Part shown: piece by piece, positions 1 through 64,000 of the stretch
Layout: every line of letters begins with the position of its first letter
Position numbering within the stretch: the stretch's first letter is position 1
Assembly: GCF_018623055.1 (NCBI RefSeq)
Contig: NZ_CP076019.1
Coordinates: forward strand, 310,001 to 374,000
Direction: 5' to 3'
Source of the DNA: Halorubrum sp. 2020YC2
Lineage (GTDB): Archaea; Halobacteriota; Halobacteria; Halobacteriales; Haloferacaceae
DNA length: 64,000 nt
Position numbers and translations under genes: made by a program
The notes under the pieces: generated by a model
Database searches by the model: none
The model's input: the letters and a program-made list of their open reading frames with translations, nothing else
Told to the model about the DNA's origin: nothing

Positions 1-2
1 GC

Positions 3-2900
3 GGCGACGCCGACGCCGTGCTGGCGAACGCGGCCGAGTGGGCCGCGACCACGCCGCCGGTCGTCCTCAACGAGGACCAGCCCGCACAGAACGCGCCCGG
101 CGAGGCGTTCGGCGCCGAGTACGGCGTCCAGCAGCTGGAGAAGGTCAAGGTGTCGCTCCACGAGGACAGCACCGCCAACCAGTCGAACCTCGATCTCTAC
201 GTCGGCGGGTCGATCAACGCGTGGGGCGAGTGGCGCGCCTACTCGCCGCCGCTGACCGACGACGACTACACGGTCGAGGTCGAATCGACCGACGACACCG
301 TCGGATCGGTGATCTTGGAGACGACGTTCACGTTCGCCAACAACGAGGACGCGGTCGGTGACGGCGCCGACATCGCGCCCGAGGACTCACACGAGATAAC
401 CATTACCACCGGCCCGACCGCGGTGTACGACGAGCCGCTGACGGTCGGTGACGGCGAGGACGTCGAGACGATCCAGGAGGCCGTCGACCTCGCGCCGAGC
501 GGCGCCGAGATCGAGGTCACTGAAGGCACCTACGACGAGGTCGTCTCGATCGACGAGACGCAGAACCTCACGATCACCGGCGACGACGCCACGATCGTCG
601 CGCCCGACTCCGGCGCCGCCGACGGCCACGCGCACGTCGACATCCAGGCCAGCGGGACTCACTTCGAGGGCTTCGACCTCGAAACGCCCGCGGGCCTCGC
701 GAGCGTCGGCGTCTCCGACACGAGCGACGTCACCGTCTCCGACGTCTCGGTGACCGGCGCGTCCGACGCGGTTCAGGTCGTCGGCAGTAGCGACGTCACC
801 GTCACGAACGCCAGCGCCACGGGCGCCGCGGCCAACGGCGTCCACGTCGCGGACAGCGACTCCGTCGCCGTCCACGACGCCGAGGCGACCGACGCCGGCA
901 CCGGCGTCCGGATCGCCGGCAGCGCGGGCGTCGCCGTCGACGCGCCGAGCGCGACGAACGTCTCCTACGGCGTGATGCTCGACGGCGCGACCGACGTCGC
1001 CGTCTCGGGCGCGTCCGTCGAGGGCGCCGCCGAGGCGGGTGTCGCGTCGATGAGTTCCAGCGGCGTCGACCTCACCGACGCGTCGGTGACCGACGCCGAC
1101 TACGGCGTCCACGTCGACGGCGGGGCGGTCAGCAACCTGACCGACGCGTCCGTCAGCGACAGCGACTACGGCGTCGTCGCGGAGGGCGGCGCCGCCGTTG
1201 CCGACGCGTCGCACAACGAGATCACGAACGCCACCACCGGCTTCATGTTCTCGGGCAGCGCGACGAGCGGCGAGTTCGCGATGAACGACGTCAACGCCAC
1301 GACCGGCGTGCTGGCGTCCGACGCGGGCGACGACCTCACCGTCCACTTCAACGACTTCGCCGAGACCGAGACGGCGATGGACGCGGAGAGCGGCTCGTTC
1401 GACGCGCCGCTCAACTGGTTCGGCGAGGGCGGCCCGCAGGCCAACAGCGGCATCGCGGGCGACGTCACGTACTCGCCGTACCTCACCGCCGACCTCGGCG
1501 AGGTCGACACGAACACGACGGAGATCGCCGTGGACCTGACGATGGAGGCCAACGAGACCTACACCGTCGGCGTCCCGGCGGCCACCGACCAGACCGTCGG
1601 CGACGCCTTCAACGACGAGTTCGAGGGCGCCGTCTACGGCTACGACGCCGAGATAGGCGACTGGCAGATGCTGACGGCGAACGACAGCCTCAGCGCGCTC
1701 TCGGCCGTTCTCGTCGTCACCGAGGAGGACACCTACGCCACGCTCGACTTCCAGTCCGGCGACGAGCCCGCCAGTCCGGGCCAGGTCGACCTCCACAACG
1801 GGTGGAACCTCGTGAGTCCGTCGGCGTACCACGACGAGGAGTACGCCTTCTGGACCGAGGGCACGAACAAGGGCGACGGCGACTACTACACGCCGAGCAC
1901 GTCGATGATGGCCGAGTCGCACGCCGACGGCCACATCGGCCAAGGCGAGGTGCCCGACTCCGCGGTCAACCCGTTCGGCGGGTACTGGGTCGGCATCGGC
2001 GCCGAGGGCGACGGCTACACGGTCTTCTCCGACATGGAGAAGGACCCGACGATCGACGACTACGACGCGCTGTTGGACCCGGAGGTTCCGGACGTCCCGC
2101 AGCAGCCCGGAGACGGTCCGGGTGAGGAGCCGAGCGAACCCGAGGACGTCTCCGTCGCGGTCGTCGACGAGCAGAACTACCACGAGGGCGCCATCGCGGA
2201 CGCGCTCTCCGACGCGCTCGACGACGACGTCTACACCACCGTCGACACGCTCACCGCCGACGAGGCGCTCGACGAGATGGACGGCTACGACGTGTTCGTC
2301 GTCCAGCGGTTCGGCAGCGACTCGCTGGCGTCCGACTTCACGGACTCGCTCGGCGACGACCAGGCCGTCGTCTACCTGGACTCCGACCAGGGCGGGACGG
2401 CCGAGGCGTACGCCGACGGCGTCTACCGCCTCAACAGCGTCCGCGACGATCCGGCCGAGCGCGACTCCGTCTCGCTCGACGCCGACGAGAATCCCGTCGA
2501 GGTCGACATCCAGTCCGACCACCCGATATTCGACGGCGTCGGCGAGGAGGGCGAGTCGGTCCCGGTCGTCGACTCCGGCACGACGTGGGGCGCCTGGTTC
2601 AACGACTACGACGGCCAGGTGCTCGGCCACTCGGACTTCAGCCCGAGCGACGAGGGCGAGTTCGAGGGCCCGGGCGTCGCGATCGACGAGGACCGTAACG
2701 AGGTCCTGAACACGGCGATCGCGATGGACTTCTTCCACGACGACCCGGACGACTTCACCGAGGAGGGCGTCACCCTGTTCGCGAACTCCGTCGAGGAGGC
2801 CGCGAGCATGGCGGCGTCCTCCAGCGGTGACTCCGCCGCGGAAGCGGACGAAGAGGCTGGCACGCAGCCCAGCCTCGCGCCGACCGCGACACCCGCCTGA
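3..2900 (+). CDS. Secreted beta-helix surface protein, 5' end cut off
   Basis: The reading frame is open from the first bases of the window, so the true start and any signal peptide lie upstream. About 965 residues are visible. The first ~130 look like a beta-sandwich segment. Residues ~140-480 form a right-handed parallel beta-helix of the NosD/pectin-lyase type, with many short repeats ending in SDVTV, DGGAV or similar turns. A NWFGEGGP motif and a NGWNLVSPS segment follow, both common in haloarchaeal surface proteins. After a Pro/Gly/Glu linker near residue 700 comes a flavodoxin-like domain (VSVAVVDEQNYHEG) resembling GATase-like or DUF4350-type domains. The protein is very rich in Asp. 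No PGF-CTERM anchor is seen at the C-terminus. A cell-surface role is inferred; no enzymatic residues are recognised. Confidence 0.85.
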   Translation, partial: GDADAVLANAAEWAATTPPVVLNEDQPAQNAPGEAFGAEYGVQQLEKVKVSLHEDSTANQSNLDLYVGGSINAWGEWRAYSPPLTDDDYTVEVESTDDTVGSVILETTFTFANNEDAVGDGADIAPEDSHEITITTGPTAVYDEPLTVGDGEDVETIQEAVDLAPSGAEIEVTEGTYDEVVSIDETQNLTITGDDATIVAPDSGAADGHAHVDIQASGTHFEGFDLETPAGLASVGVSDTSDVTVSDVSVTGASDAVQVVGSSDVTVTNASATGAAANGVHVADSDSVAVHDAEATDAGTGVRIAGSAGVAVDAPSATNVSYGVMLDGATDVAVSGASVEGAAEAGVASMSSSGVDLTDASVTDADYGVHVDGGAVSNLTDASVSDSDYGVVAEGGAAVADASHNEITNATTGFMFSGSATSGEFAMNDVNATTGVLASDAGDDLTVHFNDFAETETAMDAESGSFDAPLNWFGEGGPQANSGIAGDVTYSPYLTADLGEVDTNTTEIAVDLTMEANETYTVGVPAATDQTVGDAFNDEFEGAVYGYDAEIGDWQMLTANDSLSALSAVLVVTEEDTYATLDFQSGDEPASPGQVDLHNGWNLVSPSAYHDEEYAFWTEGTNKGDGDYYTPSTSMMAESHADGHIGQGEVPDSAVNPFGGYWVGIGAEGDGYTVFSDMEKDPTIDDYDALLDPEVPDVPQQPGDGPGEEPSEPEDVSVAVVDEQNYHEGAIADALSDALDDDVYTTVDTLTADEALDEMDGYDVFVVQRFGSDSLASDFTDSLGDDQAVVYLDSDQGGTAEAYADGVYRLNSVRDDPAERDSVSLDADENPVEVDIQSDHPIFDGVGEEGESVPVVDSGTTWGAWFNDYDGQVLGHSDFSPSDEGEFEGPGVAIDEDRNEVLNTAIAMDFFHDDPDDFTEEGVTLFANSVEEAASMAASSSGDSAAEADEEAGTQPSLAPTATPA

Positions 2901-2913
2901 CGAGACGAGCAAC

Positions 2914-2942
2914 GCCCCTCACGGGGTTCGCGGTATTTTTTC
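2914..2942 (+). terminator. Hairpin plus T-run after the surface protein gene
   Basis: A short hairpin (CCCC-TCAC-GGGG) lies 14 bases after the stop codon and is followed by a run of T at 2935-2941. This matches archaeal T-rich termination. Confidence 0.45.
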
Positions 2943-3244
2943 CGTCCGAGGACGCGACGGCCCAAGACGCGGGGCGTCGCCGCGGACCGCTCGACCGAAC
3001 CGGTCGGAGCCGCCGCTACACCGTTCACCGAAAGCGAGGCCCGGCAGAATGACCGGCGAAGCGAGGGCCGAAGGTCGGGGACAGCGAACCGATCTGCGGT
3101 TCGTACAACTTCGAACGGGCCGTCTCCGCCTATACTTATCTCCCGTTCAACAATCCGAACCCGTAACACGTTACAATACCTGTAACAATCTTTCCGGCGG
3201 GATCGGTGCGCCCGGGCCGACCGATGCCCGTCCGATGCCCGCCC
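2943..3244. other. Gap between convergent genes with an inverted repeat
   Basis: No convincing gene is seen between the plus-strand surface protein and the minus-strand gene ending at 3245. The stretch holds a TATA-like run (TATACTTATC, 3131-3140) and a perfect inverted repeat GTTACA-ATACC-TGTAAC at 3170-3186. Local AT content near 3130-3190 is higher than in the flanking genes. Confidence 0.4.
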
Positions 3245-3970
3245 TCAGTCGCCGCCGAGGCGTCGCCGCTCGTCCCGCAGCAGTCGCTCCCAGAGTCCGA
3301 ACAGGTCGCTGTCGAGTTCGTAGGCGTCGTTCACGCGTCGGACCCAGCGGTCGTCGGCGAACAGGTGGCGCTGGAACCGGCGCACGTCGGGAGAGAGCCG
3401 GTCGCGCTCGCCGCCGTAGTAGGACAGCGACTCCGCCCGCGTCCGCGCGACGAGGTCGTCGGGCACCTCGATCCCGTCGGCGGCGGCGACGTGTTCGAAC
3501 CACTCCAGATGGAGCAGGGAGTCGGCGAGGAGGAACCGCTCGCGGAAGCCGGCGACCCGCGACAGCGCCGGCGCGCCGTCGATCCGGACGTCGGTCGGCC
3601 GCGAGAAGCGCGGCGCCGTCGCGCTCACGGACGCGCTCGCGGCCACGGCGCCGGCGACCCGTCGCAGCCGCCAGTCGGCGTATCGGACCGGCGCGATCAG
3701 CGCCAGTTCGTACCACGTCGGGAGCCACTCGCAGTACGGCTCAGAGAAGGCGCCGTCCGCGAGCAGCGTCGCCGCGACGGAGCGGGCCTCGGCCGTCGTC
3801 AGCTCGTCGGGCGCCGTCCGGAGGCGACGGGCGATCCGATCGGCGTCGAGCGCGTCGGCGCCGGGAAAGCCCATCCCCGCCGCGACGCCCGCCGTGTACG
3901 CGCGGCCGGCGGCGTACCAGTCCGCGAAGTCGGCGGGCGAGGTCAGGCGCAGGAGTCGGAGGACCGTGAT
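3245..3970 (-). CDS. Conserved-looking hypothetical protein, apparent ATC start
   Basis: I do not recognise the family. The first ATG, at 3874, would cut off an in-frame, protein-like N-terminal segment (SPADFADWYAAGRAYTAG) that runs back to a stop near 4024 with no ATG, GTG or TTG. A TATA-like GGTTATC lies at 3994-4000, and 26 bases after its centre sits an ATC codon at 3970 (ATC ACG GTC CTC). If ATC, or a mutated ATG, is the start, the protein has 241 residues. It is rich in Arg, Leu and Trp with conserved-looking WLPTWYELALIAPVRYADW and HLEWFEHVAAADG segments, and looks soluble and helical. Function unknown; the start is the main uncertainty. Confidence 0.6.
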   Translation of the reverse strand: MTVLRLLRLTSPADFADWYAAGRAYTAGVAAGMGFPGADALDADRIARRLRTAPDELTTAEARSVAATLLADGAFSEPYCEWLPTWYELALIAPVRYADWRLRRVAGAVAASASVSATAPRFSRPTDVRIDGAPALSRVAGFRERFLLADSLLHLEWFEHVAAADGIEVPDDLVARTRAESLSYYGGERDRLSPDVRRFQRHLFADDRWVRRVNDAYELDSDLFGLWERLLRDERRRLGGD

Positions 3971-4057
3971 ACCGATCGGAGGGACCGAGCCGAGATAACC
4001 GTTCGGGCCGCGCGCGGCGGCTCAGAGAGAGTCCGTCGTCACCCGGAGTCGGTCCGG

Positions 4058-4768
4058 TCAGCCGTCGACGCGGGCCAGCGCGTCGCCGAGCGACACCCCG
4101 TGGTCCGAGCGGACGGCGACGGCGTACACGAGGCCGGCGGCGGCGACGGCGGCGGCGACGGCGAACGCGACGCCGCCGAACGAGAGCGGGCCGAACACCG
4201 GGAGTCCGGCGGCCCACGAGCCGAGGATGACCCCGGTCGCCAGCGCGAGCGCGCCGAGGGCGGTCTGCCTGACGTTCTCCGTGTCCGGCTCGATCTCGAT
4301 CGTCAACTCCTCGGGGAGGTCGGAGGTCAGGCGCACCGTCCCGTCGCGGTCGTCGAACTCGATCAGCCCCGCGTCGGCCATCTTCGGACAGTGGAACTGC
4401 CGCAGCGACGTGTACACGCTCTTCCGTTGGTCGTACTCCACGTCACCCGGGTCGACGCCGTTCTCCCACGCGGCGATTCGCCCCGACGCGTCCGACAGCG
4501 CCGCCTCCCGCTCCTCGGTGCGGAGGTGTCGCCACAGGAGCCGGCGGCGGCGGTTCCCGAGCAGTTCCAAGAGCTCGTTCGCGCGGACGCCCCCGGCGAC
4601 GTCGCCCGCCGCGCCGCCCTCGCCCGCTTTTGATCCGGCGGCGTCCGCGGCGCCCGTCGACTCGCCGGCGCCCGCCGCCTCGCGGCCGTCCGCCGCGTCC
4701 CCGGAGTCGACGGCCGCCTCGCCGCTCCGGGCCTCCCGCCCCTCCGGCACACTTCTCTCGGATGACAT
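4058..4768 (-). CDS. DUF7344-type winged-helix protein with membrane tail
   Basis: This 236-residue protein has a low-complexity Ala/Gly/Glu N-terminus (~1-60). A winged-helix segment follows at ~62-165 (ELLELLGNRRRRLLWRHL ... YTSLRQFHCPKMADAGLIEFD), the pattern of haloarchaeal DUF7344 proteins that bind DNA or sense at the membrane. Two hydrophobic helices lie at ~170-215, then a short cytoplasmic tail. A TATA-like ATATAGG about 22 bases before the ATG supports the start. It is probably a membrane-tethered transcriptional regulator; the target is unknown. Confidence 0.75.
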   Translation of the reverse strand: MSSERSVPEGREARSGEAAVDSGDAADGREAAGAGESTGAADAAGSKAGEGGAAGDVAGGVRANELLELLGNRRRRLLWRHLRTEEREAALSDASGRIAAWENGVDPGDVEYDQRKSVYTSLRQFHCPKMADAGLIEFDDRDGTVRLTSDLPEELTIEIEPDTENVRQTALGALALATGVILGSWAAGLPVFGPLSFGGVAFAVAAAVAAAGLVYAVAVRSDHGVSLGDALARVDG

Positions 4769-4863
4769 GTTATATCTTCACATGACCTATATTCAAAAAA
4801 TTACCGGTGGGGTGAACGTTTCAAACGCCCGTTGACTCCCTCTCGCCCGCTCTCGCCCCCGAG

Positions 4864-5571
4864 TCAGCCGTTCGGGTCGCGGTCGGGTCGGTCCGAGTTG
4901 CGGTCGGGTCGGTCCGAGTTGCGGTCGGCGTCCGGCGGCGGGTCGGCCTCGGCCGCCGCTCCCCCGTCGGACCCGGCGGTCTCGCCGGGGTCGTCGAGCG
5001 CGTCGTCAAGTCCCCACTCCGCGGCGCGGTCGCGGGCCTCCGCCCGCGCCTGTTCCCGGATGGCGTCGATCCGGTCGTCGTCGGAGAGGAAGGCGGCGAC
5101 GGCGTCGTCCTCGTCGCCGGCGTCCCGCAGGCGCTCGCCGGGCGCCGCCTCGCGGGTCCGCGCCGCGAGGTCGGCGTCGTCTGCCAGTTCGGTCGCGGCC
5201 GCGTCGGGCGCGACGCGCAGCGTCTCCTCCTCGTGGGCCGCGGCCAGCCCGCTCGCGTCGACGGCGTACAGCTCGACGCGGTAGGGACCGGGGACCGCGA
5301 GCTCCGCGAGCGCGTCCGGACCGCCGCTGTCCGTCACCGTGTTGTACGCCAGCACGGGCACGCCGTCGTCGAAGGTGATCACGCCGCGGACCTCGCCGGA
5401 CAGGAGCAGCGTCTCCTGCGGGACGAGCGTCGCGTAACCGGTGAGCCCGCGGTCGAGCGCGCGCGACAGCGTCGTCCCCACGTCCGAGACGACGCGCGAG
5501 CGCAGGAGCGTCCCCCGCGGGATGGTGAGCGCCGCCGACTCCGCGCCGTCCGCCTCCGGGCTCCCGCTCAT
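4864..5571 (-). CDS. Haloarchaeal hypothetical partner of the ParA-like ATPase
   Basis: The 235-residue protein starts inside the stop of the upstream ATPase gene (ATGA overlap at 5568-5571), so the two are probably co-translated. Residues ~15-110 form a compact domain with alternating strands (GTLLRSRVVSDVG; GVITFDDGVPVLAYNT; GPYRVELYAVDA). Its FDDG turn recalls sensor-adaptor domains such as DUF4388, but I cannot assign it. The rest is a charged, probably disordered tail that ends in a tandem RNSDRPD repeat encoded by a 21-base DNA repeat. It has no signal peptide or membrane helix. A role as cargo or adaptor of the ATPase is inferred only from the overlap. Confidence 0.7.
   Translation of the reverse strand: MSGSPEADGAESAALTIPRGTLLRSRVVSDVGTTLSRALDRGLTGYATLVPQETLLLSGEVRGVITFDDGVPVLAYNTVTDSGGPDALAELAVPGPYRVELYAVDASGLAAAHEEETLRVAPDAAATELADDADLAARTREAAPGERLRDAGDEDDAVAAFLSDDDRIDAIREQARAEARDRAAEWGLDDALDDPGETAGSDGGAAAEADPPPDADRNSDRPDRNSDRPDRDPNG
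4879..4928. repeat. 21-base tandem repeat, 2.4 copies
   Basis: Units at 4879-4899 and 4900-4920 are identical, with a partial third to 4928. On the minus strand they encode the RNSDRPD repeats at the C-terminus of the preceding gene. Confidence 0.85.
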
Positions 5572-6335
5572 GGCGTGTCGGGGACGACCGCGCTCCGGAA
5601 GCGGTCCGCGACCGCGTCGCCGTCGCCGTCGCGCACGTCGAGCCGGTCGGCGGCCCGCCGGAAGCGCGCGGCGGCCTCGCTCTCCGGCGCGTGAGCGAGC
5701 AGGGGTTTCCCCGCGCGACGCGCCGCCCGGACCGCGTCGCTCTCCGGAATATTCGCGAGGACGGGGCCGCCGAAGTGACGCTCCGCCTGCGCGGCCACGT
5801 CGTCGGCCTCGTCCCGGACCTTGTTGAACAGGACGCCGGCGGTCTCCGTGCCGTACGAGCGCGCGTACTCCTGGACCTTCAGGCCGTCCGAGAGCGCGGG
5901 GATGGTCGGCTCGACGACGACCACCACCCGGTCGGCCAGCACGACCGGCAGCACGGCCGACTTCGAGCCGAGCGCGGCCGGCGAGTCGAGCAGGAGCACG
6001 TCGGTGTCGCGCGCGAGTTCCGCCACCACGTCGCGGAGGCGCTCCGGCTCAGCGGCCTCGAAGCCCGCGAGCGAGGTGCCACAGGGGACGACCGAGAGTC
6101 CGAACCGCTCGTAGGTGGCCTCGCTCACGTCCGTCGCGGTGCCCTCGACGAGCAGGTCGTGGAGGGTGACCGCCGCGTCGTCGAGTCCGGCGTGAAAGAG
6201 GAGGTTCGCCATCCCGGTGTCGGCGTCCACGACCGTCACGTCGTGGTCGGCCGCGAGCGCCATCCCGAGCGCGAGCGTGCTCGTCGTCTTCCCCGTGCCG
6301 CCCTTCCCGCTGGCGACCGCGAACGCCTCGACCAT
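5568..6335 (-). CDS. MinD/ParA-family ATPase
   Basis: The 255-residue P-loop ATPase has a deviant Walker A motif SGKGGTGKTT near its N-terminus, a VVDADTGMANL switch region and a Walker B-like LLLDSPAA. This is the MinD/ParA arrangement. I chose the ATG at 6335 because a TTTTA box lies about 27 bases upstream (6361-6366); an upstream in-frame ATG at 6374 would include that box. MinD-like ATPases position proteins or DNA by dimerising on membranes or nucleoid. No C-terminal amphipathic helix is obvious, so the cargo is unclear. The overlapping downstream gene is its likely partner. Confidence 0.88.
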   Translation of the reverse strand: MVEAFAVASGKGGTGKTTSTLALGMALAADHDVTVVDADTGMANLLFHAGLDDAAVTLHDLLVEGTATDVSEATYERFGLSVVPCGTSLAGFEAAEPERLRDVVAELARDTDVLLLDSPAALGSKSAVLPVVLADRVVVVVEPTIPALSDGLKVQEYARSYGTETAGVLFNKVRDEADDVAAQAERHFGGPVLANIPESDAVRAARRAGKPLLAHAPESEAAARFRRAADRLDVRDGDGDAVADRFRSAVVPDTP

Positions 6336-6408
6336 ACGCCCGCTCTCCGGCCCCCGCGAGTAAAACCTAACCATCGCCGGTCGCGGCGATGCTCACCCGC
6401 TGCCGATC

Positions 6409-6730
6409 GCGGTGGCGCGTGCCTGCGAGTGGCCGCCGAAGGCGGCCGCGGGGAGCACGCGCGAGGGAGTCGGCCGACCGTAGGGAGGCCGACGAGGCTG
6501 GGGAGGCGTGAGGTGCGGTCGCTGTGCGGTGCGGGCGGGACTCAAAGGGGCAGCCGCGAGGGCGAAGCACGGCGATGTAAGGACCGCAGGGAGCGAACGA
6601 AGTGAGCGACTGAGGACCGTGGTTCGAGAGAGCAAAGCTCTCTCGTCATCACGAGACGCCTTCGGCGTCTCGAACGACAGCGAGCCGCACGAGTCCTCGC
6701 GGCTGGGGCTTTGGCGGTGGTCGCCGCAGT
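6409..6730 (+). ncRNA. Structured intergenic element, copy A
   Basis: Copy A of the seven-member family. It begins GCGGTGGCGCGTGCC. Hairpin 1 is closed by GCGCGTGC and GCACGCGC, and hairpin 2 has GTCGGCC/GGCCGAC. The long stem pairs 6551-6561 with 6695-6705. Outside it are GGG (6548-6550) facing GGG (6706-6708), then CAAAG (6543-6547) paired with CTTTG (6709-6713). The loop of the long stem is enlarged by two extra hairpins (GAGAGAG-CAAAG-CTCTCTC and CGAGACGCC-TTC-GGCGTCTCG). It has one tail unit and is followed by the gene at 6807 on the same strand. Whether it is an RNA gene or a mobile repeat is not settled. Confidence 0.6.
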
Positions 6731-6806
6731 TCACCCGCTGACGATCCCTCTCCATCTTCCGTCCACCGAGAACAGCGCTTTTGATCACGCGGAACAGTAC
6801 TCCGGT

Positions 6807-8108
6807 ATGGTCGAGACGATATCCGCCGACGAGTTCCGCGACAGGATCGACGCGCGTCGGCGCAGCGATCGAGATTTCACCGTGGTCGACACGCGACCCG
6901 AAGAGAGCTTCGCGGGGTGGCGCGTGGCGGACGCGGTCCACTACTTCTACAAGCCGTTCCACGAGTTCGACGTCGACGACTTCGAGCGCGAGACCGGGCT
7001 CTCGCCCGACGACAGCGTGATCACGCTGTGCGCGAAGGGGAAGGCATCGGAGGACTTCGCCGCCGGACTCGACGCGGCCGGATACGATGACGTGGTCGTC
7101 GTCGCTGACGGGATGCGCGGCTGGTCCGCGGTGTACGACCGCACCGACGTTCCGCTACAGGACAGGCCCTCTAGCGCCCCGCCGCTCGACGTCGTCCAGA
7201 TCCAGCGCCGCGCGAAGGGGTGTCTGGGCTACCTCGTCATCGGCGGGCGCGAGGCGGGCGAGGCGGATCACGCCCTCACGGACAGTCCCGCGAGCGATTC
7301 CGACGGCTCCGACCGCGTCGCCGTCGCCGTCGACGTCTCCAGACACGGCGACGAGTGGGTCGCGGCGGCCGCCGAGCGCGACGCGTCGATCGCGGCCGTC
7401 CTCGACACGCACGTCCACGCCGACCACCTCTCGGGCGGCCGGGCGCTCGCGGACGACCTCGGCGTGCCGTACTACCTGCCCGCCGCGGCCGCCGACCGCG
7501 ACGTGGCGCACGCCTTCGAGCCGATCGGGCGCAACGAGACGCTCGACGTCGGCGGCGTCGACCTGAAGGCGCTCGCGACGCCCGGCCACACCGACGACGG
7601 GGCGAGCTACCTCGTCGACGACGCGGCGGTCCTCACGGGCGACACGCTGTTCACCGACAGCGTCGGCCGGACGGAGCTCCAGTTCTCGGCGGGCGGCGAC
7701 GGGGGAGATGAGTCAGCCGCCGACGAGGGCGCCGCGGGCGCGGCCCGCCGGCTGTACGACTCGCTCCACGGGACGCTGCTCGCCCAGCCGGACGGCGTCG
7801 TCGTCTGTCCCGGTCACTTCGCGGTCGCGAACGACGGGACGACCGGCGACGTCGTCCCGGGCGAACCCGTCTTCGCGACGGTCGGGGACGCGCGCCGGGA
7901 TATCGAGGTCCTCGGTCTCGATCGGGAGGCCTTCGTCGAGCGTATCACCCGGACGCTGCCGGAGAAGCCGCCGAACTACGAGTCGGTGATCGCGGCCAAC
8001 CGCGGCGTCGAGTCGCCGCCCGACGAGACCGCGGCGATCGAACTCGAACTCGGCCCGAACCGCTGCGCCGCGGAGCCGGACGCCGACTCGGCCGCGGGCG
8101 ACGACTGA
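6807..8108 (+). CDS. Rhodanese plus metallo-beta-lactamase fusion, persulfide dioxygenase-like
   Basis: The 433-residue protein joins an N-terminal rhodanese domain (~1-115; active-site loop CAKGKAS) to a metallo-beta-lactamase domain. The latter has the metal motif HVHADH, TPGHT, LTGDTLF and a late CPGH. This order resembles persulfide dioxygenase/sulfurtransferase fusions that handle glutathione-type persulfides or other reactive sulfur. A segment near residue 300 (GGDGGDESAADEGAAG) is a haloarchaeal insertion. The ATG at 6807 is chosen because a TTTTGAT box lies 27 bases upstream; the frame is open further back into repeat copy A. Cytosolic; the substrate is inferred from family only. Confidence 0.85.
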   Translation: MVETISADEFRDRIDARRRSDRDFTVVDTRPEESFAGWRVADAVHYFYKPFHEFDVDDFERETGLSPDDSVITLCAKGKASEDFAAGLDAAGYDDVVVVADGMRGWSAVYDRTDVPLQDRPSSAPPLDVVQIQRRAKGCLGYLVIGGREAGEADHALTDSPASDSDGSDRVAVAVDVSRHGDEWVAAAAERDASIAAVLDTHVHADHLSGGRALADDLGVPYYLPAAAADRDVAHAFEPIGRNETLDVGGVDLKALATPGHTDDGASYLVDDAAVLTGDTLFTDSVGRTELQFSAGGDGGDESAADEGAAGAARRLYDSLHGTLLAQPDGVVVCPGHFAVANDGTTGDVVPGEPVFATVGDARRDIEVLGLDREAFVERITRTLPEKPPNYESVIAANRGVESPPDETAAIELELGPNRCAAEPDADSAAGDD

Positions 8109-8131
8109 GGTCCCTCGGCCCTCGTCTCGGC

Positions 8132-8404
8132 TCACTCGTCGTGGATGAAGACGAGCCGCTTCGACTCCGTGTTGACTAAACAGAGGTCGATCCCGTCGCG
8201 GGTCGCGCCGATCTGCTGCCAGCCGTGGTCGCTGACGAACAGCGTCTGGAAGACCCCGCGGTCGCAGTCGGGGTTCGGGCAGCCGACGCCCGCCGCGTTC
8301 TTATAAACGGTCGTGCCGCCGCCGGAGCTCTGCCGCACTAGCCCGTCGGTCAGCGACCGGAACTCCTCGGCGGACATCGGACTCTCCGCGTCGTCGTCTC
8401 CCAT
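8132..8404 (-). CDS. Small haloarchaeal protein with a CPNPDC motif
   Basis: The 90-residue protein contains CPNPDCDRGVFQTLFVSD, a possible half zinc site, and ends LCLVNTESKRLVFIHDE. It resembles a DUF7385-like haloarchaeal family, but I am not sure of that assignment. A TTTTTAGA box lies about 25 bases before the ATG. It converges with the rhodanese-lactamase gene. No signal peptide. Function unknown. Confidence 0.7.
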   Translation of the reverse strand: MGDDDAESPMSAEEFRSLTDGLVRQSSGGGTTVYKNAAGVGCPNPDCDRGVFQTLFVSDHGWQQIGATRDGIDLCLVNTESKRLVFIHDE

Positions 8405-8499
8405 GCGATCGCGTTTGCGGGCGATCGTCTAAAAACCGACTGCCGTGGCAACTGCTGACACGGAGTCGACGCCGCCCCGCCGCGCCACCGCCGCACGGC

Positions 8500-9372
8500 T
8501 CAGTCCACGTCCCGCTTCACGCGCTCCGCGTACGCGTCCGCGAGCCGCGTCGGCTCGGGGAGTTTGTACCCCGCGCACAGCGCTTCGACGAGGTCGACCG
8601 CGGTCTCCGCCCCCGCGCGGTGGCCGGGGCTGACGTACAGCGGGTTCACCCGCTTACTGTTCGGGTACTGGCGCGACTGGAACGCGTGGCCGATGACGGT
8701 CCCCGGCTCGGCGGTCGTCACCGCGTCGTCGGCGCGGACCGGCGTCCGCCAGCCCGCGGGCCGCTCGGCCGTCGACTCGTCGGGTTCGCCACAGAGGAGG
8801 CTCTTCGCGACGCCGACGCTCGGGGTGTCGCGGAGGACGCCGACGTGGGTCGCCAGCCCGGCTTCACGGTAGTGGATCCGACCGGAGCCGTCGCATATCA
8901 GCAGGTCGGGGTCGGCGTCGAGCGCGTCGAGCGCGGCCAGTATCGGCTCGCCCTCCCGGAACGCGAGCAGGCCGGGAATGTAGGGGATCGACAGCGGCGT
9001 CGTCGCGCTCGCGTACTCGATCACGGTCCCGCCGCGGAGCGCGACCGCGGCCGAGACGGCGGCGTCGGGACGGCCGTCGTCGCGGTCGGTGAGGAACGCC
9101 TGATCGACGCCGACGACGGTGGGGACCGTTGAACCGGACGCCGAGCCGGCCGGGTTCGGTCCCGCGTCGGTCCCCAGCCGCTCCTGTGCGTCGGTGCGCG
9201 CTGGCGGGAGTCCGTCCGCGAGGGAGGCGGCCTCCTCGACCGCGACGGCGGCCGGGTCGAGCGCGTGCTCGTCCGCGAACGTCGCGGCCGCCGCGATGTC
9301 GCGCTGGAGGGCCTCCATCTCCGCGCGCGACAGCGACGGGTCGGGCCGGAGGTCGGGCCGCGCGAGGGCCAT
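8500..9372 (-). CDS. nfi: Endonuclease V
   Basis: Endonuclease V cuts DNA (or RNA) next to deoxyinosine/inosine. The protein has 290 residues. The family motifs are intact: VGVDQAF (Asp90), PYIPGLLAFREG (Glu140) and LLICDGSGRIH (Asp161), then GVAKSLLCGE and NPLYVSPGHR. The N-terminal ~75 residues are longer and more acidic than in bacterial enzymes. The ATG at 9372-9370 overlaps the stop of the rhomboid gene (TGATG), which fixes the start and implies translational coupling. A longer open frame upstream is out-of-frame rhomboid sequence. Confidence 0.95.
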   Translation of the reverse strand: MALARPDLRPDPSLSRAEMEALQRDIAAAATFADEHALDPAAVAVEEAASLADGLPPARTDAQERLGTDAGPNPAGSASGSTVPTVVGVDQAFLTDRDDGRPDAAVSAAVALRGGTVIEYASATTPLSIPYIPGLLAFREGEPILAALDALDADPDLLICDGSGRIHYREAGLATHVGVLRDTPSVGVAKSLLCGEPDESTAERPAGWRTPVRADDAVTTAEPGTVIGHAFQSRQYPNSKRVNPLYVSPGHRAGAETAVDLVEALCAGYKLPEPTRLADAYAERVKRDVD

Positions 9373-10358
9373 CAGCGCCGCCCACCGGGACCGCCCGGAC
9401 CCCCGGGGCCGCGCGGACCGCGCGCGCCGCCCATCGAGACGCCGCCCATGCCGCCCGCGGAGCGCGCCAGCCCCTCGTTGCGCTTGCCGAACGCGAGCCC
9501 GATGGCGAAGCCGATCAGGTGCGCGAGGTGGGCGATGCCGCCGGCGCTGCCGGCGCCGCCCGCTTGGACGCTCTGGACGACGAGGACCGCCGAGACGAGC
9601 GCGATCCCCCACGTCAGGTACTTGATCTTCATCGGGACGACGAAGAACAGCAGCACCTGCATGTTCGGCCGCCAGACGGTGAGCACGCCGAGGAGCGCGA
9701 AGCCGGCGCCGCTGGCGCCCAGCACGCCGGTCGTCCCGCCGAGCGCGAGCGCGAAGAGGACGTGGCCGAGGCCGGCGAGGATCCCCGACAGGAAGAAGAA
9801 CGCGGTGAAGCGCTTCGACCCCACCGCGCGCTCGACGAGGGGACCGAAGAAGAACAGGACGACGCTGTTCCCGATGATGTGGTAGAGGCTCACCGGCGAG
9901 TGAGAGAGCACGGCGGTCACCCAGGTCCAGACCCGCCCGAGCGCGTCCGACCGGAGCACGAACAGCTGGTCGTGGAGCGCCGGGCTCACGCCCCAGAAGA
10001 CGATCAGCTGCGCGAGGAAGGTGACCCAGATCGCGAGCAGGATGGCGTAGGTCGCGTTGTTCCGGAAGTAGCTCACGATTCCCCCGGTGCTCGTCTCCCG
10101 GTCGATCCGGCGCTTGACCCGGCCGACGACCCCCTCGGAGCCCCCCCCACCGGTTCGACCGCCGGTGCCGCCCCCCGAGCCGCCCTCGACGCTCTCGTCG
10201 AAGCCGCTGTCGAAGACGCCGCCGGGGTCGTTCCACTCCGAGAGGCCCGGACAGTCGTGGTTCTCGGGCAGCCGGTGTTCGGAACAGAACGTCTGGCCGC
10301 ACCGATCACACTGATACGGGAGGTTCTCGTACTCCCCGCACACGTCGCACGTCGCCAT
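9372..10358 (-). CDS. Rhomboid intramembrane protease with AN1-type zinc finger
   Basis: The 328-residue protein starts with an AN1-like zinc finger (CDVCGEYENLPYQCDRCGQTFCSEHRLPENHDCPG split over residues 4-38). A Gly/Ser-rich linker (~55-80) and a rhomboid core of about six helices follow. The catalytic pattern is present: LYHIIGNS (oxyanion His and Asn), GASGAG (nucleophile Ser) and HLAHLIGF (catalytic His). The C-terminal tail is Gly/Pro/Arg-rich. It probably cleaves membrane proteins; the zinc finger faces the cytoplasm. A TTTAC box lies about 25 bases before the ATG, with repeat copy B upstream on the same strand. It is coupled to nfi. Confidence 0.92.
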   Translation of the reverse strand: MATCDVCGEYENLPYQCDRCGQTFCSEHRLPENHDCPGLSEWNDPGGVFDSGFDESVEGGSGGGTGGRTGGGGSEGVVGRVKRRIDRETSTGGIVSYFRNNATYAILLAIWVTFLAQLIVFWGVSPALHDQLFVLRSDALGRVWTWVTAVLSHSPVSLYHIIGNSVVLFFFGPLVERAVGSKRFTAFFFLSGILAGLGHVLFALALGGTTGVLGASGAGFALLGVLTVWRPNMQVLLFFVVPMKIKYLTWGIALVSAVLVVQSVQAGGAGSAGGIAHLAHLIGFAIGLAFGKRNEGLARSAGGMGGVSMGGARGPRGPGGPGGPGGRR

Positions 10359-10443
10359 TGGCGGTCCTTACGGGGGCGGTCGTAAAGCGGTTTGGCTCTA
10401 TACGTGATACCTCAATAGGTAGTCGGCGGCCCTGATGAGGGCG

Positions 10444-10865
10444 TATAAATCGTGTCTGATGGTATCGCCGTGAACACCGCTAAAGCCCCAGCCGCTTGCT
10501 AATAAAGAGATGCTGGCGGATCGACGGCGAACACCGCCAAAGCCCCAGCCGCTTGCTAATAAAGAGATGCTGGCGGCTCCGCGGTGAACGCCTCCAAAGC
10601 CCCAGCCGTGAGGGCCGCGCACACTCGTTGCGCTCCTTGCTCGTTCGCTGCCGCTCACTCGCTGCGGTGCTTACGTCGTCTGCGCGGCCCTCACGGCTGC
10701 CCCTTTGAGTCCCACCCCACCCGCACAGCAACCGCACCTCACGCCTCCCCAGCCTCGCGGCTCACGCTTCGCGGCTTCGCCGCTCGCGTTCGCCGCGTCC
10801 CTCGCGCGTGCTGTCTCGCGGCCGCCGAGGGCGGCCGCTCGCAGGCACGCGCCGCCGCACCGCGT
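10444..10865 (-). ncRNA. Structured intergenic element, copy B, with 57-base tandem tail
   Basis: Copy B reads on the minus strand from about 10865. Its long stem is a perfect 19-base pair: 10603-10621 against 10681-10699, flanked by CAAAG/CTTTG and a three-base spacer. The loop of hairpin 1 is CTC, between GGCCGCC and GGCGGCC. The tail is tandem: units containing CAAAGCCCCAGCC (plus strand) start at 10472, 10529 and 10586, exactly 57 bases apart, each with an AT-rich AATAAAG stretch. A TATA-like TTTATAA flanks the head (10871-10877) and an ATAAAT the tail. It lies upstream of the rhomboid gene in the same orientation. Confidence 0.6.
10472..10642 (-). repeat. 57-base tandem units in copy B
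   Basis: Two complete units and the start of a third begin at 10472, 10529 and 10586. The first two are nearly identical; the third merges into the long stem of the element. Confidence 0.85.
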
Positions 10866-10914
10866 CTTCATTTATAAGTAGTCGCTGTAACCGCGGTCAG
10901 TTACATATAAACAG

Positions 10915-11625
10915 TCACTCGACAGTTCCGCCCTCCCGAAGCCGGTCGACGAGCTCTCTGAGCGTCGCGAGCGGGTACTGGCCCGGCGCGGTCGCCTCCG
11001 CGGGGTCGACGGGCGCGTAGCCGATTTTCGAGCCGTAGACCGGGGTCACGGCGCGGGTGTGCCGCCCCGGCTCGTCCATACACATCGCCGCGACGCGGTG
11101 ACCCGCGGCGGTCGCCTCGTGGGTCGCCTCGATCATCGCGAGCGCGTCCGCCGGCGCGGTCGCGGTCGTCGCCAGCTTCCCTACGTCACCCTCGCTCGCG
11201 GCGTCCGCGAGGAGGTCCACCAGCGCGGCCGGCTCCGGGGTGGACTCGAAGTCGTGGACCGACGCGACCACGTCGACGCCCGCCTCGCGCGCCGCGTCGC
11301 GCAGCGCGGTCGCGTGCGACTCCTCGGCCGGGTCCGGGTGCGTCCCGCGCAGCGCGCCGAGTTCGACGTCGACCGCGGCGACCGCGTCGTTACCGATCGC
11401 GTCCGAGAGGGCGTCGTAGCGGCCGGTTCCGTCCGCCGCCTCGCCGCCCTCCCACGACGCCCGGTTCGTGACGAGTAGTGGGAGGTCGCCGTCGTAGCTC
11501 GCCAGCTGGTCGAGCGGGGAGTTTGCGAGGTCCATCCGGAATTCGACGGCGTCGGCGTGCTCGCGGGCGCGCGGCTCCTCGGAGAGGTCGGCCGTGCTCG
11601 CGGCGAGAACGAACTCCTCGAACAT
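10915..11625 (-). CDS. aroD: 3-dehydroquinate dehydratase, type I
   Basis: This enzyme dehydrates 3-dehydroquinate to 3-dehydroshikimate in the shikimate pathway. The 236-residue protein has the type I signatures: substrate-binding EFRMDL (~28-33), the catalytic His of VASVHDFEST (His124) and the Schiff-base Lys of GDVGKLATTA (Lys150), plus MCMDEPGRHTR and GSKIGYAPV. The ATG at 11625 is chosen over an upstream frame extension that lacks family similarity. Cytosolic. It ends just before the head of repeat copy B. Confidence 0.95.
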   Translation of the reverse strand: MFEEFVLAASTADLSEEPRAREHADAVEFRMDLANSPLDQLASYDGDLPLLVTNRASWEGGEAADGTGRYDALSDAIGNDAVAAVDVELGALRGTHPDPAEESHATALRDAAREAGVDVVASVHDFESTPEPAALVDLLADAASEGDVGKLATTATAPADALAMIEATHEATAAGHRVAAMCMDEPGRHTRAVTPVYGSKIGYAPVDPAEATAPGQYPLATLRELVDRLREGGTVE

Positions 11626-11710
11626 ACGCGGCGGTTCCCTCGCCGGGGTCTTAGCTGGTCGGGTTAGAACGGTCCGCGAAGTCGGGACGGATCGTGAAAA
11701 GCGCGTCCGC

Positions 11711-12685
11711 TTACGCGACGAGGCCGTCCTCGGCCTCGAGGAGCTCATGGTACCGGTTCCGGATGGTGACCTCGGAGATGTCCGCGACCTCCGACACCGC
11801 GGCCTGCGTCGTCTTCTCGTTCGTGAGGAGCGCGGCGGCGTAGACGGCGGCCGCAGCGAGGCCCACCGGCGACTTGCCCGAGTGGACGCCCTTCTCCTTG
11901 GCGTTGCGCAGGAGGCTCTTCGCGCGCATCTCCGACTCCTCGGAGAGTTCGAGGTCCGAGGCGAACCGCGGGACGTACTGCTCGGGGTCGGCCGGCTTCA
12001 CTTCGAGCTTCAGCTCGCGGACGACGTAGCGGTACGTCCGCGCGATCTCGGCCTTCTCGACGCGCGAGACGTCGGCGATCTCGTCGAGGCTGCGCGGGAC
12101 GCCGGCCATCCGGGCGGCGGCGTACACGCAGGAGGTCGAGACACCCTCGATGGAGCGCCCGGGGAGCAGGTCCTCGTCCAGCGCGCGGCGGTAGATGACG
12201 CTAGCGGTCTCGCGGACGTTGTCCGGGAGGCCCTGTGCGGAGGCCATCCGGTCGATCTCTCCAAGCGCCTGCTTGAGGTTGCGCTCCTTGGAGTCGCGGG
12301 TGCGGAACCGCTCGTTCCACTTGCGGAGCCGCTGCATCTTCTGGCGCTGGCGCGCGCCGAGCGAGCGGCCGTACGCGTCCTTGTCGCGCCAGTCGATGTT
12401 CGTCGAGAGCCCCTTGTCGTGCATCGTGTTCGTGGTCGGGGCGCCGACGCGGCTCTTCTCGTCTTTCTCGCGGGAGTCGAACGCGCGCCACTCCGGCCCG
12501 CGGTCGACCGAGTCGGCCTCGACGACCAACCCGCAGTCGCTGCAGACCGTCTCGCCGTGCTCCTCGTCGTTGATGACGTGACCCCCGCACTCCGGGCAGC
12601 TCAGCGTCTCGTCGGTCTCCTCCGATTCCTCCTCGTTCGTCTCCGTTCGGGAGCGACTCCCCCGTGTGTGTAGTCGTTCACTCAT
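11711..12685 (-). CDS. tfb: Transcription initiation factor TFB
   Basis: TFB (the TFIIB homologue) recruits RNA polymerase to TATA-TBP complexes. The 324-residue protein has an acidic N-terminus, a zinc ribbon (CPECGG ... CSDCG), the B-reader/linker segment and two cyclin-fold repeats (~125-215 and ~220-315). The second repeat ends in the BRE-contact helix VTIRNRYHELLEA. Haloarchaea carry several TFB paralogues; this is a full-length conventional one. A separate gene from aroD (86-base gap). Confidence 0.96.
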   Translation of the reverse strand: MSERLHTRGSRSRTETNEEESEETDETLSCPECGGHVINDEEHGETVCSDCGLVVEADSVDRGPEWRAFDSREKDEKSRVGAPTTNTMHDKGLSTNIDWRDKDAYGRSLGARQRQKMQRLRKWNERFRTRDSKERNLKQALGEIDRMASAQGLPDNVRETASVIYRRALDEDLLPGRSIEGVSTSCVYAAARMAGVPRSLDEIADVSRVEKAEIARTYRYVVRELKLEVKPADPEQYVPRFASDLELSEESEMRAKSLLRNAKEKGVHSGKSPVGLAAAAVYAAALLTNEKTTQAAVSEVADISEVTIRNRYHELLEAEDGLVA

Positions 12686-12895
12686 AGCTCGGTGGCCCCC
12701 GGAAACTGAAACTGCCCGAGAGCGATCTTATCTTACCGTCGGCGGAACACAACTTAAAACGACCGGAACGTGTCGCTCGAAACCCGACGAAAGGACACGA
12801 TCTATCACGTGTTTTCGCCGGTCTCCTGATCCCGCTCTCACCGGCGCCCCGTCGGGACCGAAACCGTTGACACGGTCGCGGCCGGATCGGAGGCC

Positions 12896-13693
12896 ATGTC
12901 CGCGCCCCGCGTCGTCTCGCTCGCCCCGAGCGCGACCGCGACGGTCGCCGCGCTCGACGCGGCCGACCGCCTCGTCGGCGTCACCGCCCACTGCGACCTC
13001 CCGGAACCCGCGGCCGCCGGCTCCGCGCACGGGACCGACCCGCCGACCGTCGTCGGGGGGTGGCTGAACCCCGACCTCGACCGCGTCGCCGGGCTGGAGC
13101 CCGACGTCGTCCTCACGAGCGACGCGCTCCAGGCCGACCTCGCGGCCGACTGCCGAGAGCGCGGCCTCGACGTGGCCCACCGCGAGCCGGCGACCCTCGA
13201 CGACGCCGTCGACGGGTTCGCGGCCCGCGGGAGCGACGTCGGGAGCTCCGAGGCGGGCGAGCGACTCGCGGCCGACGCGCGCGCCCGACTCGACCGGATC
13301 GCGGAGGCCGTGGCCGACCGCCCCCGACCGACGGTGTACTGCGAGGAGTGGTCCGACCCGCCGATGGCGGCCGGCAACTGGGTCCCGGATGCCGTCCGCG
13401 CCGCGGGCGGCCGCTACCCGTTCGTCGACTCCGGCGAGCGCTCCCGCGAGGTCGACTCCGCGAACGTCGAGCGGGCCGACCCCGACCGCGTCGTCGTCCA
13501 CGTCTGCGGGCACGGCGACCGCGTCGACCCCGCGACCGTGGCCGAGCGCGACTGGGTCGACGCCCCCGTGAACGTCATCGACGACTCCCTCCTCAACCAG
13601 CCCAGCCCCGCGCTCCTCGACGGGATCGAGCGGCTGGCGCGCTTGCTCCATCCCGAGGCGTTTTCGGCCCCGGGCGACGACGCCCGGACATGA
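12896..13693 (+). CDS. Corrinoid/metal-chelate binding protein, BtuF-like, cytosolic form
   Basis: The 265-residue protein matches the helical-backbone metal-receptor fold of vitamin B12 and siderophore binding proteins: VVSLAPSATATVAALDAADRLVGVT, then GGWLNPDLDRVAGLEPDVVLTS and a C-terminal ERLARLLHPEAF. It has no signal peptide or lipobox, and no permease or ATPase gene lies nearby, so it is probably not a classical transporter component. The stop overlaps the next start (ATGA at 13690-13693). It could act in cytosolic cobamide handling; that is inference. Confidence 0.8.
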   Translation: MSAPRVVSLAPSATATVAALDAADRLVGVTAHCDLPEPAAAGSAHGTDPPTVVGGWLNPDLDRVAGLEPDVVLTSDALQADLAADCRERGLDVAHREPATLDDAVDGFAARGSDVGSSEAGERLAADARARLDRIAEAVADRPRPTVYCEEWSDPPMAAGNWVPDAVRAAGGRYPFVDSGERSREVDSANVERADPDRVVVHVCGHGDRVDPATVAERDWVDAPVNVIDDSLLNQPSPALLDGIERLARLLHPEAFSAPGDDART

Positions 13694-14259
13694 CGACCCT
13701 GCGAGTCGGCGTCGGCAGCGGCAACCCGGTGAAGCGGCGCGCGGTCGAACTGGCGCTCGGGTCGGCGGCCGACGCCGACCTCCCCGGCGGTCCGACGGGC
13801 GTCGCGGTCGAGTCGGTCCCCGTCGACTCCGGCGTGAGCGAACAGCCGACGGGCCACGCGGAGACGATCGCGGGCGCCGAGAACCGAGCGGCCGCGGTTC
13901 TCGAAGCGGAACCGAGAGACGGCGCACCGGCCTACGACCTCGGCGTCGGCGTCGAAGGCGGCGTCGCGCGGTTCGACGGGACGGAGGGGCGCTACCTGAT
14001 CATGTGGGCGGCGGCGACGGACGGCGACCGGGTCGGCCGCGCCGCGGGTCCGAGCCTCGCGCTCCCGGCGGACGTCGCCGCCCGCATCGACGACGGGGAG
14101 GAGCTCGGTCCCGTGATGGACGACCGTCTCGGGACCGACGGCGTCGCGACGCGCGGCGGCGCGGCGGGCGCGCTCACCGGCGGCCGCGTCGGTCGCGCCG
14201 AGGCGCTCGCGGCCGGCGTGAGCGGCGCGCTCGGCCCGTTCGTCTCCGATCTGTACTGA
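13690..14259 (+). CDS. Inosine/xanthosine triphosphatase family protein (DUF84, YjjX-like)
   Basis: DUF84 proteins hydrolyse ITP or XTP to keep non-canonical purines out of nucleic acids. The 189-residue protein has the family start VGVGSGNPVKRRAV, then VPVDSGVSEQPTG, GAENRAAAVL, a LGVGVEGGV strand and MDDRLGTDGVATRGGAAGALTGGRVGR split over ~140-170. Its ATG is nested in the stop of the BtuF-like gene. Cytosolic. Confidence 0.88.
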   Translation: MTTLRVGVGSGNPVKRRAVELALGSAADADLPGGPTGVAVESVPVDSGVSEQPTGHAETIAGAENRAAAVLEAEPRDGAPAYDLGVGVEGGVARFDGTEGRYLIMWAAATDGDRVGRAAGPSLALPADVAARIDDGEELGPVMDDRLGTDGVATRGGAAGALTGGRVGRAEALAAGVSGALGPFVSDLY

Positions 14260-14424
14260 TCCCGACGCGACGGCACCGCCGCGTCGCCGTCCGGTTCGAA
14301 GACCGTACCCAAACGCGGTCGTGGGGCGCCGCTCTCGGCCCCGTCGCGGCGCGAAACCGCCCGACAGCGGCGTGTTAACCCGGTCTACCAACCGCCTTAT
14401 GCGGGGTGACGACGTGGTACCGGT

Positions 14425-14679
14425 ATGAGCACGGCACAGCCGGACGCGGTCGCGGCCGAATCGACCGGTCTCTCAGCGAAACAGGCGCGCATCCTCCGGT
14501 ACCTCCGCGAGAACGCGTCCGACCGGACGTACTTCAAATCGCGGCTGATCGCGGACGACCTCGGTCTCTCGGCCAAGGAGGTCGGCGCGAACATGGGCGC
14601 GGTGGCGGACGCGGCCACCGATGTCGACGTCGAGAAGTGGGGCTACTCGTCGGGCACGACGTGGATGGTCACGGCCTGA
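14425..14679 (+). CDS. Small winged-helix protein (DUF7123-like)
   Basis: The 84-residue protein has a single helix-turn-helix region (LSAKQARILRYLREN ... IADDLGLSAKEVGANMGAV) and a C-terminal beta wing (WGYSSGTTWMVT). It is the size and pattern of the haloarchaeal DUF7123 family. A CTTATGC element ~28 bases upstream fits a leaderless start. It probably binds DNA; the target is unknown. Confidence 0.78.
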   Translation: MSTAQPDAVAAESTGLSAKQARILRYLRENASDRTYFKSRLIADDLGLSAKEVGANMGAVADAATDVDVEKWGYSSGTTWMVTA

Positions 14680-14703
14680 CCGGGGGTCGTCTCGGCGGGC
14701 GCG

Positions 14704-15312
14704 TCAGGGGTCGTACGCGACCAGCGACGCGGCGTCGTCCGCGAGCGCGACCGCCTCGGCGTCGAAGGAGTCGGCGTACCGGACGACGAGCGTGAGCAGT
14801 CGCTCCGGCTCGGTCAGCGCGTATCCGCCGGTCCGGTCGAGCAGGCCGGCGGCCTCGAGGTCCGCGGCCGCGGCGCTTACCGTCGGCCGGGAGACGCCGA
14901 GCGCGCTCGCGAGGTCGGCGCCGGTGGCCTCCGGGTCGCGCAACAGCGCGAGGATCATCCCGCGGGGCGTCTCCCGGCGAAGGTAGCCGAGCGCCCGCTT
15001 GTCGGTCTCATCGAACCGGCCCGCCGGGAAGAAGCGGCGGTAGTCGGCGTCCTTCTCGGACTCGATCGCGTCCGCCTCCTCCAGTTTCCGGAGGTGGTAC
15101 TGCGCCTCGCCGGTGCCGAGACGGAGGTCGTCGCGGAGCTTCGAGAAGTGCGCGCCGGGGGTCGTCGGCACGTAGCCGCGGATCGCCTCCCGCGTCTCGT
15201 TCTCGTCGTCGCCGTCGTCGGCGCTCGCGGTGCCGACGAACGGCGCCGCCGCTCCGACCGCCGCGAACCGGCGGAGCGTCTCGCGTTTCTGCCCGTCGAA
15301 CCCCTCTGTCAC
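14704..15312 (-). CDS. Double winged-helix regulator with a signal-like N-terminus
   Basis: The 202-residue protein has two winged-helix-like units, at ~45-95 (HFSKLRDDLRLGTGEAQYHL) and ~115-170 (GADLASALGVSRPTVSAAAA). Before them is KRETLRRFAAVGAAAPFVGT, which looks like a Tat-type signal or membrane anchor. The GTG start at 15312 is supported by a CTTTTGTC box 27 bases upstream. It is probably a membrane-linked transcription regulator; export of a DNA-binding protein would be odd, so the anchor may stay uncleaved. The ligand is unknown. Confidence 0.72.
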   Translation of the reverse strand: MTEGFDGQKRETLRRFAAVGAAAPFVGTASADDGDDENETREAIRGYVPTTPGAHFSKLRDDLRLGTGEAQYHLRKLEEADAIESEKDADYRRFFPAGRFDETDKRALGYLRRETPRGMILALLRDPEATGADLASALGVSRPTVSAAAADLEAAGLLDRTGGYALTEPERLLTLVVRYADSFDAEAVALADDAASLVAYDP

Positions 15313-15404
15313 ACCCGTACTAGTCTACGCCCCGACAAAAGCACTTCGCTCGCGAGATCGGTTCGCGACGAAAAATCGCGGTCTCGGCGGCGCTTCGCGC
15401 CGAT

Positions 15405-16535
15405 CTACTCCTCTTTCTCCACTTCCGCAGCCGCCTCCTCCTCGTCCATCTCCTGGATGACCTCGTCGGCGGACCTGATGCTCGCGCCGGCGTCGCCCGA
15501 CTTCACGGCCTCCGCCTCCTTCTCTAGCTCCTCGACGTTCATCTCCGCGGACTCCTCTATCTGGCCGAGGATCTCGTCGATGTCGTCGAGGCCGAGCATC
15601 TTCCGCGTGTCCGCGTCGAACTCCTTCCCGTCGAGCCCCTCCATCTCCTGAACGTCGGAGCCGGAGAGGGCCTTGCCGTAGCGGCCGACGAGGCTGGTGA
15701 GCTCCTGCGGGAGGACGAAGGTGGTGGACTCGCCTTTCCCGATCTCTTCGAGGGTCTCCATCCCGCGCTCGATGATGGCGCGCTCGCCCATCGACTCGGC
15801 GGAGCGGGCCCGCAGGACCGTGGAGATGGCGTCCCCCTGCGCTTCGAGGATCTGGCTCTGTTTCTCCCCCTGCGCGCGAATGATGTTGGACTGCTTGTCA
15901 CCCTCGGCCTGCTCGACCGCGGAGCGGCGTTCCCCCTGCGCTTCGAGGATCATCGCGCGCCGGCGGCGCTCGGCGGAGGTCTGCTGCTCCATCGCCTGCT
16001 GGACGTCCTTCGAGGGGTTGACCTCGCGGACCTCGACGCTCTCGACGCGGATCCCCCACTCGTCGGTGGGTTCGTCCAGCTCCTTCCGGATCTTCGAGTT
16101 GATCTCCTGTCGCTTGTTCAGTGTGTCGTCGAGTTCCATGTCACCGAGCACGGCGCGGAGGGTGGTCTGCGCGAGGTTCGAGACGGCCTTCTTGTAGTCG
16201 TCGACCTCCAGGAACGCCTTCTTCGCGTCCATCACCTTGATGTAGACGACCGCGTCGGCGGTCACCGGGGAGTTGTCTCGGGTGATCGCCTCCTGACGGG
16301 GCACGTCGAGCGTCTGCGTCCGCATATCGAACGCGTACGTCCGCGAGACGAACGGCGGGATGAGGTTGATACCCGGTTCGAGCAGCTTCCGGTACTCACC
16401 GAAGACGGTGAGCGACTTCTTCTCGGTGGCGTCGACGATCTCGAACGACTGCCAGAGCGTGACGACCACGAGCAGAAGCGCGAGCAGGCCGACGCTCACC
16501 AGCCCGAAACCGAATTGGAGGGGAATCAGATCCAT
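15405..16535 (-). CDS. SPFH/stomatin-family membrane protein
   Basis: The 376-residue protein has one N-terminal membrane helix (~8-28), the band-7/SPFH domain (~30-195; GEYRKLLEPGINLIPPF, RQEAITRDNSPVTADAVVY) and a long coiled coil (~185-260; AEGDKQSNIIRAQGEKQS). The C-terminus is very acidic. SPFH proteins form oligomeric scaffolds in the membrane and often control proteases; no NfeD or protease partner is next to it here. A TTAAG box lies about 27 bases before the ATG. Confidence 0.92.
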   Translation of the reverse strand: MDLIPLQFGFGLVSVGLLALLLVVVTLWQSFEIVDATEKKSLTVFGEYRKLLEPGINLIPPFVSRTYAFDMRTQTLDVPRQEAITRDNSPVTADAVVYIKVMDAKKAFLEVDDYKKAVSNLAQTTLRAVLGDMELDDTLNKRQEINSKIRKELDEPTDEWGIRVESVEVREVNPSKDVQQAMEQQTSAERRRRAMILEAQGERRSAVEQAEGDKQSNIIRAQGEKQSQILEAQGDAISTVLRARSAESMGERAIIERGMETLEEIGKGESTTFVLPQELTSLVGRYGKALSGSDVQEMEGLDGKEFDADTRKMLGLDDIDEILGQIEESAEMNVEELEKEAEAVKSGDAGASIRSADEVIQEMDEEEAAAEVEKEE

Positions 16536-16650
16536 ACTTCCCGTTTAGAGCATCGCACGCTTAATAGTTCGCACGCCGGGGGCCACCGCCGCGCGCCGAC
16601 CGAGGGACGGCGCGGCGACACACGCCCTCTCCGGCGGGCGCTCGGCGCGG

Positions 16651-17118
16651 CTACGCCCCGTCGAACCGCGCCGCGACGTTCTCCAAGGCCGCCCGGAGCT
16701 GTCGCTCGTTGAACCGGCGGATCACGGGCGCGCCGACCCTCGTGAGCGCGTTCTCCGGCAGGCCGTACGTCGCGGCGTACGTCAGCTCCGTCCCCCCGTC
16801 GACGGGCGCGAGCCGGAGGTCGATGGTCCCGGTGAGTCGCCCGCGGAGCTCGAAGACGTGCCGCCCGGGCGGCTCGTGAACCGTCTGGACGATCTCGCCG
16901 TCCATCCCGATCCCCGGCATCCGATACGTGTACGCGAGGCGCTTGCCGCCGTTGTCCAGCGGTTCGACGTCCCTCACGTCCGTGAGTCCGGGCGTGATCG
17001 CCGCGTGGTTCGCGGGGTCGTCGAGGAACGCGAACACGGTCTCCGGGTCGGCCGCGACGACGATCGAGTCGCTCGCGGCGAACGGGTCCTCGCCCGAATC
17101 CGGCTGCTCGTCGCTCAT
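16651..17118 (-). CDS. SRPBCC / START-like ligand-binding protein
   Basis: The 155-residue protein has the helix-grip pattern of SRPBCC proteins: SIVVAADPETVFAFLDDPANHA at the start (residues ~18-39), central strands, GTELTYAATYGL and a long C-terminal helix (FNERQLRAALENVAARF). This matches CoxG/polyketide-cyclase-like members. Small hydrophobic ligand binding is inferred from the fold. It ends 32 bases downstream-side of bat on the same strand and could be read through from it. Confidence 0.82.
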   Translation of the reverse strand: MSDEQPDSGEDPFAASDSIVVAADPETVFAFLDDPANHAAITPGLTDVRDVEPLDNGGKRLAYTYRMPGIGMDGEIVQTVHEPPGRHVFELRGRLTGTIDLRLAPVDGGTELTYAATYGLPENALTRVGAPVIRRFNERQLRAALENVAARFDGA

Positions 17119-17149
17119 TCGCCTCGACGCCCCGCCGCCGGCTCCCCGA

Positions 17150-19156
17150 TCATCCGCTCGACCGGGGGTCCACGTACGCCTCGACCAGCTTGCGCTCGGC
17201 CGCGCGGAGGTGCTGATGGAACGTCTGCCGGGTGATCCCCATCCGCTCCGCGATCTCGGAGCCGTCGACCGGCCGCGGCCACTCGAAGTACCCGTTCAGC
17301 TCGGCCGTCTTCAGCGCCGCGCGCTGCCGCTCGGTGAGCCGCTCGTCGACCGCCGACGCGAACTCCGCGACGGTGCGGTCGCGGCTCTCGCGCTCGACGC
17401 GCGAGCGGAGCTCGACGCCCTCGTACTCCTCGCGGAACACGTCGAGGATCGACCGGACGTTGTGCTCCGGGGGGGCCTCGATGGTTACCGTCGCCGCGTC
17501 CGCCGTGGCGGTCGCGTCGGTGACGACGACGCCGTGGTCGGCCAGCTGCGCGAGCGGCGGCGACTCGGTGACGGTGACGGCGAAGCTGACGTCGTCGTTC
17601 GTCTCCGCGACCGGGCGCATCGACTCGACCAGCGGCAGCGCCGCGAGCTCGTCGAGGTCCACGTCGTCGCCGTCGGCCCGGAAGTACAGCTCGCCGGCGT
17701 CGTCGTCGAGGCGCGTCGTCCCGAGGTGTTCCACGTCCGCGCCGACCGCGTCGGCGATCCGCGTGAGGGACGACGACGGGTCCCGGATCTCAACGACTAT
17801 CTCGCAGACGCGGTCGGTGGTGAGGATCCGCGTCGTCTCCACCGAGTGGAGGCCGTTGGCGATCATCTTTCCGACCGACTCGCACACCTTCCGCTCCCGT
17901 CGGTCGAGGACGTTCGCGCCGTTCCCGTAGATCCCCAACACGCCGAACCGACGCTCCCCGTACGTGAGCGGGACGACGAGCAGCTGCGTCCCACCGGCGG
18001 ACTCCGGCGCGAGCGGGCCGCCCCCGCCGCCCCGCTCCACCGACCCGCCGCGGGGCTCTTCCGCCTCGATCGCCTCTCGGACCTCGGCCGGCGTCTCCTC
18101 GACGTCGAGCGTCGTTCCCGGCTCGACCGCCACGCCGCTCGCGGCGCCGACCTCGAAGCGCCCGGTCGCGGAGGAGACCTCCCCGATCCAGGCGCCGGCG
18201 TATCCGGGTTCGCCGGCGACCACCTCGCAGACGCGCTCCGGGATCACCTCCGGGTCCCAGTTCTCGACGAGGATCCGACTGATCTCGCTGAGGAGGCCGT
18301 TCACTCGGCCGAGGAGCCTGTCGAGCGCCCGGCGCTCCGTCGCGAGCTTCTTCGCCCGCTCCTCCGCGAGCCGCTCCGCCTCCTTCCGCTCGCTGACGTC
18401 GTTCTGGAACCCCACGTAGTGGGCCAGGTCGCCGCCCTCGTCGTAGACGGGCGCCACCGTCAGCTCGTTCCAGAACGGAGTCCCGTCGCGTCGGTAGTTG
18501 CGGATCTCGACGGTCACCTCCTCCTCGTTGCCGATCGCCTCCGCGATCTCCTCGACGGTCTCCGGCTCCGTCCCCGGCCCCTGGAGGAACCGGGGGTTCC
18601 GCCCGAGCACCTCCTCGACGGGGTAGCCGGTGTGTTCCTTCCACGCGTCGTTGACGTACACGAGCGGGTAGTCCGGGAGGTCGGGGTCGCTGATGCTGAT
18701 CCCGATCGGCGCGTCCTCGACGGCGCGCGTCACCTCCGTCGCGGACGGCTCGTGGTCGGAGACGTCCTGACGCGGTTCCGGGGCGGTGGCCCCGGAGGAG
18801 ACCGCCGTGACGTCGGCCACGAGCTGCTCGATCGACGCCGAGCCGTTCTTCTGGAGGAACCGGTCGACGCCGCTCTCGAAGGCCGCCTCCGGGACGCCGT
18901 CCTCGTCGGTCTCTGTGAACATCACGACCGGCACGCCGGCGTCGGCCTCCTCGATAGCGGTCGCTAGCGCCACGCCGTCGTCGCCGGCCAGCGCGTACTC
19001 GCTGACGACGCAGTCGTACTCGCCCGTCGTCGCCTTCGCGACCGCCGACGCCGCGGTGTCCGTCCGCGTCACGTCGAATCCGGCCGCGTCGAGCGCCGTC
19101 TCGATCCGATCGCTCCCCTCGTCCGGATGGACGAGCAGAGCGCGAGCGTTCGCCAT
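17150..19156 (-). CDS. bat: Bat-family regulator: receiver, PAS/LOV, GAF and HTH_10
   Basis: Bat activates rhodopsin and retinal genes in low oxygen and light. The 668-residue protein has a receiver-like domain (~1-115), a PAS/LOV domain (~140-270), a coiled coil, a GAF domain (~300-440), a Bat-type middle domain and a C-terminal HTH_10 (LTERQRAALKTAELNGYFEW ... GITRQTFHQHLRAAERK). Two sensing residues differ from active forms. The receiver has E53 (VVSEYAL) where the phospho-Asp should be, and the LOV-like loop reads GRNPRFLQG with Pro188 in place of the flavin-binding Cys. A TTAACC box lies ~27 bases upstream. It sits 2.6 kb from the archaerhodopsin gene, which has a Bat-box-like site. Haloarchaea have many HTH_10 paralogues, so identity as the true Bat rests on context. 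Confidence 0.8.
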   Translation of the reverse strand: MANARALLVHPDEGSDRIETALDAAGFDVTRTDTAASAVAKATTGEYDCVVSEYALAGDDGVALATAIEEADAGVPVVMFTETDEDGVPEAAFESGVDRFLQKNGSASIEQLVADVTAVSSGATAPEPRQDVSDHEPSATEVTRAVEDAPIGISISDPDLPDYPLVYVNDAWKEHTGYPVEEVLGRNPRFLQGPGTEPETVEEIAEAIGNEEEVTVEIRNYRRDGTPFWNELTVAPVYDEGGDLAHYVGFQNDVSERKEAERLAEERAKKLATERRALDRLLGRVNGLLSEISRILVENWDPEVIPERVCEVVAGEPGYAGAWIGEVSSATGRFEVGAASGVAVEPGTTLDVEETPAEVREAIEAEEPRGGSVERGGGGGPLAPESAGGTQLLVVPLTYGERRFGVLGIYGNGANVLDRRERKVCESVGKMIANGLHSVETTRILTTDRVCEIVVEIRDPSSSLTRIADAVGADVEHLGTTRLDDDAGELYFRADGDDVDLDELAALPLVESMRPVAETNDDVSFAVTVTESPPLAQLADHGVVVTDATATADAATVTIEAPPEHNVRSILDVFREEYEGVELRSRVERESRDRTVAEFASAVDERLTERQRAALKTAELNGYFEWPRPVDGSEIAERMGITRQTFHQHLRAAERKLVEAYVDPRSSG

Positions 19157-19374
19157 GCTCCACCGTTTGTTCCGATACGGGTTAATGGTTGCCAGTCTTC
19201 CGACGCGTTGGCTCCGAGCCCCTTGGCGGCGTGACCGAACCCCGCAGACCGCGTCCCGTTAGGCCATGACTACTTTGTGCTCGCTGCGCGTAGCGATCGA
19301 CGTATGCTGCCGACGATCGTCGCCGGCGGGGCGCCTCGCGAGCGAGTCCACGAGCGGCGTCTCGCCCACGAACG

Positions 19375-21444
19375 ATGAGCCTGCGAATCCCGGTCCGGGA
19401 GCCGCCGACGTCCGTCCCCGGAGACCGCGTCGGTCTCCCCGAGACCGTCCTCGCGGACCTCGGGATCGGCCTCGGCGACTCGGTCGCGGTCGAGGGCGCA
19501 CACCGCGTCGTCGCCCCCGTCGTCGCGGTCGACGACGGGGCTCGGGCCGTCTTCCTCCCCGAGCGACTCCGCCGGACCGCCGGCCTGGAACCGGGCGAGG
19601 CCGCGACCGTGGCGGCCTCGGAGCTCCCGGTCGCGTCGTCGATCACCCTGCGGCTCCGCCAGTCGGTCGACCTCGAACGGAGCGAGGACGCCATCCGCAG
19701 CCGGCTCGACGGCCGGGCTATCGCCGTGGGCGACGAGGTCGAAGTCACCCGCCTCGGCGGCGCGCTCACGCTCCGGTTCGACGTCAGGAGCGTGACCCCG
19801 TCGTCGCCCGCGGTCGTCACCGACGAGACCGACATCGTCGTCGCGGCCGACGACGGGGGACCGGACGTCGTCGCGGAGTCCCCCGGCGACGCCGGCGCCG
19901 GCGACGGGTTCGTCCCGACGGCGACGTTCGAGCGCCTCCGCAACGCGGTCGCGACCCGGTTCGAGGCCGCCGACGCCTTCGAGTCCGCCGGCTCACCCAC
20001 GCTGGGGCTGCTCCTCCACGGGCCGCGCGGCTCGGGGAAGACGGCGCTCGTCGAGGCCGTCGCGGCCGCGACCGGCGCGGCGCTCGTTCGGATCTCCGCA
20101 GCGCGCCTCCGGGGCGAGCGGGCCGGCGATCGGGGCGACCGGCTCGACCGCGTCGTCGAGACCGTCCCGGATGGAGAGGCGGCCGTGGTCCTCCTCGACG
20201 ACCTCGAAGCGCTCGCGGCCGACGACGGCGCCGGCTCCGCGCTGGCCGACCGCCTCCGGTCGACGATCGACGAGCTCCGCGCCGGGGACCGGACGGTCGT
20301 GATCGGGGCCACGACCGACCCGAGCGCCGTGCCCTCGGCGCTGCGACGCGGCGGCCGGTTCGACCGCGAGATGGAGGTCGAGCCGCTGACGGCCGCGGAG
20401 CGCGCGGCCGCCCTCGAAGCGCTGTGCGAGGGCGCGCCGCTCGCGATGGACGTCGACTTCGAGTCGGTCGCCTCGCGGCTCAACGGCTACGTGTTCGCCG
20501 ACTTGGCCGTCCTCGTCGACGCCGCCCTAGAGCGCGCGGTCCGCCGGGACGGCCGCACGGCGATCCGGATGGCGGACTTCGACGACGCGCTCGACGACGT
20601 CGAGCCCACCGGACTCCGCGAGGTCACCGTCGAGTTCCCCGCGGTCGGCTGGGACGAGGTCGGCGGGTTAGACGAGGCCAAGCGGGAGCTGGTGCGCGCG
20701 GTGTACTGGCCCTTGGAGTACGCCGACCGCTTCGCGGCGATGGGGATCGACCCCCCGTCCGGCGTGCTGCTGTACGGGCCGCCGGGGACCGGGAAGACGC
20801 TGCTCGCGCGGGCGGCGGCGAGCCTCAGCGACGCGAACTTCATCCCGGTGAACGGGCCCGAACTGCTCGACAAGTACGTCGGCGCGAGCGAGCAGGCCGT
20901 CCGCGACCTGTTCGCGACCGCGCGCGAGAACGCGCCGGCGGTGATCTTCTTCGACGAGGTCGACGCCATCTCCCCGAAGCGGCGCGGCGACGACACCGGC
21001 GCCGGCGAGCGCGTCGTGTCGCAGCTGCTGACCGAGCTCGACGGGTTAGAGCCGCTCACCGACGTGGCCGTCATCGCGGCGACGAACCGCCCGGACACGA
21101 TCGACGAGGCGCTGCTCCGGCCGGGGCGGATCGAGAAGGCGGTCGAGACGCCGCTTCCGGACCGCGAGGCGCGCCGCGACATCCTACGGATTCACGCGCG
21201 GGAGATGCCGGTCGCGTCCGGCGTCGACCTCGACTCCCTCGCGGAGCGCACCACCGGATACAGCGGCGGCGACATCGCGGCGCTGGTCCGGGAGGCCGGA
21301 CTGCTCGCGATCGAGGACGCGATCGTCGACGGCGGACCGCCCGCCGACCCGACGGTCGGGCGCGACCACTTCGAGCGCGCCCTGGCCGCGACGTCGCCGT
21401 CGACCCACGACGGGCGTGAGGACGTCGAACCGCCGGCGGAGTGA
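19375..21444 (+). CDS. CDC48-like double AAA+ ATPase
   Basis: The 689-residue protein has a CDC48-N-like domain (~1-165) and two AAA modules. D1 (~180-400) has GPRGSGKT but a Walker B reading VVLLDDLEAL, with Asp where the catalytic Glu is expected, and an unusually short body. D2 (~420-660) is canonical: GPPGTGKT, VIFFDEVDAI, ATNRPDTIDEALLRPGR. D1 may therefore bind but not hydrolyse ATP well. These ATPases unfold proteins, often feeding the proteasome. The gene is divergent from bat; no direct link to photobiology is shown. Confidence 0.9.
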   Translation: MSLRIPVREPPTSVPGDRVGLPETVLADLGIGLGDSVAVEGAHRVVAPVVAVDDGARAVFLPERLRRTAGLEPGEAATVAASELPVASSITLRLRQSVDLERSEDAIRSRLDGRAIAVGDEVEVTRLGGALTLRFDVRSVTPSSPAVVTDETDIVVAADDGGPDVVAESPGDAGAGDGFVPTATFERLRNAVATRFEAADAFESAGSPTLGLLLHGPRGSGKTALVEAVAAATGAALVRISAARLRGERAGDRGDRLDRVVETVPDGEAAVVLLDDLEALAADDGAGSALADRLRSTIDELRAGDRTVVIGATTDPSAVPSALRRGGRFDREMEVEPLTAAERAAALEALCEGAPLAMDVDFESVASRLNGYVFADLAVLVDAALERAVRRDGRTAIRMADFDDALDDVEPTGLREVTVEFPAVGWDEVGGLDEAKRELVRAVYWPLEYADRFAAMGIDPPSGVLLYGPPGTGKTLLARAAASLSDANFIPVNGPELLDKYVGASEQAVRDLFATARENAPAVIFFDEVDAISPKRRGDDTGAGERVVSQLLTELDGLEPLTDVAVIAATNRPDTIDEALLRPGRIEKAVETPLPDREARRDILRIHAREMPVASGVDLDSLAERTTGYSGGDIAALVREAGLLAIEDAIVDGGPPADPTVGRDHFERALAATSPSTHDGREDVEPPAE

Positions 21445-21510
21445 GACCGTCGGCGGCGCGCGGTCGGTAGCGAGGAACAACGGTCGCGGTGACCACCGTT
21501 CGTCGCCGGT

Positions 21511-21726
21511 CTACTCCTCGTGAAGGTTCAACACGAAGTACGCCACGCCGAGCATGGCGAGCAGCTCTAGTGCCATCATCGTCCAGAACGTCGGGCCGAA
21601 CCCTGCGCGCGACTCGAGCGTCGGGATCAGGAAGATCCCGGAGAGGGCGATCACGAGGCAGACGGCGAGTCCGACGACGGACCGCGTGTTCAGCACCGGT
21701 GCCTGTTCGGTGTTAGTGTCGGTCAC
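21511..21726 (-). CDS. Small two-helix membrane protein downstream of archaerhodopsin
   Basis: The 71-residue protein has two membrane helices (~17-35 and ~47-66) with short polar ends (MTDTNTEQAP ... VLNLHEE). It uses a GTG start. A 12-base palindrome CGGTTTAAACCG (21749-21760) holds a TTTAAA box 28 bases upstream, so it has its own promoter although it lies just after the archaerhodopsin gene on the same strand. I do not recognise the family. A role beside the rhodopsin is only suggested by position. Confidence 0.7.
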   Translation of the reverse strand: MTDTNTEQAPVLNTRSVVGLAVCLVIALSGIFLIPTLESRAGFGPTFWTMMALELLAMLGVAYFVLNLHEE

Positions 21727-21748
21727 GTCGAAAAATGAACGGCGAAAG

Positions 21749-21760
21749 CGGTTTAAACCG
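21749..21760 (-). promoter_or_regulatory. TATA box inside a 12-base palindrome
   Basis: CGGTTTAAACCG is a perfect palindrome and sits 28 bases (centre to start codon) before the small membrane protein gene, the expected TATA position for a leaderless transcript. Confidence 0.6.
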
Positions 21761-21792
21761 TGCTGTTCGGTTGCGTCGAGTCAGCCTGCCGA

Positions 21793-22578
21793 TCAGTCCG
21801 CGGCCTGAGCGTCGGCACCAGCCGACGGCTCGGGAGCCTCGGTCTCGCCGAGGATGGCGCGGCTGCGGAGCAGGACGAACCCGAAGCCGACCTTCGCAGT
21901 CACGTCGAGCACCATGAACGCCAGGGTCTCGATACCGAGACCGACGACGCCGGCGCCCTCAGTCCCGACGATCCACAGAATCGGATACGCCGTCCAGAGG
22001 ACGGCGACCAGCGCGGTCAGCGTGTTGAACGTGGTCTGCACTTCCTCGGAGCGCTCCCCGGCCGCACTGCGGAGGCTCGTGAGGAGGTAGTAGAGCACGA
22101 ACAGGAACGCGATCGTGCTGAACAGCCACCAAGTGTACCGCGCGAGCGGCGTCTTCGAGAGCGCGCCGATGAGGCCGGTGACGATCATCAGCGCGTCGAC
22201 GCCGATGAGCGTCCCGATCGTGACGCGGTCGACCTTCGCCAGCAGGGCGAGGTCAAGCAGCAGCAGCGGCGTCGTGAACAGCCAGTCAGCGTACCGTGCG
22301 TAGTAGATGTCGAGCACCGTTCCGCTGGCGAGCTCGACCTCGGTCACACCGATGCCGAAGAACATCGCAAGGTACGCTGCCGATGCGATCCCCGGAACGA
22401 GGATCGTGATCGCGTAGTACTCACGGGCCTCCTTGTCCGTCACGCCCCATCCTTGGGCGATGAAGTAGAAGGTCCCAATGAGCATTAGTAGTGTGCCAAT
22501 ACCCAACCAGAGCGTCTCGGGGCGACCGTCCCCGAGCAGATCCGCTCCAACGGCTGCCGTTAGCGCTATCGGGTCCAT
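21793..22578 (-). CDS. bop: Archaerhodopsin, light-driven proton pump
   Basis: The 261-residue seven-helix opsin closely matches Halorubrum archaerhodopsins from its first residues ([18 protein letters not shown]). Pump residues are present: [16 protein letters not shown] gives the primary acceptor Asp98 and donor Asp109, and [10 protein letters not shown] gives retinal Lys229. The C-terminus ([15 protein letters not shown]) is also archaerhodopsin-like. It exports protons under light, helping ATP synthesis at low oxygen. I chose the ATG at 22578 by homology of the precursor; an ATG 15 codons upstream would include the TATA box. Retinal would come from brp at 23246; control by Bat is expected. 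Confidence 0.97.
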
Positions 22579-22590
22579 ACCCACATTTTC

Positions 22591-22634
22591 ATACAGTATA
22601 TACTCTATTGAGATCGATGCCAACCCAGTTAGGT
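22591..22634 (-). promoter_or_regulatory. Archaerhodopsin promoter with Bat-box-like upstream element
   Basis: On the minus strand a TATA-like AGTATATACT sits at about 22596-22605, some 22 bases before the start codon. Upstream, 22620-22634 reads ACCTAACTGGGTTGG. This resembles the bop UAS consensus reported for Halobacterium (ACC..ACT.GTT.GG form), and its centre is about 50 bases from the expected transcription start, close to the -53 known there. Confidence 0.65.
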
Positions 22635-22756
22635 ACGGCCCGTCCCAGACGACAGAGCGCGGTGGCGTCTGGGGGGTCGCCGCCCGCGGCGCGTCCTCCC
22701 TCCGGGGAAACGTAGTCGGCCCGAAAGTAATGAGCCTGGGGCACTACGAGTGTGAC

Positions 22757-23137
22757 ATGGCTGACGAAGACACAGAGGCGGAAGCGGAATCGACCGTCGA
22801 GACCACCGCGGAACAGGAGGTCGAAGCCGAGGCGACCGACGACGTCACCATCGACGTTGAGGCGATAGACGAGTACGAACGGCGGATCGAGGAGCTGTCC
22901 ACCGCGGTCGAGGAGCGGGAGGACACGATCGAGGAGCTACAGTCGGTCGTCGAGGCGCAGTCGGAACAGATCGACAAGTTGGAGAACCAGTTCCTCGATC
23001 TGTCCGCGCGCGTGGCGGACGGCCGGAACCTCGGCGTCTGCCCCGAGTGTAACGGGCCGACGGAGAAGAAGGAGCGGTTGTTCCGATCGGACACGATCGA
23101 GTGCACGCGTTGCGGGGAAGTGATCCACACGTACTGA
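22757..23137 (+). CDS. Acidic coiled-coil protein with zinc ribbon
   Basis: The 126-residue protein has an acidic Glu/Thr-rich head (~1-35), a coiled coil (~38-85; EERREDTIEEL-type heptads) and a C-terminal zinc ribbon (CPEC ... CTRCGEVIHTY). The ATG at 22757 is preferred because GAAAGTAAT lies ~28 bases upstream; an ATG at 22730 would add nine residues. It is divergent from archaerhodopsin, sharing the promoter gap, and precedes brp. Function unknown; regulation or assembly is possible. Confidence 0.72.
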   Translation: MADEDTEAEAESTVETTAEQEVEAEATDDVTIDVEAIDEYERRIEELSTAVEEREDTIEELQSVVEAQSEQIDKLENQFLDLSARVADGRNLGVCPECNGPTEKKERLFRSDTIECTRCGEVIHTY

Positions 23138-23245
23138 CCGAGGCGTCGGGAGCCCCCCGTCCGCCCAGCGGGCGCGCGGAGGGGAACATAAAAGCCCCAA
23201 TAATAACGGCGAGCCCCTAACCCCGTCCCGACCGTACGTACGACC

Positions 23246-24298
23246 ATGTCGACGTCGACGGCGAGCCCGGTACGGCGGCTGCTCGGGGAACCGGAACGGA
23301 CGGCCATCGGTGCGTCGCGCGCGGCGTTGCTCCTGCTCGCGGTCGGGTTCGGTGCGCTGTCCGCGGCGGGAACCGACGTGTCGCTCCGAACCCAGATGAT
23401 CGCGTACCTCGTCGGGATGGTCGCGTTGAACCTCCCGCACGGCGGGTACGAGCACTTCTCGAACCTCCGTCGGCGGGGGCTCCCGTTCGGCGCGCGGTAC
23501 GTCGGTCTCTACCTCGGCTTCGTCGCGTCGTTCGTGGCGCTGTTCGTCGTCGCGCCGCTGCCGGCGCTCGCGCTCGCGTTCGGGACGGCGGTCGCGAAGG
23601 GCGGGCACGGCGACCTGCGCGTGATGGACGCCCTCGTCGGGACGGACCACCTCCCGACCAGGCCGCAGCGCGCCCTGGCGGCGCTCATCCGCGGCGGGGC
23701 CGTGATGGTCGTTCCCGCCGTCTTCTGGACGGAGACCTACTACAGCTTCACCAGTATCATGCTGGGCGTCTTCGACGGCCAACTCGCCGGGCCGGCGGCG
23801 TCGAACCCAGAGACGTTCACAACGGCGCTCGGCGCGGCCTTCGGGCTCGGCGTGGCCGTCCACCTCGGCGGCGGCCTCGCGACCAGCCTGCGCTCGACCG
23901 GCGGCGTGAGTCGGTCGTGGCTCCTCGACGCCGCGGAGACGCTGCTGCTCGTCGCGTACTTCGCCTTGGTGCCCGTGGTCGTCGCCATCGGGCTCTACTT
24001 CCCGCTGTGGTACTCGCTGCGGCAGTCGGCGCGGAGCATGGTCGTCGAGCAGGAGCAGCCCGACCGGACGGAAGGCGTCTCGCTCGTCGTCGCGTGGGGC
24101 GTCCTCGTCGTCGGCGCGCTGGTCACGGCGACCGTCGCGGCCGCCCTGTGGACCGTCGCCCCGAACCCGCTGGCCGGCGGCTCGCTGCTCTCCGGCGCCG
24201 TCGCCTTCTACACGATCTTCGTCTGCGTCATCGCGATGCCGCACGTCGTCGTGGGCGAGTGGCTCGACTTCGGGCGCGGCATCTGGTACGTCCCCTGA
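23246..24298 (+). CDS. brp: Beta-carotene 15,15'-dioxygenase, Brp/Blh family
   Basis: Brp/Blh cleaves beta-carotene to two retinals, the chromophore of the rhodopsins in this window. The 350-residue protein has about eight membrane helices and the family His-rich spots: NLPHGGYEHF, GGHGDLRVMDALVGTDHLP (split near residues 120-138) and MPHVVVGEWLDF near the end. It is close to the archaerhodopsin gene on the opposite strand, the usual neighbourhood. A CCTAACCCC element ~28 bases upstream may be its TATA region; I see no clear Bat box. Confidence 0.92.
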   Translation: MSTSTASPVRRLLGEPERTAIGASRAALLLLAVGFGALSAAGTDVSLRTQMIAYLVGMVALNLPHGGYEHFSNLRRRGLPFGARYVGLYLGFVASFVALFVVAPLPALALAFGTAVAKGGHGDLRVMDALVGTDHLPTRPQRALAALIRGGAVMVVPAVFWTETYYSFTSIMLGVFDGQLAGPAASNPETFTTALGAAFGLGVAVHLGGGLATSLRSTGGVSRSWLLDAAETLLLVAYFALVPVVVAIGLYFPLWYSLRQSARSMVVEQEQPDRTEGVSLVVAWGVLVVGALVTATVAAALWTVAPNPLAGGSLLSGAVAFYTIFVCVIAMPHVVVGEWLDFGRGIWYVP

Positions 24299-24403
24299 CC
24301 GCGGCCGCGTTCCGGCCCGCGGCGCGCGCTTCGCGGAACGGACTCCCCGCCTGCGGTCGACGAGATAACAAGCCCTAAAACCCGGCTCGTCGACCGGTAC
24401 GGT

Positions 24404-25144
24404 ATGCCTCTGCGGTTCGCTCGGCGGCTCGGACTCGCGGACGCGGTGACCGTGGCCAACGCCGCCGTCGGCTTCCTCGCCGTCGTCGCCGCGACGGTCG
24501 ACGTCGCGCTCGCGGCCCGACTCGTCCTCCTCGCCGCCGTCGCGGACGGGCTCGACGGCGTCGTCGCCCGGCACCGCGGGTCGACGCCGGCCGGGCCGTA
24601 CCTCGACTCGCTCGCCGACGTGGCCTCCTTCGGGGTCGCGCCCGCCGCGCTCGTCGCCGCGGTAGTGTCCGACGGGCGCTCGCTCGCGACGGACCCCCTG
24701 CTCGTCGCCGGCGGCGTCGGCGCGGGCGCGCTGTTCGTCGCCGCCGCTGTCGCCCGGCTCGGACTGTACACGGCCGACGAGGACGGCTCCCGCGAGACGG
24801 TCGGCGTCCCGACCACGCTGGCGGCGACGGTGCTCGCGGCCGCCGTCATCGCCGGTTACACCGCCCCGCTCCTCCTCGTCGCGGCGACGGTGACGTTCGC
24901 GCTGCTCATGGGGTCGACGGTGACGTACCCGGACCTCCACGCGCAGGACGCCTTGGTGATGGGCGTCGTTCAGGCCGCGGTGATCCTCACGCCCGCCGGC
25001 CACATGGCGACGGGCGCGCTCCCCGCGTGGATCGGCGAGGGGTTCGCGTTCGCGCTGCTGTTCCTCTCCTGTGGCTACCTCCTGTTCGGCCCGCGCTTCT
25101 ACTGGGGCGACGGGATCCGCGCGCCGCCGGGCCTGCGGCGGTGA
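24404..25144 (+). CDS. pssA: CDP-alcohol phosphatidyltransferase, archaetidylserine synthase-like
   Basis: This class transfers a phosphoarchaeol group from CDP-archaeol to an alcohol, here most likely serine. The 246-residue membrane protein has about seven helices and the signature DG..AR........G...D...D as DGLDGVVARHRGSTPAGPYL followed by DSLADVASFG. A CCCTAAAACC box lies ~27 bases before the ATG. Haloarchaeal PssA acts in archaetidylethanolamine-type lipid synthesis and surface-protein lipid anchoring; the substrate alcohol is inferred from family resemblance. Confidence 0.88.
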   Translation: MPLRFARRLGLADAVTVANAAVGFLAVVAATVDVALAARLVLLAAVADGLDGVVARHRGSTPAGPYLDSLADVASFGVAPAALVAAVVSDGRSLATDPLLVAGGVGAGALFVAAAVARLGLYTADEDGSRETVGVPTTLAATVLAAAVIAGYTAPLLLVAATVTFALLMGSTVTYPDLHAQDALVMGVVQAAVILTPAGHMATGALPAWIGEGFAFALLFLSCGYLLFGPRFYWGDGIRAPPGLRR

Positions 25145-25239
25145 CGCCGGAGTAGCGAAGCGCGGACCCACCGCTCGCGGTCGGTCGAAAATATCGGTGA
25201 AAATCGGTCGACGACGCCGCGCCGACGGCGGGAGAGTCC

Positions 25240-25971
25240 TTACAGCAGGTCGTCGAACTCCTTGTACCGGGTGATGTCGACGCCCTCGTCGGTGACGACG
25301 GCGACGTTGATTCCGTTCCCGGACGCGAGGTCGCGCTCGACGGCGGACTGGATCGCCTTCGCGGCGATGTTCTTCGCCTCCTCGATGTCGACGTCGTCGT
25401 CGTACTCCTGTTCTAAGACGCCGAGCGCGTACTGCGACCCGGAGCCGGTGACGGTGTACTCCTCCTCGGTCGTGCCGCCGAGGGCGTCGATGGAGTAGAT
25501 GTGCGCGCCCTCGTCGTCGACGCCGCCCAGGATCGGCTGGACGATGTAGAACGCGCCGGAGCGGAGGAGGTTCCCCGTGAGGGTCGACAGCGCCTCCATC
25601 GACATGTCCTTGCCGCGGCGCGCCTCGTAGAGGCTCGTCTCGGCGCGGAGCGTCGAGATGAGGTTCTGGGCCGCCGAGACGGAGCCGGCGATGGTCAGGG
25701 CGCCGCGCGGGTGGATCTCCTCGACCTTCTGGACGTCCTTCGAGGAGACCATACCGCCGAGGGAGGCGCGCATGTCGGTCGCCATCACGACGCCGTCTTC
25801 GGCCTTAATTCCCACCGTCGTGGTCCCGGTCTTCATCTCGCCGTCGCCGTCCGCCTTCGCGGCGCGGCGCTCGCTGTGTTCGAACTCGCCGAGCTCCGGT
25901 CCGAAGACGGGCTGGTCGCGGCCGAGGTCCGCCGCCGGGCCGTCTGAGAGGTCGCCAGTCGGTGTTCGCAT
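25240..25971 (-). CDS. psmB: Proteasome beta subunit
   Basis: The beta subunit supplies the peptidase sites of the 20S proteasome. The 243-residue precursor has a 49-residue propeptide ending MKTG. The mature chain starts TTTVGIKAEDG with Thr1 as nucleophile. Asp17 (MATD) and Lys33 (SSKDVQK) fall at the expected mature positions. The ATG at 25971 is supported by a TTTATCA box about 28 bases upstream. Confidence 0.97.
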   Translation of the reverse strand: MRTPTGDLSDGPAADLGRDQPVFGPELGEFEHSERRAAKADGDGEMKTGTTTVGIKAEDGVVMATDMRASLGGMVSSKDVQKVEEIHPRGALTIAGSVSAAQNLISTLRAETSLYEARRGKDMSMEALSTLTGNLLRSGAFYIVQPILGGVDDEGAHIYSIDALGGTTEEEYTVTGSGSQYALGVLEQEYDDDVDIEEAKNIAAKAIQSAVERDLASGNGINVAVVTDEGVDITRYKEFDDLL

Positions 25972-26195
25972 TACACGCTTGTTGGCTCGGCGCGCTGATA
26001 AAGGCAACCCTTCGGGGGCCGCCGACCGGTTCCGACGAGCCTATCCGTCGCCGGGCCGCGACCGGCCGACCGCGGTGAGACGTCTGGTCTCGACGGCGGC
26101 CACGCACGGGACGGAACGGGAGCGATCGGTCGGGGCGGCGCGGTCGCTCGGGGTGAGCGGGCGGTCGCGCAAAACGAGCTATCTCGGCCGGTGGG

Positions 26196-26372
26196 TCACT
26201 CCTCGTCGTCGCTCTCGAACGCCTCGGTGGTGGTCTCGACGAGCCGGCCGATCGGGACGTTGACACCGAGGCGCTGACGCGCGAAGACGGCCACCGGGAA
26301 CAGCGAGATTCCGGCGGCGACGGTCGCTTGATGCAGCCCGAAGAGGGCCGCCGTGCGGATGCGGTCGAACAT
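26196..26372 (-). CDS. Small haloarchaeal membrane protein
   Basis: The 58-residue protein has one hydrophobic segment (LFGLHQATVAAGISLFPVAV, ~9-28) and an acidic tail (TTTEAFESDDEE). A strong TATATATAC stands ~34 bases upstream at 26402-26410. The longer open frame upstream is AT-rich intergenic sequence. I do not recognise it; small size and a clean promoter make it a plausible gene. Confidence 0.6.
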   Translation of the reverse strand: MFDRIRTAALFGLHQATVAAGISLFPVAVFARQRLGVNVPIGRLVETTTEAFESDDEE

Positions 26373-26638
26373 TGGACTTCTGCCCGAGCCGAACGCGGCG
26401 ACGTATATATACCTTCCGTGCGTGGATCCGAGAGTACCCCGATGCTGTCGTGCGGTTTCTGTTTCTAAATTAACGATTATGAAACTTCTCGGCCGCGGCG
26501 GCGAACGACGCGTATCCCAAGCCGGTCGGACTCGATTTATCAGCATAACTTATGAGAATCCACGGCGGCTCGTGCGCCTCGCATCCCCGCCGCGCCGGAC
26601 CGAACGGAATATAACCGAGTGCGCGCCTACCGTGCGGC
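26373..26638. other. AT-rich divergent promoter region
   Basis: This gap separates the small minus-strand gene from the plus-strand UDG-like gene. It holds TATATATAC (26402-26410) facing left and ATATAACC (26609-26616) facing right. The middle (26450-26560) is unusually AT-rich for this genome; no gene is seen in it. Confidence 0.5.
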
Positions 26639-27319
26639 GTGCAGAACGTCACGGACCAGGTCCGGAACCCCTTCGGGATGCGCCCCGACTGCCAGTCGTT
26701 CGTCCCCGGCTACGGCGACGCCAACGCCGACTTCCACGTCGTCGGGGACCGGCCGGGCGTCCACGGCGGGAGCGCGGCCGGCGTCCCCTTCACCGGCGAG
26801 CCGTGGTCGCCCGCGTTCCTGTCGGCGCTCTCGGCGGCCGGACTGATCGCGGGCCTCGCGGCGGGGGTCGGTCCCGACGGCGTCGCGCGCGACGGCGACC
26901 CGACCGCGGTCGACCCGATCCGAACCGACCGAACGTTCCTCTCGTACCTCCACATGTGCGCGAGCGAGGCGGCGCCGGACGAGGACGCCTACGCCGACAT
27001 GGAGCGGTTCTTGGACGCGGAGCTCCGCGCCATCGCGGCCCACGTCCTGCTTCCCGTGGGCGCCCGCGCGACCGAACACGTCCTCGAGACGTACACCGCG
27101 CGGGCCTGGAAGACCGAGGTCGACATGGACGCGCTCCACGGCGAGGAACTGCTCGGCGCCGGCTGGCTCGTCGTGCCGGTCAAAGACCCCGCAGACTGGA
27201 CCGACGGGGACGCCGACCGGCTCGTCGACTCGCTGGGGGGGCTCCGGTCGACCGACTTCCGCCGCGAGAGCGACCTCGGCCGGTTCGTCGCCGGCAGCGA
27301 TCCGTATCTGGTCCGCTGA
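26639..27319 (+). CDS. Uracil-DNA glycosylase superfamily protein, motif-poor
   Basis: The 226-residue protein has the UDG-type first strand and loop (FHVVGDRPGVHGGSAAGVPF) and a helix-strand layout like family 4/5 enzymes. Only two Cys (18 and 107) are present, too few for the family-4 iron-sulfur cluster. The usual late HPS-type motif is replaced by VVPVKDPADW. It may be a divergent or inactive glycosylase, or act on another base. The GTG start at 26639 fits an ATATAACC box 27 bases upstream. Confidence 0.72.
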   Translation: MQNVTDQVRNPFGMRPDCQSFVPGYGDANADFHVVGDRPGVHGGSAAGVPFTGEPWSPAFLSALSAAGLIAGLAAGVGPDGVARDGDPTAVDPIRTDRTFLSYLHMCASEAAPDEDAYADMERFLDAELRAIAAHVLLPVGARATEHVLETYTARAWKTEVDMDALHGEELLGAGWLVVPVKDPADWTDGDADRLVDSLGGLRSTDFRRESDLGRFVAGSDPYLVR

Positions 27320-27578
27320 CGTCCGGACCGCCCCGGAATCGGTGGGACCGGCCGGTTTTCTCCCGATAGACGTGAACTTTCTCCGGCAAAGCACGCTTCT
27401 AATGTGGTTGTTCGGAAGCGAAAGCATGAATGAGGAAACGATCGTTTTCTATTCGGGTCGAAAGACCGTCATATTTGTCGCTACTGCCCGGATTTTATAT
27501 CCGTCCCGCCGATCCCCGAGTAGACGCCCGACCGATCGGGCGTCGGCCGCCGGACTGGTACTCCACGCGGCGACTTGG
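27320..27578. other. Low-GC gap between convergent genes
   Basis: From about 27360 to 27510 the sequence is far richer in A and T than the flanks. It includes a perfect palindrome AAACGATCGTTT (27436-27447) and a TATA-like ATTTTATATCCG near 27491-27502. No convincing protein-coding frame is present. It may hold a small RNA, or reflect two back-to-back termination zones. Confidence 0.4.
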
Positions 27579-28823
27579 TCAGTCCCGGCCCTCACCGGCC
27601 GGTTTTTCCTCGGCGCACAGCGCCTCAACGTACTTCCCGACGTGGTCGTCCATCCGCCGCTTGTAGCCCGCCCGCCGCGCGAGCCGGTCGAGTTCGCGGG
27701 AGACGTACGTGCCGTACTGGACCGCCTTCTTGTCCGCGGCGCGGACCGACTCCGGCACGCGCCCGGCGGCGACCCGTCGCAGCGCGACCTTCCGCTCGTC
27801 GCCGTCGACGAGGAGGTCGTCCGGGAGCGCCAGCGCGGCGGCGACGACCCGGTCGTCGAGCAGCGGCGTCGCCGGCTCGACGCCGGCGGCGCGGAGCGCG
27901 AGCACGTCCCGCTCCAGTTGGCCGGGGAGCGTGCGCACGGTCTCGGTCCGCGCCCCGCGGACGGTGTCGGCGTCGACCCGAGAGTCCTCGGCGGGGTCGA
28001 CGACCTTGCTGTAGCCGCCGAACAGCTCGTCGGCCCCCTGTCCGACCGCGAGCCGGTCGACCCCGTCGGCCGCGGCCGCCTCGGCCGTCAGGAACAGCGG
28101 CACCGCGATGGCGACGTCCATCGGGTTCCGGCGGCCCGTCGCGGCCGCGACCGCGCGGACGGCGCGCCTGAGGTCGTCGTGCGTGATATCGACGACCCGA
28201 AGGTCGCGGCCCATCGCGTCCGCCGCCTTGCGCGCGGCGGCGACATCGTGGCTCCCCTCGAAGCCGGCGACGTAACAGGGGGCCTCGGGGACCGCGGCGG
28301 CGACGAGCCCGGAGTCGACGCCGCCGGAGAAGGCGACCGCGAGGCCGCCGTCGCCCTCCGCTTCCCGGTCCGCGGACCGAACCGAGGACGCGAGGTCGTC
28401 GAGGGCACCGCTCACCGCGTCGTCGACCGCCGACAGCGCGGCCTCCCGGTCCGCGGTCGGGCCGGGGGCGGGAAGCCGCCAGACGCGCTCGGTCCCGCCC
28501 GTCGAGGCGATGCTCCCGGCCGGGACCGATTTCGGGTCGTCGAGCGCGCCGCGGTCGAAGTCCCACGCCTGCGGGTCCGTCGGCCGGCGCTCTGTCCCGG
28601 GGTCGAGCGCCTCCTCCTCGACGAACAGGGGTTGGCGGCCGAGGACGTCCCGAACGAGGACCGGTCCCTCGCGGTTCGTCGGGTCCGAACTCGTCGGGTC
28701 GGCCAGCAAACCGGCGAAGCCGCGGCCGCCGGGAAGGGGGTCGCCGTCGCGGAGGGCGTCGCGGACGCGGTCCGCGGGGGCGCCGCGGAGGTCGGCGAGA
28801 GGAGAGGCGGGCATCTCGGTCAC
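27579..28823 (-). CDS. Asparagine-synthase-like protein lacking the amidotransferase Cys
   Basis: The 414-residue protein has an asparagine synthetase C-terminal ATP-pyrophosphatase domain: AVAFSGGVDSGLVA, GQGADELFGGY and PLLDDRVV. The N-terminal ~110 residues resemble a shortened Ntn amidotransferase domain (VRDVLGRQPLFVE), but the N-terminal nucleophile Cys of class II amidotransferases is absent. It therefore probably uses ammonia or a different nitrogen donor, or adenylates another substrate. The GTG start overlaps the stop of the PHP gene (GTGA), suggesting coupling; an ATG at 28814 is the alternative. Confidence 0.82.
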   Translation of the reverse strand: MTEMPASPLADLRGAPADRVRDALRDGDPLPGGRGFAGLLADPTSSDPTNREGPVLVRDVLGRQPLFVEEEALDPGTERRPTDPQAWDFDRGALDDPKSVPAGSIASTGGTERVWRLPAPGPTADREAALSAVDDAVSGALDDLASSVRSADREAEGDGGLAVAFSGGVDSGLVAAAVPEAPCYVAGFEGSHDVAAARKAADAMGRDLRVVDITHDDLRRAVRAVAAATGRRNPMDVAIAVPLFLTAEAAAADGVDRLAVGQGADELFGGYSKVVDPAEDSRVDADTVRGARTETVRTLPGQLERDVLALRAAGVEPATPLLDDRVVAAALALPDDLLVDGDERKVALRRVAAGRVPESVRAADKKAVQYGTYVSRELDRLARRAGYKRRMDDHVGKYVEALCAEEKPAGEGRD

Positions 28824-29503
28824 CGGAGCGAGTCGAGCGCGCGGAGCGCGCGGCGCTTGGCGCCGCCGCCGAACTGCCTGAGCGAGACCCGCCACGGGGT
28901 GCGCTTGCCGACGACGCTCGTCCGGCCGTCCGCAATGCCGTCGAGGATCGCGGCCGCGGAGCGCTCGTCGGCGCCGACCTCCGTCACCGCCTGCCCGACC
29001 ATCTCGGAGATGTGGGCGTCGCTGCCGGCGGTCATCGGGAGGCCGTTGCGCACGGCGAACTTCTCGGCCTGCCGGTTCGAGCGCCCGGTGAACAGCCGGG
29101 AGTTGTACACCTCGATGGCGTCGGCGCTCGCCAGCTGCTCGTCGGTGATGTGCGCGGCGACGCCGTGGCGGGACTTCTGGAAGGGGTGAGGGACGACCGC
29201 GATCCCGCCCTGATCGCGGATCCGGTCGAGCGTCTCGTCGAAGGGGAGGCCGGTCTCTATCTCCTCTTCGATGCCGAACGCGAGGACGTGGCCGACCGCG
29301 GAGGTCACTTCCATGCCGACGACGCCGACCAGCCCGTACTCGGGGGCCTTCTCGGCCGCCTCGATGCTGGCGTCGATCTCGTCGTGGTCGGTGACGGCGA
29401 GCGCGTCGAGCCCGACCGCGGCCGCCTGCTCCAAGAGGAGGTCGACCGGGTCGCGCCCGTCGTACGACAGCGCGGAGTGCGCGTGTAGCTCGACCGATAG
29501 CAC
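28820..29503 (-). CDS. PHP-domain phosphoesterase
   Basis: The 227-residue protein has the PHP metal motifs: VELHAHSALSYDG, AVTDHDEI, VVPHPF and GSDAH. Such proteins hydrolyse phosphate esters such as nucleoside 3',5'-bisphosphates or RNA ends. I chose the GTG at 29503 because a TTTTTATG box lies ~26 bases upstream; an ATG at 29527 would overlap that box. It is coupled to the downstream asparagine-synthase-like gene, and repeat copy C lies divergently upstream. Confidence 0.85.
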   Translation of the reverse strand: MLSVELHAHSALSYDGRDPVDLLLEQAAAVGLDALAVTDHDEIDASIEAAEKAPEYGLVGVVGMEVTSAVGHVLAFGIEEEIETGLPFDETLDRIRDQGGIAVVPHPFQKSRHGVAAHITDEQLASADAIEVYNSRLFTGRSNRQAEKFAVRNGLPMTAGSDAHISEMVGQAVTEVGADERSAAAILDGIADGRTSVVGKRTPWRVSLRQFGGGAKRRALRALDSLR

Positions 29504-29610
29504 ACCTTCCGATTCGAGCGTGGTCATAAAAAGCGCCCCGGTCCGCGCCGCTCCCCGCCGATTCGCGGCGGCTGAACCCCGCTCCGACAGTGTGATATTT
29601 AAAAACAACT

Positions 29611-29982
29611 GCGGTGGCGCGTGCCTCCGAGTGGCCGCCACCGGCGGCCGCGAGGAGCACGCGCGAGGGAGTCGGGCGCTCCGAGGGCGACCGGAGGGAG
29701 CCCGCAGGATGCGCCCGACGAGGCTGGGGAGGCGTGAGGTGCTGTGCGGTCGCGGTCGGGTGGGACTCAAAGGGGCAGCCGCGAGGGCGAAGCACGGCGC
29801 AGCAAGTACCGCAGCGAGGGAGCGCTAGCGACCGAGCGAGGAACGCAGCAAGCCGCGCGAGCCGTCGGGGCTGGGGCTTTGGCGGTGTTCGTCGTCGATC
29901 CGCAGTCGACTATTTATAAGAGAGCGGCTGGGAATTTGGCGGTGGTCGCCACCGATCCGGGATCGGTCATTTATAAACAAAC
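29611..29982 (+). ncRNA. Structured intergenic element, copy C, with two tail units
   Basis: Copy C begins GCGGTGGCGCGTGCC at 29611. Hairpin 1 has GGCCGCC-ACC-GGCGGCC with a GA/GA internal loop, and hairpin 2 is long (GTCGGGCGC ... GCGCCCGAC). The CAAAG-GGG-CAG side pairs with CTG-GGG-CTTTG, although the upper stem has mismatches (GCCGTCGGGGCTG). CTGGG-containing tail units start at 29871 and 29928, 57 bases apart, and end in TTTATAA and TTTATAAACAAACG. The head is preceded by GATATTTAAAAACAA. It lies between PHP (divergent) and the gene ending at 30025 (convergent). Confidence 0.6.
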
Positions 29983-30024
29983 GACGGGACCGACAAAAAC
30001 CGAAACCGAACCGCCGACAGCCGA

Positions 30025-30291
30025 TTAGAACGCGCTCTCGCCCACCGTCTTCCGGTAGGTCGCCCGCCCGGCGTGCGCCGAGTCGTCCCACGACTCCACG
30101 TCGACGATCACGCGGGTGTTGACCGCGTCCGCCGGCGCGTCCTCGATCCGGAGCGTCGAGTCACCGATGCGGGCGACGTGGCCGCCGCCTTCCTCGCCGG
30201 TCACCATTACCTCGATGGCGTCGCCGGCCGCGTAGTTCGGCTTCGACCCCCGGAACGACCAGCCGGCGAGGAACTTGTCGAAGACGCTCAC
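30025..30291 (-). CDS. Small DUF7513-like protein
   Basis: The 88-residue protein has a beta-rich pattern (GDAIEVMVTGEEGGGHVARIGDSTLRIE; residues ~23-50) that recalls a TRAM/OB-type barrel. It resembles a DUF7513-like haloarchaeal family; this is from memory and moderate in confidence. Its ATG overlaps the nhaC stop (ATGA, 30288-30291), so it is probably co-translated with the antiporter. Possible nucleic-acid binding is inferred from the barrel-like pattern. Confidence 0.7.
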   Translation of the reverse strand: MSVFDKFLAGWSFRGSKPNYAAGDAIEVMVTGEEGGGHVARIGDSTLRIEDAPADAVNTRVIVDVESWDDSAHAGRATYRKTVGESAF

Positions 30292-31853
30292 GCGCGCGAC
30301 ACCTCCTCGGAGACGCGGTCGGGGATGTACTCCCGCCCGAAGCCGGTGATCGCGGCGAGGACGAAGATGGCCACGAGGAACCAGCCGTGGAACACGTACG
30401 GCACGACCTCGATGGGATTAACGACCATCTCGGGGCCGTACTGGGCGCCGAGCCCGTCGGGCCCGACCATCACCTGGTACCCGACCAGCACGCCGCCCGC
30501 CCACGGGAAGATGTAGCCGAGCGCGGAGGTGTTGGCGTCGAGAATGTTCGCGCGCCGGTAGCCGTTGATGTTGAACTTCTCCCCGATGCGGGCGACGTAC
30601 GGGGCGATCGCGATCTCCGCCGCGGTGTTGATGGTGATCATCCCGTTGATCGTCGCGGTGCCGAGCACCATCGTCAGCTCCGCCCGGCGGACGGTGGTCG
30701 CGACGCGGTCGAGGAGGAACGTCTGGATCGCCTCGAAGCCGCCGCCGCGGATCATGATCTGCGCCATCGCGACGATGAGCAGCGTGAGGACGATGAGCGG
30801 GAAGAAGCCGACCGCGCCGGAGTAGAGGCTCCCGCCGACGCCGGCGGTCTCGCCCACCTCGACGACCGGCAACCCGGAGAGCGCGCCGGCCTCCGTGACC
30901 GTGAAGACGACGATGTCGCTCGCGCTCGACAGGTCGAACAGGAGGTTGAAGACGACCGCGACGAGGAGGCCCCACGATATCGCCTCGACGATGTGCCGGC
31001 CGGCGACCGCGGTGAGGATGACGATCCCCATCGAGAGCAGGTGGACGAGACCGAGGGCGTTCGCGGACTCGCGCAGCGCGACGGCGCCCTCCAGCTCCAC
31101 GCCGGACATGGCGGAGCCGGCGATCAGATACGCGGCGAACGCCGGGACCGCCGCCGCGATGGCGTATTTGAACCGCGAGGCGACGACGCCGCCGATGTCG
31201 GCGTCTTGGGTCACCGCGCTCACGATCGTCGTGTCGCTGACGGGCGCGAGGTTGTCGCCGAAGACAGCGCCCGAGAGGATCGCGGCGAAAAGCAGCACCG
31301 GGTTCGCGCCGATGAGGACGCCGGCCGGGAAAAACAGGGTGACGAACGCGACGGTCGCGCCGTACCCCGTGCCGATGCCGGTCGCGAGGAGGCCGCAGAG
31401 GACGAACGCGGCCGCCGGGAACGTCGCTGCGCCGACGTTCAGGGCGTCGGCCGCGAAGATGAGTCCCTCGACGAAGCCGCCGACCTGAAGCGTCTCCGCG
31501 AACATCCCGGCCCACAGCCACGCGACGATCGCGGTCGCGGCCACGCGCTGGGTCATCCCCTCGAAGATGGTGTCGGCGTACGCCTTCCAGTCGCCGCGCA
31601 CGAGGAACATCCCGAGCGTCGTCCCGATCAGCGCGCCCACGACGAGGCCGTTGGTGTCACCGATCCCGAGGACGCCGCTCTGGAGGATCGCCCAGCCGAT
31701 GAAGAAGGCGAGCGGGACCGTGCTCGCCCACTTCCCGCCGCGGAACTCGATCCGCGGCTCCTCGTCTCCCCCGTCGTCGACGCCGAAATCGCTGCCGTCG
31801 GGCGGTTCCCCGCCGTCGGTCGCGGGCGGGACCGCGTCTCTCGTATCGGTCAT
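30288..31853 (-). CDS. nhaC: NhaC-family Na+/H+ antiporter
   Basis: The 521-residue membrane protein has about 12 helices and NhaC-type conserved segments: TGIGTGYGATVAFV, GAVFGDNLAPVSDTT, TINGMITINTAAEIAI and ANILDANTSALGYIFPW. It exchanges sodium for protons, or amino acids in some relatives. The N-terminus (~1-40) is acidic and cytoplasmic. The ATG at 31853 is chosen because upstream codons lack similarity; a GGATTTAGG box lies ~40 bases away, so a short leader is possible. It is coupled to the small gene downstream. Confidence 0.92.
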   Translation of the reverse strand: MTDTRDAVPPATDGGEPPDGSDFGVDDGGDEEPRIEFRGGKWASTVPLAFFIGWAILQSGVLGIGDTNGLVVGALIGTTLGMFLVRGDWKAYADTIFEGMTQRVAATAIVAWLWAGMFAETLQVGGFVEGLIFAADALNVGAATFPAAAFVLCGLLATGIGTGYGATVAFVTLFFPAGVLIGANPVLLFAAILSGAVFGDNLAPVSDTTIVSAVTQDADIGGVVASRFKYAIAAAVPAFAAYLIAGSAMSGVELEGAVALRESANALGLVHLLSMGIVILTAVAGRHIVEAISWGLLVAVVFNLLFDLSSASDIVVFTVTEAGALSGLPVVEVGETAGVGGSLYSGAVGFFPLIVLTLLIVAMAQIMIRGGGFEAIQTFLLDRVATTVRRAELTMVLGTATINGMITINTAAEIAIAPYVARIGEKFNINGYRRANILDANTSALGYIFPWAGGVLVGYQVMVGPDGLGAQYGPEMVVNPIEVVPYVFHGWFLVAIFVLAAITGFGREYIPDRVSEEVSRA

Positions 31854-32241
31854 TTGTCGGTCACACGCCTCCGAACATCGACTACCCACCTAAATCCTCC
31901 CTTCCGCGGAGCGTTCGCGCGGAACAAAGCCGGGCGACGCGGCGGAACCCGCGTCGGATCGGAGTGCGACACGTCGTCCGTTCCGACACACAAGAACACG
32001 CTTAAGAACCCCGACGGCGACTTCGCATACGGGAACAGCACAGCTGCAGATCCGACGTGCCGAGGGCCTCTTCGCCCGCGGCTTGGGAATGTAGCAGTGC
32101 GCTGACGCCTCCGGCGTCGCGGTCGGGCGGTCCGCTCGCGCGGGCCGTCCGGTCGGACACGCTCGGTCCGCGAGCGGTCCGTAGCCGCGCCGCGCGGAGT
32201 CGCGGTCACGTTGCGGTTGTGCCGTTCCAACCAGACAGACA
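31854..32241 (+). promoter_or_regulatory. Divergent region with a possible long leader of rps15
   Basis: The only good plus-strand TATA element is CTTAAGAA near 32000-32007, about 240 bases before the rps15 ATG. No TATA is visible at the leaderless position. Between them are GC hairpins, for example GACGCC-TCC-GGCGTC (32106-32120) and a GGGCGGTCC ... GGGCCGTCC repeat. This suggests a ~210-base leader or a separate small RNA; no protein frame is convincing. Confidence 0.4.
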
Positions 32242-32709
32242 ATGGCACGAATGCACACGCGCCGTCGCGGTTCGTCCGGTTCGGACAAACCGGCGACGGA
32301 CGAGACCCCGGAGTGGAGCGACGTCGACGCCGAGGACATCGAGTCCCGCGTCGTCGAACTGGCGGAGCAGGGCCACGACCCCAGCGTCATCGGCCTCAAG
32401 CTGCGCGACGAGGGCGTCAAGGGCGTCCCGATCCCGGACGTGAAGCTGGCGACCGGCAAGAAGGTCACCGAGATCTTAGAAGAGCACGACGCCGACGCCG
32501 ACATCCCCGAGGACCTCCGTAACCTCATGTCGCAGGCGATCCGCCTGCGCGAGCACATGGAGGAGAACGGGCAGGACCACCAGAACAAGCGCGCGCTCCA
32601 GAACACGGAGTCGAAGATCCGTCGCCTCGCGAACTACTACCGCGGCGACGAGATCGACGAGGAGTTCACGTACACCTACGAGAACGCCGTCGAGTACCTC
32701 GAGGAGTAA
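32242..32709 (+). CDS. rps15: 30S ribosomal protein S15 (uS15)
   Basis: uS15 binds 16S rRNA in the platform of the small subunit. The 155-residue archaeal form starts MARMHTRRRGSSGSDKP and has the N-terminal archaeal/eukaryal extension (SVIGLKLRDEGVKGVPIPDV) before the core helices (LREHMEENGQDHQNKRAL; RRLANYYRG). First gene of an operon with recJ-like, pcc1 and rps3ae. Confidence 0.97.
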   Translation: MARMHTRRRGSSGSDKPATDETPEWSDVDAEDIESRVVELAEQGHDPSVIGLKLRDEGVKGVPIPDVKLATGKKVTEILEEHDADADIPEDLRNLMSQAIRLREHMEENGQDHQNKRALQNTESKIRRLANYYRGDEIDEEFTYTYENAVEYLEE

Positions 32710-32749
32710 GCGGCCCGACGCGGCGACAGCCGACCACTAACCCCACCAC

Positions 32750-33955
32750 ATGACCGAAGCGACGTCCGCCACGCCCGCCCCCGACGCGCTCGCCGGCGTC
32801 CTCGCAGACGCGCCGTTCGTCCGGCTCGTCGCGACCGACGACGGCGACGCGCTGGCGGCCGCGGGGCTGCTCGCGCGAGCGCTCCGAGCGACGGGCACGC
32901 CGTTTCAGGCGCGGGTCGATCCCGATCCGGTCCCCGACGACGTCGACGACGGCGTCGCGGTGACCGTCGGCGTCGACCGCGGCCCGCACGCGCTCGACGG
33001 CGGGGGGAAGCCGACCAGCACGGGGGCCTTCGCGGTCGCCCGCGCGCTCGGCGTCGAGCCCGACCCCGTGGTCGCGCTGGCCGGCGTCGTCGCGGCCGGG
33101 TCGATCCCCGGCGCCGACGGCTCCGGCGACGCGCTCGACGCCGCCGAGCGGGCCGGCCGCGTCGAGCGGCGGCCCGGCGTCGCGCTCCCGGCTTGGGGTG
33201 CGACCGAGGAGTCGCCGTCCCGAGCGGAGGCCCTCGCGGCCTCGACGCTCGCGGCGACGCGGTACTCCGGCGACCCCGAGGCGGCGCGCGACGCGCTCGC
33301 CCCCCTCGGGCTGCCGGCCGACCCCGACGCCGACGACCGCCGGCGCCTCGCGTCGCTGGTCGCGGTCGACGCGGTGGACGGCGACGACGCCAGCGACCGC
33401 GCGGCCTCGGCGGTCGAGCGCGCGCTCCGCCCGTACGCCACGGACGGCCCGTTCGAGACGGTCGGCGGCTACGCCGACGTGCTCGACGCGCTGGCCCGGG
33501 AGGCGCCCGGGACGGGCGTCGCGCTCGCGCTCGCGGGCGACCCGGGGGCGTCGCTCCGGACGGCCGCGCTCGACGCGTGGCGCCGCCACGGGCTGGCGGC
33601 CCACCGCGCGCTCGACGCCGCGACGGTCGGCCGGTACGACGGCTGCGTCGTCGCCCGCGTCGACGCCGCCCCGGCGGTCCTGCCGACGGTCGCCCGGCTC
33701 GTCCGGGACTTCCGGTCGCCGGAGCCGGTCGCGGTCGCGCTCGACGAGGGCGCGGGCCGGCTCGCGGCCGCCGCGACCGGCGGGAGCCGCGCAGCGGACG
33801 ACGCGGCCACCGGCCCGGTCGGACTCGGTGACGCCTGCCGGACCGCCGCCGGCGAGGTCGGCGGCGACGGCTGGGGGACCCCCGCCCGCGGCGGGATATC
33901 CGTCGACGAAGCCGACGCCACGGCGGCGCTGGCCGCGCTCAGGGAGGCAATCTGA
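32750..33955 (+). CDS. RecJ-like (DHH-superfamily) protein, degenerate active site
   Basis: The 401-residue protein lies in the place of the archaeal RecJ-like gene between rps15 and pcc1. It shows the alternating layout of DHH/RecJ proteins (FVRLVATDDGDALAAAGLLA; TVGVDRG; LDAWRRHGLAAHRAL). The DHH motif and most metal Asp clusters are not visible, so it is probably catalytically inactive or structural, as known for some archaeal RecJ paralogues bound to GINS. It is unusually rich in Ala, Asp and Gly. Confidence 0.78.
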   Translation: MTEATSATPAPDALAGVLADAPFVRLVATDDGDALAAAGLLARALRATGTPFQARVDPDPVPDDVDDGVAVTVGVDRGPHALDGGGKPTSTGAFAVARALGVEPDPVVALAGVVAAGSIPGADGSGDALDAAERAGRVERRPGVALPAWGATEESPSRAEALAASTLAATRYSGDPEAARDALAPLGLPADPDADDRRRLASLVAVDAVDGDDASDRAASAVERALRPYATDGPFETVGGYADVLDALAREAPGTGVALALAGDPGASLRTAALDAWRRHGLAAHRALDAATVGRYDGCVVARVDAAPAVLPTVARLVRDFRSPEPVAVALDEGAGRLAAAATGGSRAADDAATGPVGLGDACRTAAGEVGGDGWGTPARGGISVDEADATAALAALREAI

Positions 33956-33956
33956 G

Positions 33957-34349
33957 ATGACCGACGACGCCGCGCCCGCGACCGACGCCGACCGGACCGC
34001 GACGGTCCGGACCGAGCACGCCGACGCCGCGACGGTCGCGGCCGCGCTCGAGCCGGACGAGACCGACTCGATGCGCACGCGCGTCGACGGCGACGTCGTC
34101 GCCTGTACCGTCGCGCGACCGACCACCGGGGGGCTCCAGTCGACGCTGGACGACCACCTCGTGAACCTCCGGGTCGCGGACCGCGTTACCGAGCGCGCTC
34201 GGACCCATCTCGCCGCGGACGCGCCGCGGACCGCCGCCGATGCCGCCGACGCCCCAGACGCCGACGCCGACGCTGCTGCCGCCGCAGACACCCTCGACTC
34301 CGCAGACGAACCGCAGACGACCGACACCGACACACAACCCGACACATGA
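33957..34349 (+). CDS. pcc1: KEOPS complex subunit Pcc1
   Basis: Pcc1 is the dimerisation subunit of KEOPS, which makes the t6A base of tRNA. The 130-residue protein has the short Pcc1 core at ~10-85 (ADAATVAAALEPDETDSM; VVACTVARPTTGGLQSTLDD; VNLRVADRV) and an Ala/Asp-rich low-complexity tail. It starts one base after the RecJ-like stop, and its own stop overlaps rps3ae (ATGA). The operon position matches other haloarchaea. Confidence 0.88.
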   Translation: MTDDAAPATDADRTATVRTEHADAATVAAALEPDETDSMRTRVDGDVVACTVARPTTGGLQSTLDDHLVNLRVADRVTERARTHLAADAPRTAADAADAPDADADAAAAADTLDSADEPQTTDTDTQPDT

Positions 34350-34993
34350 GCGAACGATCCGTATCCAAGAGCAGAGAACAGAAGCGCTGGTACAACGTGC
34401 TGGCGCCCGAACAGTTCGACCGACAGGAGCTCGGTGAGACTCTCGCCGAGGAGCCCCAGCAGGTCGTCGGCCGCACGATCACGACGACGCTCGACGAGCT
34501 GACGGGCGACTCCAACGCGAACAACACGAAGCTGACGTTCAAGATCACCGACGTCGGCAGCGACTCGGCGTACACCGAGTTCATCAAGTACGAGCTGACG
34601 CGCGACTACCTGCGCTCGCTCGTCCGCCGCGGCGCCTCGAAGGTCGAGGCGTCGATCACGGTGCTGACGACGGACGACTACCGCGTCCGCGTCCAGCCCG
34701 TCGCGCTGACCACGAAGAAGGCGGACCGCTCGCAGGAGAAGGCGATCCGTCGCGTGATGATCGACAAGGTCCACGCCGCCGCCGAGGAGCGCACCTTCGA
34801 GGCGTTCGTCGACGCCATCGTCGACGGGAACCTCTCGTCGGCCATCTACGGCGACGCCAAGGAGATCTACCCGCTGCGCCGCGTCGAGGTCCAGAAGCTG
34901 ACCCTCGAAGCGCGCCCGCGCGAGGTCGCCGCCGAGGAGGAGGCCGCCGTCGACGTCGACGCCGACGAAGTCGCGGTCGACGCCGACGAGTAA
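34346..34993 (+). CDS. rps3ae: 30S ribosomal protein S3Ae (eS1)
   Basis: eS1 sits at the mRNA exit of the small subunit. The 215-residue protein has the family start KSREQKRWYNVLAPEQFD, GRTITTTLDELTGDSN, RRGASKVEASITV and KAIRRVMIDKVHAAAEE. The C-terminus is acidic (Val/Asp/Ala repeats), as usual in halophiles. Its start is nested in the pcc1 stop. Confidence 0.97.
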   Translation: MSERSVSKSREQKRWYNVLAPEQFDRQELGETLAEEPQQVVGRTITTTLDELTGDSNANNTKLTFKITDVGSDSAYTEFIKYELTRDYLRSLVRRGASKVEASITVLTTDDYRVRVQPVALTTKKADRSQEKAIRRVMIDKVHAAAEERTFEAFVDAIVDGNLSSAIYGDAKEIYPLRRVEVQKLTLEARPREVAAEEEAAVDVDADEVAVDADE

Positions 34994-35090
34994 CGACTCG
35001 GCCGACCGACGCGACCCGTTTTGCGTTTATCGACCGCATAGCGGCCGCGCCGGCATGCGCAGGTCGTCGTGAACAAGGGCGTGGTGCGGT

Positions 35091-35112
35091 GATTCTATTT
35101 ATAAATAGAATC
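35091..35112. repeat. Perfect 22-base AT-rich palindrome
   Basis: Arms GATTCTATTTA and TAAATAGAATC are exact reverse complements with no spacer. The palindrome centres on a TTTATAAA run at the head flank of repeat copy D, ~100 bases after rps3ae. It could form a hairpin terminator, a protein site, or the TATA flank of copy D. Confidence 0.8.
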
Positions 35113-35130
35113 CTGAGCCTGTGCGGTAAT

Positions 35131-35540
35131 GCGGTGGCGCGTGCCTGCGAGCGGCCGCCACCGGCGGCCGCGAGGAGCACGCGCGAGGGAGTCGGCGGTC
35201 CGGAGCGAAGCGGAGGGCCGCCGACGAGGCTGGGGAGGTGAGAGGTGCGGTGCTGTGCGGTGGGGGGTGGGGCTCAAAGGGGCAGCCGGGAGGGCGGCGC
35301 AGGCGACGTAAGCACCGTAAGGAGCGAGCAGCGCGAGCGACTGAGGAGCGCAGCGAGCGTGCGCCGCCCTCCCGGCTGGGGCTTTGGCGATGTTCGCGGT
35401 CGATCCGCAATCGGTTATTTATGAATGAGCAGCTGGGACGTTGGCAGCGTTCTCCACCGATCCACCGGCCGCTATTTATAAGAAATCGATTACGTATTTG
35501 GCGGAGTCCATCGCCGATCCGCTCACAACGACTTATAAAC
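35131..35540 (+). ncRNA. Structured intergenic element, copy D, with three tail units
   Basis: Copy D begins GCGGTGGCGCGTGCC. Its long stem is a perfect 19-base helix (35283-35301 with 35360-35378). GGG (35280-35282) faces GGG (35379-35381), and CAAAG (35275-35279) pairs with CTTTG (35382-35386). Hairpin 1 is GCGGCCGCC-ACC-GGCGGCCGC with a GA/GA step; hairpin 2 is GTCGGCGG ... CCGCCGAC. Tail units start at 35376, 35433 and 35490, exactly 57 bases apart, increasingly diverged, with ATTTATGAA, ATTTATAAG and CTTATAAAC near their ends. It lies between rps3ae and a convergent acetyltransferase gene. Confidence 0.6.
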
Positions 35541-35546
35541 CGTCCA
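35376..35546 (+). repeat. 57-base tandem units in copy D
   Basis: Three units at 57-base spacing share the pattern CTGGG.CTTTGGCG.TGTTC ... CGATCCGC ... TTATAA, with identity falling from first to third. Confidence 0.82.
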
Positions 35547-35547
35547 C

Positions 35548-36135
35548 TCACTCCACCTCTCGCGTCAGCTGCTTCCGGTACGGCTCGAACCCCCGCTTCT
35601 CGTAGAACGCCGTCGCGCGCTCGTTGTCGACGTCCACGTCGAGGCGGAGTTCGTCGCAGCCCTGCTCGCGCGCGTCGGCGGCCGCCCGCTCCAGCAACTG
35701 GTCCGCGAGCCCGGTCCCTCGGTACGACTCGTCCACGTAGATGTCGCCGACCACGAGCCGGTCCAGGCGGTCGAACACCTCGGGACACGCGTCGACGCTC
35801 GTCGAGACGAACGCCACGAGGCCGCGGTCCGGGTCGGGAACGCCGACCGGCGCGGGGGCCTCGGGGTCGGGACTCTCGGGGTCGAGAGCCTCGGAATCGA
35901 CGTCGGCCGGAGCGACCTCCGGGTCGACCGCGACGACCCACAGGCGGCGGTCCGCGTCCTCGCGGAGCAGGTCGAGCCGGAACTCGGCCTCCGCGGCGAT
36001 CAGTTCCTCGTCGGGCCGGTCGGCCAGCGCGTGAGCCTCCACAGCGGCCGCGAGGTCGCGGTGGTAGGGGAGCCACAGCGCCCTCGCGTAGCGCTCCGCG
36101 GCCGCCGCCGTGGCGGGTAGCCGTCGGATCTCCAT
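35548..36135 (-). CDS. GNAT-family acetyltransferase
   Basis: The 195-residue protein has the GNAT acetyl-CoA motif DESYRGTGLADQLLERAAAD (~139-158), followed by ELRLDVDVDNERATAFYEKRGFEPY. An acidic/Pro insertion (DPESPDPEAPAPVGVPDPD, ~85-105) is unusual. The substrate is unknown. Its stop is adjacent to the tail of repeat copy D. Confidence 0.88.
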   Translation of the reverse strand: MEIRRLPATAAAAERYARALWLPYHRDLAAAVEAHALADRPDEELIAAEAEFRLDLLREDADRRLWVVAVDPEVAPADVDSEALDPESPDPEAPAPVGVPDPDRGLVAFVSTSVDACPEVFDRLDRLVVGDIYVDESYRGTGLADQLLERAAADAREQGCDELRLDVDVDNERATAFYEKRGFEPYRKQLTREVE

Positions 36136-36248
36136 ACGACGGCCACCGGAGCGGGCGGCATACGCTTTCGGGTCGCGTGCGACCCGTCCGCATCCGTCGA
36201 TATTCGGGAGACGAAAGCTTGAAACGCCGCTCGCCCGACCTCTCGGGT

Positions 36249-36527
36249 ATGGAACTGCGGGTCATCGAGAAGACCGACACGGAGCTCAACATCGAGATCG
36301 CGGGCGAGGACCACACGTTCATGAACGTGCTGAAGGGCGCCCTGCTGGAGTCGGAGGACGTCGCGGCCGCGACCTACGACGTGAACCCCGAGCAGTCCGG
36401 CGGCCAGACCGAGCCCGTCCTCACGGTCAAGTCAGAGGAGGGCGACCCCCTCGACGTGCTCGGGGACGCCGCCGAGTCGATCACCGAGCGCACGGACGCG
36501 CTGCGCGACGCGGTCCGCGCGGCCTGA
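36249..36527 (+). CDS. rpoL: RNA polymerase subunit Rpo11 (L)
   Basis: Rpo11 pairs with Rpo3 in assembly of archaeal RNA polymerase. The 92-residue protein has the family signature IEIAGEDHTFMNVLKGALLE and then YDVNPEQSGGQTEPVLTVK. The ATG at 36249 gives the usual length. Confidence 0.96.
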   Translation: MELRVIEKTDTELNIEIAGEDHTFMNVLKGALLESEDVAAATYDVNPEQSGGQTEPVLTVKSEEGDPLDVLGDAAESITERTDALRDAVRAA

Positions 36528-36548
36528 CCCGGTCTCCCGTTTCGCCCC

Positions 36549-36660
36549 GAGCGGCTGCCGTCCTTTCTTCGCAAGCGGTCATCGTCCCTCCTTCCCGAGC
36601 AGTCGCCGTCCTTTCTTCGCGAGCAGTCGCCGTCGATTCCCATCCCGAGCGGCTACCTCC
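36549..36660. repeat. 24-base degenerate tandem repeat, about 4.6 copies
   Basis: Units begin GAGC at 36549, 36597, 36621 and 36647, and AAGC at 36573; spacing is 24 bases except the fourth (26). The consensus is roughly GAGCAGTCGCCGTCCTTTCT followed by TCGC. It lies in the gap after rpoL and has no obvious coding role. Confidence 0.75.
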
Positions 36661-36740
36661 CCTCGAACCGGCCGCCCCCTCGCCGCGCGGTCGTCGCGGC
36701 GAGGGGCATACCTAAGTGCCGACTCCCGAAACGAGGGGGT

Positions 36741-37787
36741 ATGCCGCCGAGCGTACTCATGCTGGGATGGGGGTTCCCGCCGAACATCACCGGCGGACTC
36801 GACGTCCACGTCGGAGAACTGTTCACCGGGCTGCGCGACGACCTCGGCGTCGACGTCACGCTGGTGTTGCCCGCGGAGTTCGCCCCCGACGACGAGCCGG
36901 GGATCGAACCCGTCGAGACCGGCGAGGGAGACGTGGCCGCGCGCGTGGGCCAACTCTCGGACCGCTTCGCCGCGCTCGCGCCCGACCACGATGTGATCCA
37001 CACGCACGACTGGTTCGGGTACGGTCCCGGCCGCGCCGCCGCCCGCGAGTCGGACGCCACCTGGATATCGTCGTTCCACTCGCTGGCGAGCGACCGCAAC
37101 ATCGACCCGCCGAGCCGCGAGGTCGAGACCGAGCGCCGGCTCGCGAACGCGGCCGACACGAACATCGCGGTCAGCGAACTCGTCCGCGAGGACATCCGCG
37201 AGCTGTACGACGCAGACTCGCGGGTCGTGTACAACGGCTTCTCGACGCCGAAGTTCTCCGGGAAGGACGTGCGGGCGGACCTCGGCATCGACGGCGAGAT
37301 GCTGTTCTTCGTCGGCCGCCACACCGACCAGAAGGGGATATCCCACCTCCTGTACGCGATCAAGAAGCTCCGCGGCCGCGACGCGACCCTCGTCGTCGGC
37401 GGGTCGGGCCACCAGACCGAGCAGCTGAAGCGCTTCGTCGAGCTGCTCGGCATCGAGGACCGCGTCGAGTTCGTCGGCTACGTCCCCGAGGGAGAACTTG
37501 GCGACTACTACGCCGCCTCGGACGCGTTCGTCTCGCCCTCGTACGCGGAGCCGTTCGGGATCACCATCACCGAGGCGCTGGAGGCGGGGACGCAGGTCGT
37601 CGCGACCCGCTCCGGCGTCGCGGAGGTGCTCCCCGACGACTGCCTCGTCGAGGTCGAGACGGACTCGGAATCGATCGTCGAGGGGGTGATCGAGGCGCTC
37701 GACCGGGAGGAGCCGCCGGCGTACGAGCGCCGCGAGTGGTCCGGGGTGGTCGAGGACACGCTCGCCGTGTACGAAGACGTCGCCTAG
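36741..37787 (+). CDS. GT4-family glycosyltransferase
   Basis: The 348-residue GT-B protein starts LMLGWGFPPNITGGLDVH, the nucleotide-sugar family loop. It has HTHDWFGYGPG and the C-terminal GT4 region FVGRHTDQKGI, VVGGSGH and SPSYAEPFGITITEALEAGT, including the E-x7-E motif. It resembles starch/trehalose-type glycosyltransferases. No membrane segment; donor and acceptor unknown. Confidence 0.9.
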   Translation: MPPSVLMLGWGFPPNITGGLDVHVGELFTGLRDDLGVDVTLVLPAEFAPDDEPGIEPVETGEGDVAARVGQLSDRFAALAPDHDVIHTHDWFGYGPGRAAARESDATWISSFHSLASDRNIDPPSREVETERRLANAADTNIAVSELVREDIRELYDADSRVVYNGFSTPKFSGKDVRADLGIDGEMLFFVGRHTDQKGISHLLYAIKKLRGRDATLVVGGSGHQTEQLKRFVELLGIEDRVEFVGYVPEGELGDYYAASDAFVSPSYAEPFGITITEALEAGTQVVATRSGVAEVLPDDCLVEVETDSESIVEGVIEALDREEPPAYERREWSGVVEDTLAVYEDVA

Positions 37788-37860
37788 CCCTCCCCGTAGC
37801 GTCCCTCCCCGAACGCGACGCGCTCAACTCTCTCCGCCGAGCTCAGCCTCCCCGCCGATC

Positions 37861-38184
37861 TCAGTCCCCTTCGCCGCGGTACACGTCGAACTCGGTCACC
37901 GGCTCCGGGTGCGTCACCCGGAAGCCGTCGGCGGTCTCTATCACGCCGCGCGTGCTGCCGCTTCCCCCGCCGTACGGGCTCTCCTCGCCGCCCGCGCCGG
38001 CGCCCTGATACGGCGAGGTGTACGGCGACCCGCCGACCGGGTCGTCGAACCCCTCCGGCGGGAGGTAGATCCGCTCACCGCTCTCCGACCGCACGACGAC
38101 GGCCATGTCCCTCGTCCCGCTCACGTCGATGACCGTGCGGTCCGCCGTGATCCGCGAGTCGATCTCGATGTCGGTGTCGTCCAT
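37861..38184 (-). CDS. Haloarchaeal hypothetical protein with Tyr/Pro-rich loop
   Basis: The 107-residue protein has a beta-rich N-terminus (ITADRTVIDVSGTRDMAVVV; GERIYLPPEGFDD), a Gly/Tyr/Pro loop (GGSPYTSPYQGAGAGGEESP) and an ending THPEPVTEFDVYRGEGD. The ATG at 38184 is supported by AGCTAAACC ~27 bases upstream. It resembles a haloarchaea-only DUF, which I cannot name with confidence. Confidence 0.7.
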   Translation of the reverse strand: MDDTDIEIDSRITADRTVIDVSGTRDMAVVVRSESGERIYLPPEGFDDPVGGSPYTSPYQGAGAGGEESPYGGGSGSTRGVIETADGFRVTHPEPVTEFDVYRGEGD

Positions 38185-38261
38185 GTGACCCCCTGTGACC
38201 GGGAGCGGTTTAGCTGTGCCGGCGAGGTGTACCGACGCCCCGGCCGGATCGGCCGGTGGTA

Positions 38262-38349
38262 GAGACCGGTCGCGGGGATCCGCCGGGGCGCGGGAGAGAC
38301 CGGTCGCGGGGATCCGCCGGGGCGCGGGAGGGACCGGTCGCGAGGCGCC
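38262..38349. repeat. 34-base tandem repeat, 2.5 copies
   Basis: Units 38262-38295 and 38296-38329 are identical (GAGACCGGTCGCGGGGATCC start, GGGGCGCGGGA end), followed by a diverged partial copy to ~38349. The repeat lies in the promoter-side gap before rpa and is rich in GACCGGTC palindromes. Confidence 0.85.
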
Positions 38350-38417
38350 GACCCCGCAACGCACCGGCTCGCAGCGGTGGTGAATCCTTTTGTGCGGCGG
38401 CGCCGAACCTCGCTTCG

Positions 38418-39692
38418 ATGGACGTCAACAGCCATGCCGAGGAGCTCGCCTCCGACCTCGGCGTCGACAAAGAGGAGGTCAAAGCCGACCTACAGAACCT
38501 ACTGGAGTACAGCGTGCCCATCGACGAGGCGAAACAGAGCGTGCGCCGGAAACACGGCGGCGCTGGCGGCGGCTCGACGCCGACGCCCGACGCGGTCGAC
38601 GTGGGCGAGATAACCACCGACCACGACGGCGTGACGGTGACGGTCCGCGTGCTCACGCAGGGGACGCGCACGATCCGCTATCAGGGCGACGACCTCACGA
38701 TCCGCGAGGGCGAAATCGCGGACGAGACCGGCGCCATCTCTTACACCGCCTGGCAGGACTTCGGCTTCGAGCCGGGCGACTCGCTGACGATCGGCAACGC
38801 CGGCGTCCGCGAGTGGGAGGGGGCGCCGGAGCTGAACCTCAACGACTCGACCACCGTCGCCATCGCGGACGAGGCGGTCGAGGTGGACCGCGAGGTGGGC
38901 GGCGACCGCAGCCTCGTCGACATCGCCGCGGGCGACCGCGGGCGCAACGTGGAGGTCCGGGTGCTGGAGGTCGACGAGAAGACCATCTCCGGACGCGACG
39001 GCGAGACGGAGATACTGGAGGGCGTCGTGGGCGACGAGACCGCGAAGCTCCCATTCACCGACTGGCAGCCCCGCTCGGAGATCGAGGTCGGCGCCGACCT
39101 CCGGATCGAGGACGTGTACGTCCGGGAGTTCCGCGGCGTCCCCTCGATCAACCTCACCGAGTTCTCGACGGTGACGCCGCTGCCCGACCCCGTCGAGGTC
39201 GCGGAGGACGCCCCGCGCCTCTCGGTCGCGGACGCGGTCGGCTCCGGCGGGATGTTCGACGTCGAGGTCGTCGGGAACGTCCTCGAAGTCCGGGACGGGT
39301 CCGGCCTCATCGAGCGCTGTCCGGAGTGCGGCCGCGTCGTCCAGAACGGCCAGTGCCGGAGCCACGGCGACGTCGACGGCGAGGACGACCTGCGCGTGAA
39401 GGCCATCCTCGACGACGGCACCGAGACGGTCACCGTCGTCTTGGACGACGAACTCACCGCGGAGGTGTACGGCGGCGGCCTCGACGACGCCCTCGACGCC
39501 GCGAAGGACGCGATGGACAAGGCGGTCGTGGCCGACGCCATTGCCGACTCGCTGGTGGGGCGCGCCTACCGCGTCCGCGGGAACCTCTCGGTGGACGACT
39601 ACGGCGCCACCCTCGACGCGGACGAGTTCGAGTTGGCGGACGACGACCCGGCCGACCACGCTCGCGCCACGCTCGCGGAGGTGGGCGAATGA
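38418..39692 (+). CDS. rpa: Replication protein A, large OB-fold subunit
   Basis: RPA coats single-stranded DNA in replication and repair. The 424-residue protein has a small N-terminal helical domain, then OB folds at ~70-165 and ~170-275, and a third region with a zinc finger (CPECGRVVQNGQCRSHG, ~305-320). This is the Haloferax Rpa1-type layout. It heads the rpa-rpap-rpe operon, with its stop overlapping the next start (ATGA at 39689-39692). The longer frame upstream runs through the 34-base repeats and is not used. Confidence 0.93.
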   Translation: MDVNSHAEELASDLGVDKEEVKADLQNLLEYSVPIDEAKQSVRRKHGGAGGGSTPTPDAVDVGEITTDHDGVTVTVRVLTQGTRTIRYQGDDLTIREGEIADETGAISYTAWQDFGFEPGDSLTIGNAGVREWEGAPELNLNDSTTVAIADEAVEVDREVGGDRSLVDIAAGDRGRNVEVRVLEVDEKTISGRDGETEILEGVVGDETAKLPFTDWQPRSEIEVGADLRIEDVYVREFRGVPSINLTEFSTVTPLPDPVEVAEDAPRLSVADAVGSGGMFDVEVVGNVLEVRDGSGLIERCPECGRVVQNGQCRSHGDVDGEDDLRVKAILDDGTETVTVVLDDELTAEVYGGGLDDALDAAKDAMDKAVVADAIADSLVGRAYRVRGNLSVDDYGATLDADEFELADDDPADHARATLAEVGE

Positions 39693-41470
39693 GCGACGAC
39701 GGGCCGGGCGCCCGCGAGGTCGCCTACCGGGTGTTCGCCGCCGAGTTCGAGGACGCCTCCCTCTCCTACTCCGAGAGCGACGAGGAGCGCGCCCCGAACT
39801 ACGTCGTCACCCCGACCGGCGCGCGGGTGAACCGCCTGTTCACCGCGGGCGTGCTCACCGAGGTCGAGCGCGTCAACGACGAGACGCGTCGCGGCCGCGT
39901 CGTCGACCCCTCGGGCGCGTTCGTCACCTACGCAGGCCAGTACCAGCCGGAGGCGCAGACCTTCCTCGAGCGCGCCGAGCCGCCGGCGTTCGTCGCGCTC
40001 ACGGGGAAGGCGCGCACCTTCGAGCCGGAGGACTCCGACCGCGTGTTCACCTCCGTGCGCCCGGAGAGCCTCAACGAGGTCGACGCCGACACCCGCGACC
40101 GGTGGGTCGTCTCCGCGGCCGAGGCGACGCTCGACCGGCTCGCGGTGTTCGCGAAGGCGCTCGACGCCGACCTGCGCGGCGACGACCTCCGTGCCGGGCT
40201 GGAGGCGGGCGGCGCGCCGGCCCCCCTCGCGGCCGGGATCCCGAAGGCGCTCGACCACTACGGGACCACCGCGGCGTACGTCGAGGCGGTCCGCCGGCTC
40301 GCGGTCGACGCCCTCGGGATGATCGCGGGCGACCGCGACGAGGTGCGCGCCCTCGACCGCTCCCCCGACGAGGGGGACGCGACCGCGATCGGGCCGCTCC
40401 CGGAGACCGACGTGACGATCGAGGAACCGGCCGCGGCGACGGCCGACGGCGAAGCGGTCGCTGACGAGGACGCCGGCTCCGAACCGGAGCCGACCGCCGC
40501 CGAGAGCGACGCCGAACCGACCGCGGAGTCGGAATCGGCCATCGAGACGGGGTCGACTGCTGACGCCGGATCGACCGCCGACGCCGAGACTGCCTCTACG
40601 ACCGCCGAGACCGACCCGGTTCTCGACGAATCGACCGGGACGGCGACCGAAGAACCCGCAGACCCCGAGACAGAGGAAGCGTCCGAGGCGGGATCGACGT
40701 CGGCCGCTGAGACCGACCCGGCCGGTGACACCGAGACGGCCGCCGGCGGCGCGACCGAGACGACCGACGACGGCGCGACCGAGACGACCGACGACGGTAC
40801 CGCGACCGACGACGGCGGACTCGGTGAGTTCGACGCCGGCGGTAGCGAGGGCGATGTCGGTGGGTTCGACGCCGGCGGTAGCGAGGGCGATGTCGGTGGG
40901 TTCGACGCCGGCGCGGACGACGGAGCGACCGTGGACGACGACGCGAGCGCGACCGCGGACCCCGACGCGGACGCCGACGACATGTACCAGCTCGACGACG
41001 AGGAGCGCGAGGAAATCGAGTCCGAGTTCGGCACGGACTTCGCGACCGGGACCGAGGTCGACGAGCCGGGCGAGGCCGACATCGACGTGCCCGACCCGGA
41101 AGAGCTGGCCGAGGAGCCGATCGACGACCCCGCGGCGGCGGACGACGACTCCGCACCGGTCGACGCCGCTCCCGCTCCCGCTCCCGAGAGCGACGAGGGA
41201 GCGACGGCCGACTCCGCGACCGCTGACGACGATGCGGCGGCGGACGCCGGCTCCGACGGCGACGACGCCGAGGACGTCGACCTCGAGGCCGCGGCGGTCG
41301 CGGCGATGGGCGACCTCGACGACGGCGACGGGGCGCCCCGCGAGGCGGTCGTCGAGCGCGTGGCGGACGAGCGCGGCGTCGAGGCGGGCGCGGTCGAGGA
41401 CGCCATTCAGGACGCGCTGATGAGCGGGCAGTGTTACGAGCCGGGCGACGGGCTGCTCAAGCCGATCTGA
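39689..41470 (+). CDS. rpap: RPA-associated protein with very long acidic linker
   Basis: RPAP proteins are encoded with RPA in haloarchaea and are needed for its function. The 593-residue protein has a folded N-terminal domain (~1-215; REVAYRVFAAEFEDASLSYS, GRVVDPSGAFVTYAGQYQPE). A ~300-residue Asp/Glu/Ala/Thr linker follows, then a short C-terminal helical domain (~525-593; REAVVERVADERGVEAGAVE). The linker has a 12-residue repeat FDAGGSEGDVGG encoded by 36-base DNA repeats. The length is well above that expected from the two folded parts. Confidence 0.9.
   Translation: MSDDGPGAREVAYRVFAAEFEDASLSYSESDEERAPNYVVTPTGARVNRLFTAGVLTEVERVNDETRRGRVVDPSGAFVTYAGQYQPEAQTFLERAEPPAFVALTGKARTFEPEDSDRVFTSVRPESLNEVDADTRDRWVVSAAEATLDRLAVFAKALDADLRGDDLRAGLEAGGAPAPLAAGIPKALDHYGTTAAYVEAVRRLAVDALGMIAGDRDEVRALDRSPDEGDATAIGPLPETDVTIEEPAAATADGEAVADEDAGSEPEPTAAESDAEPTAESESAIETGSTADAGSTADAETASTTAETDPVLDESTGTATEEPADPETEEASEAGSTSAAETDPAGDTETAAGGATETTDDGATETTDDGTATDDGGLGEFDAGGSEGDVGGFDAGGSEGDVGGFDAGADDGATVDDDASATADPDADADDMYQLDDEEREEIESEFGTDFATGTEVDEPGEADIDVPDPEELAEEPIDDPAAADDDSAPVDAAPAPAPESDEGATADSATADDDAAADAGSDGDDAEDVDLEAAAVAAMGDLDDGDGAPREAVVERVADERGVEAGAVEDAIQDALMSGQCYEPGDGLLKPI
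40829..40912 (+). repeat. 36-base coding tandem repeat in rpap
   Basis: Units at 40829-40864 and 40865-40900 are identical, with a partial third to 40912. They encode FDAGGSEGDVGG repeats in the acidic linker. Confidence 0.85.
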
Positions 41471-42261
41471 TGGCGCGGGTCGAGCCGGTCGTCGGCGAGC
41501 CGGCGGCCGTGGCCGACCTCGACCGGGAGCGTGCGCTGCTCGTGGCGGACGTCCACGCCGGCATCGAGGTCGGCTTGCGCTACGAGCGCGGGGTCGAACT
41601 CGACTCCCGCGCCGACGCGCGACGCGAGCGCCTCTGTGACCTCCTCGCGGAGACGGACGCCGACCGGCTCGTCGTCCTCGGCGACCTCGCGCACCGGATC
41701 GGGGCGCCCGACGGCGACGAGCGCGAGGAGCTGGAGGCGCTAATCTCTGCCGTCACCGACCGCGCCTCGATGACGCTCGTCGAGGGGAACCACGACGCGG
41801 GCGTCGCGGAGACGTTCGCGAACGACCTCGACGTCGTCGGTCCCGAGCGCGGGTTCCTCGGCGGCGGACCGTCCGCCGCCGACGAGCGCCGCGGCGGCGT
41901 CGCGGTCTGTCACGGCCACACCTGGCCCGACCCCGCGCTGCTCGACGCCGACGTGGTCTGTACCGGCCACGAACATCCGCAGGTGCGGCTGGAGGACGCG
42001 GTCGGCGGCTCCCGTGTCGAGCGCGCGTGGCTCCGCGGCGAACTCGACCCCGCGGCGTTCACCGAGACGGGGACGGAGAGCGACCTTCCGGGCGACCCGC
42101 CCGAACTCGTCGTCTTCCCCGCGTTCAACGAGCGCTCCGGCGGGACGTGGGTGAACGTCGAGGGGCAGTCGTTCCTCGCGCCGTACCTCCCCGCCGCGCT
42201 GCCGGCCGCGGACGCGTACCTGCTCGACGGGACGCGGCTCGGGAACTACCGGCGGGTGTGA
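41470..42261 (+). CDS. rpe: RPA-operon metallophosphoesterase
   Basis: The 263-residue calcineurin-like phosphoesterase has all metal motifs: VADVHAG, VLGDLAHR, VEGNHDAG, VCHGHTW and CTGHEHPQ. In haloarchaea this gene is the third of the rpa operon and is linked to DNA repair. Its ATG overlaps the rpap stop (TGATG). The substrate is unknown. Confidence 0.92.
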   Translation: MARVEPVVGEPAAVADLDRERALLVADVHAGIEVGLRYERGVELDSRADARRERLCDLLAETDADRLVVLGDLAHRIGAPDGDEREELEALISAVTDRASMTLVEGNHDAGVAETFANDLDVVGPERGFLGGGPSAADERRGGVAVCHGHTWPDPALLDADVVCTGHEHPQVRLEDAVGGSRVERAWLRGELDPAAFTETGTESDLPGDPPELVVFPAFNERSGGTWVNVEGQSFLAPYLPAALPAADAYLLDGTRLGNYRRV

Positions 42262-42295
42262 ACCGCGGGAAAAACGAGTCCGACTACTCTTCGAC

Positions 42296-42739
42296 CTACT
42301 CCTCGACCGGCCGGAACCGGAACCCGTCCCAGTCCTGACTCTCCGGCTCGCGGATGCCGGCGCCCGGCTCGCGCAGTTCGTCGGCGTAGACCGGTTCGAC
42401 GCGGTCACCGATGCCGACGCCGTACTGCTCGTCGTCCGCGCCGTCTCGCTCGGCTACCTGCCCGAGCGCGCGGACCGGCGGCCCGTCGTACCCCTCGCCC
42501 ATGTCGAACTCGACGATAGCGAGCGTGTTCGGCTCGCGGACACCGGGCGGCGTTGCGGTCGAGGTCGTCCACGTGACGACGCGGCCCTCGCGCTCGCGGA
42601 GGTCGACGGTCCCGACGCGTTCGGCCCCGCTCGGTCCCACCGTGTGCGGGGGATACGAGACCGTCTCGTCGACGTACTCCGCCGCCTCGAAGGTCGGTTC
42701 GCCGCCCTGTTCCGTCTCGCCGCTATCGTTGTCGCTCAT
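42296..42739 (-). CDS. DUF35 OB-fold protein, partner of thiolase
   Basis: The 147-residue protein has the OB-fold part of DUF35 proteins (VGTVDLREREGRVVTWTT; LAIVEFDMGEGYD; GIGDRVEPVY). It lacks a clear CxxC zinc ribbon. DUF35 proteins bridge or channel acyl-CoA between thiolase and HMG-CoA synthase in archaea. Its ATG is nested in the thiolase stop (ATGA), so it is co-translated with it. Confidence 0.85.
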   Translation of the reverse strand: MSDNDSGETEQGGEPTFEAAEYVDETVSYPPHTVGPSGAERVGTVDLREREGRVVTWTTSTATPPGVREPNTLAIVEFDMGEGYDGPPVRALGQVAERDGADDEQYGVGIGDRVEPVYADELREPGAGIREPESQDWDGFRFRPVEE

Positions 42740-43896
42740 TGGCTTCCCTCCAGAATCGTCGTGGTCACGCAGTTCCCGAACCCGCCGACGTTACAGGCGA
42801 GGCCCGTGTCGGCCTCCACCTGTCGCGGCCCGGCGTCGCCGGTGACCTGCTTGAATATCTCGTACACCTGCGCGACGCCGCTTGCCCCCAACGGGTGGCC
42901 CTTCGACTTGAGCCCCCCGGAGGTGTTGATCGGGAGGTCGCCGTCGCGGTCGGTGACGCCCTCCTCGACCGCCTTCCACCCCTCGCCCTTCTCGAAGAAG
43001 CCGAGGTCCTCGCTCTGGAGGAACTCGAGGATGGTGAACATGTCGTGGAGCTCCGCCACGTCGACGTCGTCCGGGCCGATGCCGGCCATCTCGTAGGCGA
43101 TATCGGAGGAGTCGACGACGCCGCCCATCGTCGTCGGGTCCGCGCGCTCGTGGACGACGTGGGTGTCGGTCGCGCCGCCGATACCCGATATCACGGCGTA
43201 GTTACCGTCGGGCGCGTACTCCTCGGCCACGGACTCCGGGCAGAACACGAGCGCGGCGGAGCCGTCCGTGATCGGACAGAAGTCGTACAGCCGGAGGGGG
43301 TCGGCAACGATCGGAGAGTCGAGGACGGTGTCGAGGTCGACCTCCTTCCGGAACTGCGCGTGGGGGTTGTCAACGCCGTTCTCGTGGTTCTTCACCGCGA
43401 CCTTCCCGAGGCTCTCGCGGGGCGCGTCGTACTCGTCGAGGTAGAGGCGCGCCGTGAGCCCCGCGAACGAGGGGAGCGTCACGCCGTGTTTGTACTCGAC
43501 CGGGTGCGTGAGCGACGCGATCACGTCGGTCGCCTCCGACGTGGTCCGGTGGGTCATCTTCTCGCCGCCGACGAGCATGGTGAGGTCGCTCGCGCCGGAG
43601 GCGACCGACTGCCACGCGGCGTACACGCCCGCGCCGCCCGACGACGAGGTCTGGTCGATCCGGGCGGTGTAGGCCGGCTGGGCCGCCAAGTCGTGGGCGA
43701 GCGCGTTCGGGACGCCGGTCTGGCCCTCGAACTCGCCGCTGGCCATGTTCGAGACGTACAGGTGATCGAGGTCGTCGCCGTCGACGCCGGCGTCGTCGAG
43801 CGCGGCCGCGCCCGCCTCCGCCAGCAGCTCCCGCACCCAGGCGTCGCGCTGCCCGAACCGAGTCATCGACGCGCCGACGATCGCTACGCGTTCCAT
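42736..43896 (-). CDS. Thiolase-family protein with Ser in place of the nucleophile Cys
   Basis: The 386-residue SCP2/archaeal-type thiolase has EFEGQTGVPNALAHDL, the late ELHDMF His, GGLKSKGHPLGASG and the final CNVGGFGNCV. At the nucleophile position, where Cys is usual (CASGG), the sequence is DQTSSSGGAG with Ser84. Either this subfamily works without acyl-Cys formation or it binds acyl-CoA for another purpose. It is coupled to the DUF35 gene. No HMG-CoA synthase is nearby. Confidence 0.88.
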   Translation of the reverse strand: MERVAIVGASMTRFGQRDAWVRELLAEAGAAALDDAGVDGDDLDHLYVSNMASGEFEGQTGVPNALAHDLAAQPAYTARIDQTSSSGGAGVYAAWQSVASGASDLTMLVGGEKMTHRTTSEATDVIASLTHPVEYKHGVTLPSFAGLTARLYLDEYDAPRESLGKVAVKNHENGVDNPHAQFRKEVDLDTVLDSPIVADPLRLYDFCPITDGSAALVFCPESVAEEYAPDGNYAVISGIGGATDTHVVHERADPTTMGGVVDSSDIAYEMAGIGPDDVDVAELHDMFTILEFLQSEDLGFFEKGEGWKAVEEGVTDRDGDLPINTSGGLKSKGHPLGASGVAQVYEIFKQVTGDAGPRQVEADTGLACNVGGFGNCVTTTILEGSQ

Positions 43897-44010
43897 ACGC
43901 GTCGGTCCACCGCGGTCGCCTAAAACGTACCTCTCTGCCGGTGCCCATCGAATACCTCTCGCCGTCCCCGACGAGTCCCTCCGCCGGTCGCTGCGAAGGG
44001 ATTCGTCGGC

Positions 44011-44751
44011 TCAGTCGGCCGCGGCGGGTGTCTCGTCGCGGAACGCGTCTCCGTCGTTTTTATCTGCCGCCCGCGAGTCCGTCACGTCCGTGAACGCCTG
44101 CCGCCGGGCGTAGAAGAAGTAGACGTACGGCACCTTCGCCAACACGTCGAGGAAGGCGTACGTCAGCGCCGCGCCCACGGCGCCGGTGAATCCGATTCCC
44201 GCCGGGCCCATCAGCCAGACGAACGGGTACGCGAGCCACAGCAGCCCGACGTGGTTCTTCAGCAGGCTGAACAGCCCCTTCTGCATCGGGTCGTCGGGGA
44301 TTCCCCGCGGGAAGATCACGTACAGGTACGCGAAAAGCGAGACGTGGAACAGCGAGGAGACGCCGAACAGCACCCACTTGAGCGTCCCACCGCTCACGAC
44401 CGCGCCGGCGCCGAACGCGATCATCAGCGCGTCCGCGACCATCACGCCGCCGATGGCGCGACGCGACGCGCCGGCGGCGTAGCCGATGAAGCCGACCAGC
44501 AGCGGCGTGGTGACGATCCAGTCGACGTACCGAAGGCCGACGAGTTCGGACCCGTTGATCGTGACGGTCCCGATTCCGAGGGCCATCCCGACGTAACTGA
44601 GGCCAGCGAAGCCGGGAATGACCGCCAGCGCGGCCAGTCGGACGCGCGCCCTCGATCCCTCCAGCTTCGCGTACAGCGCCGCGGTGATCCCGACCCCGCC
44701 GAGGAAGGCGACCGCGGCCATCCAGTAGGCGACGGTGATGGGGTCGGTCAT
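44011..44751 (-). CDS. sopI: Sensory rhodopsin I
   Basis: SRI is the orange/near-UV phototaxis receptor that signals through HtrI. The 246-residue opsin closely resembles Halobacterium [21 protein letters not shown], then [15 protein letters not shown] and [10 protein letters not shown]. Asp77 is the counterion, Phe88 replaces the pump proton donor Asp, His167 is kept, and retinal binds Lys206 ([10 protein letters not shown]). The start overlaps the htrI stop (ATGA at 44748-44751), the classical operon order htrI-sopI. Confidence 0.95.
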
Positions 44752-46290
44752 CGCGCACCCCCGTCGGTCGTCGCCTGCGGACGGCCGGTCCCGGCCTCGG
44801 GGCTAGGCCCGTTCGAGACGGAGTCGCCCTCCTCGACGGTGAACGCGGCGACCCGGTCCTGAAGCGTCGTCACGGCGTCGGTCTGGAACTCGCGCAGCGA
44901 GTCGGACACGTCCTCGACGACCGACTGCCCCTCCTGTATCTCCGTCGCCGTCTGCTCCGCCGTCTCGGCGGTCTCCGTGCTGAGCTCCGTGATCTCGTCG
45001 ACGGAGCCGGCGGTGTCCTGTACCGTGTCGGCCTGGTCGGCCGTCGTCCGACGGATCTCCCCGAGCGAGCGGCTGATCTCGTCGACGGAGTCGGCGATCG
45101 CCTCGATGTCGGACAGCGTCGATTCGACGGTGTCGGTCCCGGTCTGGACGCGCTCCTGCGTCGACCGGATCGACACCGTCACCTCCTCGGTCTTGTCGGC
45201 GATGTCGTCTATCATCTTGGCGATCTCGTTCGCGCGCGACTGCGTCTCCTCGGCGAGCCCCTTCACCTCCTCCGCGACGACGCTGAACCCGTCGCCGGAG
45301 CCGTCCGCGCGGGCCGCCTCGATGGAGGCGTTCAGCGCGAGCATGTTCGTCTGCTCCGCGATCTCACCGATGATGTCGACGATCTCCGTGATCTCGTCCA
45401 TCCCCTCCTGAAGCTGTTCGACCCGGTCGACGGCCCGTTCCGCCTCGGACTCGACCTCGGCCATCTCGTTCAGCGCGCTCTCGGAGGAGCTCCGGGCGTC
45501 GTCGCTCGTCGCCGCGACCGTCTCGCTCCGCTCCGACACGTCGTCGACGGTGGCCGCGATCTCCTCGGCGGACGCGCTGACGGTCTCGATGTCGGCCGCG
45601 ATGGACTCGAGCTCCGCGCGCTGGTCGCTCGCCTGCCCGCGGATCGTCGTCGCGCTTCCGGTCGCGCTGGCGACGCGCTGCTCGACCTCGTTGCTCATCT
45701 CGGCCATCTCGCCCGCGTCGGCCTCGATCCGGTCGGCCATCTCGCGTACCGTCTCGACGGTCCCCTGAAGGTCGTCCATCATCCGGTTGAACGACTTCCC
45801 GACGGTCGCGAGGCTCTCGTCGGTCTCGTCGACGTCGACGCGTGAGGTCCCCGGTCGCCGCCTCCTCCATCACCTCGGCGTAGCGGTCGGCGGTCCGTCG
45901 GTACCGGTCGGCCATCTCGGTCGCCTCCGTTCGCGCGTCCTCCAGTTCCTCTTGGGTCCGTTCCATCTCCGCCAGCCGGTCCTTCAGCGAGAGGCGCATC
46001 TCCTCGATCGACCCCGCCAGCTGGCCGAACTCGTCGGTTCGAGTCGACCGGACCTCCCGGTCGATGTCGCCGTTGGCGACGCGCCGCGTCTGCGCTCCGA
46101 TCTCGCTGACGCTGGCGATCGTCTCGGCCGCGTTGATGGATCCCAAGGTTAGAAGTCCGGCGACGGCCGCGACGACCGTCGCGTTCGCGTCGTCAGTGAC
46201 CACGCCGACGGCGACGATGAACGCCCCCGTCGCGACGTATCCGGCCCCTAACTTCGCCCCGTAGCTGTTTTTCACCGCTTCTACCAGCAT
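44748..46290 (-). pseudogene. htrI: Sensory rhodopsin I transducer HtrI, frameshifted
   Basis: Two frames together match HtrI. The N-terminal frame (from 46290) encodes two membrane helices joined by a short loop, HAMP segments (RRVANGDIDREVRSTRTDEFG) and [13 protein letters not shown]. The rest, [20 protein letters not shown] to the end, is in another frame, including the methyl-accepting tip [17 protein letters not shown]. The shift lies near 45838-45842 at CACGCGTCGACG and needs two bases restored or one removed. Joined length is ~514 residues, close to Halobacterium HtrI. It could be a real recent mutation, programmed slippage or a sequencing error. The ATG at 46290 fits a GTTTAAC box ~27 bases upstream; a GTG at 46311 is less likely. 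Confidence 0.88.
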
Positions 46291-46408
46291 ACGATACGTC
46301 AGGTGGACCACCGTGTTAAACGGCGCCCCGACGCTATCAATCGTGATACTCCGAGTTCGGACGTGCGTCCCGACCGCCGCACGGGCGACCGAAGCCGTCG
46401 CGGCTCCG

Positions 46409-48694
46409 CTACTCGGTCCGCCGCCCGCCGTGTCCCGGGTAGTCGCGCTCGAAGCGCGACCCGATCTCCTCGCGGTCCAGTCGGATCACGACCGGGCGCC
46501 CGTGCGGGCAGGCGTAGGGGTTCTCGCAGGCGTCGAGCCGGTCGAGGAGGTCGACGACGCGCCCCTCCGTGAGCGAGGTGTTCCCCGTGACGGAAGGGTA
46601 ACACGCGAGGTCCGCGAGCAGTTCGTCGACGGCGTCCGCCACCGGCTCGTCGCCCGCCGCGGCGTCGTCGACGAGCGCGGACAGGGCGTCCCGCAGGAGG
46701 TCGGGGTCGAGCGCGGCGTCGAAGACGGCCGGGACCGCCGTCACCGCGACCTCGCGGTCGCCAGCGCGCTCGGCGCGGAACCCGACCTCGGCTAGGTCGT
46801 CGACGAACTCCTCGAACAGCGCCGCCTCGCGCGCGGTCAGCTCGATGCGGACGGGCTTCGCGAGCGCCTGCGCGTCCGCGCCGTCCGCGAAGACGGCCTT
46901 CAGCCGCTCGTAGTTCACGCGCTCGTCGGCGGCGTGCTGGTCGATCAACACGAGGCCGTCCGGCGCCTCCGCGACGACGTACGTCTCGTGAAGTTGGCCG
47001 AGTACCCGCAGCGAGGGCAGGGAGTCGAACTCGCGTTCGCTCTCCGTCGCCTCCCCGTCGAGGGTCCGCTGTCGCGTCGCGGGGCGCGCTCGGCGCGTCG
47101 AGTCCGCCGCCTCCGACCGGGCCGCTCGCCCCTCGTCCTCGACCGTCGCATCGTCGGTGACTCCCGTCGCGTCGCCGGCGGGCCGCGTTTCGTCCGCGGT
47201 CGGCCTCCCGCGGTCCGCCGGCGCCTCCGTGTCAGCGGGCGCCTCCTCCCGGCCCGATTCGGCGCCGATCGAGAGGTCTCCGACCGACGCGGTCGCGTCC
47301 GCCGAGTCGGCGTCGGTCGCCTCGCCGCCCGCGCCGCCGCCGAGCCCCTCGACCGCCCACGCCGCGTCGTCGTCGGGGTCCAGTTCGGTCGGACTCGCCG
47401 GGTCCTCGGTCTCCGCCGAGGCCGCGCCGTTTTCGGGCCTTCCGTCGGGCGCTCGGTCGGGGTCCGACGACCCGGTCGGCCGGGCGGTCGTCCCGCGGTC
47501 GTCCCCCTCGCGCGCGGCGCGCTCGTGGTCCGTGTCCGCGCCGCCGACCGCCGCGTCGTCGGGCGCCTCCGGGTTGACGGGGGTCTCGTCGGGCGCCGAC
47601 TGGCCGCGGGGCGCCGTCGACCGGATCAGGCCGTGATCGAGCAGGGCGTCCTCGACGGCCGCCTCCACGGCCGCCCGGACCGCCGGCTCCTCGTCGAAGC
47701 GGACCTCCAGCTTGCGCGGGTGGACGTTCACGTCGACGTCGCCGGCCGGGACCTCGACGAAGAGGACGGCGAACGGGTAGCGGTCGGGCGCCAGCTGGCC
47801 GCCGTAGGCGTCGAGGGTCGCCTCGTGGAGCGCGCTCGCGGTGACGTACCGCCCGTTGACGTACGTCGAGAGGTAGTCGCGGGTCGACCGGGCGGTCTCG
47901 GGGTGCGATATCAGGCCCGTGACCCGCTGGACGGGGGTGTCGTCGGCGGCGTCGGTGTCGCCGGCGTCGGCCGCCGGTTCGTCGGCGCTCGCCCCGTCGT
48001 CGGGCGCCCAGTCGACGTCGATCATCGACTCGGCCACCTCGCGGCCGTAGACGGCGAGGACGGCGGACCGGAGGTCGCCGTTGCCCTCGGTGGCGAACGT
48101 CTCGCGACCGTCGTGTTCCAGGGAGACAGCCACGTCCGGGTTCGCGAGCGCGTAGCCGGTCACGACCGTGTTGACGTGGTCGAACTCGGTGGCGGTCCGC
48201 TTGAGGAACTTCTCGCGGGCGGGGGTGTTGAAGAAGAGGTCGTCGACCTCGACGGTCGTCCCCGCCGGGCAGCCCGCCGGGCGGACCTCGCGCACGTCGC
48301 CGCCCTCGACGGTGATCTCCGCGCCGGCCTCGGCGTCCGGGGGCCGTGACCGCACCGTCAGTCGGGAGACGGCGCCGACGGTGTACAGCGCCTCGCCGCG
48401 GAAGCCGAGGGTTCCGACGCCGCGGTCGAGGTCCTCGATGTCGCCGATCTTCGAGGTGGCGTGTTCCGCGACGGCCGCCTCCAACTGGTCCGCGGGGATG
48501 CCGACGCCGTCGTCGCGGACGCGGATCCCCTCGGTGCCACCCGACTCGACCGACACCGCCACGCGGCTCGCGCCCGCGTCGAGGCTGTTCTCGACCAACT
48601 CCTTCACGACGCTCGCGGGACGCTCGACGACCTCGCCGGCCGCGATCCGCTGGACGGTCCGCTCGTCCAACCGCTCGATGTCTGGCGGCTCCAT
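46409..48694 (-). CDS. mutL: DNA mismatch repair protein MutL
   Basis: The 761-residue protein has the GHKL ATPase start (RTVQRIAAGEVVERPASVVK, ELVENSLDAGA, DDGVGI, FRGEAL) and a long disordered Ala/Asp/Glu linker (~360-545). The C-terminal domain has DQHAADERVNYE, the endonuclease metal motif, and CPHGRPVVIRL. It therefore looks like a nicking MutL. No mutS is in the window. The ATG at 48694 is chosen over 48727 by family alignment. Confidence 0.95.
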   Translation of the reverse strand: MEPPDIERLDERTVQRIAAGEVVERPASVVKELVENSLDAGASRVAVSVESGGTEGIRVRDDGVGIPADQLEAAVAEHATSKIGDIEDLDRGVGTLGFRGEALYTVGAVSRLTVRSRPPDAEAGAEITVEGGDVREVRPAGCPAGTTVEVDDLFFNTPAREKFLKRTATEFDHVNTVVTGYALANPDVAVSLEHDGRETFATEGNGDLRSAVLAVYGREVAESMIDVDWAPDDGASADEPAADAGDTDAADDTPVQRVTGLISHPETARSTRDYLSTYVNGRYVTASALHEATLDAYGGQLAPDRYPFAVLFVEVPAGDVDVNVHPRKLEVRFDEEPAVRAAVEAAVEDALLDHGLIRSTAPRGQSAPDETPVNPEAPDDAAVGGADTDHERAAREGDDRGTTARPTGSSDPDRAPDGRPENGAASAETEDPASPTELDPDDDAAWAVEGLGGGAGGEATDADSADATASVGDLSIGAESGREEAPADTEAPADRGRPTADETRPAGDATGVTDDATVEDEGRAARSEAADSTRRARPATRQRTLDGEATESEREFDSLPSLRVLGQLHETYVVAEAPDGLVLIDQHAADERVNYERLKAVFADGADAQALAKPVRIELTAREAALFEEFVDDLAEVGFRAERAGDREVAVTAVPAVFDAALDPDLLRDALSALVDDAAAGDEPVADAVDELLADLACYPSVTGNTSLTEGRVVDLLDRLDACENPYACPHGRPVVIRLDREEIGSRFERDYPGHGGRRTE

Positions 48695-48795
48695 TCGTAC
48701 GCTCCGTCTGACGAGCGCGCACTTCAAGCCGTTGTCGCCCGCGGCGACGTGAGAGGGACTGAAGCCCAGCTAATGTGCCATTTATAAACAAAACT

Positions 48796-49060
48796 GCGGT
48801 GGCGCGTGCCTCCGAGCGCCCAGCGGGCGCGAGGAGCACGCGCGAGGGACGCCGCGAACGCCCGGAGGGCGTGAGCGGCGAGGTTGGGGAGGTGTGAGGC
48901 TGCGGTTGCGGTGCGGGGTGGGACTCAAAGGGGCAGTCGCGAGGACGAAGCACGGCGACGGAAGCACCGCATCGAGTGAGCGGAGCGAACGAGCGAGGAG
49001 CACAGCAAGCCGCGCGAGTCCTCGCGGCTAGGGCTTTGGCGGTGTTCACCGCGGTGGCAG
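48796..49060 (+). ncRNA. Structured intergenic element, copy E
   Basis: Copy E begins GCGGTGGCGCGTGCC at 48796, 6 bases after TTTATAAACA (48781-48790). Hairpin 1 uses a different inner stem, GCGCCC-AGC-GGGCGC, with CTCC/GGAG below a GA/GA loop. Hairpin 2 is CGCCGC ... GCGGCG. CAAAG (48926-48930), GGG, and CAGTCGCGAGGAC (48934-48946) pair with GTCCTCGCGGCTA (49018-49030), GGG and CTTTG (49034-49038). There is a single tail. It lies between mutL (divergent) and an ABC ATPase gene (convergent). Confidence 0.6.
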
Positions 49061-49166
49061 CAGTCACAGGTCGATTGACGCCCGCAATGGAAGTCTATCT
49101 TCGACCGGTGAGAAAGTACGAACGATCGGTTCACACGTCGGGGCTGTCTCCGAGATCCGACCCCGA

Positions 49167-50300
49167 TTACGCGACCGCGGCCGCGATCTCCTCGTCGGTG
49201 AGGAACACGTCCTCGCCCGTCTCGGCGTCGAACAGGTGGAGGTCTTCCTCCGCGAAGACGACGCCGACCTCGTCGCCGGCCTCGGGCTTGATGTTCGCGG
49301 GCGCCCGCGCGAGGAAGTCGTCGTTCACGCCGAGGTGGACGTAGTTGTCGGAGCCGATCGGCTCGACGACCTCGACGGTCGCGGTCAGCGTCTCCTCGCC
49401 GGTCGGCTCCTCGACGATCTCGATGTTCTCGGGCCGGATCCCGAGTGTGTACGGGCCGCTTTCGAGGTCGTGCCCGCCGACGTACTCGCGGCTGAGCGAG
49501 AGCGCGAGCCCCGACGACTCGTCGCGGATCGTCGCCGTCGTCCCGTCGGTCTCGACGTCGACGTCGAGGAAGTTCATCGACGGCGAGCCGATGAAGCCGG
49601 CGACGAACTCGTTGACGGGGTTCTGGTACACCTCGGTCGGCTCCCCGACCTGCTGGAGCTCCCCGTCGTTCAGGATGGCGAGGCGGTCGCCCATCGTCAT
49701 CGCCTCCTCCTGATCGTGGGTGACGTACATCGCGGTGACGCCGAACTCTTTTTGCAGCTTCTGGATCTCCGCGCGCATCTCCGTGCGGAGCTTCGCGTCG
49801 AGGTTCGAGAGCGGCTCGTCGAAGAGGAACACCTCCGGCTCCCGCGCGATGGCCCGCCCGAGCGCGACGCGCTGCTTCTGGCCGCCGGAGAGCTCGTCGG
49901 GCTTGTCGTCGAGGAGGTCCTCGATGCCCATCATCTCCGCCATCTCGCGGACGCGCTCGTGGCGCTCCTCCGTCGTCATCTCGGTGCTCATCTTGAGCCC
50001 GAACGCCATGTTCTGCCGGACCGTCTTGTGCGGGTACAACGCGTAGTTCTGGAACACCATCGCGACCGGGCGCTCCTTCGCGTGGATGTCGGTGACGTCC
50101 TCGTCGTCGAAGCTGACGGTCCCGGAGGTCGGCTCTTCGAGCCCCGCCACCATCCGGAGGGTGGTCGTCTTCCCGCACCCCGACGGCCCGACCACGGTCA
50201 CGAACTCCCCGTCGTCGATCTCCAGATCCAGGTCGTCGACGGCGACGATGGTCCCCCTGTCGAACTCCTTCCGGAGCGTATCGAGCGTGACGCGTGCCAT
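49167..50300 (-). CDS. Carbohydrate ABC importer ATPase (MalK/UgpC type)
   Basis: The 377-residue protein has GPSGCGKTT (Walker A), QNYALYPHKTV (Q loop), LSGGQKQRVALGRA (signature), VFLFDEPLSNLDAKLR (Walker B) and the His switch. A C-terminal OB/TOBE domain (LGIRPENIEIV) as in MalK/UgpC follows. It is divergent from the binding-protein and permease operon and would energise it. The ATG at 50300 is preceded by an ATATG box ~27 bases upstream. Confidence 0.93.
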   Translation of the reverse strand: MARVTLDTLRKEFDRGTIVAVDDLDLEIDDGEFVTVVGPSGCGKTTTLRMVAGLEEPTSGTVSFDDEDVTDIHAKERPVAMVFQNYALYPHKTVRQNMAFGLKMSTEMTTEERHERVREMAEMMGIEDLLDDKPDELSGGQKQRVALGRAIAREPEVFLFDEPLSNLDAKLRTEMRAEIQKLQKEFGVTAMYVTHDQEEAMTMGDRLAILNDGELQQVGEPTEVYQNPVNEFVAGFIGSPSMNFLDVDVETDGTTATIRDESSGLALSLSREYVGGHDLESGPYTLGIRPENIEIVEEPTGEETLTATVEVVEPIGSDNYVHLGVNDDFLARAPANIKPEAGDEVGVVFAEEDLHLFDAETGEDVFLTDEEIAAAVA

Positions 50301-50490
50301 TTCCCTGAAGACGAGCCCGGTGGCATATGAGTTCTTTGCTGTTTTCCTGATATATGGTGAACTATCTCTTCTCAAATATCCGGCTGCGCCGGTAGCGACC
50401 CGAGTCGGGCGTCGGACGGCTCGACCGGTTGGAGTCCTTTAGGGTCGTTTCGTATCCATCCGGATCGATCAAGATGTACCCCAAACACTA

Positions 50491-50515
50491 AATATGTGAA
50501 AATATAGTTCTTCAC
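50491..50515 (+). promoter_or_regulatory. Promoter of the sugar-transport operon with inverted repeat over TATA
   Basis: GTGAA (50496-50500) and TTCAC (50511-50515) are an inverted repeat that brackets the TATA-like AATATAG, which lies ~25-28 bases before the ATG at 50529. A second GTGAA half-site beside TATATGG is at 50357-50361, toward the divergent ATPase gene. A repressor bound here would block TATA access. Confidence 0.5.
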
Positions 50516-50528
50516 TTGTTCTAGCCAC

Positions 50529-51824
50529 ATGAACGAGAAACGTAGAACGCTGCTCAAGGCGATGGGGGGATCGACTGCGCTCGCGGGGCTCGCGGGCTGT
50601 ATCAGCACCGGCGGCGACGGTTCCGACGGTTCCGACGGTTCCGACGGTTCCGACGGTTCCGACGGTTCCGACGGTTCCGACGGCGGCGACGGCGAAAGCG
50701 GTGGAACCGCGACGCTGTGGACCGACCTCTCCGACGGCGAGGACGAGGCCATGTCCTCGTACATCGACGAGTACGAGTCCGAGAGCTCCAACACGATCGA
50801 GAAGAACGAGCCGGGCGGCGAGCTCGACCAGCAGCTCGAGACCGCCATCCCGTCGGGAGAGGGTCCCGACTCGTGGATCTGGGCGCACGACTGGATCGGC
50901 CGGTTCGCGGTCCGCGAGGAGCCGCCGTTCCTCTACGACGCGAGCGACGACGTCGACGCCTCGCTCGACGTGTTCACCGAGACCGCCCAGGAGGCGGTCC
51001 AGTTCGACGGCGCGCTCCACGGGCTCCCGTTCGCCTCGGAGACGGTCACGCTGTTCTACAACGAGGACATGGTCGACGAGCCGCCCGAGACGTTCGAGGA
51101 GATGCTCTCGGTGATGGACGAGTATCACAACCCCGAGAACGGCGAGTACGGCCTCTCGTACCCCGTGACGGACCCCTACTTCGCCAGCGGGTTCATCCAG
51201 GCGTACGGCGGCGACATCTTCGACACGGAGAGCCTCGAGACCGCCATCGACAGCGACGCGTGTAAGCAGGGGATGGACGCGCTCGAACGGCTGTTCGACT
51301 ACGTGCCGGCCGACCCCGGCTACGAGTCGCAGATCGTCGCGTTCGCCGACGGCGCCGCACCCTTCGCGATCAACGGCCCGTGGGAGATCGCGAACCTTCA
51401 GGGCGAGATCGAGAACCTCGGCGTCACGACGCTGCCGACCGTCGACGGCAACAACCCTCGGACGTACTCGGGGATCCAGACGTTCTACTTCAGCGCGATG
51501 CTGTCTGACGCCGACCAGTCGAACGTCGACGCCGCGACGGGGCTCGCGGAGTGGTACACCACGAACGAGGACATCGTCGAGACCAACGCCGAGGAGCAGG
51601 GGTACATCCCCGTCCTCTCCTCCGTCGTGGAGGACGGCGACCTCTCCGCCGACGTTCAGGCGTTCGCCCAGCAGGTCGACCACGGCGTCCCCATCCCGAC
51701 TCACCCGAACATGAACGCCGTCTGGACGCCGCTGACCGAGGCGCTGACCCGCATCTTCAACGGCGATCAGGAGAGCGGCCCGGCCCTCGATCAGGCCGCA
51801 TCGGAGATCCGGGAGAACCAGTAA
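50529..51824 (+). CDS. Sugar-binding lipoprotein of an ABC importer
   Basis: The 431-residue protein has a Tat-type lipoprotein signal (MNEKRRTLLKAMGG, lipobox LAGC at ~21-24). A Gly/Ser/Asp linker of seven GSD repeats follows, then a MalE-like binding domain (GTATLWTDLSDGEDEAM; LPFASETVTLFYNEDMVDEP; NGPWEIANLQ). It should be anchored outside the cell by a lipid and deliver a sugar to the two permeases downstream. The sugar is not identifiable from sequence. Confidence 0.93.
   Translation: MNEKRRTLLKAMGGSTALAGLAGCISTGGDGSDGSDGSDGSDGSDGSDGSDGGDGESGGTATLWTDLSDGEDEAMSSYIDEYESESSNTIEKNEPGGELDQQLETAIPSGEGPDSWIWAHDWIGRFAVREEPPFLYDASDDVDASLDVFTETAQEAVQFDGALHGLPFASETVTLFYNEDMVDEPPETFEEMLSVMDEYHNPENGEYGLSYPVTDPYFASGFIQAYGGDIFDTESLETAIDSDACKQGMDALERLFDYVPADPGYESQIVAFADGAAPFAINGPWEIANLQGEIENLGVTTLPTVDGNNPRTYSGIQTFYFSAMLSDADQSNVDAATGLAEWYTTNEDIVETNAEEQGYIPVLSSVVEDGDLSADVQAFAQQVDHGVPIPTHPNMNAVWTPLTEALTRIFNGDQESGPALDQAASEIRENQ
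50616..50678 (+). repeat. 9-base coding microsatellite, 7 copies
   Basis: GACGGTTCC is repeated seven times without error and encodes the flexible linker between lipobox and binding domain. Confidence 0.95.
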
Positions 51825-51845
51825 GCGCCGTCCCCACCAGCCACC

Positions 51846-52841
51846 ATGGCCTCTTCACAACTCGACGCCGGCAGAGACGGGCTCTCGAGGCTCCGGTCAG
51901 CGCTGCCGTTCACCGGCCGCGACTGGGGGCTGCTGCTCGTCATCCCCGGCGTGGTCCTCTTCTCGAGTTTCATGCTGTACCCGATCGTCTACCTGTTTTA
52001 CATCTCCCTGACCGACGCGACCTTCGCCGGATCGGTGATCGGCGGCGGCGCCGAGCTGATCGGACTCGAGAACTACGTCCAGCTGCTCGGAGACTCGCAG
52101 TTCTGGACGTCGATGTCGACGACGTGGCTGTTCGTCGCCGTCTCGCTCGTGGTCAAGGTGTTCGTCGCCGTCGGCATCGCGCTCCTCTTGAACCACGCGC
52201 GGGTCGTCGGCAAACGCTACATGCGCGCCGCGGTGATCGTCCCGCTGGGGTTCCCCGGCATCTTCACGATCACGGTCTGGCGCGGGATGTTCAGCGACGC
52301 CCGGTTCGGCGTGTTCAACACGCTGCTCGGCCGCTACAACGACGTCATGTCGTCGCTGTCGGCGCCGCAGGCCCTGCTGTTCGACGTGCCGATCGGCTTC
52401 CTCAGCGGTCGCTGGGAGGCGTTCTTCGCGTACGTCACCACGGAGGTGTGGCTCGCGTACCCGTTCATGGTGATCATCATCGTGAGCGCCTTACAGGACG
52501 TTCCCCGGTCGCTCCACGAGGCGGCGATGGTCGACGGCGCCGGGTGGCTCCAGCGGTTCCGGACGGTCACCCTCCCGGCGATCAAAGGGCCGGTGCTTTT
52601 CGCCTCCATCCTCACGGCCGCGACGTCGTTCCAGCAGTTCCTGATCCCGTGGGTGTTCAACCAGGGCGGACCGGCCAGACAGAACGAGCTGATAATCGTG
52701 TACGGCTACCGCGAAGCGATCAGCTTCAACGAGTTCGGGCTCTCCGCGGCGATCCTCATCGTCGCCATCGCCTTCGTCGGACTCTTCATGCTCGTCGCCG
52801 TGCGCTACGGCGGCCTCGCAGAGGGGGTGGGTGAGGAATGA
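51846..52841 (+). CDS. ABC sugar permease (MalF-like)
   Basis: The 331-residue permease has six to seven membrane helices and the EAA loop (HEAAMVDGAGWLQRFRTVTL) that contacts the ATPase. The N-terminus (PFTGRDWGLLLVIPGVVLFS) is typical of sugar permease 1. It lies 21 bases after the binding protein and overlaps the next gene (ATGA). Confidence 0.93.
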   Translation: MASSQLDAGRDGLSRLRSALPFTGRDWGLLLVIPGVVLFSSFMLYPIVYLFYISLTDATFAGSVIGGGAELIGLENYVQLLGDSQFWTSMSTTWLFVAVSLVVKVFVAVGIALLLNHARVVGKRYMRAAVIVPLGFPGIFTITVWRGMFSDARFGVFNTLLGRYNDVMSSLSAPQALLFDVPIGFLSGRWEAFFAYVTTEVWLAYPFMVIIIVSALQDVPRSLHEAAMVDGAGWLQRFRTVTLPAIKGPVLFASILTAATSFQQFLIPWVFNQGGPARQNELIIVYGYREAISFNEFGLSAAILIVAIAFVGLFMLVAVRYGGLAEGVGEE

Positions 52842-53899
52842 GCCTGCTCCGCTCGTTCGCGGCGCTCGTCGCCGCCAAGCTGGTCGCGTTCGCGACCGCG
52901 CCGAAGCGGTTCGTCGTCACCGTCCAGCGGGCGACCTACGATCTCCGCACGGGCAAGCGCACCCTGTGGGACGTCTCGAAGAGCGTCCTGATGACGCTGT
53001 TCGGATTCGCGATGGTGTTGGTGCTTCTGTTCCCGCTGTTCTGGATCTTCGCCGCGTCGCTGGCGGAGGGGACGCGGCTGTTCACCACCAGCGGCATCTT
53101 CCCGGACCCGTCGACGTACAACCTCGGCGCGTACCGGTGGGTGGTCTTCGAGTCCGACTTCTTCTTCGTCGACGGCGACTGGGGGTATCCCCAGCTCGTC
53201 CTCGGCGGGAGCGGCGGGCTTGTGAGCTTCCGGTGGGCCGGCACCGAGACCGGTCCCGGCGCGCTGTTCAACAGCCTCTACATCGTCAGCGTGACGCTCG
53301 CGGCCGGGTTCGGGATGATCGTCCCGGCGGCGTACGCGTTCTCGCGCCGGAAGTTCGTCGGCCGCAAGCGGATCCTCTACGGCTACGTCCTCTTCACGCA
53401 GATCGGTGCCGGGCTGTCGATCGCGACGCTCGTGGCGCTGTACTCGCTTTTCAGCAGCTACGGGCTCACGAACAACCTGTTCGTGCTCGGGCTGTTCTAC
53501 GCCGGGGGGGCGATCCCGTTCAACACGTGGCTGCTGAAGACGTACATGGACAACATCCCCGTCTCCTACGAGGAGGCGGCGATGGTCGACGGCGCGAGCT
53601 TCCTCGACACGATCCGGGAAGTGATCCTCCCGCTGACGAAACCGGGGCTCGCCGTCGTCCTCATCTTCGTCTGGCTCGCCGGCTGGAACGAGTTCATCAT
53701 CGCGCAGACGCTGTTGCGCCCCGAGAACTACCCGCTCTCGGTGGAGCTGTACAACATCGCGACCGAGGGGCGGTTCTCGACGCCGTGGACGCGCTTCGCG
53801 GCGTTCGCGAACCTGTTCGCGCTGCCGGTCGCGATCGTCTACTTCGCGGCGCAGCGTTCCGTCGAGGACGGCCTCTCGTTCGGCGGGATGGAAGGGTAG
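52838..53899 (+). CDS. ABC sugar permease (MalG-like)
   Basis: The 353-residue permease has six helices, an extended N-terminus (~1-45, FATAPKRFVVTVQRATYDLR), and the EAA loop (YEEAAMVDGASFLDTIREVI) with GWNEFIIAQTLL. It completes the importer with the MalF-like subunit. Confidence 0.93.
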   Translation: MSLLRSFAALVAAKLVAFATAPKRFVVTVQRATYDLRTGKRTLWDVSKSVLMTLFGFAMVLVLLFPLFWIFAASLAEGTRLFTTSGIFPDPSTYNLGAYRWVVFESDFFFVDGDWGYPQLVLGGSGGLVSFRWAGTETGPGALFNSLYIVSVTLAAGFGMIVPAAYAFSRRKFVGRKRILYGYVLFTQIGAGLSIATLVALYSLFSSYGLTNNLFVLGLFYAGGAIPFNTWLLKTYMDNIPVSYEEAAMVDGASFLDTIREVILPLTKPGLAVVLIFVWLAGWNEFIIAQTLLRPENYPLSVELYNIATEGRFSTPWTRFAAFANLFALPVAIVYFAAQRSVEDGLSFGGMEG

Positions 53900-54222
53900 A
53901 CGGACCTCGCGGTCCGTCGTTCGCCTCTCTGCTTTCTCGTCTTTGCGGTCCGTTTTTGCCAGAGCGGTCCGACTCGCATTCGATCGTCCGTACCGCCCCG
54001 CCCCGCACGACACCTCACGCCTCTCCAGCCTCGGCGGGCGGCCCGGCGCGGGCGGAGCCGCGCTGGACCGCCGCCTCCCTCGCGCGGGCGACTCGCAGCC
54101 TCGCGGCTGCTCGTCGGCACGCAGGGAGGCGCGACGCACTTCTTACAGCCGGCTGCTCTGCCGCCGGCGACGCCACCGCGAAGTACTATCTAAAAGTCAC
54201 ATCGCCCGAAACCGGTCGCCGC
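53900..54222. other. Gap after the importer operon, holding degraded repeat copy F
   Basis: A T-run (GTTTTTGCC, ~53952-53960) could end the operon. From 54000 the gap holds repeat copy F. No protein gene is seen. Confidence 0.5.
54000..54180 (-). repeat. Truncated copy F of the structured element
   Basis: Only the head half is present. From 54180 the minus strand reads CGCGGTGGCG, then GTGCC, GCGCGAGGGA and GAGGCTGGAGAGGCGTGAGGT (54010-54030), and stops near GTCGTGCGGGGCGG. The CAAAG-GGG-CAG long stem and the tail are missing. An extra ~40 bases split the first stem. TTTTAGATAG (54187-54196) flanks the head, as in the other copies. Confidence 0.65.
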
Positions 54223-55254
54223 TCAGTCGTCGGCGGTCGGCGTCGGCGGCGCCCCCGCGAGCCGGTCGCGGCCGTGGGCGGCCTCGAAGTCGAGGTCGGG
54301 CCCGCGCGCGACGATTCCCGAGGGTGTCACGTCCGGGTGCGTGGTGTAGTAGTGCTCCTTGATGTGTGCCATGTTCACGGTCTCTGCGACGCCCTCGGTC
54401 TGGTAGAGGTCGCGCAGGTACGGCCAGAGGTTCTCGTACTGGTGGATGAACTTCCGGTTGCACATGAAGTGGGTGTGGTACACCTGATCGAAGCGGATCA
54501 GGGTGGTGAACATACAGATGTCCGCCTCGGTGAGCGAGTCACCGACGAGGTAGCGCTGATCCGCGAGGTGTTCGTCGTAGCGGTCGAGCGCGTCGAAGAG
54601 GTCGTCTATCGCCTCGTCGTAGGCGCTCTGCGAGGTGGCGAATCCGGCGCGGTAGACGCCGTTGTTGATCGGCTCGTAGATGTCGGTGATCACCTCGTCG
54701 ACCTCCGCGACGGTCGCGTCGTCGCTCTCGTCGGGCAGCAGCGAAACGTTGTTTCCGAGGTCCGCGAACGCGGTCGAGAGGGTGCGGAGGATCTCCCGGG
54801 ACTCGTTGTTGACGATGGTCTCCTCCTCTTTGTCCCAGAGCACGGGGACGGTTACCCGACAGGTGGCGTCGGGGTCGGCCTCGACGTATAGCTCTCGGAG
54901 GTAGTCGTTGTCGTGGAGGTGGTCGGGCGTACAGCCGTCCTTCTCCGGGCTGAACTGCCAGCCGCCCTCGCCGCGCCACGGGTCGACGACCGAGACGCTG
55001 ATCGTGTCTTCGAGGCCGAGCAGCGACCGCGCGAGCAGCGTCCGGTGCGCCCACGGGCAGGCGTACGAGACGTACAGGTGATACCGGCCGGCCTCCGGCT
55101 GGAAGCGCTCGTCCGGTTCCGCGTCGACGTGGTCGGGCACGTCGCTGCCCGCGATCCAGTTCCGGAAGGTGGTCTCGCCGCGCTGGAAGGCCCCCTCCTC
55201 GTCGGTCGCCTCGTAGGTGTCCGTCCGCCACTCGCCGTTCACGAGCTGGTTCAT
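54223..55254 (-). CDS. Glutathionyl-hydroquinone reductase-like (Xi-class GST)
   Basis: The 343-residue protein has the Xi-class active site YVSYACPWAHRTLLAR with Cys, DPWRGEGGWQFS, VPVLWDKEEETIVNNESREI and TEADICMFTTLIRFDQVY. These enzymes reduce glutathionyl-hydroquinones. Haloarchaea use gamma-glutamylcysteine rather than glutathione, so the natural co-substrate probably differs. The ATG at 55254 has a GTTATAGG box ~27 bases upstream. Repeat copy G lies upstream in the same orientation. Confidence 0.93.
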   Translation of the reverse strand: MNQLVNGEWRTDTYEATDEEGAFQRGETTFRNWIAGSDVPDHVDAEPDERFQPEAGRYHLYVSYACPWAHRTLLARSLLGLEDTISVSVVDPWRGEGGWQFSPEKDGCTPDHLHDNDYLRELYVEADPDATCRVTVPVLWDKEEETIVNNESREILRTLSTAFADLGNNVSLLPDESDDATVAEVDEVITDIYEPINNGVYRAGFATSQSAYDEAIDDLFDALDRYDEHLADQRYLVGDSLTEADICMFTTLIRFDQVYHTHFMCNRKFIHQYENLWPYLRDLYQTEGVAETVNMAHIKEHYYTTHPDVTPSGIVARGPDLDFEAAHGRDRLAGAPPTPTADD

Positions 55255-55349
55255 ATCCGACAGTTGGGCTTCGACCCCTATAACGTGGGCGGGGACACGC
55301 GTGTCACCCGTCGAACGTAGGCTGAGATTCCGTAGCTCAATTCGTTCGC

Positions 55350-55634
55350 TTATAAACAATCGATACTGGATCGACGGAGGACACCTCCAAAGCCCCAGCC
55401 GCGAGGGCTCGGTGCGCTCGCTGCGGTCCTCGACCACTCACTTCGTTCGTGGTCTGCGGTCCTTGCGTCGCGCGCCTTCGCCCTCGCGACTGCCCCTTTG
55501 AGTCCCGCCCCGCACAGCACCGCAACCGAACCTCACGCCTCCCCAGCCTCGTCGCTGGCGGCACTAGCCGCCAGCGACTCCCTCGCGCGTGCGATTCGCG
55601 CCGCGTTGCGGCGCTCATCGGCACGCGCCACCGC
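55350..55634 (-). ncRNA. Structured intergenic element, copy G
   Basis: Copy G reads on the minus strand from 55634 (GCGGTGGCGCGTGCC). Hairpin 1 has its own inner stem GCGCCGC-AAC-GCGGCGC with GAT/ATC below a GA/GA loop, all different from the other copies yet paired. Hairpin 2 is GTCGCTGGCGGC-TAGT-GCCGCCAGCGAC. In plus coordinates the long stem pairs about 55396-55408 with 55480-55492, flanked by CAAAG and CTTTG. TATA-like sequences flank the head (TTTATATAC, 55640-55648) and the tail (TTATAAACAATCG, 55350-55362). It lies upstream of the GST-like gene and divergent from the FAD oxidoreductase. Confidence 0.6.
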
Positions 55635-55698
55635 ATCTGTTTATATACAAACGTCGTCGTCCCGGTGGCTTTTGCTCGTCGCTCGCGTGTCCCGACCC

Positions 55699-56970
55699 AT
55701 GACCGAGGAAGTCGAGCCCGCGCCGTCGGTCGCGGTCGTCGGCGGCGGCGCGGTCGGCGTCACGACGGCCGCCGACCTCGCGGCCCGCGGCGCCGACGTG
55801 ACGCTCTACGAGCGCGGCGAACTGGCGGCCGAGAGCTCCGGACTCGCGGCGGGGGTCCTCTACGACGCCTACGCCGAGGACGTCGACACCGCGGTCGGCG
55901 CCCGCGCGCTGGAGCGCTTCCGCGCGTTCGACCGGACGCTGCCCGGGTTCTCGTTTACCTCCTGCCCGTACGTCATCGCGGTCCGCGAGGGGGACCCCGA
56001 CGCCGACGCCGTCCCGGCGATGGTCGAGCGCATGCGCGACCACGGCCGCGAGGTGTCCGTCGTCGACCCCGACGCGCTCGGCCGGCGCTTCCCCGCCCTC
56101 CGGACCGACGACCTCGCGGTCGCGGCGGTGGCCGAGGGGGCCGGCTGGACCGACCCCGCGAGCTACGTCCGCGCGCTGGGCGAGCGGGCCGCCCGCGAGG
56201 GCGTCGCGGTCGAGACGGGAACCGCGGTCGCGCTCGGCCCGCGAACCGACGCGGGCCGAGAGATCCGGGTTCGTGACGCCGGAGAGACGGGAGAATCAGC
56301 CGTCGAGACGCGCGATTTCGACGCCGTCGTCGTCGCCGCCGGCGCGCACACCCGGTCGCTGCTCGCGGACGCGGGCGTCACGGTCCCGGTCGTCCCCTAC
56401 CGCGTTCAGGCGCTCGTCGCTCGGGCGGAGTACACCGGCCCGATGGCCTACGACGCGACCGCGGACGCGTACCTCCGCCCGCATCCGGACGGCCTGCTCG
56501 CGGGCGACGGCACGGAGCCGGTCCCCGCCGACCCCGACGACTACCGACGCGAGGCGGACGACTGGTTCCGCGAGGGCGTTTCCGCCGTCCTCGACGAGCG
56601 CCTCGCCAGCGGTGATTCCGCGGAGCGGTTCGACCCCCAGTCCGACGTCTCGCGGTCGTGGGCCGGGCTCTGTACCGCGACGCCCGACGGCGACCCGGTC
56701 GTCGGACCGGTGGACTCGGCGGCGGGGGACCCGGTGGCGGGCGACCCCGCGCTGTTCGTCGCCGCCGGCTGGCAGGGCCACGGGTTCATGCGCGCACCGG
56801 CGATGGGCGAGACGGTCGCGGAGGGCGTGCTCGCGTCGCTCGCGGGCGTCGACTTCGACGCGCCGGACTCGCCGTGGATCGGGGCGTTCGACCCGGCGCG
56901 GTTCGACGGCGACGAGGAGTTCGAGATCGCGGAGGGGATGTCGCTGTCGAACCGGGCGGACGGGACCTAA
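55699..56970 (+). CDS. FAD-dependent amine/amino-acid oxidoreductase (DAO family)
   Basis: The 423-residue protein starts with the dinucleotide fold SVAVVGGGAVGVTTAADLAA and ADVTLYERGELAAESSG. The DAO-type end (FVAAGWQGHGFMRAPAMGE) binds FAD. It resembles glycine/sarcosine or D-amino-acid oxidases; the substrate is unknown. The ATG at 55699 is preferred because the upstream frame runs into repeat copy G. Confidence 0.87.
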   Translation: MTEEVEPAPSVAVVGGGAVGVTTAADLAARGADVTLYERGELAAESSGLAAGVLYDAYAEDVDTAVGARALERFRAFDRTLPGFSFTSCPYVIAVREGDPDADAVPAMVERMRDHGREVSVVDPDALGRRFPALRTDDLAVAAVAEGAGWTDPASYVRALGERAAREGVAVETGTAVALGPRTDAGREIRVRDAGETGESAVETRDFDAVVVAAGAHTRSLLADAGVTVPVVPYRVQALVARAEYTGPMAYDATADAYLRPHPDGLLAGDGTEPVPADPDDYRREADDWFREGVSAVLDERLASGDSAERFDPQSDVSRSWAGLCTATPDGDPVVGPVDSAAGDPVAGDPALFVAAGWQGHGFMRAPAMGETVAEGVLASLAGVDFDAPDSPWIGAFDPARFDGDEEFEIAEGMSLSNRADGT

Positions 56971-56985
56971 AGGATAAAAGGGCTG

Positions 56986-57402
56986 TCAGTCGTCCTCCTC
57001 GACCACGTCGACGTCGCCGGACCCCTCGCGTTTGGGGATCTCGACGCGGAGCGTGCCGTTGCGCGTGAGCGTCGCGTTCGCGCCCTCGGGCGTCACGTCG
57101 GCGTCTCGGGGGAGGTCGACGCTCCCGGACAGCGAGACGCCGCGGCCCGGGAACACGAGGTCGTAGCCGTCGTAGAAGTCGCGGAAGCGCTCTAAGTTCA
57201 CCTCGACGGTGTGATCGAGGAAGGTGACGTCGACGTCTTCGCCCCGGACGCCGGGGGCGTCGAAGACGACGAGGTAGGCGTCGTCGCTCTCGAGGAGGTC
57301 GGTGGAGAGCGGGCGGCGCTCCTGGACGCGACCCCACCCGCGGCCGACGCGTTCGAGGGCGCTCCGGAGCGCTGACCGACCGGTTTCGACGAGTCCGCCC
57401 AC
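56986..57402 (-). CDS. Hsp20-family small heat-shock protein
   Basis: The 138-residue protein has an alpha-crystallin domain (~38-128): DDAYLVVFDAPGVRGEDVDV, GVSLSGSVDLPRDAD and the late LTRNGTLRVEIPK. Such proteins hold unfolded proteins. It lies 3 bases after a tiny zinc-ribbon gene, probably in one transcript. Confidence 0.9.
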   Translation of the reverse strand: MGGLVETGRSALRSALERVGRGWGRVQERRPLSTDLLESDDAYLVVFDAPGVRGEDVDVTFLDHTVEVNLERFRDFYDGYDLVFPGRGVSLSGSVDLPRDADVTPEGANATLTRNGTLRVEIPKREGSGDVDVVEEDD

Positions 57403-57405
57403 GTC

Positions 57406-57561
57406 TCACACCTCGATTTCGACGAGGTCGCTCCCGCCGCAGTACGGACAGGAGAGGTCCCCGACCGCGTGGTCCTCGGGCACATCGTACGTGTAGTGGT
57501 TCTCGAACATGTCCAGCTCGCAGTCGTCGCTGACGCACTTGACCTCCATCGTCGATGGCAT
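57406..57561 (-). CDS. Tiny zinc-ribbon protein
   Basis: The 51-residue protein has two Cys pairs (CVSDDCELDMFENHYTYDVP; then CPYCGGSDLVEIEV), a rubredoxin-like zinc ribbon (DUF7559-like). A GTTTAAG box ~27 bases before the ATG at 57561 supports the longer start over an internal ATG at 57549. It precedes the hsp20 gene by 3 bases. Function unknown. Confidence 0.78.
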   Translation of the reverse strand: MPSTMEVKCVSDDCELDMFENHYTYDVPEDHAVGDLSCPYCGGSDLVEIEV

Positions 57562-57632
57562 GTCCGGTCGTAGTGCCGGCGAGGGCTTAAACGGCGTGGC
57601 GGCGGCGACCCGGGGGCGCGAACGCGCGGCGG

Positions 57633-58028
57633 TCAGAACCCCGAACCCCGCATGCGTTCCGGAACGACCGTTCGCTCCGCGAACAGGACGACGAGGGTCC
57701 CGAACGCGATGCCGGCGGCGAACCCCGGGCCGTACGGGAACAGGCGCGGCGCGAACGCGAGCGAGACGCCGAGCCAGACGATCGCGACGAGGATCGCGGC
57801 ACCCGCGGCGGCGTACGCGAGCGTCTCGTACCGGTCCGGCGGGAGCCGGTCCCGCGCCAGCCACGCGAGCGGTCCGACGAGTAAAGCGGTGACGACCGCC
57901 CACGCGGCCGCGGCTCCCCACGGGCGCGGGTCGGCGCCGTAGAACTGCGCCGCGCCGGAGGCGCAGACGAGGCCGATCGCGAGGTACTGTCCGAGCCGCT
58001 GCCGGCCGATAGGCCTGTTGGAGGGCAC
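57633..58028 (-). CDS. Four-helix hypothetical membrane protein
   Basis: The 131-residue protein has four hydrophobic segments (GQYLAIGLVCASGAAQFYG; AAWAVVTALLVGPLAWLA; YAAAGAAILVAIVWLGVSLA; GFAAGIAFGTLVVLFAE). The GTG start at 58028 fits a TTATATCG box ~27 bases upstream. It is divergent from the radical SAM gene. Family not recognised. Confidence 0.7.
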   Translation of the reverse strand: MPSNRPIGRQRLGQYLAIGLVCASGAAQFYGADPRPWGAAAAWAVVTALLVGPLAWLARDRLPPDRYETLAYAAAGAAILVAIVWLGVSLAFAPRLFPYGPGFAAGIAFGTLVVLFAERTVVPERMRGSGF

Positions 58029-58122
58029 GAATCGCGTTTTCGAGCCATCCGATATAAGCGATCGGCCGGAGTTCCCGACGTTCCGCACGCTTTTCCCCTC
58101 TCGGCCGACTACGGAGGGTAAC

Positions 58123-59976
58123 ATGACCGATTCGCCCGCGTCGGCCCGGGGATCGCTCCCGGCCGACCCGAACGACCTCTCCGTCACGATCGTCGACGGG
58201 TACGTCGACGAGCCGGCCCACTTCGGCGTCCCGCCGTACCTCTCGACGTACCCGCGGTACACGGCGGGCGCGCTCGTCGACGCGGGCGTCCCGGAGTCGC
58301 AGATAACCTACCACACGATCGACGAACTCCGCGACGACCGGAGCAAGCACGCCGACGTCGCGGACGCCGACCTCATGGTGTACGTCGGCGGGATGACGGT
58401 GCCCGGGAAGTACGTCGGCGGAACCCCCGCGGAGCCGGACGAGGTGCGCGAACTGGGCTGGACCGCCGACGGCGTGACGCTGCTCGGCGGCCCGGTTCGC
58501 TTCGGGGTCGGGGAGGAGAACGCGGGCGCACAGGAGACGCAGCGGGACGACCTCGACTACGACTTCGTCGCGATGGGCGACGTCGAGGCCGCGGCCCACG
58601 ACCTCGTCCGCGAGGGGTTAGAGGGGTACGGCAACCGGATGCGGACGAACGAGGAGGTCGACCGCTGGGCGCGGCGGGGGGCGTTCGTCGTCGAGCAGCA
58701 CCCGAACCACCCCGACTACCTCATCTGCGAGATGGAGACCTCCCGCGGCTGCGCGTACCGCTGCTCGTTCTGTACGGAGCCGCTGTACGGCGACCCGGCG
58801 TTCCGGACTCCCGACTCCGTCGTGGGCGAGGTCGACGCGCTCTCGAATCGGGGGGTCAGACACTTCCGGCTCGGCCGGCAGGCCGACATCCTCGCGTTCG
58901 GCGGCGACGGCGAGGCGCCGAATCCCGACGCGCTCCGGGAGCTGTACGGCGGGATCCGCGAGGTCGCGCCCGACCTCCGGACGCTCCACCTCGACAACAT
59001 GAACCCCGTGACGATCACGGACTACCCCGAGGCCTCCCGCGAGGCGATCCGCGTCATCGCGGAGCACAACACGCCGGGCGACACGGCGGCGTTCGGCCTC
59101 GAATCCGCCGACCCCGTGGTTCAGGAGGAGAACAACCTGCTCGTCACCGCCGAGGAGTGCTTAGAGGCCGTCCGCGTCGTCAACGAGGAGGGCGGCTGGC
59201 GCCCGGGCGACGGTCCCGAGACGACCCCCGGCGACGCGACCCGCGTCACCGGTCCCTCCACCGGCCCGGACGCCTCGCCGCGGCTGCCGAAGCTGCTCCC
59301 CGGGATCAACCTCGTCCACGGGCTGACGGGCGAGCGTCCGGAGACGTACGAGCACAACAAGGAGTTCCTCCAGACCGTCTACGACGAGGGGCTGATGCTC
59401 CGCCGGATCAACATCCGGCAGGTGATGGCGTTCGCCGGCACGGAGATGGCCGAGACGGGGGCGGACGTCGCTCAGGAGCACAAAGACCAGTTCCAGGCGT
59501 ACAAGCGCGAGGTGCGCGAGACCATCGACAACCCGATGCTCGACCGCGTGGTCCCGCCCGGGACCGTGCTGCCCGACCTCCACCTCGAATACCACCAGGA
59601 CGGCAAGACGTTCGGGCGCCAGCTGGGCACCTACGCGCTCCTCGTCGCGGTCCCGGGCGAGCGCGAACTCGGCACGACCATCGACGTGGCGATCACCGAC
59701 CACGGCTACCGCTCCGTGACGGGCGTCCCGTACCCGCTCGACGTCAACGCGGCCTCGATGGACGAGCTGACCGCGATCCCCGGGATCAACCGGAGCAGGG
59801 CCGGCGACGTCGTGGTCGGCCGCCCGTACGAGTCGGTCGACGGGGTCGACGCCGGCGTGGCCGACCTCGCGGCGTACGCGGTCGCGGGCGACACCGACGT
59901 GCCGATCCCCGGCCGCGACCGGGCCGGTTCGGGGCCCGGACCGGCCGCGCGCTCGTCGCTCGGACGCGGGGACTGA
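58123..59976 (+). CDS. Radical SAM protein with C-terminal helix-hairpin-helix
   Basis: The 617-residue protein has the radical SAM motif CAYRCSFC (near residue ~210), preceded by an N-terminal region with VDGYVDEPAHFGVPPYLSTY. The C-terminus has a helix-hairpin-helix (VNAASMDELTAIPGINRSRA, ~542-561), suggesting nucleic-acid contact. This layout resembles UPF0313/YgiQ-like archaeal radical SAM proteins. The product is unknown. Confidence 0.88.
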   Translation: MTDSPASARGSLPADPNDLSVTIVDGYVDEPAHFGVPPYLSTYPRYTAGALVDAGVPESQITYHTIDELRDDRSKHADVADADLMVYVGGMTVPGKYVGGTPAEPDEVRELGWTADGVTLLGGPVRFGVGEENAGAQETQRDDLDYDFVAMGDVEAAAHDLVREGLEGYGNRMRTNEEVDRWARRGAFVVEQHPNHPDYLICEMETSRGCAYRCSFCTEPLYGDPAFRTPDSVVGEVDALSNRGVRHFRLGRQADILAFGGDGEAPNPDALRELYGGIREVAPDLRTLHLDNMNPVTITDYPEASREAIRVIAEHNTPGDTAAFGLESADPVVQEENNLLVTAEECLEAVRVVNEEGGWRPGDGPETTPGDATRVTGPSTGPDASPRLPKLLPGINLVHGLTGERPETYEHNKEFLQTVYDEGLMLRRINIRQVMAFAGTEMAETGADVAQEHKDQFQAYKREVRETIDNPMLDRVVPPGTVLPDLHLEYHQDGKTFGRQLGTYALLVAVPGERELGTTIDVAITDHGYRSVTGVPYPLDVNAASMDELTAIPGINRSRAGDVVVGRPYESVDGVDAGVADLAAYAVAGDTDVPIPGRDRAGSGPGPAARSSLGRGD

Positions 59977-59979
59977 ACG

Positions 59980-60855
59980 GTGTCGGGCGCCGACCCGCCG
60001 CCGGGTGACTCCCCGCGCGGCGACGACGCGGACCCCGCGGTCACCCGGGTCGAGGTCCCCGTCGACACCCGCGCCCCCGACGGGACCACGAACGCGTACC
60101 TCCTCGACGGCCTCCTCGTCGACCCGGCGGCCCGGACCGACGCGCTCGACGCCGCGATCGCGGAGCGGGGGTCGGCCGACGCGGCGGCTCCCGCGGTCGA
60201 GGCGATCGCGGTCACCCACGCCCACCCGGACCACGTCGGTGCGGTCGCGGACTACGCCGCCCTGACCGACGCGACCGTCGTCGCCCGCGAGGGCCACGCC
60301 GACCGCTTCGCCGCGGCGGCCGGGATCGACCCCGACGAGACGGTCGCGCCGGGCGAGACGGTCGGTGACACCGCGGTCCGCGTCGTCGACACCCCGGGGC
60401 ACGCGCCCGACCACGTCGCGTTCGCGGCCGGAACTCCGGGGGCCGAGCCGACGCGGGCCGCGCTGTGCTGCGGCGACCTCGCCGTCGCGGCGGGGAGCGT
60501 CGCGGTCGCCGCGCCGGAGGGGGACCTGACCGCGTACCTCGCGAGCCTCGAACGCGTCCGCGACGCCGGCTACGACCGATTCCTCCCCGGGCACGGCCCC
60601 GCGATTGACGACCCGGCGGCGACGTGCGACCGGCTGATCGAACACCGGCTCGCCCGCGAGCGCGGCGTGATCGCCGCGATCGACGGCGGCGCGGCCGACC
60701 TCGACGCGGTCGTCGACGGCGCCTACGAGAAGGACCTCTCCGGGGTGCGGGACCTCGCGCGGGCGACGGTCGCCGCCCACGTCGAGAAGCTGGTCGGGGA
60801 GGGGCGGGTCGAGGGGGCGTGGCGCGCGCGGCTGGCGGAGCGCGGCTTCGACTGA
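59980..60855 (+). CDS. Metallo-beta-lactamase-fold hydrolase
   Basis: The 291-residue protein has the metal motif VTHAHPDHVG, VDTPGHAPDH, LCCGDL and FLPGHGP. A C-terminal helical domain (ARATVAAHVEKLVGEGRVE) as in LACTB2-like proteins follows. The GTG start is 4 bases after the radical SAM stop, so one operon. The substrate is unknown; LACTB2-like members cut RNA or thioesters. Confidence 0.88.
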   Translation: MSGADPPPGDSPRGDDADPAVTRVEVPVDTRAPDGTTNAYLLDGLLVDPAARTDALDAAIAERGSADAAAPAVEAIAVTHAHPDHVGAVADYAALTDATVVAREGHADRFAAAAGIDPDETVAPGETVGDTAVRVVDTPGHAPDHVAFAAGTPGAEPTRAALCCGDLAVAAGSVAVAAPEGDLTAYLASLERVRDAGYDRFLPGHGPAIDDPAATCDRLIEHRLARERGVIAAIDGGAADLDAVVDGAYEKDLSGVRDLARATVAAHVEKLVGEGRVEGAWRARLAERGFD

Positions 60856-60940
60856 CCGCGTCGCGCTCGCGCTACCGCCGTTCCGCCGCGGTCGTCGCTT
60901 CCGCCGCTCTACCACCGCGCCGGCCGCCCGTCGACCGCGT

Positions 60941-61561
60941 CTACGGCTCAGCCTCTAGCTCCGAGACGACCTCGGACAGCGGCGTCTCCGTCACGTCGAC
61001 GAAGCGCCCGCCCGCGGCGACGATCCCGCCGTCAGTCTCCGGGTCGTCCCCGACGTGGACGAGCGCCGGCGTGGACGTGTCGAGCGCCTCCGCCGCGGCC
61101 TCGAACGCGGAGGGGTGCGGCTTGCGCCAGCCGCAGCCGACGCTCGTCGTGACCGCGTCGAACTCGCCGCGGAGCCCCGCGCGGATCAGGGTCCGCGGGA
61201 CGAGTTCGGGGACGGCGCAGTTCGAGAGCAGCCCGACCGCCCCGCGCTCGCCCGCGCCGCGGACCGCCTCCAGCGCGCCGTCGCGCCGGGTGACGTCGGG
61301 GTCGAACGCCGCGATCACGGCGTGTCTGGCGACGTTCTGGTCCGCGTCGACGCCGCGGGAGTCGAGCGCGCGCGAGACGTGCGCCGGGAGGGGGACCTCC
61401 GCGCCGGCGGGTGCCTCGACGTGTCGTTCCCCGTACGCGACGTGCCAGTCGTCGGGGACCGCCACGTCGCGGGACTCCAGTTCGCGCGCGACCGCTTCCG
61501 CCGGGTCGGACGGGTACTCGACGTCGACGAGGGTCCCGAAGAGATCGAAGGTGACTGCCAC
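60941..61561 (-). CDS. HAD-family hydrolase
   Basis: The 206-residue protein has the HAD motifs TFDLFGTLVD, LLSNCAV, CGWRKPHPSAF and HVGDDPETDGG. The cap is small. It resembles haloacid-dehalogenase/phosphatase types. GTG start at 61561. The substrate is unknown. Confidence 0.88.
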   Translation of the reverse strand: MAVTFDLFGTLVDVEYPSDPAEAVARELESRDVAVPDDWHVAYGERHVEAPAGAEVPLPAHVSRALDSRGVDADQNVARHAVIAAFDPDVTRRDGALEAVRGAGERGAVGLLSNCAVPELVPRTLIRAGLRGEFDAVTTSVGCGWRKPHPSAFEAAAEALDTSTPALVHVGDDPETDGGIVAAGGRFVDVTETPLSEVVSELEAEP

Positions 61562-61649
61562 GATACCCCAGTTAGGGACAAACCCGGATTGAAGCTGTCG
61601 GTCGCGAGGAAGCCCCCGAGGACGGTCACGCGCGGGGCGCCGCGTCGGG

Positions 61650-62132
61650 TCAGAACAGCGAGCCGAAGTGGAGCGTAAAGAGGCGGTAGAGACCGGTCAC
61701 CCACGCGCACAGCCACAGCACCATGAAGCCGGCGACGCCGGCGCGGAGCCGCTTGCGCCAGTGGCTCATGTCCTCGTGGATCTCGTCGATGTCGACGTCC
61801 GGGTCCTCGTACGCGTCGGCGTTGCGCTTCGCCTGGAAGATCCGGACGATCCCGGTGAGCGCGAACGCCAAGAGGGCGTACGCCTGGACCCCGAAGAAGG
61901 CGTGGAGGATCGCCATCCCCGTCAGCTGGTCGAGGACGCGCGGGATCATCCACCCGACGATGGGGACCGTCGTGAGCACCAGCCCCGCGACGATGTACCG
62001 GAGGTGCCGCATCAGCACGTTCCACGACACCGTCTCGGCGTCGATCATGATCCAGGCGCCGTACAGGAGGAACGGGAGACTCGTCGTCACGGACACCCCG
62101 GCGAGCGCCGCGATGACCGACTCGTCGACCAT
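61650..62132 (-). CDS. Four-helix membrane protein (DUF7321-like)
   Basis: The 160-residue protein has about four membrane helices and a cytosolic loop (AKRNADAYEDPDVDIDEIHE). Families named DUF7318, 7319 and 7321 accompany haloarchaeal halocyanin/cytochrome bc genes; this resembles the last by layout and place, from memory. A GCTTTACG box ~27 bases upstream supports the ATG at 62132. Confidence 0.75.
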   Translation of the reverse strand: MVDESVIAALAGVSVTTSLPFLLYGAWIMIDAETVSWNVLMRHLRYIVAGLVLTTVPIVGWMIPRVLDQLTGMAILHAFFGVQAYALLAFALTGIVRIFQAKRNADAYEDPDVDIDEIHEDMSHWRKRLRAGVAGFMVLWLCAWVTGLYRLFTLHFGSLF

Positions 62133-62266
62133 GCGGCCGGTACGTGCTCGGACGCGTAAAGCCCCGCGATCCGCGTCCGGCGACGCGGTCTCGATCCGTC
62201 CGGTTCCCCTTCTCGGTCGCCGGGCGCGGACGAAAACAGTTAGCGTCAGGAGCACGTACCGCCGAG

Positions 62267-63154
62267 ATGATGGAGGACACCTCGACGCGGTCGGAGTCGG
62301 AGTCGCCGCCGGAGGAGCCGGCCGATCCGGCGTCCGACGGGCCGAGAGACCCGGATCCGGAGACCGACGGCGACGGGTCGGGGGTGACTGACGGCGAGGG
62401 CGCTTCCGACGACGAGACCGACATCGAGGCCCTCCGCGAGCGCGTCGAGGCGGAGTACGACTTCGACGACTTCGGGCCCTCCGACATGGCGCAGATGAGC
62501 GCGGAGGAGTGGGACGCCGCCTTCGATCCCGACACGTGGATCACCGGCGACCGACTCTTAGACCGCGTCGACGCCGAACTGAAGTCGCGGATCGCGACCC
62601 GCGACGTGTTCGGCGTCTTAGAGCGCGTCCGCGAGGACGGCGAGGAGCGCATCCTCGTCTACTCGGACGAGGGGTACGCGATCATCCGCCCCTCCGGCGA
62701 GGTCCGCGGCGAGGGGACGGTGCTCCGGGACATCGAACCCGTCGTCGCGCTCGCGGCGATGGACTCGTACGAGGTGCCCGAGCCGCCGGACGACTGGTCG
62801 CTCCCGCACCCGGACGACGTCCCGAACGGGTCCGGCGAGTTCGGCAACCTCGTGATACAGGCCGTCGCGGCGGTTCAGGTGCTCGCCGGGGCCGCCCTCC
62901 TCGTCGCGAGCGCCGTGGCCGACCTCGGCACCATCGTCGCGCCGGCGATGGGGGTCGTCTTCCTCCTCGTCGGCGCCTTCCTGTTCGCGATGGTGGCGAA
63001 CGCGCGGCTCTCCGACCGGTTCCGCTCGGAGGAGTACCGGGACCGACTGCGCGCGCTCCGCGAGGCCAAGGAGCGGCCCGAGTTCGTCCCGGTCGAAGAC
63101 GGCGTCGTGACGGACGGCGACGCCGCCGAAACGGCCCGCGGCCGCGACGAGTAA
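62267..63154 (+). CDS. Acidic protein with two C-terminal helices (DUF7319-like)
   Basis: The 295-residue protein has an acidic, Pro/Ser-rich head (~1-60), a soluble domain with MSAEEWDAAFDPDTWITGDR and ILVYSDEGYAIIRPSGEVRG, then two membrane helices (~205-255) and a charged tail. Two ATGs (62267 and 62270) are adjacent. It lies next to halocyanin and may assist the cytochrome bc complex; that is context only. Confidence 0.75.
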   Translation: MMEDTSTRSESESPPEEPADPASDGPRDPDPETDGDGSGVTDGEGASDDETDIEALRERVEAEYDFDDFGPSDMAQMSAEEWDAAFDPDTWITGDRLLDRVDAELKSRIATRDVFGVLERVREDGEERILVYSDEGYAIIRPSGEVRGEGTVLRDIEPVVALAAMDSYEVPEPPDDWSLPHPDDVPNGSGEFGNLVIQAVAAVQVLAGAALLVASAVADLGTIVAPAMGVVFLLVGAFLFAMVANARLSDRFRSEEYRDRLRALREAKERPEFVPVEDGVVTDGDAAETARGRDE

Positions 63155-63250
63155 TTCCTCCGATTTCACGGGTCTCAGCCCCCGATACTCCCTCCCCGTC
63201 GGCGGTTTCAGTCGGTGGGTTTAAGCGGACCCCGTCCTGAGGGAAACTGT

Positions 63251-63901
63251 ATGAAAAGGCGGGACTTCGTGCGGACGGCCGGCGGCGCGACCGCCGCCGT
63301 CGCGGCCTCCGCCGGGGCGACCGGAACGGCGGCTGCACAGGAGGTACAGCCCGACTGGCCGAGCGGGGCGGCCGACGGGAACGTCGGGTCGTACACCGAC
63401 GCCCGCGGCCAGGACGAGGTGACCATCTCGGTCGGCGCCGGCAGCGACGGCCTCGCGTTCGACCCGACCCTCGTGTGGGTCGACGAGGGGACGACCGTCG
63501 TCTGGGAGTGGACCGGAAACGGCGGGGACCACAACGTCCAGACGGTCGACGACGGCGGTCCGGCCGCCCTCGACAGCGGCAATCCCGTCGGAGAGGAGGG
63601 GTACACCTACGAGTACGAGACATCCGGCGAGGACGCCGGCATCACCCACTACCACTGCGTGCCTCACACCGCGGTCGGCATGCACGGCGGCATCGCCGTC
63701 GGTGAAGACGTCGCCACCGTCGAGGTCGGCGGCGGCGCTAGCACCGGGTGGCCAGAGGACATCGCGAAGGTGGGCGTCCCGCTCCACGCCCACTGGGTCG
63801 GCATCTCCGCGATCCTCGGCATCGGGATGACGTTCGTGTTCACGTTCTACATGCTCAAGTACGGCGAGTCGGCTCACACCGGTCACGGGGGTGCCAGATG
63901 A
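63251..63901 (+). CDS. Halocyanin-type blue copper protein, membrane-anchored
   Basis: The 216-residue protein has a Tat signal (MKRRDFVRTAGGATAAVAAS) and a cupredoxin domain with Cu ligands in GDHNVQ (His), HYHCVPH (Cys, His) and GMHGGI (Met). A C-terminal membrane helix follows (GISAILGIGMTFVFTFYML). It carries electrons outside the membrane, probably from the cytochrome bc complex encoded beyond the window. The stop overlaps the next start (ATGA). Confidence 0.93.
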   Translation: MKRRDFVRTAGGATAAVAASAGATGTAAAQEVQPDWPSGAADGNVGSYTDARGQDEVTISVGAGSDGLAFDPTLVWVDEGTTVVWEWTGNGGDHNVQTVDDGGPAALDSGNPVGEEGYTYEYETSGEDAGITHYHCVPHTAVGMHGGIAVGEDVATVEVGGGASTGWPEDIAKVGVPLHAHWVGISAILGIGMTFVFTFYMLKYGESAHTGHGGAR

Positions 63902-64000
63902 GCTCCGGCAACTCCTCGTACGGCGACATCCATCGGTACGAGCCGGCCCGCGAGAGCACGGCGGCCGCGATCGCGATCGTCCTCCTCACCGTCATCGAGG
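63898..64000 (+). CDS. Start of a membrane protein (DUF7318-like), cut by the window end
   Basis: Thirty-four residues are visible: MSSGNSSYGDIHRYEPARES and then a membrane helix AAAIAIVLLTVIE. It is co-translated with halocyanin and resembles DUF7318 of haloarchaeal cytochrome bc operons. Confidence 0.7.
   Translation, partial: MSSGNSSYGDIHRYEPARESTAAAIAIVLLTVIE

Follow-up and report, generated by a model that had tools for sequence, protein, structure and literature searches.

A widespread folding repeat of haloarchaea that keeps one hairpin shape while its letters change

The question raised by this locus is whether a long hairpin in Halorubrum sp. 2020YC2 is preserved for its pairing rather than for its sequence. 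The DNA analysed, hereafter referred to as the window, was a stretch of 64,000 nucleotides (positions 310,001 to 374,000 of the forward strand of NZ_CP076019.1, in assembly GCF_018623055.1), which is part of a 3.06-Mb single-contig genome. The first-pass annotation of the window claimed that two copies of a repeat, B and D, had perfect 19-base stems of different sequence, with the seventh and fourteenth pairs swapped between copies and pairing kept. It attributed this to selection for pairing or to a copying mechanism.

A three-hairpin intergenic element

The observation was confirmed, and the coordinates given for it were exact. The stems of copy B (10603-10699, minus strand) and copy D (35283-35378) were both perfect over 19 bp and differed in sequence: pair 7 was T-A in B, G-C in D and C-G in the other window copies, whereas pair 14 was C-G in B and G-C in D. 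In 51 copies from the same genome, pair 7 was C-G in 38, G-C in eight and T-A in five, with no mismatch, and pair 12 displayed four Watson-Crick types plus G-T. However, pair 14 was a standard pair in only about 64% of the Halorubrum copies, since in 61 of 218 it was G.A next to A.G at pair 15, which defined a second stem subclass with tandem G.A mismatches. A covariance model identified six copies in the window, and CAGCCNNGAGG occurred 9 times against 0.8 expected.

The hairpin corresponded to the 3' domain (P3) of an intergenic repeat of ~260 nt with three hairpins, whose full length showed 86-87% matches in the same genome and in relatives. The features of copy D and the remaining window copies were as follows:

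35131-35386 (+), whole core element (copy D), comprising P1, P2, a purine-rich linker and P3
35097-35109 (+), TTTATAA box (TATTTATAAATAG) in the left flank, about 25 nt upstream of the element
35137-35184 (+), P1 hairpin GCGCGTGC..GCACGCGC with a bulged C, three covarying pairs and usually tandem GA/GA mismatches
35191-35225 (+), P2 hairpin GTC..GAC, highly variable in sequence and exchanged between copies as a module
35226-35264 (+), conserved G-rich linker beginning GAGGCTGGGGAGG
35265-35267 (+), G-tract 1
35269-35271 (+), G-tract 2, separated from tract 1 by one variable base, T or C
35275-35279 (+), lower stem, 5' arm CAAAG
35280-35282 (+), G-tract 3, the 5' side of the GGG/GGG internal loop
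35283-35301 (+), upper stem, 5' arm (the 19-base helix)
35305-35316 (+), conserved apical internal-loop strand GACGTAAGCACC
35343-35357 (+), conserved apical internal-loop strand GAGGAGCGCAGCGAG
35360-35378 (+), upper stem, 3' arm
35379-35381 (+), G-tract 4, the 3' side of the internal loop
35382-35386 (+), lower stem, 3' arm CTTTG
35387-35540 (+), right flank of degenerate 57-bp tandem units, each with TTTATAA or a relic of it and a degenerate copy of the GGCTGGGGCTTTGG end
6533-6717 (+), copy A, P3 module
10591-10717 (-), copy B, P3 module
29758-29885 (+), third copy in the window, P3 module
48916-49042 (+), fifth copy in the window, P3 module
55384-55510 (-), sixth copy in the window, P3 module

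P1 harbored three freely covarying pairs (GAC/GTC, TGC/GCA, TCC/GGA, GGT/ACC, TTC/GAA and others) next to the tandem mismatches, which were found as GA/GA 112 times, with no TC/TC among the loop types listed. P2 was of the GTC..GAC or CGC..GC types. In the lower stem of P3, the variable pair was A-T in 201 copies, G-C in 11, G-T in three and A-C in two, and the C-G pair found in Halorubrum was G-C in other genera. This stem was followed by the exact GGG/GGG internal loop and by the long stem, a 10-20 bp helix of arbitrary sequence closed by conserved apical loops. In some genera (loci labelled L301-L305 and L310-L321), a second apical type (CAGCGACCCCTATC..GATATGTCGCTGAGCGACC) replaced the usual GACGYAAGCACC/GGAGCGCAGCGAG loops, while the G-tract base was kept. 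Moreover, short palindromic modules (e.g., GCCGGCGGCTTCGCCGCCGGC and GAGAGCAAAGCTCTC) were nested inside the hairpin loops of copies such as that at 6533-6717 and loci L007, L176 and L324.

Immediately upstream of the lower stem, the GGG-Y-GGG tracts were strongly conserved in 218 copies, with 97-98% G at each of the three positions of tract 1 and 98-99.5% in tract 2, although both lay outside the search anchor. The anchor search biased tracts 3 and 4 and, in other genera, all four tracts. However, five of six true homologs from other families, which were fetched by BLAST rather than by a G-tract pattern, kept both upstream tracts. Four G-tracts of at least three are, in this way, conserved in a strand-specific fashion. 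As for the flanks, the 57-bp tandem units occurred to the right of most copies, with TTTATA at +30, +87 and +144 and a copy of the element's own 3' end, and in some loci (e.g., L015, L025 and L026) the units were near identical within a locus but differed between loci. An exact TTTATA box was found within 40 nt upstream in 45 of 175 copies.

Pairing is selected on one strand

The first-pass annotation had called for a phylogeny-aware covariation test on all copies. Such a test was performed on 205-218 distinct copies from the same genome, from a second Halorubrum genome (G051) and from other Halorubrum, using an R-scape-like null in which Fitch substitutions were re-placed at random on the tree. 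Since trees of short repeats with recombination are rough, two were used. With a tree built from sequence other than the stem, pairs 4, 7, 9, 10, 12, 13 and 14 exceeded all 400 null sets, and pair 7 reached G=241 against a null mean of 11.7 and a maximum of 51. Because hairpins might travel as units, the test was repeated on a tree built from P3 itself, which is conservative. In this case, pairs 4, 7, 10, 11, 12, 13 and 14 exceeded all 300 null sets, pair 9 was reached by 2 of 300, and pair 7 presented G=233 against a null maximum of 78, with 33 Watson-Crick to Watson-Crick double events.

Across genera the support was stronger still. In 52 copies from other genera, the stems were unrelated in sequence, yet positions 1-13 were paired in 90-100% of copies (91% over 14 positions, against 31-41% in slid registers), with several pair letterings at nearly every position. 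A class-wide alignment of 20 sequences gave a consensus fold of 31 pairs, 23 of them with double changes, and a covariation score of 0.633 against 0.161 for shuffled and 0.055-0.094 for slid alignments. The covariation at helix pairs is, in this way, above phylogenetic expectation.

The interpretation of the first-pass annotation was supported, with selection for pairing as the main cause and a copying mechanism operating in part. Strand-symmetric copying between the arms predicts equal numbers of G.T and A.C intermediates, but these were counted as 69:20 on one tree and 67:19 on the other, and without pair 4 the first count was 42:19 (p=0.004). The conserved GA/GA mismatches and the GGG/GGG loop sit inside otherwise perfect helices, where conversion should erase them. 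In addition, the interior of P3 kept its orientation in 205 of 210 orientable copies, so arm-to-arm recombination is real but rare; inverted interiors were found in five copies, two in the same genome (793225, L081; 842910, L084) and the others at L119, L212 and L242. Exchange between copies is real too. At 11 orthologous sites in G051, P2 (0.849) and the linker (0.932) were no more alike than in random pairs (0.864 and 0.928), whereas the upstream flank was (0.819 versus 0.739). At those sites, the outer 13 pairs of P3 showed 112 unchanged, 19 double, 5 G.T and 7 single changes.

Distribution, mobility and candidate identities

The genome carries about 100 copies, with at least 81 exact copies of the 13-base anchor and 145 matches in all with one mismatch, some of them by chance. 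An apparent run of copies all on the plus strand in the right half of the chromosome was judged an artefact. The anchor was found almost only in Halorubrum records. However, the core pattern GGGNGGGANTGAAAGGGGC occurred in 214 of 291 Halobacteria genomes sampled, from one to more than 120 copies, with almost no control matches, and in none of the other classes sampled; a covariance model found it in no genome sampled outside the order. Forty-five haloarchaeal plasmids of some 21 genera carried it, nearly always with no annotated feature. No match was found in phage records, and IMG/VR had none of the pattern GGGYGGGACTGAAAGGGGC, which does not support a virus-borne origin. In several other genera, copies occurred as head-to-head pairs 18-26 bp apart, the two arms of these dyads being unrelated in stem sequence.

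At the S3Ae-GNAT site, the element was present in several relatives, absent in others and internally deleted in one. In comparison with G051, most copies in collinear regions were shared by position and a few were strain-specific, so movement is slow. No transposase, target duplication or clean empty site was established for the core element itself. A few full-length copies presented extra inverted ends of the TAGCGGGAGTGRGT type, and some lay inside IS6-like MITEs with the ITR GGCTCTGTTGAAATCC and 8-bp target duplications (L272, L273, L277, L282 and L288), an assignment that rests on ITR and duplication length only. These outer elements carried many unrelated, non-transposase cargoes, the two ORFs tested as a possible autonomous partner had no Pfam match, and most copies of the repeat had no such ends, so they are carriers and not the element. 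Y1 and TnpB loci were located. Five genomes with roughly 60-110 pattern matches each (labelled G019, G016, G056, G043 and G082) had no Y1_Tnp match at E<=0.001, which argues against current dependence on a Y1 (TnpA) transposase, although only against current dependence.

Searches for other identities were negative. No Rfam 15 family reached its threshold at the element, at gathering or relaxed settings, the best hits being far below gathering scores; the only Rfam match in the window was an S15-Halobacteria ribosomal protein leader at 32029-32100 (+). No tRNA or tmRNA was found. A cis-regulatory or terminator role was not favoured, since no orientation preference relative to flanking genes was detected, albeit with a crude gene caller. 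Topic searches and a search for the literal sequence in 5.39 million open papers, which leave out subscription papers, returned nothing relevant.

Among described systems, the PATEs (palindrome-associated transposable elements) and SMRs of Haloquadratum walsbyi (PMC3119063) are also short, non-coding, multi-copy haloarchaeal repeats with palindromes and strain-specific presence, and other small repeats nest inside their palindromes, much as the modules mentioned above nest inside the hairpin loops of this element. PATEs have near-terminal palindromes similar to those of IS605-type transposons, and no G-triplets around a free-sequence stem were described in the passages of that work considered here. 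Bacterial REP sequences and REPINs (PMC3116915, PMC2817692) share the intergenic hairpins with a conserved foot, the hundreds of copies and, sometimes, head-to-head pairs at fixed short spacing. However, REPs are 20-40 nt long, are RAYT-associated, and have conserved stems and, in two large families, a GTAG or CGTC tag (PMC3733652), whereas here the stem is free in sequence, no such tag was found, and the hairpin is 73-250 nt long with a GGG/GGG loop. Structured RNA families of Rfam 15 resemble the element in having a consensus fold with many covarying pairs and conserved internal loops.

What may recognise the fold

The analysis itself established that one strand is under selection to fold (a conclusion held with high confidence), that copies persist at orthologous sites in some relatives and are present or absent in others, and that copies share sequence with each other as much as with their orthologs, so that hairpin modules are exchanged. 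The remainder is inferred, including any function. In the reading favoured here, to which a rough probability of 0.45 may be given, P3 belongs to a high-copy, non-autonomous, slowly mobile intergenic repeat whose folded single strand, either ssDNA exposed at replication or transposition or an RNA, would be the form recognised by a trans-acting protein. The stem would be only a scaffold, so its letters would drift while pairing is kept. The element would work like the archaeal PATE or bacterial REP type of repeat, as a parasite or commensal moved in trans at a low rate by an enzyme yet to be identified. Mobility at a low rate is considered somewhat more likely than not.

It was also inferred, with less certainty, that the four G-triplets stack as a three-tetrad quadruplex between the two helices, which would be favoured by the very high cellular potassium of haloarchaea. 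This is suggested by the conservation of the tracts only and is about as likely as not, the energies computed with ViennaRNA being uninformative because this software cannot model a quadruplex with a ~95-nt hairpin in one loop. A bolder and less probable possibility is that of a class-wide haloarchaeal module, with GGGTGGGACTGAAAGGGG-stem-GGGGCTTTC as its minimal form, in which GGG-Y-GGG and the two strands of the internal loop build the quadruplex, sandwiched between two covarying helices, carried in up to well over 100 copies per genome and working as an RNA or ssDNA in a cytoplasm of very high potassium.

The main rival is a class-wide structured non-coding RNA with many gene copies per genome, which would be transcribed from the TATA-like boxes beside the element and act in trans through its G-rich hairpin and apical loops. 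RNA-like features are in its favour, such as the G.U intermediates, the tandem GA/GA, and the conserved apical internal loops among covarying stems, as well as the TTTATAA boxes and the conservation over the class. However, this reading remains rather unlikely in view of the scarcity of exact upstream boxes, the 18-26 bp left between heads in head-to-head pairs, the about 100 divergent copies per genome, the lack of orientation bias to genes and the few inverted interiors, and it rests on sequence alone. A DNA-level structural site (cruciform, G4 or protein site) for chromosome organisation, replication or recombination, kept because its location or number matters, would agree with the intergenic, orientation-neutral placement, the positions often shared between species and the head-to-head dyads. 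Nevertheless, it is considered improbable, since the strand asymmetry of the intermediates points to one folded strand and copy number runs from 0 to more than 120 between related genomes, unlike an essential chromosomal site. Least likely is the preservation of pairing by gene conversion or template switching between the arms without selection: the inverted interiors show that arm-to-arm events happen, and whole hairpins are exchanged between copies, but the excess of G.T intermediates, the mismatches and GGG/GGG loop that escaped conversion, and the 98% fixed interior orientation speak against it.

Halobacteria are model archaea, yet a repeat present in most of the genomes sampled, in up to more than 100 copies each, seems to be unannotated and is absent from Rfam. 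It provides a natural, highly replicated test of how selection keeps a fold while sequence drifts, with strand-specific intermediates. If the quadruplex is real, it would be one of the best conserved natural quadruplex-duplex junctions, in cells whose potassium content favours it.
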